Source: Caenorhabditis elegans
Lineage: Eukaryota > Nematoda > Chromadorea > Rhabditida > Rhabditidae
DNA: 64,000 nt
Assembly (NCBI RefSeq): GCF_000002985.6
Contig: NC_003283.11
Span: forward strand, 2,852,001-2,916,000
Direction of reading: 5' to 3'
Of this stretch, positions 1 to 64,000 are shown piece by piece. A program made the position numbers and the translations under genes. The first letter of the stretch is position 1. Every line of letters begins with the position of its first letter. Below the pieces are notes generated by a model. The model worked only from the letters and a program-made list of their open reading frames with translations. It was not told the origin of the DNA and did not search any database.

Positions 1-424
1 AAAGATCAAGAGTGAATGAAGAATTTTTACCATATAAGACAAGAATTCGTAACAAACAATTGAAGACACACATTATACATTCCGAACGATTCTAAGTTTT
101 TTTAAAAGTTGACAGGTTTTCTACTAGCTTCCGGTCAATTTTCTGAAATTTCCACAACCTTCGAGAGATTTCTAGGAATTTATTATAAATTTTAGAAGTT
201 TTCAGGAACTTACAAAAATTTGTCTAGATAAAGTTTTCCAACCAAGGCCCACCAAAATGTAAAAATTTTCATCTAATTCTGGTTGATTAAAACATTTATT
301 GCGAATTCAAAAATAAGCCACAAAACAAAATAAATTTATTGAAATGAAAGCTCAAATTGTTAGTCAGATACTCAATGATTAATAATTGCAGAAAACAAAT
401 GTATTTTTAAAATCAAAGTTGAGC
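1..424. other. AT-rich intergenic DNA downstream of the first srj gene
   Basis: No coding exon is recognisable. Positions about 120-235 hold a degenerate run of TTCTAGAA-like and TTCCGG/TTCTGAAA-like units, the same texture as at 1960-2165 and 9000-9235. On the minus strand an AATAAA lies near 334-339, about 85 bases past the stop of the neighbouring srj gene, and could be its polyadenylation signal. Confidence 0.5.
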
Positions 425-1674
425 CTACTGATTTCGCTGATCTGTGCTCTCCTTTGCGTCAACCGCGAGTGACGGAATCCTCTTCCAGAAATTCAAAATT
501 TTTTTTCGGAAAATTGGAAGACACAGGATTATGGCCACCGGGTCGACAAACGCAAACACTCCGAGAGCACTGACTTCAAGGTAGTTGAATCCTCTGTAAA
601 TATTTTTTCGGTATTTGATGTTAATTTTTTCAATACCTTGCAAGTTGAATGTTAAACATAGGACTGTACCAGCAAATGAGACATGGAGAAAAGCTTATGA
701 AAATCGGGATCACTGTTTGAACAATCAATGCTCTCAATAGTTCCACGTTAAATTTCGACGTCTTCTTACTAGCATTAACTGTCATTTTCTTCAACCTAGC
801 CATAATCTGACAATTTGGTAATAAATTGTTTTATTTGAAAATTCAAAACTAACCATTCTGGCCATGACAAGAAATGCTATTATAGATGCCACTGAGACTG
901 TGGACAACATCATTATGGCCTCCCAAGATTGGAAAGTTGTTTCCGCTGATCCTTCCTGAAACTTGCAATTTGAAATTTTGTACAACTATTTATAATTCAC
1001 ATGAAACAATGCTCCGAGCGTATTGTAATCCATTGAATCAGTGCCATAAATTTCGAAAAAGTCTTTGCGAATGTACTCTCTGATTTCCACATTTGCGCGT
1101 GCTGGGAAGTAACAAATCGCGTGCCACGTCACGAAGTACAATGCGAAAACAAATGCAGATCAGATACCAGTGAAAATTCTGTTTGGTCAGACTAGAGTTA
1201 TGGATGACGAGGTACCGATATATGAAATGAATGAGGAGAACCGCGTAACTTCCAGCCACTAGAGAACATCGGCCGGCCATCATGTGGAAGTTAATTTCGG
1301 AAGCTTCAGAGAACCAGCCATGTCTCACCGTGAGGAAGAAGCAGTAGCGATAGCTGTGGATGTCCTGGTAAGAATTTTTGAAATTGTCATGTTTAACGGA
1401 GTACTAGATTACTTACCAATGGAACAACTACATTCACAATTGAATAAATCAAATTGAAAATTGCAAAATACAAGAGCAGATATCGGTAATTGCCGAAGTT
1501 TGCGGATTTCTCAGTGAAAATCAGATAGACAAACACTGGATTCACCAAAAACGAGAGCGCGCAGAAAATTCGCGGGATGTAAAGAAAAATCCCCTGGTCG
1601 AGCACTTTCCATTTGTCAAATTGGAAAAAAGTATTATTATAGAAAGCATTAATAGAGAAGGCGGAGTCAGACAT
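425..1674 (-). pseudogene. srj-family chemoreceptor, probably a pseudogene (5-base deletion)
   Basis: Five exons (1674-1417, 1364-1001, 955-854, 806-637, 593-425) match the srj paralogues that follow, with the same splice phases. Srj proteins are nematode seven-transmembrane chemoreceptors of the Str superfamily. Exon 2 is 364 bases where the three paralogues have 369. Alignment places a 5-base deletion near 1155-1165, just after the codons for NFHWYL. Translation then leaves the family frame, and the downstream family sequence (ALYFVTWHAICYFP) resumes in another frame. The paralogues start with Met-Leu/Ile-Asp; here that ATG has become GTG, so the only in-frame start is an upstream ATG (MSDSAF). 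The C-terminal exons (ELLRALIVQTVIPIF, LEVSALGVFAFVDP) are intact. An unspotted intron or assembly error could rescue it, but I see no splice signal that would. Confidence 0.8.
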
Positions 1675-2392
1675 CTACCGGATGCTACTGTACGATTGAT
1701 GGGAAATTTGTCTGCTTTGATAAAAAAAGTTACTTATCTTTTTTGTGATGTTAGTAGAAATTATACGACCGGAAATTAAAACAAGGTGGTAAAAAATGTG
1801 AACCAGTCGCGAGAAAAACAATAATAAAGCTGATGTCTGTAAAACCACAGGAGACAATACGAAATGTATACCAGGAAATCAGAAAGTAGAACTCTTGTTT
1901 TTTACAGAAAAAAATCGCGGGATATTTTTTTAATATTTACATTTTTTTCCTGTAGTTATACAAATCTTCCAGAAGTTTCTAGATGTTGCTAATTTTTCTG
2001 GGAATTAATAGTGGCTTCCAGAAAATTGCAACAGCTTCTACAATCTTCCAGAAAAGTCTGGAATTTTGCACAACTTTCTGAAAGGTTCTCAAAGTTTTTT
2101 GAACCTTTCCGAGGTTTCTAAAAATTTCTGAATCATTTTAGAATTTTTTTAGAAATTTCCAAAAATGTTCTTTAGAATTTTGTATTTTTCACCTCCAAAA
2201 TTTTCTCACTCTCTCTTGCCTCATTCTCTCTTGAACCTTTCGTTGATTAAAGCATTTATTGCAGATTTAAAAATGAGCCACAACACAGCATTTGTTTTTG
2301 AAATGGAAGCTCACAAGGTAAACTATTCGGTTAACACATTTGCTACCAAAAAAAAATTTTTTTTTTAAGAAACAAATGTTCAAAAACTTCAA
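1675..2392. other. Intergenic DNA between two srj genes
   Basis: The first 70 bases carry an upstream block shared with the next srj gene (see findings). From about 1960 to 2165 there is a degenerate array of inverted TTC/GAA units (TTCCAGAA, TTCTAGAA). No coding exon is supported. Confidence 0.5.
1960..2165. repeat. Degenerate TTCnnGAA-rich repeat array
   Basis: Repeated units of the type TTCCAGAA/TTCTAGAA/GGAATTT spaced 20-30 bases apart. The same texture occurs at 120-235, 9000-9235, 39235-39460 and 40690-41020. Inverted GAA pentamers are the building block of heat-shock elements. C. elegans Helitron repeats are known to carry such elements; membership here is inference. Confidence 0.5.
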
Positions 2393-3573
2393 TTACGAAT
2401 TTCGTTGATCCGTGCTCTCTTTTGCGCCAACTGCAAGTGATGGAACTCCCCTCCAAAAATTGAAAATTCTTTTTCGGAAAATCGGAAGACACAGGATTAT
2501 GGCCACCGGGTCCACGCATGCAAACACTCCAAGTGCACTGACTTCGAAGTAGTTGAATCCTCTGGAACTCTTCTTTCAGGACATTTAATGTTAATTTCTT
2601 CAATACCTTGCTAGTTGAATGCCAAACATTGGACTGTACCAGCAAAGAAGACACGGGGAAAAGCTGATAAAAATTGGGATCACTGTTTGGACAATCAACG
2701 CTCTCAATAGCTCCAATTGAAACTTGGAGGTTCTCTTACTAGCATTGACAGTCATCTTGTTCAGCTTGTACATTATCTGAAAAGCTTGTGATCAATTAAT
2801 TTTAAATCAGAAACGTACCATTCGAGCCATGATTAGAAATGAAATAATGGATGCAACTGATACCGCGGACCACATCATTACTGCCAACCAAGATGTGAAA
2901 GTCGTCTCAGCTGATCCTTCCTGGAACTTTGCGAATTAATATTTTTCAAACTATTTAAGCTTTACGTTAAACAATGCTCCTAGCATATTGAAATCCATTG
3001 AATCAGTGCCGTAAATCTCGAAAAAGTCCTTGCGAATGTATTCTCTGATTTCCACATTCGCACGTCCTGGGAAGTAACAAATCGCGTGCCATGTCGCAAA
3101 GTACAAGACGAAAACGAACGCCGATATGGTCAAATACCAGTGAAAGTTATTTCTAGTTAGGCTAGAGTTATGGATCACAAGGTACCGATAGATGAAATGT
3201 ATGAGGAGAACCGCGTAGCTTGCAGCTACCAAGGAGCAACGGCCAGTCATCATGTGGAAGTTGATTTCGGAAGCTTCGAAAAACCAACCATGTCTCACTG
3301 TTAGGAAGAAGCAGTATCGGTAGCTATGAATGTCCTGTAAACAATTTTAAGTGCGCTACGAGGCTTTTCAATTCAATTGCTTACCAACGGAACGACTACA
3401 TTCACAACTGAATATATCAAATTGAAAATTGCGAAATACAGGAGCAAAAATCGATAGTTACCGAAGTTTGCGGATTTCTCAGTGAAAATCAGATAGACAA
3501 ACACAGGATTCACCAAAAACGTGAGCGCGCAGATAGTTCGCGGAACGTATAGAAAAAACCAATCGTCGATCAT
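2393..3573 (-). CDS. srj-family seven-transmembrane chemoreceptor
   Basis: Five exons, 3573-3385, 3334-2966, 2920-2819, 2776-2607 and 2561-2393, joined in phase, give 332 residues, the usual srj length. The start MIDDW matches the other paralogues. Seven hydrophobic segments are visible, beginning FLYVPRTICALTFLVNPVFV. Family signatures are YLIFTEKSANFGNYR, HFIYRYLVIHNSSL, ELLRALIVQTVIPIF and YFEVSALGVFACVDP. It should act as a G-protein-coupled odorant or pheromone receptor in a sensory cilium; the ligand cannot be predicted. A GTAAGT...TTTTTCAG pair lies just upstream of the start, so a 5'UTR intron is possible. It is one of four tandem minus-strand copies. Family assignment is firm; the exact srj number is unknown. 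Confidence 0.9.
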
Positions 3574-4081
3574 GGCTCGTGTTGAATAATAAAAACTGAA
3601 AAATGTATATGTCAGTGACTTACAAAGGCGGAGTCAGACGGTTGCCGGAAGCTACTGTACGATCAGAGAGGAAATTTGTCTGCTCTGGCAAGAATATTGT
3701 AGAGCTTTTAAGGTTTTATTAATGAATAATAAGACACATATCATGTGAATAAAAACGTGGGCGTCGGAAATTTGATAGCTCACTGGCTGTCTGTAGACTT
3801 AGAAAAACAAAATATGTCACTGAATACTGTATGTATTTATTACTCATTGTCCATCAATGTATTATCGGGAAGAGGATTTTCAATTTTTCGCGGTAATTTC
3901 TGAGAATTTCAAATCTCATTGTGAATATATGAACGTTTAGGTGGGTAGCAAATTCAAAAGTATATGAAATATGAAAATTATTAAGGCCGCAGTGCTCATT
4001 TTCATCGCGAACGAAACGCTCTTGCATTATAAAAAACATCACATTTCGAAATAATCTAAAACGATAATTGTTTTTGTGGAA
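3574..4081. promoter_or_regulatory. Upstream region of an srj gene, with a conserved block
   Basis: Positions about 3626-3715 resemble 1656-1735 upstream of the first srj gene (shared words GGCGGAGTCAGAC, GCTACTGTACGAT and AAATTTGTCTGCT). The rest is AT-rich without an exon; short reading frames here resemble no family I know. The region also serves as the 3' flank of the next srj gene, whose stop codon is at 4082. Confidence 0.45.
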
Positions 4082-5942
4082 TTAACTATTCCGCTGATTT
4101 GTGCTATTTGTTGTGCCGGCCACCGATGCTGGTACACTTTTGCAAGAACAGAAAATCCGTTTTCGAAAAACTGGAAGGCACAAGATTATTGCCACGGGAT
4201 CGGCAAATGGAAAAACTCCAAAAGCACAGATTTCCAAGTAGTTGATTTCTCTGAAACTCACATTATGCCTTATTCATTTTTTAAAGCTTAAAGCTTAAAG
4301 GTGGAGTAGCGCCAGTGGGGAAATTGTCAAAAACCACTCCTTTGGTCCTAATATGACCAAATATCATGATAAAACTTTTCAAAAATTTTTTGAAAATTTT
4401 TTATTCACTGTCAAAAAGTGGCAATTACTCAGTTTTTGCCACTCATAATTTTGGAAGTCGACCAAAAAAAAAATTTTTTTTCGACATTTTTATGTTTTAA
4501 TTTTGTTTAAATTATTTGTATTAGAACATTGTAGGGGTCGAGACATGTGACATTTCTTTAAATTTCCTCAAAAGCCCGTACTTTTCAAAATTGTGGCAAC
4601 TTGCCAAAACTTTGACCGGAAATTATGAAACATCTGAAATTTTTTGGAGTGCTTTATTATGATATTCGGTTGTATTGGATCATTATGAGTGCATTTAGAC
4701 AAAATCCCCACTGGCGCTACTCCACCTTTAATGTTAAGTTTTAAGCTAACTAGGGAACCGTCAGAAAGTGCCCATTGGACGATCTTGATCTCTGAGAGCC
4801 CGCCGTGAGCTTGGTTTTCGAGTTTTGCCGCTAAAAATTCACGAGCAACCGTTTTAAGACATGCACTATCGAATGGCGTAGGTCTCATATGCAAGTCCGA
4901 TGAGCACTTTCTGACGGTTTCCTAGTAAGTTTTAATACTTAATATGGTGAATACCTGGCCAACGGAATGCCAAACATTGGACTGTACCAGCAAAGAAGAC
5001 ATGGCGAGAAGCTGATCAAGATCGGGATTACGGTTTGGACAATTAGGGCTCTCAAGAGCTCAAATTGAAATTTGGATGTTTTTTTACTCGCGTTTGTTGA
5101 GATTTTTCTCAGCTTTCGAACAATCTGAAATTGTGAAATGTGACTAATTTATAGCAAGTTTAGTTTAAACGTTAATATTCCCACCATTCTTGTCATGACT
5201 GTAAATGCTATTATGGATGCCGTCGATATTGCGGTCCACGTCATGGTGGCAACCCAAGATAGGTAAACAGTTTCATTTGATCCATCCTACAAAATCTAAA
5301 CATTTGATTTCAATTTCTCATTCGAAAATTTACGTGAAACAATGCTCCGAGCATGTTGTAATCCATTGAGTCGGTGCCATAAATCTCGAAAAAATCTTTG
5401 CGAATATACTCTTTGATTTCCACATTCGCTCGTCCAGGGAAGTAACAAATCGCATACCACGTCGCAAAGTACACGACAAAAACGACCGCCGATATGGTCA
5501 GATACCAATGAAAATTATGTCTTGTAAGGCTAGAGTTCTGGATCACGAGGTACCGATAGATGAAGTGGATGAGGAGAACTGCGTAGCTTGCAGCTACCAT
5601 TGTACAACGTAAAGCGATTATGCCGAAGTTGATCTCGGAAGCTTCGGAGAACCAGCCATTTCTCACCGTGAGAAAGAAGCAGTAGCGGTAGCTATGGATG
5701 TCCTGTTAAGAAAATCAAAATATTTTACCGTTAAAATGAGTAAAACCTCTCACCAATGGAACAGCTACATAAACGACCGAATAGATCAGATTGAACAAAG
5801 CAAAGTACAAAAGAAGGTATCGGTAGTTACCAAAATTCGTTGATTTTTCAGTAAAAATCAAATATATGAACACTGGATTTACTAGAAACGAGAGCCCGCA
5901 GAATATAAGCGGGATGTACAGAAAGAACCACTGATCGAGCAT
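4082..5942 (-). CDS. srj-family chemoreceptor with a repeat-filled last intron
   Basis: Exons 5942-5754, 5702-5334, 5286-5185, 5124-4955 and 4250-4082 give 332 residues, the same size and phases as the 2393-3573 paralogue. Start MLDQW aligns with the paralogues; an in-frame ATG three codons upstream (5951) is an alternative. Motifs include YLIFTEKSTNFGNYR, HFIYRYLVIQNSSL and ELLRALIVQTVIPIL. The last exon would be missed easily, because intron 4 is 704 bases instead of the 43-47 seen in paralogues; it holds two inverted-repeat elements. Exon 5 still reads EINYLEICAFGVFPFADP and ends with TTNSTNQRNS, close to the other C termini. The gene therefore looks intact despite the insertions. Role: putative chemosensory G-protein-coupled receptor. 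Confidence 0.87.
4295..4731. repeat. 437-base palindromic element with TTAAAGGTGGAGTAGCGCCA ends
   Basis: The left end (4295) and right end (4731) are inverted copies of about 25 bases starting TTAAAGGTGGAGTAGCG. The element sits in the last intron of the srj gene. A near full-length copy in the opposite orientation lies at 32102-32537, a half copy at 56370-56650, and fragments at 17815-17915 and 43718-43800. The flanks are compatible with a TTAA target. It has no coding capacity, so it is a non-autonomous DNA element. Confidence 0.85.
4750..4925. repeat. 176-base inverted-repeat element, second insertion in the same intron
   Basis: Left end CTAGGGAACCGTCAGAAAGTG and right end, read on the minus strand, CTAGGAAACCGTCAGAAAGTG form terminal inverted repeats of about 26 bases with one or two mismatches. 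The interior is GC-richer than the intron. It is too short to encode a transposase and no second copy was seen in this window. Confidence 0.75.
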
Positions 5943-5951
5943 GATGTTCAT

Positions 5952-6659
5952 TAAAAATTGTTAGACAGCTACCAGACCCAACTATACGAATGAAAATGGG
6001 AAGGTTCGCTTCTGTCACAAAATAGTATAAGGCTCTTTAAACTTCTCAATAACTTCCTTGACTGTCCCGAGAACCAAAACATTGGGACCGGAAATTAAAA
6101 AAGGTGTTAGCCAGTCTAGAAAAAAAGAGATTCAAAGGAATACTGTAAACTAGGACTTCCATTGGAGGCAGGCGCGGTTACAGGGTCTGATGCCTACCTC
6201 CCGCCTCCCGCCGACGCCTCGTTTCCACACTATGGCAAGAAATCAAAGGTTTGGTGTTTACACCACATACATCGTGCGAAAAGCGGTTCTTTAAACGCTG
6301 CCGACCCTTTTCGAGTTCCGCGCCGCACTGTACAGGAAGCGAGTCTCGCGGTAGTCGTTTTCGCTCCTGCGTGGAAGCCATACTGTAAACCAGGGGTGTG
6401 TGGCAAATCTCAAAATTTGTCCAGTACGGTAAATTCGGCAAATCAATTTTTCAATATTCTCCGAGCATCAAAAATTGGCAAAATTTGCCGCAAATTGGCC
6501 AAATTACACCCCTGCTATAAACTAATCGCAAGCATTCCATGAAAGTAAAACGTGAATAGTTTATAATACAAGACATAGATTTATTACAATTTATTTTTGA
6601 AAATATTTTCCCAATATCAAAATCAAATGGTTAGATGATTTGGATAACAGATTCTAATT
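5952..6659. other. srj upstream region plus GC-rich repetitive block
   Basis: Positions 5963-6115 are closely similar to 7870-8010 upstream of the next srj gene. Positions about 6140-6390 are unusually GC-rich, bounded by near-identical words TACTGTAAACTAGG and TACTGTAAACCAGG, and resemble a dispersed repeat. Positions about 6391-6513 have inverted ends CAGGGGTGT/ACACCCCTG around GGCAAATTTGCC-like sequence. The open frames on both strands are treated as non-coding. Confidence 0.5.
6391..6513. repeat. Small inverted-repeat element with AGGGGTGT ends
   Basis: Begins CCAGGGGTGTGTGGCAAAT and ends CCAAATTACACCCCTG, so the ends are inverted over at least nine bases. The interior repeats the GCAAATTTGCCG motif of the larger dispersed family at 9850-11020. 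It lies next to the GC-rich block in the intergenic space. Confidence 0.5.
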
Positions 6660-7838
6660 TTAACTAGTTTGCAGATCTGTTCTTCCTACAACGCCAACCA
6701 CAGGTTTGGGAAATCGTAAAATTCTTTCTCGGAATACTGGCAGACACAGAATTATCGCTACCGGATCGACAAACGCGAATACTCCAAGAGCACTGACTTC
6801 GAAGTAGTTGAATCCTCTAAATCTCATATTTTCGTACACTGAACTTTGTTCCGTTCATTACCTTGACAACTGAATTCCGAACATTGGACTGTACCAACAA
6901 AGAAGGCATGGGAAGAAACTGATGAAAATTGGAACGACGGTTTGAACAACCAACGCTCGAAGAAGCTCAAACTGAAATTTGGAAGTCTTTTTGCTAACAT
7001 TTACGGACATCTTATTCAGCTTGTACATAATCTGAAAACTCTGTGATTGAATTTTCTAAGTGGAAGACTACAAAGTTACCATTCTAGCCATAACTAAAAA
7101 TGCTACAATAGAAGCCACTGACATTGCTGTCAATAACATAATGTATATCCAAGACCGGACAACAGTTTCGTAAGATCCTTCCTGAAATTGGCCAAGTTGT
7201 GTTTTATGACAACCGTGCTAAGTTTTACGTGAAACAATGCTCGTAGCATATCGTAATCCATTGAATCGGTTCCATAAACTTCAGAATATTCTTTGCGAAT
7301 GTACTCTCTAATTTCCACATTCGCACGGGCTGGGAAGTAGCAAATAACGTACCACGCCACAAAATATAAAACAAAAATGATTGCCGATATTGTTAAATAC
7401 CAGTGAAACTTATGTGTGGCTAGGCTAGAGTTATGGATCACAAGGTACCGATAGATGAAATGGGTTAGGAGAACCGCGTAACTTGCAGCTACCAATGAGA
7501 TACGGCTGGATAACATATGGAAATTGAATTCGGAAGCTTCAGAAAACCATCCGTATCTCACCGTGAGAAAAGAACAATATCGATAGCTATGGAGGTCCTA
7601 GAAACAGTTTCAAACAACATTTCAATTTCCGACAATTTGTCTCTCTTACCAAAGGAACCACTACATTCATAATTGAAAATATCAAATTGAACAATGCGAA
7701 ATACAAGAGAAGAAATCGATAGTTACCGAATTTTGTCGGGTTTTCGGTGAAAATCAAATAGATGAACACTGGGTTTACTAGAAACGAGAGAACGCAAAAT
7801 ATCAACGGGATGTAAAGAAAAACCCAATCGTCAAGCAT
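6660..7838 (-). CDS. srj-family seven-transmembrane chemoreceptor
   Basis: Exons 7838-7650, 7597-7229, 7181-7080, 7031-6862 and 6816-6660 join in phase to 328 residues. The start MLDDW fits the paralogues. Signature stretches are YLIFTENPTKFGNYR, RYGWFSEASEFNFHM, HFIYRYLVIHNSSLA, ELLRALVVQTVVPIF and YFEVSALGVFAFVDP. The last exon diverges after PVFRERIL and is four codons shorter than in the other copies. All introns are short with canonical ends. It is the most 5' member of the tandem minus-strand srj cluster, with its own upstream block, so each copy is probably transcribed separately. Putative chemosensory receptor; ligand unknown. Confidence 0.9.
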
Positions 7839-8129
7839 GATGCGAACAGAATGTTCAGAAAAAGTGTTAGACAGCTACCAGAAGCAACTATACGAATTAA
7901 AAAGGGAAGCTTGGCTTCTGTCACAAAAAATGTAATGCTCTCAGAACTTCTCAATAATTTCCTTTTTCCGAGAACAGAAACATTGGGGGCCGGAAGTTAA
8001 ATCAGTCTAGACAAGAACGTTTCGAATGAATACTGTAGAATGTGAGACTGACTTTCGAGTGTCAGTTTTCGCTTTAAATTGTTTATTTAATTTATGAAAT
8101 TTATATTTTCGCAATTTGATGTTTTAAGA

Positions 8130-9605
8130 TCAAACTCGAATGGTTCGATTGAATACAGAAATTAAACGTTTCCAGCTCGAATCATTTTCGATCTTTTTCC
8201 GACGATCTATAGCAACTGAGTTTCTTGAGACGACAAAACTTGACACCTGATTGTTTTTTCTCGTGAAGATATCAAACTTCAGCAGATCCCATACGACTTT
8301 CCGATATGATTTGTGAATTAATATCAGGAATATTGACGATGAAGAGCCATGAACTGCAAGTAAAAGTGAGCAAAAATTGTTGGCCACTTGGTGATAGAAG
8401 TTGAAATAAATTGTAGTGAACAAATAAGCCACCGGGGCTGAGAGCAGGAGAAATGGTGCACTGACCTAAAAAAAAGTAGCCGACATTAATCGAGGACCGC
8501 TTAATTTTTAACTAACCTGTATATAAATTGCTCTTAAAAATTTCCGTTGCAAGTTCAAAGTATACTGAGATGTCGCCATTCTTCTCGTCCGTTTTCTCAT
8601 GTTAAAAAATAATAATTTAACAAAAAATAATGATTCTCCAACAAGCAACACCGCCACAAGTGATACCGTTATGACTAGCAATCGAAAATCTGTTGCTAAA
8701 ACAAAAATCGGTGCATTTCGAATTTCTTTCGATACATTTGGAAGTGTCTGAAACAATTTTATTTTTCAATATTAAACTTATTGAAATTTTTACATTTAAA
8801 ACTTTCGCAACAGCTTGTTTCTGATCAGGAATTGTGAGGAAAGCAGGCATGGCGTAAACGGAAGAAATTATGTAGTTGATTATTAGAAATGGATGACGAT
8901 AGTTCCGCCAACTGGAGTGTTTGGCAAACATTAGGAAGTAACGGTTTTCGAAAAGTGTCAGAATGGAACTTCCCAGAGCTGAAAAAGAAATAATAAAAAT
9001 TCAAATAATTTTTGAGACACCTGTAGAAGGTTGAAAAAATATTTAGTAAGTTCTACAGAGTCCTAGAAAACTCAAAAAATTTTTTAGTAGTCTCTAAAAC
9101 GTTTAAGAAGTTCCTCAAATTTTTTCAAAAATTTCTAGAAGGTTCTGAAAATTTTGAAATTTTTTTGAAATTCTTTTTTACACAATTTAACCAGTTTCCC
9201 GATATTTCCAAAAGTAACTAGAAGGTTCCACAATTTTTGGTTTTTTCTAAAGTGTGAATTGTGATAAAACATGAACAAACCTGAATATGATATCAAAATC
9301 AAATATGTCTGAACATCAATTGAAATTCCGGTATACTTTAAAACACCTAACGGAAACCCGGCAAAAGCTGGGAATAATACGAATGGAGAGATCAAGAACG
9401 TAATTTTCAAGTCCAAGAGCACACTCCAAAAATGCAAGTTGAACATGCTCCATTTTACAGATTTCATAGAGTCTGGAGTTTTGCACAAAATACAATAAGC
9501 GCCAAGTATATGAATAGGTATTTGTAAACATGTGGTCAAATTGAACGCATGGTTCAAAAATCGAGGTGTTGAAAAATAGTTGAAATATGAAAGATTTGAG
9601 CTCAT
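8130..9605 (-). CDS. srh-family seven-transmembrane chemoreceptor
   Basis: Exons 9605-9281, 8978-8794, 8747-8517 and 8465-8130 give 358 residues. Family marks are IPIHILGAYCILCKTP after the first membrane segment, VKWSMFNLHFWSVLLDL in the second, LFENRY, FLTIPDQ in the second extracellular region, and NLQRKFLRAIYIQ before the sixth segment. The end of the seventh segment reads LILIHKSYRKVVWDL. The roughly 50-residue basic tail is somewhat long for the family. It lies head-to-head with the srh gene at 11333, about 1.7 kb away, and the two share the same intron positions, suggesting an inverted duplication. Expected role: chemosensory receptor; ligand unknown. Confidence 0.9.
9000..9235. repeat. 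Intronic TTCTAGAA-rich degenerate array
   Basis: Inside intron 1 of the srh gene (8979-9280), units such as TTCTAGAAGGTTC and TTCCTAGAAAAC recur every 20-30 bases. It is the same type of sequence as at 1960-2165 and 39235-39460. Confidence 0.45.
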
Positions 9606-11332
9606 TTTCAGAAATGTGAAGCTAGACTAAAATCTTGTTCTGATCTTGAAAAGTGTATCCAATATGATTTTTCGAACTTCAAGTCTGAAAAACACTGCAA
9701 TTAGTTGTCAAAAAATAAATTCGAACTGGAAAAAGAAATTCAATAATGTTCAGTAGGAAGTTGAAATGCTGCATTAGGCACAAGAAACAAAGTTTATGAA
9801 TTTCACCTGTTTTCGAGACTTCCAGACAGAAAACTTAGTCATTAGAATTGATTGATGGGTCAAAGGTGGCAAGCTGTTTTTTTTCGGCAAATCGGAAATA
9901 TCCGGGATTAAAAATTTTCGGTAAAACGGCAAACCGGCAAACCGGCAAATTGCCTGCGGAATTGCCGAATTTGTCGAGAATTTTCGGCGAATTGTGGTTC
10001 TGCACATTTTTTTCCGAAAATTTCATATTTCAATTCAAATCGGCAAAATTGTACGGATCCTAACTATGAGAATGTTCCTACTTTTTTTTTAAGTTAGCAA
10101 GTTCTATTGAAGTATCTAAAGAAAACAGGAAAAAATTGAAAAAAAACACAGTTTTGGGTGTTTCCGTCTTATAAAAAAATCCGAGTTTGTCGACAAAAGT
10201 TTCCAAAAGTTTCTAAACTTCCTGGACATGAATGCCATTTGAGGAACATTATGAAAAAAATTTGAAAAATGAATTGTTTTAACTCTCACTGAAGATAAAA
10301 ATGATCTGTGGGATTTATTCTAGACAGAAACTGAAACCTGCAATTTGTGCTACATGTGTTCAAAAAACCAGATCGCTTAAAAATAATCTGAAATGATATC
10401 ATTTGCTCATTCATGTAAGAAAAGTAGACAATTAATTCCTTGTGAGGGGGTTTCTAGTTCAACAAATTCTAAGTTGTTTCACATTTTGAGTTCTCTTTTG
10501 CTTTTGAAAACGGGCCTAGCTACATCAACATGACGATGATATGCTTTTTAATGTTTCAGACATATGATATACTAGGGGAGAGCGACAATTGTCGTTCGGC
10601 AAATTATTCAGCAATTTGCCGATTTTCCGATTTGCCGGTTTGCCGATTTGTCGGAAATTTCTATTTTCGGCAAATTCTCGATTTGTCGTTTGCCGGATAT
10701 CAATTTGCCGGAAGTTTTAAGAGGGATTTTTTATAAGACGGAAACACTTAAAACTGTGTTTTTTGAAATTTTTTCCCGTTTTGTTTAGATATTTTCATAG
10801 AATTTTATAACTTTTCAAAATATAATAGATGTAGGAACATTCATAGGATGCGTACCGTTTTGCTGATTAAAATTGAAATTTTGGAATTTCCAAAAAAAAG
10901 TGCAAATTGCCGATTTGCCGCTTTTCCGGCAATATCAGCAAATTGGCAATTTGCCGGAAATTTCAATTTCGGCAATTTCAATTCCGGCAAGAAAAAATCG
11001 TTCGTCGCCCACCCCTGTCATGTACTACCAAACTATGTCGCTAATTTTAAATAACTTACGAATTGAGTTCAAAGTTCAGTACTCCGCTTTCTGTTCCTCA
11101 GAATCAAAGCTTAGAAAAGTGCCTGAAAGTTCATCGATCATTAAATTATACTTAAACAAGTGCATTTTGTTCTGCAGTAAAAATCTGGTCTGGCGACCAA
11201 TTATTTTCGTAATTCTGAAAAACAAATCGGCAAGCGCTAAAAATCAAAAAATAGTCAGCAAGTTATCGAACCCTAATTGGATTTCTCGCCAATTTCACAG
11301 GCAACCACACAACCCCTCAAACATTACTTCCA
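9606..11332. other. Divergent intergenic region with two GGCAAATTGCCG-type repeats
   Basis: It separates two divergent srh genes, so promoters for both should lie here. Most of it is a dispersed repeat: 9850-10190 in one orientation and 10560-11020 in the other, built of GGCAAATCGGCAAACCGGCAA units. Long frames across 10873-11511 run through this repeat and are not counted as genes. Positions 10200-10550 and 11030-11330 show no clear exon. Confidence 0.6.
9850..11020. repeat. Pair of inverted copies of the GCCGGTTTGCCGATTTGCC family
   Basis: The left copy (about 9850-10190) and right copy (about 10560-11020) share the same ordered segments in opposite orientation: short GGCAAATTGCCG units, then the word TAGGAACATTC, a CGGGAAAAAATT segment and TTTCCGTCTTATAAAAAAAT. 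Similar copies lie at 18795-19320, 22720-23225 and 26755-27270. No open frame is conserved, so it is a non-coding mobile repeat or satellite-like element. Confidence 0.75.
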
Positions 11333-13001
11333 ATGAACCTTTCGTATTGCCAAACTCCGGCATTTTTATCAAAAAGTCTTCATCTATTGTCATGTATTTC
11401 GATTCCGATTCACCTCTTCGGCGTTTATATAATATTGTGCAAAACGCCGGAGCCCATGCGAACAGTCAAATGGAGCATGTTCAACTTACATGTCTGGAGT
11501 GTTTTACTTGATCTGTCAATAAGCCTACTGACTAGTCCATTTGTATTATTTCCCGCGCTCGCTGGTTTTCCTTTGGGTTTTCTAAAAGAGCTTGATGTCT
11601 CCACTGGAGCACAAATTTATCTGGTTGTCACAGTTTTTGCAGGTAATCATTGTTGAAGTGTCCCCAGTTGTGATACTTTATCTTCAATCAATTTTTATGA
11701 AATTTCAGTTGTCGGTGTCGCTGTCCTTGGAATTTTCGAAAATCGATTTTATGTAATGTTTGCATTGGATAGCTTCTGGCGATATTTTCGGTTTCCATTT
11801 TTCCTATTCAATCATTTTATCGCAGTTTTATTCTTCGTTCCTCCATATCTAAGCATTCCAAATCAAAACATGGCTCTAGATCAAATATTTCAAGTAAAAC
11901 TAGAGCTGTTATGGGGGACGTCCCCTCTCGTCCCCCTCGATTTTTGGGAGCCGATTCCGGCGTCCCCCTTGCAGGAAATGGAAGCCCCAAAAGTTAATCT
12001 GAGTAATATGAGGTCGTTAAATCGATTCCCAATGCCAAAATTCATTTTCCGATCAGGAGAACTCCGGTATGAAAATCAGGGGGACGAGGGGGACGTCCCC
12101 CATAACAGCCCTAAAGTAAACAAACTATACTTAAAAAAAAACTAATCTGACTTGAGGACCTCGCTCCAGATCTTCCCGAGTGGATTAAAATTGGACCAAT
12201 TTTTGTGCTAACAACGGATATTGCGTACTCCTTTGTTTCAATCTTATTAATCGCAGTATTCATAATTGCTGAAATACTATTTTTCATTTTTCTTATTTGG
12301 CTAAATATGCAGTTTTTAACGAAAACGATGAGCTTATCAAAAGCGACTTTGCGTTTGCAACGGAAATTTCTAAACGCAATTCATATTCAGGTAGGTTTCA
12401 GACGAACTAGTGTCTGGAAATTCCAATGGTGGAGCAACGTCCGGAATTTTAGTTTTAATGGAAGAAAATGGCTCATAAATATTTATGAAATTGTTGAAAA
12501 AATTTAGAAAAATTTTATTCACAGAAACCGGAAATATGTACAAAATAATGTCATTCATTTGCGCGGGAATTCAAAAATTGAAAATTTGTTAGCCTTTTTT
12601 TTGTGTCTTGCAAAATTTAAAAAAAAACCATTTAAAATTTAGAAAAATTTAATACATTTTTACAGTAATATTCAGTCATTACTGTAATTTTTAGTCACTT
12701 TTTTGCTCAACTTTCTCAAAAGTATAGCTCAAAATTTCAGTTGTACACACCACTAGTGGCCTTGATAATTCCATTGCTATATTTTGCGTACTCTGTATAT
12801 TTCGACAGTTACAACCAAGCTTACAATAATATTTCCTTCATTATAATATCCTGTCATGGCCTCATATCCACCTTAATCATGCTTTTCATTCACAAGCCTT
12901 ATCGAGAAATTTGCCGATCTATTTTCTGTGGTTTTCGCGGGCACAAGACAAGCCCAGCGGCCCGATCACGGGGTCTCAGTATTGCACCTAATCAACTATG
13001 A
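11333..13001 (+). CDS. srh-family chemoreceptor with a mobile element at a splice donor
   Basis: Exons about 11333-11642, 11709-11893, 12157-12390 and 12741-13001 give about 330 residues. Signatures: IPIHLFGVYIILCKTP, VKWSMFNLHVWSVLLDL, IFENRFYVMF, LSIPNQ, TLRLQRKFLNAIHIQ and MLFIHKPYREI. Intron positions equal those of the srh gene at 8130-9605. Intron 2 carries a 211-base GC-rich element directly after the donor. The acceptor of exon 3 is poor: the only in-frame choice is TTGAG before GACCTC, while the nearer CCAG puts exon 3 out of frame. The gene may be hypomorphic or use a start of exon 3 I could not see. Putative chemosensory receptor in the ciliary membrane. Confidence 0.8.
11902..12112. 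repeat. 211-base GC-rich inverted-repeat element in srh intron 2
   Basis: Begins AGAGCTGTTATGGGGGACGT and ends with the inverted form CCCCCATAACAGCCCT. Flanking words AAGTAAAAC and AAAGTAAAC look like an imperfect target duplication that copies the splice donor. A related copy lies at 13333-13513. It is open in the frame of the preceding exon throughout. No transposase is encoded. Confidence 0.85.
12391..12740. other. Intron 3 of the srh gene
   Basis: AT-rich, with a pair of near-identical words TACAGTAATATTCAGTCATTAC and similar. Begins GTAGGTTTC and ends AAATTTCAG. No coding sequence or known repeat recognised. Confidence 0.5.
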
Positions 13002-13198
13002 AACTCTGCAAATGTCCCACTTTATTCGGAGATTATTTTGTGCCACCTGCTCATTTTTAAAGTGATCACTGCCATCAGAAATGCCAACTCTATAATTGCA
13101 TTTTGGCAGAGCAGAGTCTACTCAAAACGTGCAATTTTGCGGCTAGTCACATAGGTTTTTTTTTGCGAGTCATTTTTTTGGTTTTCTTCTTGGAAAAG

Positions 13199-15284
13199 AT
13201 GACTGATTGTGGAATTGAAAACTATTATTTTGCTAGTTCAGACTTTATGATTCTGGCTTGTCATTGTTTAACTGCAATTCAAGTGCCAGTATTTGTGTTC
13301 GGGTCTTATTGTATTATTTTTAAGGTAAGCTTAGGGCTGTTATGGGGGGTGTCCCCCTCGTCCCCCTGATTTTTATACCGGAGTGCTCGTGATCGGAAAT
13401 TGAATTTTGACATTGGGAATCGATTTAACTGCCTCATATTACTCAGATTCACTTTTGGGGCTTCCATTTCCTCCAAGGGGGACGCCGGAATCGGCGTCCC
13501 CCATAACAGCCCTAGGTAAGCTTAAACGAATTTGCACAAGATATGGGGCAAAACCGTATTTTCAAACGTATTGTATTGGCTGCTTTTTAAAATTTTTCAC
13601 ATTGAATATTGGGTAAAAAACTTACTAACTTTGAACTTCACGTACATTTTTTAAACATTTATTCAACCTAAAAATTATTGAAAGTTGCTAAAAAAAATTA
13701 ACAAAGAATTCAAAAAAATGTTTGAAAACTATCGATATATGCCTAAAAATTGGCTAAAAATGCATGAAAATTGGCGAAGAATCCTTGAAAATTGTTGAAA
13801 AATGCTTGAAAACAAGGAAAAAAATGCTTGAAACTAGGCGGAAAATGCTTTTAAAATTGTCGAAAAATGTCTGAAACTAGGCGAAAAATGGTTGGAAATT
13901 TACGAAAATTGCATGAAAACTATCGATAAATGCCTGAAAATTGATGAAAAGTGCTAGAAAACTAGGCAAAAATGCTTGAAAATTGTCGAAAAATTCTTGA
14001 AAATTGTCGAAAAATGCCTGAAACTAGGCGAAAAATGCCTGAAAATGGACAAAAAATTCTTAAAAACTGCCGAAAAATTCTTAAATATTGGCGAAAAATT
14101 GGAGAAAAAAAATCGGCAAAATTTATTGAAGCCTTTCAAGTTTACGGCCGCCTAATACCTAACGAGACCCAACTGTGCGGGCGCAGCATCTTCAATTAGC
14201 TGTGGAGCGCGTTTCCACCTCGATTTCAGAAGGAGCATTTTTATGGGCTCACCGCGAATTAATTGTGCACTTTGTCAGACTCCAAATCACATGCTAACAG
14301 TAAAATGGCTACTTTTCAATACACATATTTGGAGTTCCCTGTCCGACTTCGTTATTTGTTTCATGACAGTTCCATACCTATTCCTTCCTGCTCTCGCTGG
14401 CTATGACTTGGGACTAATCAATAATCCAGGTCTATCGATTTATCTTCTGGTCACTGTAACAGCATGTGCGTGAGTTTGTCGAAAAAAAATTGAAATTTTT
14501 TAACACGAATTTTCAGTCTCGGGGGTCTCCGTGCTTTCAATCTACGAAAACCGATATTTTATCCTATTCTGCAAAAAATCTTGGTGGCGAAAAACGCGAA
14601 AAATATATTTTTGCATCATTTACGGACTAGTACCTTTGATGTTTGTAGCTCCATTATTTGATATACCTGATCAGGAGGTTGCTCGATATGAAGTATTGAA
14701 ATCCATACCTTGCCTACCTGAACTTACACTGGAAAATCGGAAAATGTTCGTTTTGACGTTAGATTTTACAATTCCTTTTTCCTGTATCTTTTGTGCTATG
14801 TTAATTGTGGTAGCATCGTTTCTGGTCTTCATCTTCCTTACCTTTTCGAACATTTGGTTCGGGGATGCGTGGGCGGCTTCTAGGCAAACAATGGTGCTTC
14901 AGAGAGCTTTCACGAAAGGCGTCACAGTTCAGGTATGTTGTTCAAATTTCTGGTAATCTCTGATCTTCATACGTGCAAAAACAGAAGTTGAACTAGTCTA
15001 ATAAAAGTTGAGTTTTTCAGACTCTCTACGAATTTTTTATACTCTTCATCCCGGTCGTTACTTGCCTTGGCACAATATTTTTCTGGTATCACAATCAGGT
15101 CATCAACAATATTGCGCTTCTAGTTGTATCACTAAACGGAATCGGATCCACTATCATAATGTTATTCGCTCATAAGCCATATCGAACTTATACTCTTTCT
15201 ATTTTCTGCTTCCTTTGTCCAAAAGTGACAAAGAAAAGAGAGTCAGTGCATTTACGGGCACACCAATTGAGTGCCTTATCGTGA
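13199..15284 (+). CDS. srh-family chemoreceptor with an unusual early intron
   Basis: Exons 13199-13324, 14279-14465, 14517-14932 and 15021-15284 join in phase to 330 residues. Start MTDCGIENYYF precedes the first membrane segment. Signatures: VPVFVFGSYCIIFK, then after the intron TPNHMLTVKWLLFNTHIW, SIYENRYFILF, FDIPDQE, MVLQRAFTKGVTVQ, FFWYHNQ and MLFAHKPYRTY. The first intron (954 bases) interrupts FK/TP, where the other srh genes here have no intron, and holds a GC-rich inverted-repeat element plus a degenerate tandem array. Exon 2 needs the donor AT/GTGCGT to keep frame. Otherwise the structure equals that of the genes at 15792 and 18427. Putative chemosensory receptor. Confidence 0.85.
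13333..13513. repeat. 181-base GC-rich inverted-repeat element at the srh exon 1 donor
   Basis: Begins AGGGCTGTTATGGGGGGTGT and ends CGTCCCCCATAACAGCCCT. It is flanked by a perfect 10-base direct repeat AGGTAAGCTT (13323-13332 and 13514-13523), which contains the splice donor AG/GTAAGC. It is in inverse orientation to the copy at 11902-12112, as judged from interior words. Confidence 0.9.
13660..14115. repeat. Degenerate tandem array inside srh intron 1
   Basis: Units of about 30 bases of the type GAAAATTGTCGAAAAATGCC and TGAAACTAGGCGAAAAATG recur along the stretch. Both strands show open frames only because the units lack stops. No gene is supported. Confidence 0.65.
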
Positions 15285-15791
15285 ACCTGGATATTATTTC
15301 CTTTTTTTTTTTGAAGAATGAAGTATGTATGTATATCTAAAATGCTCCAAAAAACTATATTATTGAAATGACGTCATTAATTAATGTTTGGCATTTCTGA
15401 CGAAACATTCAGATGTTCGACAAACAAACAAAACATTTCGAGTATTTTTTTCAGATTACAGAATTTTAAACCCCAACCGGAAAATGGTTTCATGGTAGTC
15501 TAAAATTTCAAAAAAATTATACAAAGCATTTTCCATACTTTTTATGAGTAGAATTTCGCGCCAGAATATTATGAAAAAAAAGACTGATTTTTTTTCTGAA
15601 ATGTGAAAATCAAGGGGGATTTGGGGCAATAAAAAATTTTCCGCTATTGGAAATTTTGGAAAATTGCCAAAATTTCTGAAAATTTTAGCAATTTTCAAAC
15701 TTGATTATATTTGCTGTGGCTTTGTTGAAATGTTTTAAAAATACCCATTTTCAAATAGAAGTCATTATATTTCAAAATAAATTTATTCATA
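15285..15791. other. Intergenic space between convergent srh genes
   Basis: AT-rich 3' flanks of the plus-strand gene ending at 15284 and the minus-strand gene ending at 15792. A minus-strand AATAAA at 15782-15787 lies just after the latter's stop. No coding exon is seen. Confidence 0.5.
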
Positions 15792-17603
15792 CTACAACAC
15801 AACATTAAGAGTCCCGCCACTCCTTTTCTCTATAACAGACGCCCTCCATTTTTTAGAAAAATAACATAATTTAGAGAAAGTGAACTCTCGATACGGCCTG
15901 TGAACACATATCATGACAATAGTAGATCCAACTCCGTGAAGGGATAATGTGATAAAAATAAAATTGTTCAACATTTGGTTGTGGTACCATTTGAAGATGA
16001 TCCATAGGATTGTCAATACCGGGGTAAGTACCACCGAAATCATAAAAGTTGACTGAAATAAACATTTTTAGAAATTTCAGAAAATGAATGAGTTACCTGT
16101 ATAGTTAGTGAAATTGCAAATCTGCGTTGCATATTCAAAGTTCTTATAGAGTTACTTGAGCTCAGTGTGCCAAACCACAACATATGAAAAATCAGCCAGC
16201 CGAAAACAGTTATTGAGACACCTAACACCAATGTCCCAAATGCAATGCAATAGACGGGAACATCATAATCCAGAGCCAGGACGTAAATTTCCCGATGCTT
16301 AAAATCAAATGGAGGTTGGCACGGGATTTTGCTCAACACCAGCTGACGAGCACTTTCCTGTTCCGGGAGATCAAAATAGGGAGGTAGAAATATGAGAGGT
16401 ACTAGAGTGTAGATTGAAAATAAAAATGGTTTACGAACTTTTTTCCACCATGAATTCTGAGCGAATAAAGTGTAAAATCGATTTTCGTAAATTGCTAGAA
16501 CTGACGCGGTCAGGGCTGAAATTTAATAAAAGTTTGAAAAAAAAACCAATCAGTATTGCCGAATACAATTTTTAAAGAAATTCAAAATTCGAAAGTGTCT
16601 TTTTTAAATTTTGTTTTATATTTTTCAACAAAAAATGAATCGACGTTGTGCCAGGCTATACCATTGCTCCACTGCACACGAAAAGCGGGGAAATATTTTT
16701 TGAAAAATGTTGATTTCACAGCGCATTTCGACTAATTGTGTTTGCAAATTAAGAGCCAATTTCGTGAAATTTTTTTTTTCAAATAAATTTTGTGATAATT
16801 GACATTATTTCTTATTTATTGTAGAATCAGGGCTCCAATTGAAAATAAATTTATCGAAAAGGGCTGTGACGTCACAATTTCTCAAAAGATATTTTTCCGT
16901 TACCCGTGTGCAAAAAAACCAATCAATATTGCCGAATATAACTTTGTAAAAAAATCAAAAAATTTTCAAAATTTTTTATTTAAAAAAATATTGTTTTTAT
17001 TTTCAATTTCAAAATTTTGCAACAAAAAAAGGCTGAATTGAAAATCGATACTTTAAAATTACAAAAAATGTCACTTTTTCCGCGGAAAAATGTCTCATTT
17101 GTGACAAGTTATGTTTTACAATATGAACGATAAAAAATGAATAAAACAACCAATCAGTATTGCCAGAAAACTCATTAGTGTCGAAAATGACGTCACTCGT
17201 TACTCACAATCAGAAAAATCATTAAAATTTGAAAAAAAAAATCTTACAGTTATATTCAAAAAATTTTAAACTAACCCGCAATAAATGTCACCATCAGATA
17301 AACCAATATTTGCGGAGAATCCAGAAGTCCAAGCCCATAACCAGCGGGCGCAGGCAGTAAAATGTATGGTAGACCAACAAAACTAATCACAAGATCCGAC
17401 AAACAACTCCAAAAGTGCAAGTTTAACATGAGCAACTTCACAGATTTCATTCTGCTCGGAGTTTTGTACAAAATGCAATAAGCACCGTATGATAGAACGG
17501 GAATTTCAAGAAATGTTAGACAGTGTAAGGTAAATGAAATAAAATTAGGACTTGACAAATATCTGGTATCTGGAATTCCAGCACCTGATATGCAGTTCTG
17601 CAT
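15792..17603 (-). CDS. srh-family seven-transmembrane chemoreceptor
   Basis: Exons 17603-17276, 16515-16097 and 16052-15792 give 335 residues in phase. Signatures: IPVLSYGAYCILYKTP, VKLLMLNLHFWSCLSDL, AIYENRFYTLF, FDLPEQE, KIPCQPPF, LNMQRRFAISLTIQ, WIIFKWYHNQ and MICVHRPYREF. The middle exon fuses the two exons that are separate in the genes at 8130 and 11333; the genes at 13199 and 18427 share this fused form. Intron 1 is 760 bases and contains degenerate repeats of an AACCAATCAGTATTGCCG word. The stop is followed at once by a polyadenylation-like AATAAA on the minus strand. Putative chemosensory G-protein-coupled receptor. Confidence 0.9.
16516..17275. repeat. srh intron 1 with three degenerate repeats
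   Basis: The word AACCAATCAGTATTGCC appears near 16545, 16918 (with one change) and 17148, each followed by AT-rich sequence and TGACGTCA-like words. It looks like two or three decayed copies of one segment. No exon is seen here. Confidence 0.5.
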
Positions 17604-18426
17604 ATTGATTTGAAAATTTTTTGATTAAAAGTTTGAAAAGATGTTAGGCAACCGAGTGAGTAGGGTTAGTCAAGCGGAATAAATTTTCTTGGGTTATCTT
17701 TTGATAATGAAGTTTTAAAGTTTTGTGTAATATGTGGCAAAGTCTATGAACTTTTTTGATATTATTTGATTTTTATTTTAAATGATATTTTTGATTTAAT
17801 ATTTGTTTCTACAATAGTGCCAAAATGACCAAATATCAAACTTATCAAACAACTTTTGAAATTTTTTTTTGACTGTCAAAAAGTGGCAATTACTGTTTTT
17901 TTGCCACTTTTTCTGAGAAAACCATATCACTGTCGCATGTCCTATCCATAAAATTTTTGACTATCGATATGTGAAACATACCATTCGGTGTCAAATTTTC
18001 CAAAAATTGAAATTTTTCCGAGCAATTTCGAGCATTGCTGGAGGTAGTTAGGAAAAGTAGTTAGAAAAGTTTTCCCGCTAAAGACACTTCACCTGTACAT
18101 GTAAGGTGTTCAATCACAAAAAAACAATCATAATATAATTTTTAACATTATTTCTAGAATTCTGTTCACTAATGTGTCTAGTTCGTGTTCACGCCGCCAA
18201 AAGCAAATTTTTCGTAGAAAAAGTTAATTTAGCCCGATTGTCAACACAACCGATTCTGCGTTAACAAAAAATTCTCCCACTAGGTATAAAACGTACATAT
18301 TAATATTTTCTTGAAAAACACGTGTGTCATAATGCTAATTGGAAAACATATTTAACACGTTTTTATTAAAGAAGAAACATTTTTAAAGAAAGAGAAAAAC
18401 TTATTTTCTAGCTTGGTTTTCAGAAA
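17604..18426. other. Divergent intergenic region between srh genes
   Basis: Should contain the promoters of the minus-strand gene at 17603 and the plus-strand gene at 18427. Positions 17815-17915 are a fragment of the 437-base palindromic family (GACTGTCAAAAAGTGGCAATTA). Nothing else is recognised. Confidence 0.5.
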
Positions 18427-20106
18427 ATGAATAACTGCTCGATATCACCGTTTATTGATTCGAGTTATCTAGCATCTCCGAATTTTGTGGCATTTTCTTG
18501 TCACATTATAACTATAATTGAAATCCCACTTTCAATATATGGTGCGTATTGCATTTTATTCCAAACTCCTGCCAAGATGAAGCCTGTGCAGTTTTTGATT
18601 CTAAATTTACACTTTTGGAATACGCTATCTGATTTGTTTCTATGCTTTATTGGTATTCCATTCTTATATTTGCCTTCAATTTCTGGGTTCGACCTGGGCT
18701 TACTTGAATCGCCAGCAGTTACATTTTACGTAGGAGTTACGCTTGTTTTAGGTTAGTTTAATAACATTCAAAAATTTTTAATGTAATGAAGTCAGGGGAG
18801 TGCTGCGATTGCCGTTCGGCAATTTTTTCGGCCGACAAATCGGCAAAGTGCCGGTTTGCCGATTTGCTGATCTGCCAAAAATTTTGTTTTTGGCAAATTG
18901 CCAATTTTCCGTATGCCGGTTTCCCGAATTGCCGTAATTTTTTATTTTTGGCAAATTGCCGATTCACCATTTGCCGGATAATATATTTGCTGGAAGTGTT
19001 TGGCGGGATTATTTTATGAGACGGAAACAATTAAAACTGCGTTTTTTTTTTTGGAATTTTTTCCCGTTTTTTAAAAGATAATTTCATAGAATTTGCTAAC
19101 TTTTCGAAACAAATGTAGGAACATTCATAAGATGCATAAAATTTTGCCGATTGAAATTGAAATTCTGAAGTTTCCAAAAAATATGCAAATATACAATTTG
19201 CCGAAAATGTTTGGGCAAAATCGCCAAATTGGCAATTTGCCGGTTTATCGATTTGCCGAATATTTCAATTCCGGCAATTTGCCGACTTGCCGATTTGCCG
19301 GAAAAAATCGTTTGCCTTTTTAAAAATATAGTTTTCCACTGAATTTACACAATTTTTCAGCTATGATTGCCGCCGTCCTCTCAATTTACGAAAATCGATT
19401 TTACAAACTGTTTGCCCATAAAACCACATGGAAACATATCAGAAAAGCCTACCTCATCGCTGTCTATACTTCAATACCTTTTATATTTCTACCACCATTC
19501 CTAACTATTCCCGAGCAAGAAACTGCTCAAAGCTTTATCTTGGCTAAACTTCCTTGTTTGCCAAAATTTACATTTAACGATGAAGAGCTCTTTGTGTTGA
19601 GCATTAGTCCTGTAATACCACTACTTTGCATTGCATTTGCATCCTTATTTTTGGCTGTTCCAATTATTACATTTTTCTCGATGACACTTTATCACTTGTT
19701 AACCAAAAAAAAGTTGGTCACACTTTCCGCAAAGACATTGGCAATTCATAGAAAATTTCTCAAGTCGGTTAGTATTCAGGTGAGTATTGCTCTGTTTTAG
19801 GTGATTATATCTTTTTTAAAAGTTAATTTTTTTCAGTCAATATCTACAGCTGGAATTGTGTTGGTACCTCTTACAACTTTTATTTGCTTTATGATGTTTT
19901 GGTACCACAACCAAAAATTGAACAATTTGGGATACTTGGTCTTGTCACTACATGGAAGTGTGTCTACGATTGTAATGATATTGGTTCACAAGCCGTATCG
20001 AGATTTTACATTTTCATTGTGTTGGAAACCGCAAAGAAATTCTCCTACTATAATAGTGACAGATAAAAGCAATCAATTACAAAATTCTTTTAACGTTGTC
20101 GTATGA
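18427..20106 (+). CDS. srh-family seven-transmembrane chemoreceptor
   Basis: Exons 18427-18751, 19361-19779 and 19837-20106 give 337 residues. Signatures: IPLSIYGAYCILFQTP, VQFLILNLHFWNTLSDL, SIYENRFYKLF, LTIPEQE, KLPCLPKF, LAIHRKFLKSVSIQ, MFWYHNQ and MILVHKPYRDF. Splice phases match the minus-strand gene at 15792, from which it is divergently transcribed, so the pair likely arose by inverted duplication. Intron 1 (609 bases) is almost wholly a copy of the GGCAAATTGCCG repeat. Role: putative chemosensory receptor; ligand unknown. Confidence 0.9.
18795..19320. repeat. GGCAAATTGCCG-family repeat in srh intron 1
   Basis: Ordered segments match those at 10560-11020: GCCGTTCGGC, GCCGATTTGCC units, TTTTATGAGACGGAAACA, CCCGTTTTTTAAAAG, TAGGAACATTCATAAGATGC, then more GCCGGTTT units. 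About 525 bases, no conserved reading frame. Confidence 0.75.
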
Positions 20107-20714
20107 ATGAACGTTATTACATTAGCCAAATTCACAACTTTTATTCTTTTCTCCATCTTTTCTCAATGATTATCCCTTTTGAAATTTTCATTTTTCGCAC
20201 TCCATCGACAGTCGCCTGCCGGACAACGCGTGAGAAAGTCGTGCACTCCACCCGGACAAATACTTTTAGTCTTACAACTAAACCCGAGCCGTGACGCGAC
20301 ACGCAACGCGCCGTAAATCTACTCCAGATCTGGCCGAGCCAAAATGGCCAGAAATCCGTGAATTTTTCTCGATATTTTTACACATACACAGCAGCCGACA
20401 TTTTACGAGTCTGTTATTTTAATTAATTGAAAATGCAGAAGTTCACAGAAAATGTAGACTTTATATCGCCCTCTCTGTAGTCAAATTATACTAGAAATTG
20501 TAGAAGGTCAAAACATTTTTAAAGGGATGTACTTTAATATTTTATGTTTTGATAAAAGTTCCAATTAGATCACAAAATTTGCGAAATGTAACATTAAAAA
20601 CATGTGTTTTGTTCTGATATTAGAAAAAATGAGTTCCGCGTCAAAATATTTCCTCATTTCATCCATAATAGTGTTCCCAAATTTTAGATATATTATAGTA
20701 TAGTTAACAAAAAA
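20107..20714. other. Intergenic space with one dispersed repeat
   Basis: 3' flanks of the srh gene and of the carrier gene at 20715. Positions 20195-20350 are one copy of a GC-rich dispersed repeat (GACGCGACACGCAACGCGCC). The remaining AT-rich sequence shows no exon. Confidence 0.55.
20195..20350. repeat. Dispersed repeat with GCGACACGCAACGCGCCG core
   Basis: Shared words: GACAAATAC(T/G)TTTAGT, GCGACACGCAACGCGCC, CAGATCTGGCCGAGCC. Inverted copies lie at 21478-21655 (intron 3 of the carrier gene) and 47262-47440 (intron 1 of a str gene). Its ends carry CTCCAT...GACAATCGCC-like words. Non-coding. Confidence 0.75.
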
Positions 20715-23478
20715 TCAATTAGTACTCGTTTTGAAAAACCGCCTGCTCGCCCAAATTCCAAAAATAATAGCAAATCCAAATGCAACGACAAGATGATAAC
20801 ATGAATAGACCACAAACTGAAAAAAACTGTTTCTTAAATTTTTCAGATACTCAAAACAAACCTGTGGCCTAATATCCAGCTTCTGCCAATCTATGACAAC
20901 AGCGGTCAGAATAGATTGAAGAAGGAGAGCAACAAATGTGTTAATCCCGAAGAGTAGGCCAAATAGTCTAGAGTCCAGGGAAAAGGCCAGTGTAGACTGA
21001 GCAATCGTAGTGGTCAACTGGTATATGACTCTATAGAATATGTAACTCAGGTATAACACCACGATATGATGAGATTGTGACATCCAAAAAAGTAGGCCGG
21101 CTTGTCCGATGGAGCCAACAGCAAGGAGAAGGTCTCCCCATCGGTTCCAATTCACGTTGAGCTGGCGGGTGATCAGGTCAGCTGGGATGCCAAGAAGTGG
21201 GACGAGGGCTTCGGTGATACCATTATAACGATTCGCAGACTCCGGAAGTGTACCCCATAAAGTTTGGGTGTAGTTTGTGACCTGGAATTTGAGAAATATA
21301 TAAGGAACTTAAAGCATAAGCTTTGAGATCAAGCTTTAAGCTTTGTGTTTAAGCTTAAACCTTCAAGCTTCCAGCAAGTCTATATAATCTTATTGAGTTG
21401 TCAAAATATCATATGTTTTCTGAACATTTTCCCAAAAAATGAAGCCGAAAGTTAGCAGAATATTAAACAAGAATTTGCCGAACTAGGCCGTTTTGACTCG
21501 GCCAAGACCGGGGTAGATTTACGGCGCGTTGCATGTCGCGTAGCGGCTCGGTTTTAATTGTAAAACTAAGTGTATTTGTCCGTGTGGAGTACACGACTTT
21601 CCCACGCACTGTTCGGCAGGCGATTGTCAATGGAGCGCGAAAAATGCAATGATAATTGCCAGAACCCCGTGATGTACCTGATAAAAAATGCAACTCGAAA
21701 GAGCCGACCAAACAGACCACTTCAAAATCAGCGGATTGCGATAAATCGCCATTAAATTATGCCGCAACCCGACAAAGAACATCCTAAGGTAATCCATATA
21801 ACTTGACTGATCAACGATTTCTTTTAAATTGCCTTGAACATTATTATCTTCCAGCTTCTTCTCATAAGCTTCCTTCCACTCAACACCAGGTAATATTAAT
21901 GCCAGGAATACCGCAATTGTCATGGCGACCAAACTGATAATATTAAGAGTTGAATACGATGTCCAGTTAAGGCCAATGAGGAGTTGAGCTAGAGCATAAG
22001 CTAGAAATCGACCGACGAGGAGTGCTGCTCTTGTAAAAGCGGTTGCTCTGAAAATTTAGAAATTGGAAGATCTAGGTACATACTTTTAATAGAGCACGTG
22101 GTGTCCGCGTGTCCCATTTCGGTTTCATCTATGTAGATCTACAAAAAATGCGGGAGAAGAGACGAAGAGTTCTCAACTGAATTTGCATAGTTTGGACTAA
22201 AAATACCCGCATTTTTTTTAGATCAAACCATAATGGGACGCCCCTGGCACCAAGTGTACAAGACCTTACGATTTATACTCGGTTTTTGGAACTTTCACAT
22301 AAATATACGCGAAATACGCAATTTCCGTTGCAGTAGCCCATCCATAGAACACTTCAAGAACTTGCTGACTCCAGACACTCTTTCCAAATACAAATATGAC
22401 CCAGCACAGAAAATAGGAAAACGCTTCGAAAACTAGCAAAGGCTTATATAAAAATACATCGGTGAGTAGGAACGCTGGTATCAGGGTGATCAAGTAGCTG
22501 TACGTCCAAATAGGGTACACCTGAAATAAATTTCAACTAATAAAAAGTTAAGCATTTTTCATGAATATTTAGAAAAATTGGAATTTTGCGAAGCGCTGTA
22601 TAAAGATCGTTGGAAAAAATTCGGTGTCTACTGACGGGGGTTCGAGTAAGAAAAAAAATAGTTTTTCGAAATTTTGGAAAACTTTTTTGAATTCACTAAC
22701 TTTGTTTAAACAAATGTTACATGGGTGGGCGGCGAACGATTTTTTTTTGGCAAATCGGGAAATTGGCGAATTGCCGGAATTGAATGTTTCTGGCAAATCG
22801 GCAAGTTTCAGGAATTGCAAATTTCTGGCAAATCGGCAAACCGGCAAGTTGCCGATTTGCCAATTTGCCTTGAAAACGGCAATTGCCGAACAGTTTTGGC
22901 AAATTTTGGTTTTGCACATTTTTTTAGAAATTTTCTGGATTTAATTTTCAATCGGCAAAATTGTACTCATCCTTTGAATGTTCCTACATCTATTTTTAAA
23001 AGTAAGCAAATTCTATGAAAATTTTTAAAGAAGACGGGAAAATTTTCAAAAAGACTCAGTTCTAAGGGTTTCCGTCTTATAAAAAAAATCCTCTAAACAT
23101 ATCCGGCAAACGTCAAGCCGGCGATTTGCCGGAATTGGAAATTTCTGGCAAATAGGCAAACCGGCAATTTTCCGAAATTAAAAATTTACGGCAAATCGGC
23201 AAACCGGCAATTTGTCGATTGCTTCTAGTAATTTCTAGAAAAAATTCCCTAATGTTTTTTTTTTAAATTTTTTAAATTTTTGTATTAATAAAAACAGTAA
23301 TTTACAATTTTCATAAAATTCGACAGAGTTTTTTATTCAAAATTACCTGACTATTCAAAGTCTGCTCTGACATATTCAGAACTGTATGCTGATATTCATA
23401 CATGTACGGTTCGGTGGGCCGGAACTCTTTTACAGCTCCATACATACAAATCAGGACCATCACTTTCCATTGCTCCAT
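20715..23478 (-). CDS. folt-2: SLC19-type folate/thiamine carrier
   Basis: Exons 23478-23347, 22520-22270, 22047-21678, 21281-20862 and 20816-20715 give 424 residues. The N terminus MEQWKVMVLICMYGAVKEFRP contains KEFRPTEP, the hallmark of reduced-folate-carrier (SLC19) proteins. About twelve hydrophobic segments follow, with a long hydrophilic loop (KEAYEKKLEDNNVQGNLKE) between the sixth and seventh. It should move folate or thiamine across the plasma membrane. Introns 1 and 3 are long and filled with dispersed repeats (22720-23225, 21478-21655), and intron 2 has a third. C. elegans has three such genes; I call this folt-2 because I recall it close to ifc-1, which is 6 kb away here. The family is certain, the gene number is from memory. 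Confidence 0.88.
21478..21655. repeat. Dispersed GCGCGTTGCATGTCGCG repeat in carrier intron 3
   Basis: Inverse copy of the element at 20195-20350, with the words TTTACGGCGCGTTGC, TTTGTCCGTGTGGAGT and ACTTTCCCACGC. It lies inside intron 21282-21677. Confidence 0.75.
22085..22262. repeat. Inverted-repeat element with GTGGTGTC...TGTCCCATTT ends
   Basis: Left end GAGCACGTGGTGTCCGCGTG, then TCCCATTTCGG, GTAGATCTAC and AATGCGGGAG; right end AATGGGACGCCCCTGGCACC is the imperfect inversion. Related copies are at 42770-42960 and 50285-50468. It sits in intron 2 of the carrier gene (22048-22269). Confidence 0.7.
22720..23225. repeat. GGCAAATCGGCAAACCGGCAA repeat in carrier intron 1
   Basis: Same ordered segments as at 9850-11020: GGCAAATCGG units, GAATGTTCCTACATCTA, GACGGGAAAATT, TTTCCGTCTTATAAAAAAA, then more GGCAAACCGGC units. 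It fills most of intron 22521-23346. Confidence 0.75.
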
Positions 23479-23806
23479 TGTACCGGCGAAATTTTCCAGG
23501 AATTAAAAGAAAAAACCACAAAAGTGTGAAAAAAAATGTGTTAGACTATGCTGACTTTTACTGATAAGACCGATTAATGTGCAGTTTTTCGAATGATAGT
23601 ATTTTTTTTGGGAATTTAGAAATTTATACTTTTTTTTTACACAGGCGCGCCTAAATTTATGACGTTTCCCCCGAAAATTAAATCAAGGCGTACAAAAAAT
23701 CCAACTGATAAAATATCACTGACCAATTGATCAGACATCGAAAAATGAACGCTGAAATTGGTAAGTGAACAAATTTTATTAAACAACAAAATCTTCATAA
23801 ATTAGT
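23479..23806. other. Intergenic space upstream of the carrier gene
   Basis: Presumed promoter of the carrier gene and 3' flank of the zinc-finger gene. AT-rich, with no exon or clear repeat seen. Confidence 0.4.
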
Positions 23807-25509
23807 TTATTGGAAAGTTCCAAGTCCTCCCTCTTGTATGATCCATTGTCTGATATCGCAAAGCTCCTTCATTAGCTGAGTTTTACCGTTTGGTCTCTCT
23901 TTGCCAAATCGTCTGAAAATTTTAAAAAAATTGAACGCAGATTTTCTCAGCAAAAAAAATGTTTAAAAGCTACAAAAATTTCGAGAAAACTTCCAAATTT
24001 GTTTAACCAAAATTTAGGCTGACGCTCGCCACTGACGCCAAGCCTACGTCAAAGCCTGAGGCTAATCCGAAGTTTAGGCTTGAGCCTAAGCTTAAGCCCA
24101 AACCTAAGTCTGAGCCTGAGCTCAAGTCTGAGCCGAAGCCGAAACCAAAGCCTAAACCTTAGCCGAAGTTCAAGCCTAAGCCTAAACTTAAGCCCTTAAG
24201 CCAAATATCCCAAATTGATAATATTAAACATACCTATACCACATTTCTGCGACCCGATCCTCGCCGGGTGTATGTTTCCAGTTACAAGTGTGGAAAGATT
24301 TTTGATACTTCAAACACACAATACAGTATACAGGTTTATGTGGTCGAACAAATCCAAGCTGCTTCATCGGTTTTAGTCGATCCAGAAATTCGTCGATGAT
24401 TTCGATTAGCTTTAGGGGCTGAAAATATTTACAATTAGGAAAAGTGTTGTTTATTCAAAAAATGTTCAAACTTACAGTAACTGCTGTCTGATTTTGATAC
24501 TCCTGAGCATCAAATTGAGCCTGATCGTTGCCATTTTGCAAAGATGAATCTGATCCTGCATCGTTTTCAACTAGATCGGGCGAGAAACGATTTAATGGCC
24601 CATCTGCAGTACTTGGCATGCTCACCGGCATAATATTTGCTTTGATTTGCAAACTTTCGTGATCCCTTTGCTGATCTTCAAAGCCGTTAAGCTGGAGATG
24701 CTCTGGAACTCGAGCCGGTGGACAAAAGTCCGGAAGTCGTGCGGGAACTGGTGCTACATTCACAGTTGGAACCTCAACTTCGCGGACTTCTAGAACAGGT
24801 TCACGTTTGACTGCCCGCAGAGCATTGGGATTGTGTAACGACTCGCTTGTAATTTCCATGGATTCCTGAAAAAAATTATGATCAGATTTTTTTTGAAATT
24901 GTGGAAACACTAATTTTTTTCGCTAAATAACATAATACAGTCTCAATATATCAAATACACATGTTTAAAATATTTGTAGAATTTTTCTTAATTTTTCTAT
25001 TTTTTTTTCAAATTTAACAATTAGAAAGTGCCCTTGATCTACCATTTGAAACATAGTTTTAAATTTTTCAGACATTTTTCCAAAAACTGACTAAAGAGTT
25101 ACAAAAAACAAAAATGTTCTTTTATTTAAAAACGTCTGAAAACAAGACAAATTATGTTTTAAATAATAAATCAAAGAATAATTAATTATCGATTTTTGAG
25201 CAAGTCGCAGCAGTTTCTTGTAGGGGGAATTTTCATTTGAGCGGGAAAAAAATAAAATTTGAATTGAAAAAAAACCATACCTCTCTGGCAAGTTCTCGAG
25301 CTCTTTTCCGGTTCACTGCTCGCCGATTCATCACAAATTCTCCATATTCCAATATCATCAAGTGATTCATCATTACGTGCATATTCATATCAAGTTCTGA
25401 GCTGAATTTGTCGCCGCATCCATTCCATCCGCATTTTATCTGTAACAAAGATTTGATTTAAAAAAAACCAAAAATAGAATATACTTACATTTTGAGAACT
25501 AGAAGACAT
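23807..25509 (-). CDS. Uncharacterised protein with one C2H2 zinc finger
   Basis: Exons 25509-25489, 25439-25281, 24865-24476, 24418-24234 and 23912-23807 join in phase to 286 residues. Near the N terminus CGWNGCGDKFSSELDMNMHV is followed by MMNH, a C-x4-C-x12-H-x4-H zinc finger. The next 130 residues are acidic, Pro- and Gln-rich and look disordered. The C-terminal 95 residues include CIVCLKYQKSFHTC, a possible second metal site, then charged helical sequence (RFGKERPNGKTQLMKELC). A nuclear DNA- or RNA-binding role is plausible but not shown. Start MSSSSQN was chosen because exon 1 has canonical splice signals; an in-frame ATG at 25635 could add 42 residues. I do not recognise the gene. Intron 4 contains TTAGGC-like repeats. 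Confidence 0.75.
24000..24195. repeat. Telomere-like TTAGGC-related repeat in an intron
   Basis: On the plus strand AAGCCTAAGCCTAAAC and variants (GCCTGAGC, GCCGAAGCC, GCCTAAACC) recur with a six-base rhythm. GCCTAA is the complement of the nematode telomere unit TTAGGC. The array is degenerate and lies in the last intron of the zinc-finger gene. A shorter patch on the other strand is at 34970-35030. Confidence 0.7.
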
Positions 25510-25803
25510 TACTAAAAATGATGTTCCAAAAGAATCGATGGTGTTCACCCTTTTTGTAAATTTCTCTAAACACTCCACCTTCTCTCTCGCGTAGCAATGG
25601 AGCGCGTTTATGACTGGTAAGTTCTGGTAAACCATACACGGTTGTGCTCCTGAATACGCAGCCGCCTTGGAATTATGTAGTGTGACGTCACATGCGGTTT
25701 GTGATACAATTTTTGCAGGAAAACATTATAAAAATGGACAGTAGACGTTCGGCAAATATTTAAGAATTTTATTTGGAATTTTTTCAAGTATACATAAACA
25801 TTT

Positions 25804-27901
25804 TCAAATAGTTAAACATTGCGAATTCTGAACATGATTTTTCTTGCCAAAGCAATTGCAAAGTGTAGCCAGATGTTTTCTGTACTCAGTTACAATTAAC
25901 ATAAACAGTATACTATCGATAAATGGGTAGATCCCCAATAATGCACAAATAACTCCAGATTTGAAAGACATCTTCAAATCAAACAACGGGCCTAGCAAAA
26001 GTGGCATTGCTGGCAAAACGAAAGTTATGGTCGGGACCGTAACTTGAACAACCAACGCCTTGAAAAATTGCTGTTGAAGTTTTCGATTGGCGACAGAAAA
26101 CTTTTGCAGCTCTTTCTGCATTTGAAAATGCATTTGAAGCCCGCAATACACAATTATTAGGTATTGAGAAGAGAGTAGAAATGTTCCAATGCAAAGGTAT
26201 AGCACATTATTGATTCTTACGTTGCCATTTTGATCATAAGGAACTATGAGTAGTCGTGGGAGGGTAGAAATATCTAATTCGTATACTTCAAATATTTCAT
26301 TTCTGAAAAAAAACCACGAAATTGGTTTTTGGTTTATTTGATTTTTTTAAAACAAACCAGAAGCTATAGAGAAACAAATTTAAAAAAATAATCCGTTGCT
26401 CATGATTTTTTTCCAGGTTTATCCATGTTTTACGATTAGTTGTTTAAAATTATTTCGCGGGATGTGCGGCAAAATTGCCAAATTTGCCGATTTTGTCGAG
26501 CTCGGCCAATTTTAAGATTTGCCGAACACCTCTTGTTGACACCTCGCGAGCCAATTTTAGCAAGCTATTTAAAACTCCTGTAGCTCAAGAAAAAGGAACT
26601 TTAGCAAATAATTTTTCATTGACCCTATTCAATAGTATTTTTCTTGAGTAGTATAATTGAGCAAAAAGTTAAAAAAAAAATGTTCTTGCGCCATTTTTGG
26701 AAGTTGCGCTCGGTCAGCACTACTCTAGAAAAAATAAGTTATTAATATAAACAAAGAAAATTCTTTACGAAAAATGGGCAAATCGGCAAATTGCCGGTAT
26801 TGAAAATTTCCGGCAAGCCGACAAAGCGGCAAATTGCCGGCAATTTTCGGCAAATTGTGGTTTTGCACTTTTTTTTTGAAATTTCTGAATTTCAATTTCA
26901 ACCGGCGTGTTGTACTCACCCTATGACTGTTCCTAAATCTATTTTGAAAAATGTGTACTCACCCTATGAAAATTGTACTCACCCTATGACTGTTCCTAAA
27001 TCTATTTTGAAAAAGTAAGCAAATTCTATGAAAATACCTAAAGAAAACGGGAAAAAATGTTCAAAAAGGCACAGTTTTAAGTGTTTCTGTCTGATAAAAA
27101 TCCCTTTAAACATTTCCGGCAAATCGGCAATGTGCCGAAAATGAAAAATCCCGGCAAATCGGCAAACCGGCAATATACCGAAAATGAAAAATTCCGGCAA
27201 ATCGGCAAACCGGCAAATTGCCGGAGTTCAAAATTTCCGATTGACCGAATTTATCGACAAAAAAAATTCCGAAAGGGCCCTGCCGAGTTACACCTCGCGA
27301 GGTGTCGGCCGCTTTTTAATTGAAATTTTTAGAATATTGAAAAGTATTCAAACTTGTAGACATCACCATAGTTTTACACAATTTTTTCTGTCAAATTTCC
27401 TAAAGCTTACCTCATATAATCATCTGAAAATTCATCGGGTCGTGTCAAACACCAGATCGCTGCTCCGTTCACAGACCCGATGAAAACCGGATACATGCTC
27501 CAAGCTATAGCTCCATAATTTTCAAACAATTTTGTCAAGTCGGGATTAAATAGGGATACATATCGAAATGCAAATTGAACAGCTAAAAATGTTACGACGA
27601 CGGCGTAAATTGTCACATATACCACTAAAGATATTGTGACGACATCTTTGGGGATTTTAAACCAACTTTCTCCAAGGCTAAAATACATCAACCCTTTATT
27701 ATAATTATGAATAAACGGTTTGGCAATTCGCTCAACAATTGAAAAAATGATTCCCAAACCCGCAAATAAGATTATCATTTTTTTATAAGAACCGACGATT
27801 TGCTTCACGTAAAACGTTGTAATAAAAATTAATAGAAGATTTGAAAAAAGCGTGGCAAAGAATGAAGTTACCGTGATAAATTCGAAAACCTTGTGAAACA
27901 T
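25804..27901 (-). CDS. str-family seven-transmembrane chemoreceptor
   Basis: Two exons, 27901-27411 and 26302-25804, give 329 residues. The first encodes three to four membrane segments, with FVKQIVGSYKK-like loop YVKQIVGSYKKMIILF, the FRYVSLFNP motif and DEFSDDYMR before the splice. The second begins NEIFEVYELDI and carries the PAMPLLLGPLFD and YPFIDSILFMLIVTEYRK motifs of the str family. A paralogue with the same motifs is at 46436-47967. The single intron is 1108 bases and contains two blocks of GGCAAATTGCCG repeats. Expected to be an odorant-type G-protein-coupled receptor in sensory cilia; the best-known family relative is the diacetyl receptor ODR-10. The ligand of this one is unknown. 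Confidence 0.9.
26455..27300. repeat. GGCAAATTGCCG repeats filling the str intron
   Basis: 26455-26545 is a short degenerate patch (GCGGCAAAATTGCC). 26755-27270 is a full copy with GGCAAATCGGCAAATTGCC units. An internal direct duplication of a roughly 50-base segment (GTACTCACCCTATGACTGTT) lies at 26910-27015. Confidence 0.75.
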
Positions 27902-29394
27902 GCTTATTGAAACACTGAAAAAAAAACTGTGATGTGTTGTGATACTACTATACGACCCCGCGGGATTCTTTGTTTTTGTCTGGTAGAAATAACTAGGAAG
28001 TAACTGAAAACTTGTAATTACAAGAAGCTATTGTATGCAGAACTTCTTGGGAAAATGGATCCTTGGAGAATTACAGTTTAGGTGCAGGAAATTTAAATTT
28101 GGCACCTAGACTAAGAACTAGTAGGGCTTAGAACATAGCCTAGCATTTAGCCCTGCACCTAGCCTAGGCCCTAGCCATGCACCTAGCCTAGCACCTAGCC
28201 TGAGAACCTAGCTCAGCACCTAGCCTTGCACCTAGCCTAGCACCTAGCCTAGCACCTAGCCTAGCGCCTAGTCTAGCAACTATCCTAGCGCCTAGCCCAG
28301 CGCCTAGCCAAGCCGATGCAGTCTAGTTGTGCCTATCACCATAATATGTACATTGCAATTTTTAGGCAGGTAGGTAGGCACGCAGAGGTCCCTGCTTATT
28401 TTGTAGGTATTTCACACGTTTCCAGAACTTCTTTTCATTTTTATTCCCCTACAATTTTTTACGATCTCGTAGTTAGTTTGTGAATAGCTCTTATCAAAAT
28501 GCCATCGTTTTCTGCCTTCTTTTTGTCGCTCTTATCAGTCGTGAAGTTTTAATAATTTCAATGTCTTCCCATTTTGCGTACACTAATCGGAAGTAAAATT
28601 TTTTCGGTGCTGAGGAATGAGAAATGTGTTTGCGGAGTTTAAAGAACCCATAATGAAACTGAAGGAAATTGGCATTTGTGGAAAAGTTTGGTATGACCAA
28701 TCTAATACAGTCTTAAAACTATGACAGTGAATGCCGTAAAGTTTATGATGCGGAGTTTTTTTTTTCAAGAGCAGCTTGAATTGATAAAAAGTGTGAAAAT
28801 GACAAATTCGGGTGAAACTTGAAATAAATACAATTTGAGTAGATAAAATACAAAACCTTAAACTTTAGCATATTTTTGGTAGAATATACCAGGTTCGTTT
28901 GTAACACTAATTTTGAAAGGGAGCAACACTATTAGAAGCTGCAAAACTAGAACAGCGCAGGCAGCCTATGCCTACCTAGCAGTAATCAAAGTTATTAAGG
29001 CGAGTTACGCCTGATCTGTAGGCAGAAGGCATGCCTACTCTCTATTATTTTGTATTCCTTCTTGTCATAAAATGAGTTCCTTCGGCCAACAATCACCAAT
29101 TTTTGCTATTAGGAAGAATTCCTTGCGGCACAGAGTTTCCCAAGTTTTCCACAATTTTTGCGGAGTAATTTCAAACAAATGTCAACTGATAAGACGGGTG
29201 GTTAAACCGAGAATAAGTCCGGCGGCCTATTTGTGGGCGGAGACTTTGGTGTAGTAAACAGTTTTCGGGGCGACTATAAACCGCTTGGTATAATCTTAAA
29301 ACTTTCAGTTTGCCATTAAGCATCTTCTTTTTTTAGTTTTTTTTTTAATTCTCAAATTCTGACGTTTCAAACTTTTGATTTTTCATTTTCAGTC
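27902..29394. other. Intergenic region upstream of ifc-1
   Basis: Holds the promoters of the str gene (minus) and the intermediate filament gene (plus). Positions 28125-28325 are a 12-base tandem array. Positions about 28930-29040 hold inverted words GCAGCCTATGCCTACC and TAGGCAGAAGGCATGCC. Frames at 28494-28768 and 29072-29254 resemble no protein and lack splice partners, so no gene is called. Confidence 0.5.
28125..28325. repeat. 12-base tandem array, CTAGCCTAGCAC units
   Basis: The word GCACCTAGCCTA recurs with small variants (GCGCCTAGCC, GCAACTATCC) about a dozen times. The ends are more diverged than the middle. Confidence 0.75.
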
Positions 29395-31578
29395 ATGTCC
29401 TTGTACGGAGGTATTCCGACGAATTTGGTGAGCGGCATGTCATCTGCCGGAGCCATTTGCACAACGCAAATCAGGGATGCTCGTGAGCGTGAGAAGAGAG
29501 AGATCGGGCTCTTGAACGATCGCTTGGCTGATTATATCGAAAAGGTATGTGCTTTTAAGAGCGTATGTCCCGACATTTTCCAGATTTCGTTTCTCACACA
29601 GTAAGTTGCAGAGCTCGCAAAATGCCGGGATATACTCTATCTTTTTAGTCAAATTCTGATATTCACACCACAGTTCCATCAGTTTTCATAATTTTGCAGG
29701 CACTTGCTTGCCGTATTCCTAATAACTGATTAATTTTCACTGATAAGCGTGTTTACTTCCTTTATGTATGTGGTTGAATTTTGATCTCTGCTCTATATGT
29801 ACCCGTCAATTTACTCAATCCTTTAGGTTCGCTTCCTCAAAGCACAAAACCATGTGCTCTCCCATGACATTGAGATTCTTCGCAGAGGATTCTCGGGCGG
29901 TGGCCACATTTCAAGCTTCTTCGAGTCAGAAATTTCGGTAAGTACGATAAATTCCTTAAAAGCTCATCTTCAAAATCCAGAACTGCACAGTCATTTCTGA
30001 GCGAATCTTGTCATCGCGCACAAAGTTCCAAGCCGACATTACCGGGCTAGAGGGAGAGATCGAGATCTACCGCAAGAAGTGGCTTGAGGCTCTCAAAGTT
30101 GTGAGATCTCATCGCGAGGATCATCATGTCAATTTGGACAAGCTCGCCGAGGTTGAAGCCCAAATCGCGCTGTTCAATCGCAAGATCCGTATTGTTGAGG
30201 AGGATGTGCTCAGAATTCGTCGAGAGACTGGTGGCATTCAAAATGATATTGGCAGAATTCATTCGGTATGTTTGATGGGAAAAGAACGAAGCTCACATTT
30301 CTGATAGTAATAGACATGTTAAATAGGTCAACCCTCAGCGCAAACCACTATCATGTGCCGACAACAACTCACGGGTTCCGCGCCCTCACTATGTTCACCT
30401 CGCTGTGGGCGCGCGCGCGCGGAACCAGTTAGATGTCAGCACTTGATATCAGTTGGGGTCCCAATTCGGGCTTCATTCCATAAACCAACCCTCCAAGTAG
30501 GCGGCCTAGATTTAGAGTAGCTTATTTCGAGTGTGCTACTTTTACAAAGTCCTATCTATTTTCAGCAAATTCACGCTGAGATCGCGTTGAAAAACGAACG
30601 CCACCACAGTGTCCAGATGCTTCTCCAACGCGTCCAGGTTATCCAAACCGAAAACTCATCCAGAATCGAGCAGGAGCTCATCTACATCCACCGTGATACC
30701 ACACTCGAAAACCGAGACTACTTCCGACAAGAGTTGCAGGCGGCGATGAGAGACATTCGTGCCAACTATGAAGCGATGAGCATTCGTTCCCGCGAGGACA
30801 TTGAAATCGCCTACCGCAAGAGAATCGATGAGATCAGAGTTATCCCAGCACACGTACATATTGAAGACTACAGGGAGGAACTGTTATCCATTCGAACGAC
30901 ACTTAGCACGACGCACAGTAGATTAGCGGAGATTGAGAGCAGAAACGCGTGGCTCTTGACGACGATCACAGATCTTAAACACCAACAAGCAGAGGAAGCA
31001 AGAATCTTCGAGGCAACCCTGGACGCAAAGCAAGCAACCTATGAACAGTTCAAGGAGCGCTGCACGGAACTCAGCATACAGATGGAGAAGCTTTGCGATC
31101 ATGAAACGGTTAGTACTTAGGGAAACTGAACTTATAGATTCAAGAAATTTTATATCCGTTTCAGTCGCTACAAGCAGAGCTGGAACGCTACAGAGTACTG
31201 CTCAACGGAGCCAACGTGACAACCTATGTGTCCAACTCGACTGGAGCCGCTGGTTACCGATCCTCCACCCACGTCGCCACTACTACAACCACAACGACCA
31301 ATGGGTATTCTAGTGGATACACGGCTGGAGGCTACACATCCGGAGGCTACACAACCGGAGGATACACTCGTGGAATCACCGCCGGTGGTGCTGTCGGCGG
31401 AATATCCACTGGCGGATACATCGGACGGTCCTCCTCCTCACACGGAATATCCGTCGGTGGTAACATTGGCGGTGTCTCAGTTGGAGGTCACATCAATGGC
31501 TACCATGCTTCGGGAGACATCAGTGCAGCTGGTAGACACCACGAGAGCTCCTACTCCTACTCTTCGTCCAACAACTAG
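29395..31578 (+). CDS. ifc-1: Cytoplasmic intermediate filament protein IFC-1
   Basis: Exons 29395-29544, 29827-29937, 29981-30265, 30566-31108 and 31165-31578 give about 500 residues. After a short head (MSLYGGIPTN), the rod starts with EIGLLNDRLADYIEKVRFLK, the coil 1A consensus. It continues through long heptad stretches and ends in ELERYRVLLNG, a variant of the YRKLLEGE rod-end motif. The tail, from about residue 380, is Gly/Ser/Thr-rich with repeated GGYTSGGY and GGISTGG units; I see no lamin-like globular tail. Such proteins assemble with other intermediate filaments, in C. elegans IFC-1 in the intestinal terminal web and related epithelia (family knowledge). The gene name is from memory of sequence type and context. 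An AATAAA lies at 31735-31740. Confidence 0.92.
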
Positions 31579-32101
31579 GCAGTGAATCGAAACTGTTCAT
31601 TGCCGTCAAATAGTGTTGTTCCATACAATACCAATCAGCTTTTTCTGTTTTTTGTTGTTGTTCTAGAAAACTTTCAAAGCGTGATGGCGATAGAAAGTTT
31701 CAAATTCCTGTCTTGTTCAAAAACAAATGTATCAAATAAATTGTTGTCATGTCATTTATGTTATGTAGCCAACTTGTGGGATGTAACGAGGTAACACAGA
31801 TGTTGTCGTAAACCCATTGATTGCTATAAAAATAACAGTCAATTAGGGGATGCGCATCCACGTTGCGGGTGTTGCGGAGACGGTCAGCAGGTGGAGAGCC
31901 GCCTCCAAAAGTGGAGTGGCCGACAGTAAACGACGTAGCGCAAGTGGTGGAAGTTTAGAAGCGAGGTGGAATCATTTCAAGCTCAATTTGTTAGGAAAAA
32001 AGAGAGAATTGACCGTAGCCGAGCCCACCTCACAACACAACTTTTTATAACATTCCACATAAGTCAGAGTCACCCTGGCTTCAAAGAACTCTAAAAACTT
32101 C
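31579..32101. other. ifc-1 3' flank and intergenic DNA
   Basis: Contains the ifc-1 3'UTR with AATAAA at 31735-31740. A GC-rich patch at 31855-31965 (GTGGAGAGCCGCCTCC) is open in one frame, but it has no start context, family resemblance or splice partner and is probably part of a repeat. Confidence 0.5.
31735..31740 (+). promoter_or_regulatory. Polyadenylation signal of ifc-1
   Basis: AATAAA about 160 bases after the stop codon at 31578, on the coding strand, the usual nematode signal. Confidence 0.6.
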
Positions 32102-32537
32102 TTAAAGGTGGAGTAGCGCCAGTGGGGATTTTGTCTAAATGCACTTAAAATGATCCAAAACAACCAAATATCATAATAAAACACTCCAAAAAACTTTAGA
32201 TTTTTCATAATTTCCGGTCAAAGTTTTGCCAAATTGCCAAAATTTTGAAAAATTCGAGCTATTGAGGAAATTTAAAGAAATGTCGCATGTTTCGACCCCT
32301 GCAATGTTTTATTATAAACAACTTACAAAAAACAAAAAAAAAGAAAAATGTCGAAAAAAAATTTTTTTGGTCCACTTCCAATCTTTTGAGTGGCAAAAAC
32401 TGAGTAATTGCCACTTTTTAACAGTGAATAAAAAAATTTTCAAAAAATTTTTGAAAAGTTTTATCATTATATTTGGTCATTTTGGGACTGAAGGAGTGGT
32501 TTTTAACTATTTCCCCACTGGCGCTACTCCACTTTCA
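32102..32537. repeat. Second copy of the 437-base palindromic element
   Basis: Starts TTAAAGGTGGAGTAGCGCCA and ends with the inverted TGGCGCTACTCCACTTTC. The internal order is the reverse complement of the copy at 4295-4731, with words such as GTCTAAATGCAC and AAAATGATCC aligned. It lies upstream of the sre gene. Confidence 0.85.
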
Positions 32538-32710
32538 AAATATTGAAAAAACGAACAACACATAGTTTTGTTCAAAAATCCAGTCTTATGATGTTCGTCG
32601 CAATGACATGAGTCAAAACAGGTGAATTTACTAGCCTGAAATCTACTAACTATTATATCATTTCCGCATTTATTCCGAGCTAATTTCCTCCTAACTTGCT
32701 CCAGCTCCAA

Positions 32711-34425
32711 ATGTTTATAAAAGTCAAAAATTCTAGTATCCCGACCTTCTGGCTCCCGCTTATCTTCTACGACGAGCCATACTGGGGCCAAGTGCTGGTT
32801 ACCTTGGTTGAAATTTGCCTCTATATTTTCACTGGATACGTGAAAACTGTTGCTCTGAAAACCATCCTAGAAATTCGAATTTTTCATACTAATTTGATGA
32901 TCATAGGAGGCTCCGCATTTGGAATGTGGTACTTTTTGATTTTTGGGAAGTTGATAACTATAGCATATAGACTTATACCAATAATTGATGATATCGGGCG
33001 AAAAGGCGATTTTTGGACGGATGACCCGGAAAAAATGCTCAATGTGCAAGAATTGGATGGAATTTGGTTTCTGATAGTAGCAGGATTTTTGGAATGTTAT
33101 TTTGGGTATTCAGTGGTTTTTGGAATAATGGGTGTTGTAACAGAAAGAGTGATTGCCTCGCTGTTGATAGAGTGAGTTTTGGAATAGTTTTGAGAAAGGA
33201 GTAGTCTCAAAGTATTGAAAAATGTAGTTCAGGTGCTGAAGACTCTAGAAATAATTTTCAAAAAAGCGGGAAAAATATTATTTTCGTAAGAGCCAACGTG
33301 GTATAATATTGGTAGGAAATTCAGGTTTCCTGATTGTGAGAAAAAAAATTGACTAGATCCATCGTGGAGAGATCTATCGTGGTGAGACCCCATACCGACC
33401 AATCGAAAAATTTTTGGCTGGATATTCAATTTTTCTAGTTACTAGACCTTTCTAGAAAAATCTAGCCACTTCGAGTTTTGTAGAAAGTCCGCGAAACTTC
33501 AGGAAAATGTGGCTTAGCGCTTCAAAATTTAATAAATTAATTTTGTGTGCCCCGGTCGAACAGCTGGTTAATTATATTTCTCCAATTAACTACCTATACT
33601 TCCAGTAACTACGAGAAAAACACAAATATATTGATACCTGTGGCTATTATCACAATGTCCCAATTTTTTGCAATATCTCTAACCGTTCTTCTGATTTCCA
33701 ATATTTTTCCAAAACTTGTGCTAACACTTCCCTGGGTGGCTTGTTTTGTCGTATCCATATTTGTAAGTCATAACTACTTTGATAAAGTTTGAAAAAAACA
33801 TGTTCAGATGTATTTTTATATAAGGGAGATAAATACAAAATGGCTTCAAGAGATGGAGAATCCTCGGAGGACAAGAGTTTTTACAGTTTCTCAAAGATTC
33901 CAAGTTAAGGAGAATCTGAAAGCAGTTTACGTAAGTCAGTCGGCTAAAAACTAAAACATAATATGCGATTAGGAGCATGAAGTGTTCAAAAAAATATAAG
34001 ACATGTTCATAGATAATTCGGAATTTTTTTTTAATTAAAAAATAATTTCAGCTCAGTGAACGTATAGTAGCATCGGTTCTCGGTTCCCTTTTATTATTTG
34101 GAAGTGGTTTATTGGCACTATCTTTTAATTTGCTCTCGCCATTTACAGTCCATATAGGAGAAAATATGATGTTTTGGTAGGCCTGGGAAAATTACAAAAA
34201 AACACCCTTGAAATTTCCAGCTATCCATTGCTAATTATGCCATTAATAGTGTTTGGGATACCTGCTTGGAAAAAAAGATTCGTCAAGTATTTTCCGGAAA
34301 TTTCATTTTTCCGTCAAAAAATGGTTATACGAATGTCTAGTGTGGACGTTATTGATGACAATCAGAAGCAAATTATGAAAGAAACGGATACTTATTTTAG
34401 ACAATTGAAGGATGCGTGGATTTGA
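32711..34425 (+). CDS. sre-family seven-transmembrane chemoreceptor
   Basis: Exons 32711-33171, 33606-33762, 33808-33930, 34052-34176 and 34221-34425 give 356 residues in phase. The N terminus MFIKVKNSSIPTFWLPLIF then DEPYWGQ, the loop RIFHTNLMIIGG, and ERVIASLLIE followed across the intron by NYEKNT are typical of the sre receptors of the Sra superfamily. Later parts are IFVMYFYIREINTKW-like intracellular sequence, QRFQVKENLKA, and a basic tail. Start at 32711 gives the usual sre N terminus. Introns are canonical; intron 1 (434 bases) contains a decayed ATCGTGG-type repeat also seen near 63220. Expected chemosensory receptor, ligand unknown. Family call rests on remembered sequence style. 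Confidence 0.8.
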
Positions 34426-35190
34426 AAAAAATTCCAATTTTGCAAGAAACTTTATAAAAAGCATTTTAGTTGCTCTCGGGAGAAAATTGCTGAAAAAACA
34501 CTGAGATATGTAGTGATGCAAATAAATATTTCATAGAACCTATTTAACACTGGGAACACTTTGCAACAAACCGAACATTTTTTGCACATTTTTTGCACAT
34601 TTTTTGCACATTTTTTGCACATTTTTCGCACATTTTTCGCACATTTTTCGCGCATTTTTCGCACATTTTCGCACATTTTTCGCACATTTTTTGCACATTT
34701 TTTGCACATTTTTCGCACATTTTCGCACATTTTTCGCACATTTTTTGCTCATTTTTTGCACATTTTTTGCACATTTTTTGCACATTTTTCGCACATTTTT
34801 TGTGCTCTTGGTATGCTCTTTCTGAGTTTAAATACAAAATTTCAGTAGTTTTCAGTTCAGCGAAAAAAAACTTTTTCTGAGAGATTATGTTGAAAAGTTG
34901 TTTTCTATTAGCAACATACTATGAGATGAACATTGAGAAATCATTAAAATTGTTTTAAACGATTGAAAGGCGTAGGCTGAGTCTTAGGCTTTGGCTTAGG
35001 CGTAGGCTTAGGCTGAGGTTTAGTCATAGGTGGGGGAAAGGAAGAGATAAAGAAGAAATTCCAGAAAATTCACGAATTTATAAAAAAACAGAAGGTGATT
35101 TTTCAAAATAATTTATTGGCTGAAAATTGAAAGTCCATTTCAAATTATCCGCAAGAAGTATTAGTAGCATGTCGGTGGCATTCTTGAACT
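34426..35190. other. Intergenic space with an 11-base minisatellite
   Basis: 34575-34805 is the tandem array described separately. 34970-35030 is a short patch of TAGGCT-type words. A minus-strand AATAAA lies near 35110, downstream of the srw gene. No exon is seen. Confidence 0.6.
34575..34805. repeat. 11-base tandem minisatellite, GCACATTTTTT/C
   Basis: About 20 copies of GCACATTTTTT or GCACATTTTTC, a few shortened by one base. Because 11 is not a multiple of three, three units make an 11-residue repeat, and several frames on both strands stay open. The apparent Cys/Lys- or His/Phe-rich proteins are artefacts. Confidence 0.95.
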
Positions 35191-36781
35191 TTAATGATCT
35201 GTAATCATATTAGAAACATAATAACGTATTTTTTGGTAAATTCCCACTACCTGTGTTTTCGACTTTTCTCCACAGAAAATCTCACATGATGTTTCTCTAT
35301 ACTGGGACGACATGGCAAGGCAAATGAATATATGAGAGGATGAATTGAACACTGGAAGAATTTCGGCAAAAACTTGAATCATATACGAAATTGTTAGAAT
35401 TCCAGGGTTTCCGTGAAAAGCCCCCGCGGTAACATGGGCAAACCCATTGGGAACTTCCAGTATGAAAAATGAGATGGTCACAAAAAGTACCAATTTGGTA
35501 GTGTTATCTGACTTTCCACAATCTTCTTTTCCAATATTTTTCCTTCGTTTTGAGGCCTTACGCAGTTCAATTATCAACAAAACAGTGAGAATCGGATCTA
35601 TAAGGGATGGGAGGGCTTTGATGATTCCGTATATTGAGGTTATGATGCTATGGAGGTGTTCAAGGGAGGTGTCGACCAGAACCATGAAACGGAGCTGGGA
35701 AAGGTGGACTTCGTTACCATCGCAACTGAAAATAATTGTTTGACAGAATTGATTATTTTTTTGATTTTGCAACAAATTTCAAATGGATGATAGGCCACGA
35801 AGACTTAGAAAAACAACCATTTTTACAGATTTAAATTTTTATTTTAAAAATCACTATAACGGAAACTAAAATAATAACTATTCGAAAAAAAATTGGCGGG
35901 AATTCAAATATTATGATTTCCAAAAAATTTTTTCATAAATGTCAAACTTTGTTTTTTTTTAATTTTTTTATTAAATCTTGGCTGACTATGAAGTTCAAAA
36001 TGTAATTTTTAAAAAATGCCGGGAAGTCAGATTACTATACGTTTTGCAAAAACAGTTTTGGCGGGCTTGTTAAATTTCAAAAAGAAATTTTTAAAAAAAT
36101 TGTAGAAACAACAAATGCGGAAAATATAAAGTGCACTGAAAAAACACCTGAAATTGGTAATAAGACCAACATTGGTAGGTGCGTAGGCAGGTAGAAGATA
36201 GAATGAACCTACTCATAGTCAATATTCCTTCCGTCAATTTTATGTCTTCCAAAAACTACTAAAGTCCACGCAGTATTAACTACCAACACTCCAATAATCG
36301 TCCACAATGCCCACTTTGGATTTGAAACTTTGTGCATTTTTGTGCTCATTGGATACTTGACCGATAGAGTTCTATACAGAGCCATCAGTACGGCAAGCCA
36401 CGATGAGCTCCGTTGAGTGATATCCAGGACGATAACCGGGTAGAGTAGTAGAACAGCATCCCTATAGGTCATAGTTAAAAAACATTCCTGGTTCTTTTTC
36501 CGAACTTCACGAATCCAGAAAGGAGAAAATGCGAGAAATGTTAGAGTATGTGATATGATATCACACGAGCAAATTCCAATCATAAGTCGGTAGACTGAAT
36601 TGGTTCTTAAATGTTTTCTACTCAAAATTGAAAAGTGAACCAGGTTAATTCCAAATCCAAAGAATTGAAGTATCGCCAGAACAAAATTTAATTTTTTTTC
36701 AGCCTCATCAAACCAGCTTGGCAGATCTCCAAATTTGGTGAGGTTTGGGGATTGGGTGGTTGATTCAAATGTTTGGTTCAT
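35191..36781 (-). CDS. srw-family peptide-receptor-like chemoreceptor
   Basis: Exons 36781-36213 and 35725-35191 give 367 residues. The first exon has an acidic N terminus, segments one to four, HLRTNSVYRLMIGICSCDI in the second segment, and WLAVLMALYRTLSVKYPM, the srw equivalent of the DRY region. The second exon has CDGNEVHLSQ, a large third loop RKASKRRKNIGKEDCGKS, KLVLFVTISFFILEVPNG, and NSSSHIFICLAMSSQYR (the NPxxY region). Srw proteins resemble FMRFamide-type peptide receptors and may sense environmental peptides (family knowledge). The 487-base intron is AT-rich. The donor AT-GA/GTAGGT was chosen to restore phase. An internal CAG/GTAGTG near the C terminus could be a further donor, but no partner was found. 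Confidence 0.85.
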
Positions 36782-37144
36782 GGTTAATATTTTCTTTTTT
36801 TATAATAAGTAAGCTCCATTTTATACACAGCAAAAATATTTTAATGCATTATTCTACCTAGTAAACACCATTTTTGTAAGGGGTATGTTTTGTCTCGGTG
36901 AGTATTTTGGTAAAACTTTTATTAAGTGTTACACACATAAGTGACTAAAAAGTAAAGATTAAAAATCTCGAACAGTGGAAATAATAGAAATTGAGGTGTC
37001 TAACTCGGAAATCAAAAATTTTTTTACCAAAAAAATGCCAAAACCGGGAATTGCTGTTGATAAAAAATTATATTCTTCATAATGTGTCTTCAAAGCAAAT
37101 AATTTTTTTTTCTGAAATGCAAGACATTCGAAAAATGCAGAGCT
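36782..37144. other. Intergenic space, nothing recognised
   Basis: Upstream of the srw gene and downstream of the CX-module gene. AT-rich. No repeat or exon supported. Confidence 0.4.
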
Positions 37145-38067
37145 CTAAAATTTTTGAGACGTGTAGAAGTTTTCTGGGGCAACCGAACTTTTGCCACAGC
37201 TTTGTAGAAAATGATTGTAGTCCGACGGAGCAGGATTGGCTAGTTGTAAAGCTGCAAGCCCGGGAGGTTTTGGTATATTTTCGTCCCTTGCAGTGATATA
37301 TACAGATTGCGCCTTTTTGAGTCTCTCTGCCAACCACTGAATTCCTCTCATTCTGTGCTCTCTCGTGCTTTTAATATATCCTTTCCTATCAAGCCAATAC
37401 ATTACAGTTCCATACAGAAACCCGAGCACAACAAGAATTCTGCAAAAAGTTACGACTGTACCTGAAATATAGGGATGTTATGTTCACTCACACAACTAGT
37501 TTAGTTGGTTTACTGCAACATTCCATTCCACAACATTTGTCAGAACTGGCACAACCAAAAGTTAGAGAAGTTGGTCTAGTGCCATTAGAGAATGCCACCT
37601 GAAGTTGCTTACATTTGTGAAAAAAAAAACCAAATTCAAAGATTCTGGGAACTCACATTTTTCAATTCCAGATCGTCATCTGGAATCTGAAACTCGCACT
37701 TTTGCGGTCTTTCTTCATTGTGCACATAGTGTTCTCCCCAGAAGTAGTGGTAATCTCCGTCACTGAAAAAAAATGTAATATGCAACTTCAATATTGCCAA
37801 AATATTCCAACCTACATTATTGGAGCTTCTGGAGAGATGATGGTGTTCGTATGAGTTATTGGAGAATAGGAGAATAGGGTTGATGTAATGCTGGAGTGGA
37901 ATACACTTTCGTAGAAACTGGAAAGATCCTGAGTATTCTCGGATCTGGAAAATAAACTTCAAGTTTCAAATTTCACAAGTAAAGTTACCCATGACTCGAG
38001 TTTGATGATTTGTTACTGATTTGGACACCAGCGGAGCCAAGCCCGTGAAGTTGACTCAAACCAGAAA
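37145..38067 (-). CDS. Single-pass protein with CX-type cysteine module, 5' end unresolved
   Basis: Supported exons: 37944-37816, 37762-37657, 37598-37514 and 37461-37145. They read ...DLSSFYESVFHSS, DGDYHYFWGEHYVHNE, PQKCEFQIPDDDLEL, GTRPTSLTFGCASSDKC, CGMECC, then a membrane segment RILVVLGFLYGTVMYWL and a basic cytoplasmic tail of about 70 residues. The pattern C...FGC...CCGxECC resembles the nematode CX module. The protein is thus probably an extracellular Cys-rich domain on a type I anchor. Function unknown. Upstream, two first exons are possible: one from an ATAG acceptor at 38067 giving LSQLHGLGSAGVQISN with no visible start, or one starting MLCLIWRFLAIYY using a donor at CA/GTAACA. 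I could not decide, so the start given is provisional. Confidence 0.65.
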
Positions 38068-38750
38068 CTATAGTATATTGCCAAAAAGCGCCAGATAAGG
38101 CAAAGCATCAAAAGAATAAGATGAAGCGAATTTAATTTATGGGTTATCAGCTAGTTTACCTGGCAACCGGGAAGCGTTAATCTGCAATGCATGCTCCAAG
38201 CGAAAAAAAGAATTTTGAGAAATGGGTTAGACAGAGTACGTAGTTTGAAACCACAAAAGCACGTTTCGCAATGTGATCTCACACTTTTGAGTCTTTTGTG
38301 GTGAATCTCAATTGTTACCAGGAAGTTACCAAATTTTACCAAATCTGATGATCCATTGACTTTAAATGTACTTAAATCGAGTTGCAAACGCGAGATAATT
38401 AACTTCTATACCCAAAATCAGACTGTGATTTAAAAAAAAAGTTAGTTTCCATCGTCTGCAAGACGTGGTCAAATTTCAAATTTTTCCTAATCTTAGGTCA
38501 TTTTTTCAGCCGCCATAACTTCTTTATTAAGAAATTTTCAAAAAGTTTCATTTTGAAACTCGGTGTTTTCAGACAAATTCTACTCTAGTAAAGCAATAAA
38601 AAATGTTGACAACACCACCTTTAATCATTACTTATATATAAAAAAATATTGTGGGTCTGTCCATAGTTTGTAGTCTGTGACGTCACACTTTTCAGAGACA
38701 ATGTGTTTCAGGCATTTGAAGTTATTATGGGTTGGGGTTAGTATGGGGAT

Positions 38751-39230
38751 ATGGTCGGGGTACTGTAGTAGTACTGTAGAGGTACTGTAGGGTTACTGTA
38801 GGATTACTGTAGTTTGGGAAAAATTGACTTTTCGTCTTTTGAAGGGATATTGGTTTTAGGTTAGTGGTGGGATATGGTCGGGGTACTGTAGTAGTACTGT
38901 AGAGGTACTGTAGGGTTACTGTAGGATTACTGTAGTTTGGGAAAAATTGACTTTTCGTCTTTTGAAGGGATATTGGTTTTAGGTTAGTGGTGGGATATGG
39001 TCGGGGTACTGTAGTAGTACTGTAGAGGTACTGTAGGGTTACTGTAGGATTACTGTAGTTTGGGGAAAATTGACTTTTCGTCTTTTGAAGGGATATCGGT
39101 TTTAGGTTAGTGGTGGGATATGGTCGGGGTACTGTAGTAGTACTGTAGAGGTACTGTAGGGTTACTGTAGGATTACTGTAGTTTGGGAAAAATTGACTTT
39201 TCGTCTGTTGAAAGGATATTAGAAAAATCG
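38751..39230. repeat. 123-base tandem satellite, four near-identical copies
   Basis: The word ATGGTCGGGGTACTGTAG starts at 38751, 38874, 38997 and 39120, a constant 123-base spacing. Each copy contains four or five TACTGTAG words and then TTGACTTTTCGTCTTTTGAA. Copies differ by only a few bases. A fifth, diverged copy with the same order lies at 39465-39610. Confidence 0.93.
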
Positions 39231-39234
39231 TATT

Positions 39235-39460
39235 GTTCTACAACCTTCAGTAAATTTTGAGAAAATGCTGGAATGTTCTAGAACCTTCTGGAAAGTTTTG
39301 GAATATTCTGGAATATTCTAGAACCTTCAAGAAAATTCGAGAAAATTCTGGGATGTTCTAGAACTTTCTGGAAAAATCGGGAGAGTTCGAGACATTTCAC
39401 GAAATTTCTGGAAAATTCTAGACTGTTCCAGAACATTCTGGAAAATTTGAGAGAATTACT
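39235..39460. repeat. TTCTAGAAC/TTCTGGAA array (heat-shock-element-like)
   Basis: Successive GTTCTAGAACCTTC, TTCTGGAAAG, ATTCTAGAACCTTC and GTTCTAGAACTTTCTGGAA words give many inverted and direct nGAAn pentamers at five-base spacing, the binding pattern of heat-shock factor. It is flanked on both sides by the 123-base satellite. Factor binding is inference. Confidence 0.6.
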
Positions 39461-40226
39461 GTAGAAGTAATGTAGGATTACTGTAGGATTACTGTAGTTT
39501 GGAAAAATTGATTTTTCACCTTTTGAAGGGATATTGGTTTGAGGTTAGTGGAAGGTTATGGTCGGGGTACTGTAATATTGCTGTAGGGATTCTCAAATTC
39601 AAGAAAAAGTGAGTTTTTGTCTTTTGACCTTCCTTGAAACTTTTACAACTTTCTAGAAAATTCAGGAAAATTCTAGAGTAAAGCCTAGAAAAATCAGAAA
39701 ACGTTCAGAAGTTCTAAAAAAATCTAGAAAATTTAGTAAGCTACTAGAACTTTGTTGAAGGTCCGCAAAACCCCAGAATAAAAAATCCAACTTTACAAAA
39801 GTCTTAGTACTTGACAATTTTTTAAAATAATTTAGCGTACGCCAGTCGGAGCACGCGCTGTGCGCGTGCGAACGGCTGGTTTTGAAATAAAAAAATAATT
39901 TGTTGAGGAAATCACTATAAATAAAGGTGTTTAATTGCATCGGGAATTAAAAAAAAACCATACAATTATAAAATATGTATTTTGGGTCTATTTTCCATCT
40001 TCGATAAACAACCTCATTCTTCAAATGCCTTGCAAATGTATATTCTATGACACAATCAATATTGTAAAGTGACTACACAAAGTGTTTGCAATAACGACGG
40101 AAATGTGTAGTGAAGATGTAGCCAACGTAGTCAGTCGGGTGAAAAAACGACGAGTAAGAGAGACGCAGTGTGCCGTTTCCCAGTTTTTCATCCGAGTGTT
40201 CATTGTAAATTTATTCTCTTTACGAA

Positions 40227-40624
40227 ATGGAGAATCGAGAAAAGTGAGTTTTGTTTTGTTATCAAAATTGAAGTTATAATTTAATTGTTGATTTTCTCAG
40301 TTTTTTTACTGTTTTTTGTTTCAAATTTTTTTGATTTTGTTCTGTGTATTTTGGGAAAAAAATTTCAAAAATATATATTCATAAGAAATTTCCACTCGTT
40401 TTTAATTTCAGCAAACCACTGCGCTTTACTAACATAAACCAGGTGTTCAGTTCACATTTGGCGCATCATTTGCAAAAAGCGAAAATTGATATAAGCGAAG
40501 GAAGAAGGCCCCGAGTAAGCCAAATATTGCAGTTTTTGAGGTTTATATCTAATTTCAGACGTTTCTTCGATTGAACCATCACTTTGCCTATTTGTCACAT
40601 TCCGGAAATGCAACAAATAAATGA
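40227..40624 (+). CDS. Doubtful small gene, three exons, 61 residues
   Basis: Exons 40227-40243, 40412-40514 and 40559-40624, all with good GT/AG signals (AAAA/GTGAGT, TTTCAG, CGA/GTAAGC, ATTTCAG), encode a protein starting MENRENKPLRFTNINQ, basic and His-rich, ending SHSGNATNK. The same splice would alternatively extend a second frame starting at an upstream ATG (MCSEDVANVVSRVKKRR) for 53 residues. No family is recognised for either. The clean splice signals are the only support. It may be a non-coding spliced transcript. Confidence 0.3.
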
Positions 40625-40689
40625 ACACTTGTTTTTTCAGTACAACTATATTTAAACAACTCTATTTAAACAAAAAGAAATTTGAAAAA

Positions 40690-41020
40690 CTGGAGGTTGA
40701 AATTGTTTTTAACAATTCTGGAACATTTTAAAGTTTTTGGAAACTCTAGCATATCTCTAGCATTTTTCGGAAAGTTCTAGAAAGTGTCAAAAGCTTTGTA
40801 AAGCTATTAAAAAAAACTGGGAAACTTTTAAAGCCTCTGGGAATTCCTGGAAATTTCTAGAGACTTCTCAAAAATACTGAGAAATTTTACAAAACTTCTG
40901 TAGAATTCTGGAAACTTTGTAGAATGTCTGGCAATATCTGATAATTTTTGAAAAGTTCTAGAAACTTTTGGTAGCTTTGCAAAACAGTTAAAAACTTTCG
41001 GAAATTTTTGGGAACTCTGT
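40690..41020. repeat. Degenerate TTCTAGAA/GGAAA array
   Basis: Units such as TTCTGGAACATTTT, GTTCTAGAAAGTG, TTTCTAGAGACTTC and TTCTAGAAACTTT recur every 20-30 bases. Same class as 39235-39460 but more decayed. It lies about 250 bases upstream of the srh-like gene. Confidence 0.5.
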
Positions 41021-41275
41021 GACTTTTTGAATAGTGCTCTTTTTCATGACTCATTTTTTGGTTTATTACGTGACAAACTCCGTCAATAATAAAAAAAATC
41101 CCTCCTAGACACCTTAATTATACCTGTTCATCTTCTCATAGATCAGCAGAAAAAATTATTGCATTGGCGCAGTCGCAGGTGAAAATACATATTGAACAAA
41201 ATCAGAACTACTCACTCAAATTGATTCAGTTGCACATTTCATTCTTCTCCCCTCACCTACCAAATTTTCAAATAA

Positions 41276-43584
41276 ATGAGCACAGCAAACCAATTGGAAA
41301 TTTGCAACTCAACTGTGACATATTTTGACACTACAGATTTTCTCTCTACAACTCTACACTCTATGTCTTTTTTTCAATATCCATCTCATATTTTTGGCGC
41401 AATCGTTATCATATTCCACACACCCCATGGAATGGCTTCTGTGAAGTGGTCACTGTTGAGCCTCCACGTTTGGAGCTCAATTTTAGATGTCTACTGGAGT
41501 CTACTCGCGATTCCATTTGTCACTTTCCCCTATATGGCTGGAAATGGAATTGGAGTATTATCAGAGCTAGGTCTAGATACTAGATTTCAAGTTTATCTAT
41601 CTGTCACCATAGTTGCCGGTGAGCCAGATGAGAAAATTTTTTTCAAACTCGATTTTTTCAGTACTCGTGGCTACCATGGTTAAGGTGTACGAGAATCGAT
41701 GGTTTTTGCTCGCTCGAAATCTGAAAAAGTGGAAAAAAATTCGAAAAAAGTTATGTTTGATACACTATTTTGCAAGTTGCACATATTTCATTCCACTTTT
41801 ATTTTTTGTGCCTTATCAAGAAGAAGCAGTGCCATATGTTTTGAAAGTTAGTTTTTTTTCGAACTAGTGCGATCAAAAGCTAAAAAGTGTTATGAATAGA
41901 TTAAATAAACAAGGTTTTAGATTATGTATGTATAATAAAATTAGTCTCTGGCACGTTTCTGCTCTGGAAGCTTTTTGCGCTTGAATCACATATTCCAAAA
42001 AATGACGTCATCAAAGATGACCTTCTTGAATTGATCCACAAAATAAATGTGACGTCACACAGTTTTAGAAATTAAATTATTATCAAACATCTTAATTAAA
42101 ACCCTCCAAAAATGTTTTTAGATTTTTCACAATTTTTAGTCTTGGTAAATTGCAGAATTTTCCAAAAATGTGGCATTTTGAGTAATTTCGAAAAATGCTG
42201 CAGATGTGAACCGGTGCTGGGACCAAAAAAAAATTTTGGACCAAAAAACAAAAAACAAAAAATTGAAATTTTCGAAAACCAAAAAAACCAAAAAAAACCA
42301 AAAAAAAAGACCAAAATATTTTTGATGCTTAAGTTGATTTATTCAAGTTATTCAAGTAATGTTGCAAAATGTATTAAAATACATTTATGACGTCACAACT
42401 GTGTTAAAATACATGTTTTAATGTATTTTAATACAAAATAGTCTCGAGTCGAGACTAGACACGGTAAACATTTTTTTTTGGATTTTTTTGTTTTTTTGGT
42501 CCCAAAAAACCAAAAAACCAAAAAATCGATTTTTCGTCAAAATACCAAAAAAACCAAAAAACAAAAAACAAAAAAACCAAAAAGTTCCCAGCCCTGATGT
42601 GAACTGTTGGAATGTTCAAACTGAAACGCAAATTAATTAAAAATCGTTTAAAAACAATTTTGGTCGAAAAATTATGACAAATGAAAACTGAGTTTTCACC
42701 ACTTTTCGACTGTAAATTTAAAAAATTTCAAAAAAGTTTTCAAACATTTTAGGACTATAGAACTTTTTTATGAGCACACGTGGTGCCGGGCTGTCCCATT
42801 ACCGTTTGATCTACAAAAATGCGGGAATTTTTTGCCCAAAAAAAATGTGACGTCAGCACGTTGCGAAATCAGTTGAGAAGTCTGCGTCTCTTCTCCCGCA
42901 TTTTTGTAGATCTACGTAGATCAAGCCGAAATGAGACACTCTGACGCCACGTGTGAGCATATAAAATTTAATTTTCTAGCTCCATATTAAGTAATTTATA
43001 ATATCCCAAATGTTGGTTTAAGTGTTCGATACACTAAAATACCAAATAAAACACTTAATTTTCAGCAAATCCCATGCTACTCAGTTTACACGAAAACCGT
43101 CCCGCTCTTCGTTTTCACATTGAACCCATTGCCTGCAATAATCGTCGTCGCCATATTTGCCTCAATGCAAATAATCTTAATGACCTCTTTCATTGCACTA
43201 ACTGTAAAAATTCTCGCAGTCCAAGCCCGCCGGAACACGTCTTCACAGTACACAATTGCCCTTCACCGAAAATTTCTGTATGCGCTGATAGCGCAGACAG
43301 GGCTTCCGGTAGTTGTGGTGTTTTGCCCACTTTTGAGCCTATTCTATCTTGTGCCAATGGGCTATCATAATCAAGGTTGGTTTTTATAAAACAAATTTAA
43401 TTTCAAGTCTTTAAATCTCAATTTAGCAATAACCAATGGAATTTTCGTATCAGTCTCTATGCACGGATTCTTGTCAACAGTTCTACTTCTTCTTGTTCAT
43501 CAACCGTATCGTATGGCAACCTTACGGATATTTAAATGTCGTTGGAAAGTTAAAACTAATGTCAGAGGATCTAGTTTTAAATAA
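41276..43584 (+). CDS. srh-like seven-transmembrane chemoreceptor
   Basis: Exons 41276-41618, 41662-41846, 43066-43375 and 43427-43584 give 331 residues in phase. Marks: YPSHIFGAIVIIFHTP, VKWSLLSLHVWSSILDVYW, KVYENRWFLLA, FVPYQEE, IALHRKFLYALIAQ, MGYHNQ and LLLVHQPYRMA. The sequence is of srh type but diverged. The intron that other srh genes have after the Q of IxIQ is absent; instead an intron splits YHNQG, as in the gene at 62248. Intron 2 is 1219 bases and full of repeats: an AAAAACCAAAAAA block at 42220-42590 and an inverted-repeat element at 42770-42960. Expected chemosensory receptor. Confidence 0.85.
42085..42600. repeat. AAAAACC-rich repeat in srh-like intron 2
   Basis: Two runs of ACCAAAAAAACCAAAAAA (42225-42320 and 42540-42590) flank an inner inverted repeat of ATGTATTTTAATAC/GTATTAAAATACAT (about 42365-42435). 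The outer words GGTGCTGGGACC and GGTCCC...CCCAGCCCTG are roughly inverted. It looks like a composite non-coding repeat. Confidence 0.5.
42770..42960. repeat. Inverted-repeat element, GTGGTGCCGGGCTGTCCC end
   Basis: Left end GAGCACACGTGGTGCCGGGC, right end the inversion GACGCCACGTGTGAGC. Between are GATCTACAAAAATGCGGGA and the inverted TCCCGCATTTTTGTAGATC, so the whole is a long imperfect palindrome. Related to 22085-22262. Confidence 0.75.
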
Positions 43585-44636
43585 AATTTATTTTTCAATA
43601 CTATGGATTTTTGGTTTAAAAAAGTGTGCTAGTTAAAGATCAGCACTCTATTTACAGGACAAATATCAAAAGTGGAATTGAGCAGCTGCATTTTTCAGTG
43701 CGTAGATGTTGATCTTAAAGGTGGAGTACTAATTCGAGACTTTGCTTTTTTAGATCCAAAATGGTCCAAAACTACCAAAGTTCGTAATCTGAGAATGTTT
43801 CGGAAAAAAGTTATGACGGCTTAAAATGTTGGAAAAATGGTATTATTTGCTAAAATCTCAAATTTTGGCAACTTCTCGGTGTCGCAGCGGTTGGAATTTG
43901 TAATACACAAGTATTAATTTCCGCAAAAAAGAGCTAGAATGAAACGATAAAATATCGTATTTTAGTCCATTTTTTACGGGATATCAATTATTTTTCCGGA
44001 AACGTCTAATTAAATTTTAAAAATAAATAAGAAAAAAATTAATATAGCCAAAAACGTTTAAAAACACAATAGATGACTCATTTGCACAGGAATTTAAAAA
44101 TAATTCTTGACCTATGCATACTTAAAGCTAATCTAATTGGTCATTTTATTTATTTTTCTGAGTCAAAATGTTCACCTTTTTACTTCCTTCCGTTGTAGCT
44201 CTTATCTTGACAAATAAGCATTAGTATTATTGAGGTTTTTTTTTATTTTGGTGAAAAAAACTTACAGACGCTACTGCACTATCAATATCGTTTCGAAAAC
44301 TTTTGCGGAAAATCTTAAACTTCCAAATAAATTTTCGAGAAACTTTACTTTTAATTGATTTCACAACGGTTTTTATCGCGCCATATCAAATTTTTACTAT
44401 CAGTATTGAACAGTCATACACACAAACACATTTGTTCACATGATTACTTCCTCATTCTTATTTCTCCGTTTAAAATGGCTATTGGTAAAGTCAGTTGCAG
44501 TAAAAATTGTATTTCTTATTGGTTCCAAAAATCAATTTTTTAAGTTTTTGATGGTTTTTTTAGTACGCGTTATTGTGTATTCTCAACAAGGTTTCAATTT
44601 TCTCTTCATTTTTAGCATTTTAATACTTCAAAAGTT
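43585..44636. other. Intergenic DNA, weakly repetitive
   Basis: 43718-43800 starts CTTAAAGGTGGAGTACT and resembles an end of the 437-base palindromic family. The rest is AT-rich; frames at 44355-44751 overlap the first exon of the coiled-coil gene in the wrong phase. No other exon is supported. Confidence 0.5.
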
Positions 44637-46417
44637 ATGGGCAGGATTGAAAATCTCCGAGAACAACAAGATAAATGTCGTGGAGATCATGAGAACCGCC
44701 TCAGAGAGATGGAAACCGGTATCTGCCAGAACATATGAAAATCTTGGTTAATCTTGAAAAATTGTTTTTTTTTTTCAGAAAGAGAAAAATCGAATCAAGG
44801 AATAGCAGATGCAGCCAGCGCAGCTGATGGTCGTCTGAATGCTGCTCGGCAAGAAAATGATCGTCAAATTCGGTATGTAAAATTGAAAAAAAATCTTGAA
44901 TGAAAAATTCCAGAGAATTGATGGCAAAAGTAGACAATGAGAATGAAATGCATTCTGATGAAATTTCAAGAAAATGCTTTGAGCATGAAGAAAAAATGCT
45001 AGAAGCGAGGTTTAGAAGCAAGGAAGACCAACAAGCTGCTGAAATGAAACATCAAATGGCGGTAGGTTGGATTTTAAAAGATACCGTTTTTTTTGAAGTT
45101 TTTTTTTGTTCATATCCTAAGCCATTTTCAGATCAGTAAAATGAAGGCAGAACACAACGCGGAAATATCAAAATTGGAAGAAAATATAAAAGAAGCTAAA
45201 AATGACGGGAAGCAGAAAGTTAAGAGCATTGATGACAAAATAGAGTCTGTCCAAGACGAGCGGAGCAAGACCTTGGAAGCACATAGCAAAGAAATTCAAA
45301 ATATGAGCGATGAATTTCATAGCAAGAGTGAAAAAATTCTAGAAGATCAATTGAATGTGAAGAAGAAAAATTTCGAAGAGAAGCGGTGGGTTTTTTTTCA
45401 GATTTGGAAATTAAGATATGTAGGATTTTTCAAATAAATCTTGTTTAACTCTCCAACCCGGGCAAACTTTTCTCACTACTTTTTTTTTCAAATTTTGTCT
45501 TTTTGTCCTTTTTTCATGGGATTTTTGGCCCGACTTCGGAATGTCATCCTTTCGTGATTTTCTGGATTTTTAGAAATTTCTGGGAGTTTCTCATTTTTCT
45601 GTCTTTTATTTTCTCTAAATCATTTCAATTTAATTTTGATTTTGGCCGCACCTAGACAAATTCCCGATCAGTTACCAAACCGCAATGGTTTTTTGTTCCC
45701 AAAAGCTTCAGTTTTGCCAGCTTTCAAAAATTTCCTTTAAAATTGAACTTAGTTTTCAGGCTCCAATTGCTCGAAGAGCACAAACAAGAAATCGATCACA
45801 TCGACCGTCTGACAGCCGTAATCCAATGTCAAAGAGCTAATGCAGCTACAAAAGCCCTTCTGAATAAATTTCTAATTCTCATGAAGCCTGTCCACGAAAC
45901 TGTGAAATTGTTGAAAGAAATCGAACCATACGTAAGTTCAATCAGGTTGCCAAAAAATCATTTAAAAAAATATTTTCAGTGCGCTACTGGTTCCGAAGAA
46001 AGCGATTTCAGCGTTGCAAGTAATTTAAACGAAATCGCCATTTCAAGATCTACATTTTTAACGCAAGTGAATCAATTCAACCAATACATTATTGCTGACA
46101 ATAATATTGACCAACTCGTAGTCAATTGCTGCGTGGTTGGAACTTAGAATACCTGCAGTAGTATCAATTATTATTTTCAGAACTACATAAAAACCCTGAA
46201 ACAAACTATGGACTCTAGAGAAATTCGTTTTCTTGGTGTACATTTGCCAAAAGCGATTGCAAAACAAGATGAGGCTGCAATTGAAAAGTACGCCCGGTCA
46301 ATTGAAAACTTTATCACAGAAATTGAAAAAGTTGGAGATCAAATTGAGATGGATTTGCAACAGTCTAATGGGAACCAAGTTGGAACGTCTACTTCACAGC
46401 CAGCATTGGAAGATTAA
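44637..46417 (+). CDS. Uncharacterised coiled-coil protein
   Basis: Exons 44637-44718, 44779-44872, 44914-45061, 45132-45385, 45760-45931, 45980-46117 and 46181-46417 join in phase to 374 residues. The first roughly 215 residues are very rich in Glu, Lys, Gln, Asn and Ala with heptad spacing (MGRIENLREQQDKCRGDHEN, MKAEHNAEISKLEENIKEAK), so a long coiled coil is likely. The C-terminal 160 residues are less charged (ATKALLNKFLILMKPVHETV, LKQTMDSREIRFLGVHLPKA) and may form a helical bundle; the tail is Ser/Gln-rich. No signal peptide or membrane segment. I do not recognise the family. The stop lies only 18 bases from the stop of the opposite-strand str gene. Confidence 0.8.
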
Positions 46418-46435
46418 TTGTTATTCGAACAAAAA

Positions 46436-47967
46436 TCAAATAATGAAGACGTCTGTTGAATGATTGGAAATCTTTTTTCTTCGACACAAACCTAAAGTTA
46501 CTTTAGTAATTAATTCAACAATTATTTTTTTTTAATCTTAAAAATTCACTCACCATTGCTCACAACTTTCCTATACTCCGACACGATCATAATAAAAACA
46601 AATGAATCGATTGGCGGATAGACACTCAAAAGAGCAATAATTCCGCCAGTCTGCAAATCCCACTCAATATCAAACAACGGACCCATGAGAAGTGGCATCG
46701 CAGGTACCACAAAAAGAAAAGTCGGCACCAAGGTTTGCACGATGAGAGCTCGAAAAAATTGCCGCTGAACACTTCGGTTTCGGACCGAGAACTTTCGGAG
46801 TTCGCGCTCCATAGCCGAGTGCATTTTTATAGCACAGATGATTATTATGACGTACTGAACGGTTAATAAGGATCCACCACAAATGATAAAAGATAGATTT
46901 CGCCATCGTAACGAGTCATCAGAAGCCTAAAATTTTGATATTTGAAAAAATATTTAAAAAATTAAAAAAAACGTACATAAGGAATTAAGACAAATCGAGC
47001 TGTCTGGGTTATATCCAAGTCGTAAGAATCCAAAAATGTATTTCTGAAATAATCAGAATTTTGGTTTTCCATACACGCAGAGCTGGTATAATTTACAAAA
47101 AGAACGTGTCTCATACCTTTTTTTTCTAAAATCGAACAACGAAAAATTTAGATTTTTGAAAAATCAATTTTTATTTTTTAGACAAAATTTACATTTTTTT
47201 TCATTTTTGAAAAATCGAAAATTGAAGAAATGTTGTTCTTAAAAATTGAAATTTAAGAGTTTGCCGAACTAGGCTATTTTGGCTCGGCCATATCTGGGAT
47301 AGATTTACGGCGCGTTGCGTGTCGCGTCGCGGCTCGATTTTAGTTGTAAAATTAAACGTATTTGTCCGTGTGGAGTTCAAGACTTTCCCACGCGTTGGCC
47401 GGCGGACGTTTACCAATGGAGCGCGGAAAATTCAATGGGGAAAGCCCCAGAACCCCGTGACCTTGACCAGAACTCTCACCTCAAATAGTCATCCGAATAC
47501 TCGTCGGGACTTCCTGCCCAGCTCAACAAACCGCCATAAACACCCCCACAAATCAACGGATATCCCATCCAAAGGATACATCCAAAACCGCCAAATTTTC
47601 TCGTAGAAATTGGATTTACCAGGCTTACATAGCGAAAGACAAATTGAACTACAAAAAATGCCAGAATGAAGAGATAAAATCCTGCATAAACTGCCACCGA
47701 AATTTGAACAAGAAATAAGGAATTTTGGGTGTTTAGGCTAAAAAACACGAAAGCTCGATTATAGTTATGAGCAAATGGTCGAGCAAGTAGCTCCCAGCTG
47801 GAAAAAGCAATTCCAGTGAGCGCTAAGATCACAACCATTTGCTTATAGGTTCCACGAATTTGTCGGATGTAAAATAAAGTAAGATAGATAAGCAGGAAGT
47901 TTGAGAAGGATGCTGTGAAGATTCCCAGTTTAGTGAAAATATCCAAATATTCAAAATAGCGGAGCAT
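46436..47967 (-). CDS. str-family seven-transmembrane chemoreceptor
   Basis: Exons 47967-47480, 47043-46977, 46926-46554 and 46491-46436 give 327 residues, matching the 329 of the str paralogue at 25804. Motifs: FYIRQIRGTYKQMVVILA, FRYVSLVNP, DEYSDDYLR, RFVLIPY, PAMPLLMGPLFD and YPPIDSFVFIMIVSEYRK. The last small exon (GLCRRKKISNHSTDVF) is predicted from donor AATG/GTGAGT and acceptor CTTTAG; without it the frame ends at 46546 after SNGE. The spliced form gives the usual basic tail. Intron 1 contains a copy of the GCGACACGCAACGCGCC repeat. The gene is convergent with the coiled-coil gene. Expected sensory-neuron receptor. Confidence 0.85.
47262..47440. repeat. Third copy of the GCGCGTTGCGTGTCGCG dispersed repeat
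   Basis: GAACTAGGCTATTTTGGCTCGG, GATTTACGGCGCGTTGCGTG, TATTTGTCCGTGTGGAGT and CTTTCCCACGCGTTGG align with 21478-21655 in the same orientation and with 20195-20350 inverted. It lies in intron 1 of the str gene, one of two str/carrier introns so occupied. Confidence 0.78.
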
Positions 47968-48447
47968 TACAATAACCAGCCGCTCTCAATAAAATTGAAC
48001 CTTTGAAGAGTCGTGAGATCAGTAAGATCTGTAAAACCAATTTTCAAGTGCAAGAAGCTTTGGCTCTTCAAGTTTGGCTCGAGCGCTCGATACGTCTGAG
48101 GAATGAGATTCGTCTTCTAATTATACCCCGAAATGGTATAATTATGAGTTTTCAGCGAAAACATGTGACAAAGCTGTCTGTTTTGAATGATCTTCGGAAC
48201 ACTTCAGTTAATAATTTTTTTCGTATTTTTTTTGTTGAAAAATCTTAAAACACAAAAAAAATGTCAAAAAAATGCAATTGGCAAAAATATTTATTTGGCA
48301 AATATCAATCACAATAACATGCCTAACAAAATTCAAATCACGTACCCGCAGAGAACGTTCTCAGAATAAGAAAACGTTAATTAAATAACAATATAAAATA
48401 ACAAAATAAAAAAAAATGATAGAACTACAAATAACCCGATATAATAT
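47968..48447. other. Intergenic space, nothing recognised
   Basis: Upstream of the str gene and downstream of the glycosyltransferase gene. AT-rich with no convincing exon or repeat. Confidence 0.4.
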
Positions 48448-51310
48448 TCAATTATAAACCCGATGAAGACGACTGAACACGTTTTTCAGTAATTTCGATC
48501 CTATTGTTGGAGGGTACGTTGTGTTGGAAAATGGACCGAATTTTTTGAGATTTGCCACGTTGTTGTGCTCCCAAGACTGCATTGTGACGTCGCGGTAGTG
48601 TCTAAAAATTTCAACCTAAAATTTCCATCAATTGATTTTAAGTTACTAAATTTATGTAAAAACCTAGGTGAAACACTTCAAATCACAGACGAAGTAACAA
48701 AAAAAATCGATTTTTTGAAATTTCAAAAAATTTTAATATTCGGATAAACGAAACAAATTAACGAACAAATAAATTTCGAAAGTTTTAAGTTAGAACTTCT
48801 AATTTTCAAATTATGGGAAAATTCAATTTTGAAACTTTTCGAATTTTTGTTCAAAATTTCAAAAATATAAAACAATTGATTTTTTGAAAATCGAACTTTT
48901 AACTGGAAGCTACAACCTACAAACTAGAAACTACAAACTACAAACTACAAATTAAAATCTTCAAACTGCCAAAAGTACCGTTAAAGCAAAAACCATCAAG
49001 CGAAGCCAAAAAATGAAACTAAAAACTAATTACTAAACTCGATGTGCAAAGTACAAAATACAAACTTTAAACTACCTACAAACTACAAACTCTAAACTAC
49101 AAACTACATACTACAAACTACAAACTCGGAATTGAAAACTACAAAGTAGAAATAAACAAATTGCACAGTTCGAAACAAACCACCTCCAACTAAATTTGAA
49201 ACATGAAGCCAACGTACTAATTACTACACTCGCGTTTTCAAAGAAGAGACTACAAACTACAAACTACAAACTACAAACTACAAGCTACAATTCGAAATTT
49301 AAAACCAAACCTTATGTAACCAATTGATGGGTCTAAAAACAATTCCCGAAATCCGGGATAAAAAGTTTCCACTTCGTGAACAAGCATTCGAATCGCCTGA
49401 AAAACAAATTGTCAATATCTATATACATTCAAATGTAAACCTTTTCATTGTGCACAATATCCTTTGCCCAGCAGCTCTGTTGCTCATTGCACACAGGATG
49501 ACCTTTCAGTGCGGCGCTAGTTGTCTCGTGCCACGCACGCGTGGGCATCGTTTCAATAACTTGCTCGTCGTTTTCGAATTTTGCCGGAAGTAGGTCTCGC
49601 TTCATTATCCAACGTTGCGGGAAGGCTATTGAGCCGATCGTCTCGTCTGTTATAGTTCTGAAGAAAATTAAAAAAGAAAATTATTTTTGTATAAAGTTTA
49701 GAGATTTAGATTTATATTTTTACCTCAAAAATCCGTCAATAGTTATACGATCATCTGTCATAATCAAACGTTCGTCTATATCCGCATAAATTGACCATTT
49801 TGAAAAGGTACGACTTCTCAGAAGGCAATCCTGAAAGCATTTTTTAACTTAAAAAATAGTTGAAAATTCCCAAAAAAAACCTACAGCTACAGCCATTAAC
49901 TGTTGGGCAATGACGTCTGCAACAGTTCCAGGAATATCGATAATCTCCACCTCGCCACTTTCCACGTAGCTATCGATTAGTTTCCGATCATACTCGTTAA
50001 TTTCACGGATGTAAATGAAGAATTTGTTGACGCCTTGCAATTTGTAATGCTCGACGAGCTCCACGAAATGAAGCCACTTTGGCTCTTTCCCGTATATTGG
50101 GGCTAGGCAGAAGGAGACATTGTGTTGGTATTCTGAAAGATTTTTTAACTCAAAAAAATAATGGAAAAAGTAAAAAAGTATTTTTTTTGAATAACTCCAA
50201 ATTTTTGGATTTCCTAAAATTTTCTGTCAAAGTTTGGTAAATTACCATATTTTTAAAAATGTGAATTTTTTGATTAATATCGCGCATTTTTGTAGGCGTG
50301 AATTTTTGAAAACGTGTAAATGAAAGTTATCAAAACGTAATCCAAATAAAAACTCATTGACTTTTTTCTTGGCTGAAAAGTTTTTAAGAACTCTGCGTCT
50401 CAACTCCCGCATTTTTTGTAGATCTACGTAGATCAAAACGAAAGGGGACAGCCTGAGACCACGTGACAAGTCTTAAATTTAACTTTAGAAAAAGTCTCAC
50501 CTTTAAATTTCCTTCTTATTAATTTAACCGAATTCTCCGTACTAATCAATTCGTTTTTGTCACCCGTAATTCCAAGTGTCGTTACATTGTTTCTCCGACT
50601 GCAATATACCACAAAAAACGGGTAAATTTGAGATAAAACCGGCTCCGCAACTTCTTTTCCATCTGCTCCAACATATCGGCAATAGGCAATTGTCCTGAAA
50701 TTATTATATTTTTAACAAATTTATAAAATTTGTTTAAAAAAATTACCCAATCTTTTTCGGAATTGATATGGTTGCAGAAAAGTGATCCTTATATGAATAT
50801 GCAGCCAGAACATTTATTTTTTCACCGCTTCCAGACTGAAAAATTTTAAAATAGTAATAAAAAAATAGCTGAATTTTTATAGGACTTACTCTACTATTTA
50901 TAAAGTCTTTTATAGACCCAGACAACTTTTTGAAATACGACATGGCGGATTCTCCACCCACGACCTCATCATCTCCGGAATCCGGAACTTCTTCTTTCGA
51001 TGGAGTAGGTCTAGGTGTCAATGGTTCAACATATTCAGGTTGCAGTGAAACTAAGCCAGAGATATTTTTTAATGATTCGGTGGAATTTGAGAAAAATGGA
51101 AGTTGCAAGAGAGCTGAAAATTAAAAAAAAATTATTCTGATATTTTTCACATTACAGTTTATATTGTTTAAAAAAGTATTTGTAATTTTTTTTTGAAAAC
51201 TTACAAATTCCATACTGTTCTTGTATATTACAGGTGTTTCGTGAAAACATGAACAAAAAAGAGATGAAGCAAAGCGCTATTAAACATATTGCCGTGTTTC
51301 TGTTGAGCAT
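48448..51310 (-). CDS. GT92 (DUF23) family glycosyltransferase
   Basis: Nine exons, 51310-51205, 51113-50890, 50835-50747, 50694-50501, 50132-49885, 49830-49724, 49657-49441, 49396-49311 and 48601-48448, give 474 residues. The N terminus NTAICLIALCFISFLFMFS is a signal anchor, so the enzyme should be a type II Golgi protein. A Pro/Glu/Ser-rich stem follows to about residue 90. The catalytic domain includes CLAPIYGKEPKWLHFVELVE, HYKLQGVNKFFIYI, SIYADIDERL (a DxD-like site near residue 303), SIAFPQRWIMKRDLL and the family ending RMLVHEVETFYP...GYIRHYRDV. GT92 members transfer galactose to glycans such as core fucose; the acceptor here is unknown. Intron 8 is filled by an AACTACAAACTACAA array. 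Confidence 0.9.
48895..49290. repeat. CTACAAACTACAAA tandem array in an intron
   Basis: Irregular repeats of the 7-8-base unit ACTACAA across about 400 bases, with the purest stretches at 49075-49120 and 49245-49290. It lies within intron 8 of the glycosyltransferase. Confidence 0.75.
50285..50468. repeat. Third, decayed copy of the GTGGTGTC/GATCTACGTAGATC element
   Basis: AACTCCCGCATTTTTTGTAG, ATCTACGTAGATC, AGGGGACAGCCTGAGACC and ACGTGACAAG match the right half of the copy at 42770-42960. The left half is degraded (CGCGCATTTTTGTAG). It lies in intron 4 of the glycosyltransferase. Confidence 0.65.
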
Positions 51311-53857
51311 TGGTCGTGGGCTCTGCTGTAAAATGAGAAATTTATATTGAAAACTGATTTTATTCAAAGTTTTGAGCTTATATTGAACAATTCAAAACCA
51401 AAAAAAATAGTGGATTTAGTAAAACGAAAATATTTTCTGAATGGTTTTTTACCAAAATTATTTTTTCAATAATATTTTTAAAATGTGTTGCAAAAATCAT
51501 CATGAATTTTTACTTTCACTATAAAATTAGAAAGGTGTCTTTTTCTTGGCAATTTTTGCAACTTTTAAAATACTTTTATTAATACAGAAACTTCTCTGAA
51601 AGTTTTTGAAATTTTTTTACAAATTTCTCTGAAAATTTTACCTTTTTTTGGAAATTTTCACAATTTTGTTTTGATAATCTTGCAATTTTAGTTTAAAATT
51701 GTTACAATTTATTTTGGAACAGAAATGATCAGGACAATTTTCGAAAAATTTTGTAGCTTTTTTAAACAAAATGTAAAGAGAAAAAAGAAATCCCAGAAAA
51801 TTAAAGAATTCAGAAAAATAAAAAAAAACAAAAGATGAGACATTCAAAAGTCTGGCAAAAAATCATGAAAAAATAACCGAAAATTGCCAAAAAAAAACTA
51901 CAGATCCAAAAAATGTGAAAAAAAAGTTTTGCGGGGTGTAAGAGTTGAGCAAAATTTAAATTGGAAAATAAAGTACATATCCCATATTTTTCTACAATAT
52001 TAATATTTGATAACTAGATTTCCCAAAACGTATTTCAAAAGGTGTCATAGAAAAGGAGGTACTGCAAATAGAACTGGTCATCTTGTAAAAGTGTGCTTTG
52101 AGGAGTAGGGGCAACACCAGTCTATTTGCATTCTTGATAAGGGACGAGATGGCGGAGGGACGTGGAAGATGACTATAAGGGAAATTACATAAAAATTAGA
52201 ATTTAGAATTATGATATTGATTTTTTGCAAAAATTTTGTTCGGGTGAATAATAAAGTTCTCAAAGGCCGGAAAAAATGTATTTTCAAACAATAGTTATTT
52301 ATCAATTTCCCCTTTCAAAAATATGTATTGTTGCTTATAACTCATAAAGAACAGTACCCGAAAACTCCCACAAAACAAACTCGGGAAACGAAAGTAAAAC
52401 TAATTTTTGATTTTAAGTTCACTCTTATCAACCTGTGATTTCACTTTTGAATACTGAAAGCCACTGATAATCAACAGCCAAAGTTTTAAATTTTAAGTTA
52501 ATTATAAAAAGAATTTCTCTAGAATTTCCATATTTTTTCTGGTTTTTCTTTGGAGTCGCGAATTTTTTTAAACAGAAACTTACTTTTCTACTTCACTTTC
52601 CTAAAAAATCGGGAAGTTGTTTCATAAGAGAATTTTAGTCCATAAGAGCATTTCATAAGAGATATTTTTGATAATTTATAACTTTTTTAGAATCTAATTT
52701 TTGTTTCACAAATTGCAAAATCATTTTGAAATTAAAAAAACTAAGACTACTGAAAAAAAATTACTTTGTTTTCAAAAAATATTATTAGCTTCATAACAGA
52801 AATCCTAACAGCTTTCCATATGAAAATAAAAAATTATTTTCTTTTCAAATAAAACTATTATATTTATTTTCAATTTTTCGTACATAAAAAATTAAAAAAA
52901 AACCCATTATTTGACCTCCTGAAAACATCTGAGCTCTCAAAAAAAAAAAAAAACTGTTTTCAAGTTTGGCATTTATTACGTTTTAGAAAAACATTTTCAC
53001 GATTAGTTGAAATAAGGCTTCACATTTTGAGACATAATTCAAAATAAATTATTTTTCAAATAGCAATACTTAATTTCAAAGAAACCTACCGGAAACAAAC
53101 GGAATGCGGAATAGATGTGCTTTTAAAAATAGGAAAAACTTGATACCCTTGAATAAATCATGCAAGGACTCGAAAAGCAGGAATTTCGTGAAAATATTAA
53201 TAGCACAAAGAGACGTGAAATGTTAGCTTGATTGTGAATATGCTTCTGTTTTAACTTTGAAAAAATGATGTTTTTCAGGTTTATTACTAACACATCGATA
53301 AATAACTATTTTTGTTGGATGATTAACTATTACCATTCAGTATATTTAATTTGTTAATTTGCATGAATAACTAATCACTAACTAATAGAATAACTAACAA
53401 AATAATGAACACGGTAACTATTAGCATACAATTTATAAACGATCTGTAACTTCTGTTCCAAGTTTGGCCAAGGGATAACAACTTGGATCAGCAATTGGCA
53501 AATTATAAGGCAAGCATTATTTGAGCATGTACCTTAATGGGTAAATTTAATGTTTTGGGTTGTCCAGTAATAGAATTGGTTCAAACTTAAGCGCAACGTA
53601 AACCAAGTTTTGGTTCAAGTTATTATTTGGGCTGTGTTTGAATGAAAAAAATGACTCCCTTTTCGGAAAATCTACATTAAAGCCACCATAAAAAATTTCT
53701 CAGAACGAATCAAAGAATTTTTCGAAAATAAAAAAAAAACACACTTTTCTATGCGAAAAAAAATTTCAATTTGAAAACTTCATTAATTATTAGTAGTTTG
53801 GAGTGAGAAATATGATTTACAGCAGAAGAAAAATAGCGACTTATGAGATATTCAGTA
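51311..53857. other. Gene-poor AT-rich intergenic region
   Basis: Promoter side of the glycosyltransferase and 3' side of the metalloproteinase. No exon with splice partners is found. One short inverted repeat, CAAATAGAACTGGT (52065) with ACCAGTCTATTTG (52112), could be a structured RNA. No tRNA seen. Confidence 0.5.
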
Positions 53858-56800
53858 TTAACAGGCGATATAACTGGAAAATCCAGATTGACGTCCGATG
53901 GATTTGGTTCTAGAGTTATATTCGAACACTTGATTCGAAGTGAAGGCAGTGATGACAGATCCGGCTGCTGAAAATTTTGAAAATTGATAAATAATTTTTC
54001 ACTAAAAAAGACGGATTAGTAGGTCACAAATGTTTTAAAAATATTTGGTACTTATGGGTTTCGTTCCCCCCAAAATGTTCATTTAATTATTTAATACTGA
54101 ATTTTTAATTTTACACACGTGAAAGTTTATTTTACTACTATTTTCATTTTCAGGCTTAGGAAACCATCTTCCTAAGCCTGAGAATGAAAAAAAAAGTTCA
54201 CGTCTCTATTAAAAATTATGGAAAACATACTGGGGGGAACGAAACCCATAAGTACCAAATATTTTTTATATTATGCTAAACTTACGAGATTCAACTCCTT
54301 TAACACCACGTGGCAAGTTCGGGAAATAAGATGAGATTCTATTCTTCAGCGTAACCTGATTCCAAAACTCATCATAGACTGCAAACTCGTCACCGCTCTG
54401 AAAATAGCACATGACGCTCCTCTTTGAAAACAAATTCCAAAAACATACGCTCATCAAAATCTGATGCCCGTTAATCCAGCGAAGAGCTCCCGAGACGGAA
54501 AATCCTAGGTCTGATGGAAGAGTTTTTGGGAATCCGCTGTCCATTTGGAAGATTTGACGAATGTTCGAAAAATAGTAGCTATACACCTGAAAAACTCAAG
54601 TAAACATTTTTATTGTTGCTCCTGAAACTCACCCGGTTGCTACTAAAGAGCAGCATGGAGCCAGAAATCGGATTCCAGAGAGCAGCATTGACAGGCGTTG
54701 GAGCAGATGGAAACAGGTCGTGGATAGACTGAACTTTTGTGACCTTGGTCCCACTAATTGTGTAGACTTGTGAGCCAGAGAATGCGTAGGAGAAGGATGA
54801 GCTCGGAGTGTACGCGTCGATGTGTGATGGGCATCCACCGCCGGAACTTCCACTGGAACTTCCGCCACGTCCGGAAGATCCTGAGCCAGATCCCCAATCA
54901 TCCCCAGAAAATGGTGATTGAGTGGTCGGCCATAACGTGGTTCGTCTTGTGGTGGTACGAGATCGAACATCATCATCATCATCGCCGAAGAATCTTCCAA
55001 ACCAGCTTCTAGTAGTGGTTGTGGGTCGAGCAGTAGTTCTCGATCCACCTCCACTACTTCCCCCGAAATCAGAACCAGATGATGATCTCCCGCTTCCGGC
55101 TCCATAAATCGCTTGAATCGCGGAAATATCATCCGACTTCAAATTCGGGTACACATAATTTCCACTCGAATCAGTGGTCTTTTGGTAGAACGGAGCCATG
55201 ATGGCGTTTTCGTCTCTCGAGTGTTCCAGACCCAGTGTATGCCCACCTTCGTGGATCGCCACAGCCAACAGATCCGTCGCTTCATTGTTGTGAATCTTTC
55301 GCGCATCCTTATAGGTCCAGTTCTCGTCATCATCAAAATGGAACATTCCAGACTCGGGCATTGTAGCGTGTGCCAGGACACCACCTTCTCCGTCGAATGG
55401 CCAAGGATCGTTGTGATTGCGGACGCCGAATCGGATTTTGATGTCCGAAGTGCTGCCAGCGGGGACTTCTGAGAACTCCAGCGGTGTTACTTTCGACCAG
55501 AGACCGTAGGCTTCAGATATGGCACGTCTGCAAAAACATTTTAAGTTGTGTTAAAAACAATTGAACTACTGGTATTACTGTCCGGAATAAAATTTACATT
55601 ATAATATTGCATATTTTTTCATAATTTGCCGTCGCTTACTCTATGAAAATCACGGGTATAGGACAGAAACAAATTATTCATGGTCCGACAGAGGGTTCCA
55701 GGCTGCACTAAATTTAGAACAGCACGGAACTCGGTAATTTTTTTTCCAACTATCTCAGAAAATTTACATCAAAGTGGGTGTGCCTTAAATGTTTGTTTTG
55801 TGCATATAAGCTCAACAGAATTGTTTTAATAAAAACTATGGTCTAACCTGACATCATCCTTTGACAAATCGGAAGACCAGCTCTCGATAGAATACGTAAG
55901 CCGAGTTTTAGACCATTTGAACTGGCTTGCTGAAATACGATCACGTTGAGCTAATACTTTTCAAGGATCAACTCACATCCAGAAGTCAATGCTAATGGAG
56001 CATCTGTAACTCCGCACCTGGACAATGCCATTTTTGCTTTCGTCGCCGCGTCCAGAAATCCGGTTTTAGCGATTCCGGCGAACTCTTGGAATTTTCGAAT
56101 GGCCGATTTGAAGACTTGCTCGGCACTTTGTATATCTCCGGCCATGCCATTTCTAGATTGCAGGGAGTTTGATGGCGGAACATAGCCGAATGTTTGAAGG
56201 TAACTCTGGAAAGTATTGATGAAAATGACATCAGAGAAAAATGAAGATATGAAGAAGGAAGTGGTGTGTAAGGGTTATCTTTGATAGTGATCTTTGTGAT
56301 TTTTATCTTAGAATCATTGATTGGAAAAAGTTTTAAACGCTTAAAATATGGCAAAATAATTTTTTTAGGTTAAATGTGGAGTAGCGTCAGTTGGGAAAGC
56401 GTTAAATACAACTCCTTTGGTCCCAAAATGACCGAATATCATAATGTAACTTTTCAATAATTTTTAAAAATGTTTTATTCACTGTCAAAGAGTGAAAATT
56501 ACTCAGTTTTTGCCACTCATAATTTTGGAAGTCGTCCAAAAAAAAATGTTTTCCTACATTTTTTACTTTTATCTTGTTTTAATTATTCGTATTAAAATAT
56601 TGTATGGGTCGGAACATGTGACATTGATTTAAGTGTATTTTATAAAAAAAACCAATAAAAATTTTTAAAAAAACCTAGAAGTTGCAAACAGTGACAGTAG
56701 CGAAACTAGCCCAGTTTTTAAAAAAAATTTTCATTAAAAATAAAAAGTCTGTTTACTAGTAGTCTTGTCTACAAATTTTCAAAACAACGTACTAAAAAAC

Positions 56801-57580
56801 ACATTTCCAGCAGCTGAAATTTGAGGGTTTGATAAGTAAATATTAACAATCGCACTCCTAAGATGTCGGCCGCTAAAGATTTCGAGCCGCAAGATGTGGG
56901 GCGCATGATGTCGGTCGCTATTTAAAATTTTCACAGTAATGAAATGAATGAAAAGCATATTATAAGTTTTCAAAATAACTTTGAAATTGTTTCAAAAAAT
57001 AAGAAATTTTTGAAAATAGACTAAATTTTAAGTTTTGTTCCGGAAATCTATAGCTGGTGTCAAAAATTGTGAGAATTTACAAACTTTTTTTTTAAACCAA
57101 AATTTCAAAACTACCACAAAAATTTTCAAAAATCTCTTTCAAAAAAAAATACAAATAATTAAAAATTCAATTTCAATTTCCAGCGGGCGACAAATTTCGG
57201 GTCTCTTTCTATCACAAACCCAAATAATTTGTGAGTTGTCGGCTGCTAGGAAACGATTGGAGGAACGGAAAAAAATTTCCAAAGTAAAATTTAGACGGAT
57301 AAATAAATTAGCCGTTTTAATTTTTTCTCGATTTTTTTCTCGAAAATTAAAACAGAACTTACCCTTGCTTTCTCATCTGATAGAGATGGCTTCCTTGAAT
57401 TCGAAAATGATGAAGAACTTGAACTAGAAGAAGGTGATGAGTTTCCACCTATAACTTCCCCATTTTTTTTTGAAAGTTAACCATACACTTACCACCAGTA
57501 AACCTTGAAACTAGTGAGCTAAAAAATCCAGCTTGACACGTGGAAACCAATAATATTGCTATTACGTAAATTAACCGCAT
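53858..57580 (-). CDS. zmp-3: Secreted matrix metalloproteinase with hemopexin domain
   Basis: Exons 57580-57493, 57448-57363, 56205-55977, 55929-55848, 55527-54633, 54586-54449, 54397-54286 and 53967-53858 give 579 residues. Order: signal peptide MRLIYVIAILLVSTCQAG; propeptide with peptidoglycan-binding-like repeat and the cysteine switch SRCGVTD (Cys about 122); catalytic domain with zinc site HEGGHTLGLEH (253-263) and Met-turn AIMAPF; a Gly/Ser/Arg/Thr-rich linker (about 285-370); a hemopexin-like domain starting CPSHIDAY and ending in Cys 579. It should cleave matrix proteins outside the cell. No furin-type RxKR site is obvious. C. elegans has six such genes; the length and context match what I recall of zmp-3 (MMP-C31), moderately sure. 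Intron 7 contains a perfect-armed palindrome. Confidence 0.9.
54035..54265. repeat. Palindromic element with long perfect arms in the last MMP intron
   Basis: Left arm TTTGGTACTTATGGGTTTCG followed by TTCCCCCC; the right arm is its exact inversion, ending CCCATAAGTACCAAATATTT. Arms match over at least 33 bases. Near the centre a second, perfect hairpin TCAGGCTTAGGAA/TTCCTAAGCCTGA encloses six bases. About 230 bases, non-coding. Confidence 0.88.
56206..57362. other. Intron 2 of the metalloproteinase gene
   Basis: 1157 bases. Contains a half copy of the palindromic family at 56370-56650 and otherwise AT-rich DNA. A possible extra exon near 57180-57260 was considered but has no donor, and exon 57448-57363 joins 56205 directly in phase. 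Confidence 0.55.
56370..56650. repeat. Half copy of the 437-base palindromic element
   Basis: Starts TTAAATGTGGAGTAGCGTCAG and aligns with 4295-4560 through CACTGTCAAAGAGTG, TTTTTGCCACTCATAATTTT and GGTCGGAACATGTGACAT, then stops; no inverted right end is present. Confidence 0.75.
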
Positions 57581-59081
57581 CTTTCCAAAATGGGGAAGAC
57601 GACGAAAATAAAACAGAAGGCACAAATACAAAAAAAGTGTAAACTTTCTTGATTATTTTGACGCAATGGTCAATAGTCTAGTTGATGATACGGTTGATAT
57701 CTTCTTCACCGTTTTTCTTGCCAGTTGACTTTTTTCAGTGTCACAGCCACCAAATAGATTGATAGGTTTTTCTCTTGTTGTCACGCCAATACACACACAA
57801 TCATAGACAATTTTAACGAGAATTGAAGAATTGGTAAACATTTTTCTATATATTGTCACATTCATATATACACACACGTACAGAGATAAAAACGAATTTG
57901 GGCAATTCGGACAGAAGTTGTGAAAATAGGTATGATGATTCATCATCTGGATAAAAATAAGAATTACGTATTTTATTAATTTTTATGGAGGTTTGAGGTT
58001 TGCTTCAAATTTTAAGGGGTTGAAGAGGGCAATTTATCTTTAAAAAAATGTTTTGGCGGAAAATTTAAATTCCCTGAAAAAAATGATTGGCGGGAAATAC
58101 AAAATTTATTGGAAAATTTTTGGCGGAAAATTCAAATTTCCTAAAAAAACATTTTGGCGGGAAATTCAGATTTCCTAAAAAAAACATTTGGCGGGAAATT
58201 CAGATTTCCTAAAAAAACATTTTGGCAGAAAATTCAGAATTCCTAAAAACATTTTGGCAGAAAATTCAAATTTCCTGAAAAAAAATTTTGGCGAGAAATT
58301 CAAATTTTTTGAAAAAACAATTATTGGCGGCAAATTCAAAATGTTTGAGAAACACGTATTGGCGAAAAAAATTAATTTCCTGGAAAAAACATTTTGGCGG
58401 CAAATTCAAATTTTCTGGAAATCATTTTTTTGCGGAAAATTTAAATTTTCTAGAAAAAAAGTTTGGCGGGACATTCAAGTTTATAAAAAACCAAGAAAAA
58501 GAGGAAGATTTACAAAACTTATACAATTTTCTGGAAAATTTTAGATACTTTTGGAAATTTCGGGGAAGTAAAAATTCTAGTCATGATAATGGTTGGGATA
58601 GGTTTAAAAAATTAAAAAAAAACTTCTGGAAGTTTCTGGAAGATCCTGGATTTTTTAGGACGTTTCAAATATTTTCAGAGTTCTAGAATACAAAATTAAA
58701 AAAAAATTACTACGATATTTTGACACCAGCACCTCCGGCGCGGCCCCCGACTTCTGGGGTTGAAAACGAATTTTTCTGAAACTACCGTAATCCTACAGTA
58801 CTCCTACCGTACTACTATTGCACCACTACAGTACCCCGACAATATCCCTACGATAACCCCAACTCACTATCCCTCCAGAAGCCAAAACTTCACGGACTAC
58901 AAAGACTACATAGACTACAAACTCAAACGGGATAAGCGCTTTATATATAGTAAATGATTTATATTTGAAATTAAAAGTACATATTTATTTATTTTAAAAT
59001 TGTTTGATTACTGAGCGCGAATTCCGGCAGATCAGCACTGTAATGTTCGGGTAAATCAAATCCAAACGCCACGTAGTCAAA
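57581..59081. other. Intergenic region with a roughly 30-base repeat array
   Basis: Promoter side of the metalloproteinase. 58030-58470 is a tandem array. 58790-58860 contains TACTGTA-like words (CCTACAGTACTCC). Several frames open across the array are artefacts. No gene is supported. Confidence 0.55.
58030..58470. repeat. Roughly 30-base tandem array, TTTTGGCGGGAAATTCA units
   Basis: About a dozen units of TTTTGGCGGGAAATTCAAAT and TTTCCTAAAAAAACA with variable spacing (28-35 bases) and many point differences. Open frames on the plus strand follow from the lack of stops in the unit. Confidence 0.85.
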
Positions 59082-61001
59082 CTAATATATTCTGTGAAGA
59101 TAGTGACGGACATAAGGATCACTGCGCACCTAGAACATGTAAAATCATTTCCTATACCTCAAATTCACTACTTTACCTGCTCCAAAATTTTCTTGCTCCA
59201 ATCAGACTTATGAGTTCCATGTCGTGTGTCACTCTTCAGCGTGTCATCAGCAATTTTCCTGGCGTATTCATCTTCGACGTTAGCCAGCTTTAGAGCCTTC
59301 TGCAACTGCTTCATCGCAAATCTTCGATCTTTTTGTGTGGTGCCAATTTTGATAAGATGATAATCAGTAAGGTACTTGTAGAAATCACAATTCCAGGTTT
59401 GAGGTGCCGCGTGCCAGTCAAACCACCAAGTTGGCTCATCGTCTTTGTCAATCAAATGGCGGTTTTTGACGTGATACATTAGTCTGGAAAGATGTTTATA
59501 ATGAGTGTGCAGCCGACATATTCAAGGCCCTGAAAACTATAAAGACCAACCTCTCATAAATCATTTTCACCGCACAACTAACATCTTTGCAATCGTAACA
59601 TGAATTGGTACTGCAAAAATTTCAAATTTTCAGGTTTTTAGATCTTAACTCACTTAATACATTTATCGACGAAAAATGAGACAAATCGACTCTCAGGGTG
59701 TCTAATAAACGCGAATTTTGTCATTTTTTCCATCGATAAAGTGCCATCGTCCTCCCGTTCTCCCCAGCGGTCGGTCGCATATTGTTCTTGCTCTCGTATC
59801 GATTTTCCCGAAATGCCCCCACCCGATGACGACATGATAGTTGATTCTTCACCAACAGCTTCAATTCCGCTCAAATCTGTTGGCGCAACAAACAAAGGAT
59901 TCCTCAAAGTTAATCTGGCCACCTGGAACCGCCTAGCTAAGAAAATCCCGGAAAAATTAAATCGCTCTATGTTTGCTTCCCGGTTAAATTCTTTCCCCCT
60001 TAATATTCTCATTCCCCCAACCTGATCTCTCAAACTAGTAATGGTTTATGGGATCATTTTATCATCCACCAATTCTTCCCTGTGATTAATTGTATACGCT
60101 TTTCCCTTATATGTTTTGCCTTGAAGACGTGAATGAATGATATATATGATATATATCTTCGTAGAGTGGGTGATATAGAGGCCAAGCAATTTCCGTGCAA
60201 TTTATGATGGAATTATTCAAATTTTTGTGCTCTGAAACTATTTAAAAAACTCACTTCCTGTCCTCCCATGTATCTGATAAAGTATGATTTTGCTGTTCAT
60301 AGAGACTTGTGTTGTTCAGGTAACACATAATATTCGTATTGAGTTGAGACATACTTTTTCGAACGATACAGCCATGTAAACTATAACCCTCTGCTACCTG
60401 GCATTTGAATCATTATAAATTATTGTTTAGCAAAAACTTTTAAATAAACTGAAACTTTAATGTTTATTTTAGAAAGTACTCAACATTTGCAACATACATA
60501 ACTACCAGAAAGTATTTTAGGAAAAGCTAATTTTTGTATGAAAAATTTTGAAATTATTTCTTGAAATGCGATTTTCTAATATACTTGGAAATTCGGCATG
60601 TCAACTGAGTTTTTATTCGAACTCCAGTAAAAAATTGCAACAAAATTTTCATTAAAAAAATCTATTCAATGTTTTGAAAATTGTTTTCATCAGAAAATTT
60701 AATTAGAAAATTTAGAAAAATTAGAAATTATCCCTAAAACGCTTACCACATAGTCATTGAGCAGGGGTACAAATGGAGGAATGAACTTGGTAATGCTATC
60801 TAAATTTTTGGAAAATTATTATGTTCGATTAATATAAAAACCATTACCTCCAGGAATTAATTCAGTTGTAAAATTTGCAATTGGAATTTCCACCACATTT
60901 CCCATTGGCTTCCTTGTAAAAATACTTAGAAAATAAGCGCATTGCGCAAGAAATAAAACGCAAGAACAGAAAATAACCAGAAAATTCTTGCCAAGAACCA
61001 T
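59082..61001 (-). CDS. Carbohydrate sulfotransferase-like protein, possibly damaged
   Basis: Exons 61001-60848, 60799-60747, 60397-60255, 59914-59654 (start uncertain), 59610-59551, 59483-59177 and 59129-59082 give about 341 residues. N-terminal signal anchor NFLVIFCSCVLFLAQCAYFL. GCIVRKSMSQ resembles the 5'-phosphosulfate-binding site and FAFIRHPESRFVSFFVDKC the 3'-phosphate site of Golgi sulfotransferases (family 2). The rest (DWHAAPQTWNCDFY, KRRFAMKQL-like DRRFAMKQLQ) fits nematode members. It would transfer sulfate from PAPS to a glycan. The fourth exon is odd: its first 170 bases are the complement of a protein-like plus-strand frame, and no good acceptor lies directly before the 3'-site coding. 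The gene may have captured foreign DNA or be inactive. Confidence 0.7.
59741..60030 (+). pseudogene. Antisense protein-like fragment of unknown origin inside the sulfotransferase
   Basis: A plus-strand frame of about 94 codons ending in a stop at about 60025. It reads through MPPPDDDMIVDSSPTASIP, KSVGATNKGFLKVNLATW and KKIPEKLNRSMFASRLNSF, with codon use and composition more like a real C terminus than the opposite strand. No start or family was recognised. It overlaps the unusual fourth exon of the sulfotransferase gene. It could be a transposed piece of another gene or a mobile-element remnant. Confidence 0.35.
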
Positions 61002-62247
61002 GACGACTTTTAAAGAATAATGAAAGCTGGCACCTCTTTTATACTGAGTCACAAACTTTTGGGTCCAATAAAGATCAATTTTTTACGAATTGGAAGATAA
61101 ATCCATTGTTTCACAAATTTCTATATTCGGAGATTTTATCGAAGGTGTTCTTTGGCTAAGCTGCCTGCCGGAGGAATTTTTGGAATAGATCAGGCACAGA
61201 TTTTTTTTCGAATTGAACATTTTCGAACGTTTTTTTTTGGGAATTTAGAAACTGTAAGACAGCAATTATCTAAAAGTGTTAGCCTTTGGAAACTAATAGT
61301 AAAATTTAAGTATCAAGATAATTAAAATTTCAAACACTTTCTTCTATCTGTAGACTGAACTTAAGATTTGTAATAAAACTTCAGAATTTAACCGGAGTTA
61401 AAATAAATGAACTTTTCGGTGCTTAATTTGGCAATTTTACCATATAATCAAAGTTTTTCAGCCACTTAAAAATTTGAAACTTTCCACAAATTTTTGTTGA
61501 ATTTTTTTCGAAATCATAGCCACAACAAAATTAAACCTAGTTTTTCCAAAATTTTTCCCCTGTTTCATTGCACTTTTATTTTTTTTTCCAACGGATGTAG
61601 ATATTCTTCAGACGCTCTACAACGTTTCACAACATTCGAAGACACAAAATTTCAGATAAGAAAACAAGAATTGAAACCTGAATAGAGAAGGAGGACACGC
61701 GTTTCCAATTCCATATCTGATTGTTTCTTGTAATGTCTGGTGTTGTTAAATCATGAACAAAACAACTTTGAAAAATGCGTTGTCACATTTAGGTACTTTA
61801 TCCTGGCGAGGCGTGGCGGATGCAGGAGAAAATTAGGTAATTTTCAAATCCGATTCCGTACGTTCTTGAGAAAGTTTCTACTTGATTTGTGCTTACCGAG
61901 CTTATTTGTAGTTTTAAAATTTCAGGCGTTGAGAAACTTCTCACCTGTAAAAATCAATAACCAAACACATGTCAAGCCTTGAAGTATTCATATATTTGAT
62001 AATGCATTGCCAATTGCCAGGTTAATTTTAGTGTTCAGAAAATGTTGAAGTTTTTTTACCGTGAAATGAAATCTAATGTCTAGTTGTAAACATAAATTCC
62101 TACAGTTTCAAATTAATACGTTTGCTACGAGAAACGTTTTAAATTTTGACACGCGACTTATCCCCCCACCTCATTTCTGACAAAATTTATCACCTGTTCT
62201 CCAAATACTTTCCATCACTTTTGACATATGCACAATTTACTTCAGTT
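61002..62247. other. Intergenic space, nothing recognised
   Basis: Between the sulfotransferase (minus) and the last srh-like gene (plus), so it should hold both promoters. Frames at 61494-61685 and 61740-61982 have no family likeness or splice support. No clear repeat was seen. Confidence 0.4.
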
Positions 62248-64000
62248 ATGTGCTCCACAAGTCTCAGAGACCTTGCTTCCGACGAAGTTTATTCAAATGT
62301 TCTACATGTTCTTACAATAATTGAGATATCAGCCCATTTCTTCGGAGCATATGTCATAGCTTCAAAAACCCCGAAAAAGTTGGAATCTGTGAGGGCGAGC
62401 ATGTTATATCTACACTTGGTTGGAGCATTTGTCGACGTCTATTTTAGTCTGTTAACTATGCCAGTATTGCATTTACCTATTTGCGGAGGTCATCCGCTCG
62501 GTATTCTCTCATTTTTTGGAGTTCCAACTTCATTGCAAGTTTATGTAGGAGTTTCTTTATTTGGAGGTTAGTAGTTAAACGAAAAAAAAATTAAAAGATA
62601 AATTAAACTAAAATTTTCAACAAAAAAAACATTGTCAATTATTTTTAGACATTTTAGTTAGTGTCAAAAATATTTAACTCAATTCCGGAAAAAAGTACAA
62701 CAGCTGGCATCCGGCTAATGAGTTTTTGACAAAATTTGCTTTATTGCGCAGTTTTTTGTTTTAACACATGTTGTCCAGAAAATCGTTTGTCCGAGACTGT
62801 TCATTTTTACACCTAGACAGAAACTATACATTAATTTTATGTGGTTATCGACTGAGAATGGGCCTTTTATAAAAATGCGGAATAAAAGATTCAAAAATCC
62901 GGCAAGCGATGTCTACCTTACTTTGTACATATATATTTCAGTGATTGCTGTGACAATTCTAATATTTCTCGAAGATCGTCGATATCGATTGGTTCACGGA
63001 CATAAAACTTGTACAAGAAGAAAATGGTGCCGGTTACTGTTTGTTATAGCATTGTATTCTCTGGCTGCAGCATTGCCTACACCTGTTTTTCTACATCTTC
63101 CTGACCAAGAAACCGGAAAACTGGTGTCCCTAAGTTTACGTTTTTTTCACAAAAAACCAAAAAATGGGTTGAGCTTGTTTTTTTCATAAATGTTTTCAAA
63201 TGAAAGTTGTGAACGGGGCCAGGACCCATTGTGGCGAGACCCATCGTGGCAAGACCAACAAAATTTGGTGGGAAATTAAAATTTTCTCGTGAGAGATAGA
63301 AGACATTATGGTCAAATTGCCTACCGGATTATGCCAGGTTTTCTACAAAACGGTTGCCTGGTTTATTTTTAATCAAAAATTGACCTAAAAAATTTCACAA
63401 ACTGTTTAGGGAACGCCTTTATTTTCTTGAAACTTTTTCCAGTCTGGATATGCTTTGTGGTAAATAGAGCGAATTTACACGGATGTTCCACTGAATCAGG
63501 AGAAGATGTGCTTTGAATATCTGTAACTTGGTAAAATTACTGAAGAAAAGTTTTACAAACATTACGGCATCTAATTTTTTTAACAAATTTCCCAAACGAC
63601 TTCACATTTGAGTATCTAAATTTCTCATTTCAGAAAAACCAGTGTATTCCACGTGATCTTATAAACCATCCTAATTTCTTTCTGCTTGATGACGGAGGAT
63701 ATTATATTGTGATATGTGCCATGTTCACAATTGTTTTTATTGGTTTTCAAATACTTCTGCAAGTTGGGCTAATTTGTCGGGAGCTCTTCAAACATTCACA
63801 TGTTTCCAAAAGTACACATAGACTGCAAAAGCAATTTTTCATTGCAATGAGCTTACAAATAGTTATTCCACTCCTTGTCTTAGTTTTTCCAGTGCTTTAT
63901 TTTGCTTTTTCGGTTTCTTCAAATTATTATAACCAAGGTAGCTATATTTTCCTAATTCTTAAATTTTTAATACATTTTCAGGCGCAAATAATCTGGCATT
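62248..64000 (+). CDS. srh-like chemoreceptor, cut by the window end
   Basis: Exons 62248-62566, 62942-63123, 63634-63937 and 63982 onward; the gene continues past the window. Marks: ISAHFFGAYVIASKTP, VRASMLYLHLVGAFVDVYF, IFLEDRRYRLV, FLHLPDQE, HRLQKQFFIAMSLQ and YYNQG at the splice. The intron after YNQG matches the gene at 41276, so these two form a subgroup. Start MCSTSL puts a short N terminus before the first segment; an upstream in-frame ATG at 62146 is less likely. The donor of exon 2 (CTG/GTGTCC) is weak but keeps the phase; the acceptor CATTTCAG at 63633 is good. Expected chemosensory receptor. Confidence 0.8.

Follow-up and report, generated by a model that had tools for sequence, protein, structure and literature searches.

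The window analysed here is the 64,000-nucleotide stretch G000:C5:2852001-2916000 of the C. elegans genome; the genome searched comprised 100,286,401 bases in 7 contigs. Two neighbouring srh genes, referred to hereafter as srhA and srhB, lie in the window with two copies of a short mobile element, arranged as follows.

11333-11642, forward strand: srhA exon 1, Srh chemoreceptor (Pfam PF10318, 9.8e-40; boundaries read from the sequence)
11709-11893, forward strand: srhA exon 2 with the upstream donor used (PF10318, 1e-14; donor TCAA/GTAAAACT)
11892-11900, forward strand: left target-site copy AAGTAAAAC, holding donor 1 (GT at 11894)
11894-12115, forward strand: 74 open codons between the donors, without a Pfam hit at E<=1
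11901-12113, forward strand: hAT-like MITE of 213 bp, a long palindrome with ends TAGAGCTGTTATGG and CCATAACAGCCCTA
12114-12121, forward strand: right target-site copy AAGTAAAC, holding donor 2 (GT at 12116)
12116-12156, forward strand: 41 nt from donor 2 to the weak acceptor ACTTGAG/G, a probable remnant of the ancestral short intron
12157-12390, forward strand: srhA exon 3 (PF10318, 1e-14; paralog matches)
12741-13001, forward strand: srhA exon 4, to the stop codon (translation of the spliced model)
13199-13324, forward strand: exon 1 of srhB, the next srh gene (PF10318, 1.6e-07; relatives)
13324-13331, forward strand: left copy of the target site, GGTAAGCT, on the donor of srhB exon 1
13332-13514, reverse strand: second copy of the MITE in reverse orientation, 183 bp after an internal loss of 30 bp
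13515-13522, forward strand: right target-site copy GGTAAGCT, with a second donor CTAG/GTAAGC

All four coding exons of srhA are open and predict an intact Srh protein of 329 residues. The PF10318 matches in exons 1, 2 and 3 bear out the assignment of the host gene to the srh family made in a preliminary description of this DNA. Exon 2 ends in phase 0 at 11893 and is followed directly by a GT at 11894 (donor 1, TCAA/GTAAAACT). As had also been described, a second GT directly follows base 12115 beyond the element (donor 2, TAAA/GTAAACAA) and the 222 nt that separate the donors are a multiple of three, giving 74 codons with no stop in the frame of the exon. At srhA, then, a candidate donor lies downstream of the element and the frame runs open through it; the translated models give 329 residues by way of donor 1 and 403 by way of donor 2. 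The insert falls between TM4 and TM5, which by the canonical seven-transmembrane topology would be the second extracellular loop, as proposed earlier. It is proline-rich as claimed (10 Pro in 74 residues) but only mildly acidic (10 Asp plus Glu, 8 Lys plus Arg). A coding origin of the 74 codons was rejected, since Pfam returned nothing at E<=1. Taken alone, the open frame is not remarkable: of 5000 dinucleotide shuffles, 3.3% left frame 0 open and 11% left at least one of the three forward frames open.

The sequence between the donors is a mobile element, as had been recognised, although its length was put at 211 bases and the element proper measures 213 bp (11901-12113). It is nearly palindromic, with arms at 11901-11925 and 12089-12113 that are 96% complementary. 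Folded with its surroundings, it reached a minimum free energy of -120.5 kcal/mol compared with a mean of -78.3 kcal/mol for 100 shuffles (z -8.3). The flanking words, AAGTAAA(A)C on the left and AAGTAAAC on the right, are one A apart, with the extra A on the left. Without gaps the two 8-mers (AGTAAAAC and AAGTAAAC) differ at 3 of 8 places; with a one-A indel they are identical over 8 bp, which is the duplication length at other insertions of the family. Among random pairs drawn from the local flanks, a fraction of 0.002 agreed this well when a single mismatch or indel was allowed, and the earlier reading of these words as a target duplication stands. A TA duplication of the Tc1/mariner type, suggested by the TA at the ends of the repeat, was rejected, as sister copies have 8-bp duplications outside TAG...CTA. 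By parsimony, the site before insertion would have been TTTCAAGTAAACAAAC with an intron of 41 nt, and an empty allele would be expected to read CAAGTAAACAAAC. The one-base change would most simply have occurred in the left target copy.

The repeat was found at 36 matches (E<=0.001, the palindrome's reverse matches counted), corresponding to at least 25 distinct places in the worm's own genome, the srhA copy included. Paired ends were sought at 65 loci, of which L001 and L004 overlap, and at 15 more, yielding 23 end-pairs. Sixteen were kept for analysis, and those with no matching duplication (L009, L011, L016, L020, L088, L132 and L145) were dropped; at L088 the right flank, AGTAAGGG, is donor-like and the left flank is without a match. 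The 8-bp duplication was perfect at 9 of the 16 insertions and had one mismatch at 3, while W1 (srhA) has one indel, L134 a one-base offset, and L007 and L008 are imperfect. Nine of the 16 match the interior of the element (4 with perfect duplications, 2 with one mismatch) and the other 7 were found by their ends alone.

The terminal inverted repeats of the family are short, TAGGGCTGTTATGG or close variants at both ends, and match what we take to be hAT-type ends, which start with TAG or CAG. The duplications lean to nTnnnnAn, presumably the target pattern of Ac-type hAT elements, with T at position 2 in 8 of 15 and A at position 7 in 9 of 15 (17 of 30 positions, P=0.0045; L007 was omitted and one version was chosen where the two sides differ). 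Neither copy in the window has T at position 2. The central TA of the Buster pattern, nnnTAnnn, was not enriched in the same 15 duplications (P=0.66). Because of its short ends, 8-bp duplications and target pattern, we classify the element by sequence as a non-autonomous hAT-like MITE. None of 13 matches to the hAT dimerisation domain had the family's 11-base end (at most one mismatch) within the 3.1-3.2 kb examined for each. The segment C5:17581140-17584176 has good ends and was considered as an autonomous partner, and was rejected since its flanks are mutually inverted copies and not a target duplication. At L132 (C5:17580900-17584500) two family ends face each other 3.0 kb apart within what, given that the flanks are reverse complements, is a larger inverted duplication.

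The second copy of the element in the window (180 of 182 bases identical to a copy at C5:19262087) lies at srhB. Here the duplication GGTAAGCT is perfect and its left copy is the donor of exon 1. The two srhB donors, TAAG/GTAAGCTT on the left and CTAG/GTAAGCTT on the right, are identical 8-mers with a predicted U1 pairing of -9.5 kcal/mol each. They lie 191 nt apart with an in-frame stop between them, which leaves the upstream one as the only donor that preserves the receptor's frame. As the best available analogy for srhA, srhB would favour the upstream donor there too. The signatures at the two sites identify donor duplication by a hAT-like MITE as a real event that took place twice, in adjacent genes.

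The srhB intron that contains this element (13325-14278, at YCIIFK/TPNHM, exon 2 starting at 14279) has the MITE at its donor. An 18-copy array of a 21-bp unit occupies 13714-14099 within it, followed on the 3' side by a dispersed repeat near 14109-14245 that is partly matched at dozens of other places; a query of 13523-14271 gave 57 genome matches, itself included. The intron is absent from srhA and from the 11 relatives examined of 47 other matches (two in the window, L068, and L148-L155). It is a candidate intron gain, with a seamless splice junction (AAG/GTAAGC...TTTGTCAG/ACT).

At srhA we consider it probable, if well short of certain, that the upstream donor is mainly used, that the element is removed with the intron, and that the open frame comes from the element plus a one-base change. 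On this account a phase-0 intron of an srh gene, short at about 41 nt, would have received a hAT-like MITE within its first bases, and the 8-bp target duplication of the element would have copied the splice donor, leaving one on each side. Donor 1, which adjoins the conserved exon, would then carry most of the splicing; the hairpin could bring the ends of the intron close together as the element leaves with it, and the receptor would stay at 329 residues. Leaky use of donor 2 might give the 403-residue form as a by-product. The frame would owe its opening to the sequence of the element and to the single base, most simply in the left target copy.

Against this account, donor 1 has no clear advantage in strength over donor 2. 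Predicted U1 pairing was -3.0 kcal/mol at donor 1 and -3.2 kcal/mol at donor 2, compared with -8.3 and -11.9 kcal/mol at the donors of exons 1 and 3, and the scores from a table of worm donor frequencies were -0.07 and -1.01 bits, respectively. A GT inside the element at 12067 outscored both (2.83 bits, U1 -4.4 kcal/mol) and is out of frame. The predicted fold leaves donor 2 the more exposed site, with a mean unpaired value of 0.45 against 0.26 at donor 1. The intron measures 41 nt from donor 2 and 263 nt from donor 1; the former is nearer the worm median of 51 given in the available text of PMC8865678, so intron definition could favour donor 2. On the side of the account, the matched blocks of exons 2 and 3 are 239, 58, 55, 61, 82, 61, 53, 57, 150 and 478 nt apart in ten of 13 paralog regions (all but L070, L071 and L077). 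The distance is 53-61 nt in six of the ten, 82 nt in one and 150, 239 and 478 nt in three, so a short intron is common here among these srhA paralogs. At least one srh gene reads through the position of intron 2 in a single open frame (C5:17801193-17801603). In L066 (C5:2619000-2620900, minus strand), which holds the closest srhA paralog (C5:2620087), a different palindromic insert occupies the second half of the same intron.

The acceptor that both donors share is poor. The U2AF octamer is UUUUCAG/R (PMC4889670, available text); the srhA acceptor, ACTTGAG/G, agrees with it in the U at -5 and departs from it at -3, where it has a G and 9 of 10 paralogs read by eye have a pyrimidine, the tenth being unreadable. 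With a G at -3, intron 2 may splice poorly from either donor. A reading that draws on this is that srhA is decaying, with neither product made efficiently and the open frame drifting in an incipient pseudogene. The weak U1 pairing of the two donors, the departure of the acceptor from the octamer and a 213-nt hairpin in one intron would all fit, as would the many chemoreceptor loci that are nonfunctional in the reference genome: the 19 largest chemoreceptor families comprise about 1300 genes and, in addition, some 400 pseudogenes, according to the available text of PMC2576165. The four open coding exons and the intact 329-residue protein speak against decay, and we regard it as unlikely.

Four young copies, the srhA copy among them, share 92-99% identity, and none has a stop in the frame of the element; three older copies have 1, 1 and 3 stops. 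Since it is stop-free in all four young copies, the frame is inherited from the element and would not reflect selection to create an exon. Had the left copy kept its 8 bp unaltered, moreover, the insert at srhA would be 221 nt and would read V-N-stop, the TAG with which the element starts forming the third codon. The open in-frame state needs a one-base difference between the target copies and, on this reading, was not a property of the insertion event.

The preliminary description likened the arrangement to a first step of exonisation. As it stands, that view lacks support: the frame is inherited and equally stop-free in three other young copies, it is open at srhA only through a 1-nt difference between the target copies, and the sister donor pair is out of frame with a stop. 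In its full form the proposal is that donor 2 is regularly used and that the 74-residue insert enters the TM4-TM5 loop, in the only product or in an alternative isoform. The nearly equal U1 pairing predicted at the two donors would allow this, the length and openness of the frame suit it, donor 2 would bring back a short intron and is the less paired of the two in the fold, and the frame-opening base could be read as a mark of selection. However, the open frame was there in the element to begin with, inclusion would put a hairpin of roughly 210 nt into the coding mRNA, the sister insertion in srhB is out of frame, and transposon exonisation is anecdotal in invertebrates according to the available text of a five-species study (PMC2911107). 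Exonisation at srhA is by these sequences weakly disfavoured and leans to the improbable side, and regular inclusion of the insert is quite doubtful. That the flanks are unrelated and donor 2 a chance product is very improbable, because the 3 mismatches in 8 gapless places vanish with a single A, at the very length that duplications have elsewhere in the family (0.002 by chance), and the sister copy beside srhB has a perfect duplication.

We also asked how donor-like the targets of the family are, comparing the 16 empty sites with shifted positions in their own flanks by means of worm donor frequencies. Donor-likeness exceeded the 95th percentile at four sites (W2, L136, L022 and L135) where 0.8 was expected (P=0.007), in a set that was seeded by a finding chosen for its donor and in which only W1 and W2 are tied to a recognisable gene. 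W2 (srhB) and L136 were strongest, above the 99.7th percentile, and W1 (srhA) stood at the 91st. That MITEs with these ends favour donor-like targets, their duplication leaving a working donor on each side as ready-made alternative donors, strikes us as rather improbable, and a strong preference for donors was not adopted, the evidence being suggestive only. At L136 (C2:11765400-11766300) the ends of a 493-bp element are related to those of the family and its duplication, CCTTCAAG, is perfect; the site reads CTTGAAG/GTAAGCC on the minus strand. The element's TAGG end beside the duplicated G would itself form a GTAGG donor. L136 was rejected as a third donor insertion: its putative exon is a 62-codon open stretch that matches nothing else in the genome, and for that reason L136 is not shown to be a gene.

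In two adjacent srh genes, members of one MITE family thus sit precisely on a donor; the donor pair of the first is weak and in frame, that of the second strong and out of frame. Together the two loci are a natural experiment on how the worm chooses between duplicated donors separated by a hairpin, and could show whether donor duplication lets transposons enter introns harmlessly. Among the titles and abstract openings of the papers listed in searches on the subject, we found no report of a MITE duplicating a donor, or of a worm exonisation of this kind. The five-species study (PMC2911107), in its available text, names one worm exonisation, Y71G12A.2, while its discussion says that none was observed in fly and worm. 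Y71G12A.2 resembles srhA in that DNA transposon sequence is offered to the coding region of a worm gene; it rests on two RefSeq mRNAs, whereas the srhA case is read from genomic sequence.

The Drosophila hAT MITE Mar, as described in the available text of PMC3517528, is similar in its short ends, 8-bp duplications and lack of coding capacity. Mar follows the Buster pattern nnnTAnnn, unlike the worm set, which leans to nTnnnnAn. Introners (PMC9860276, available text) are likewise DNA elements able to gain a splice site from their target duplication, but they make a new intron in an exon, whereas the insertion at srhA lengthened an intron already present and gave it a second donor. The srhA element was not accepted as an introner, as srhA paralogs that lack the element are also interrupted by an intron at this position, although at least one srh gene reads through it. 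The Ac/Ds-like hAT element Ds1 of plants, whose exonisation is treated in PMC5432752 (available text), shares with the srhA MITE an 8-bp duplication, a TAG end that threatens a stop, Ds1 itself beginning with TAG, and the capacity to alter splicing. Ds1 brings donors and acceptors in its own sequence, whereas at srhA the second donor is the host's, copied by the duplication.
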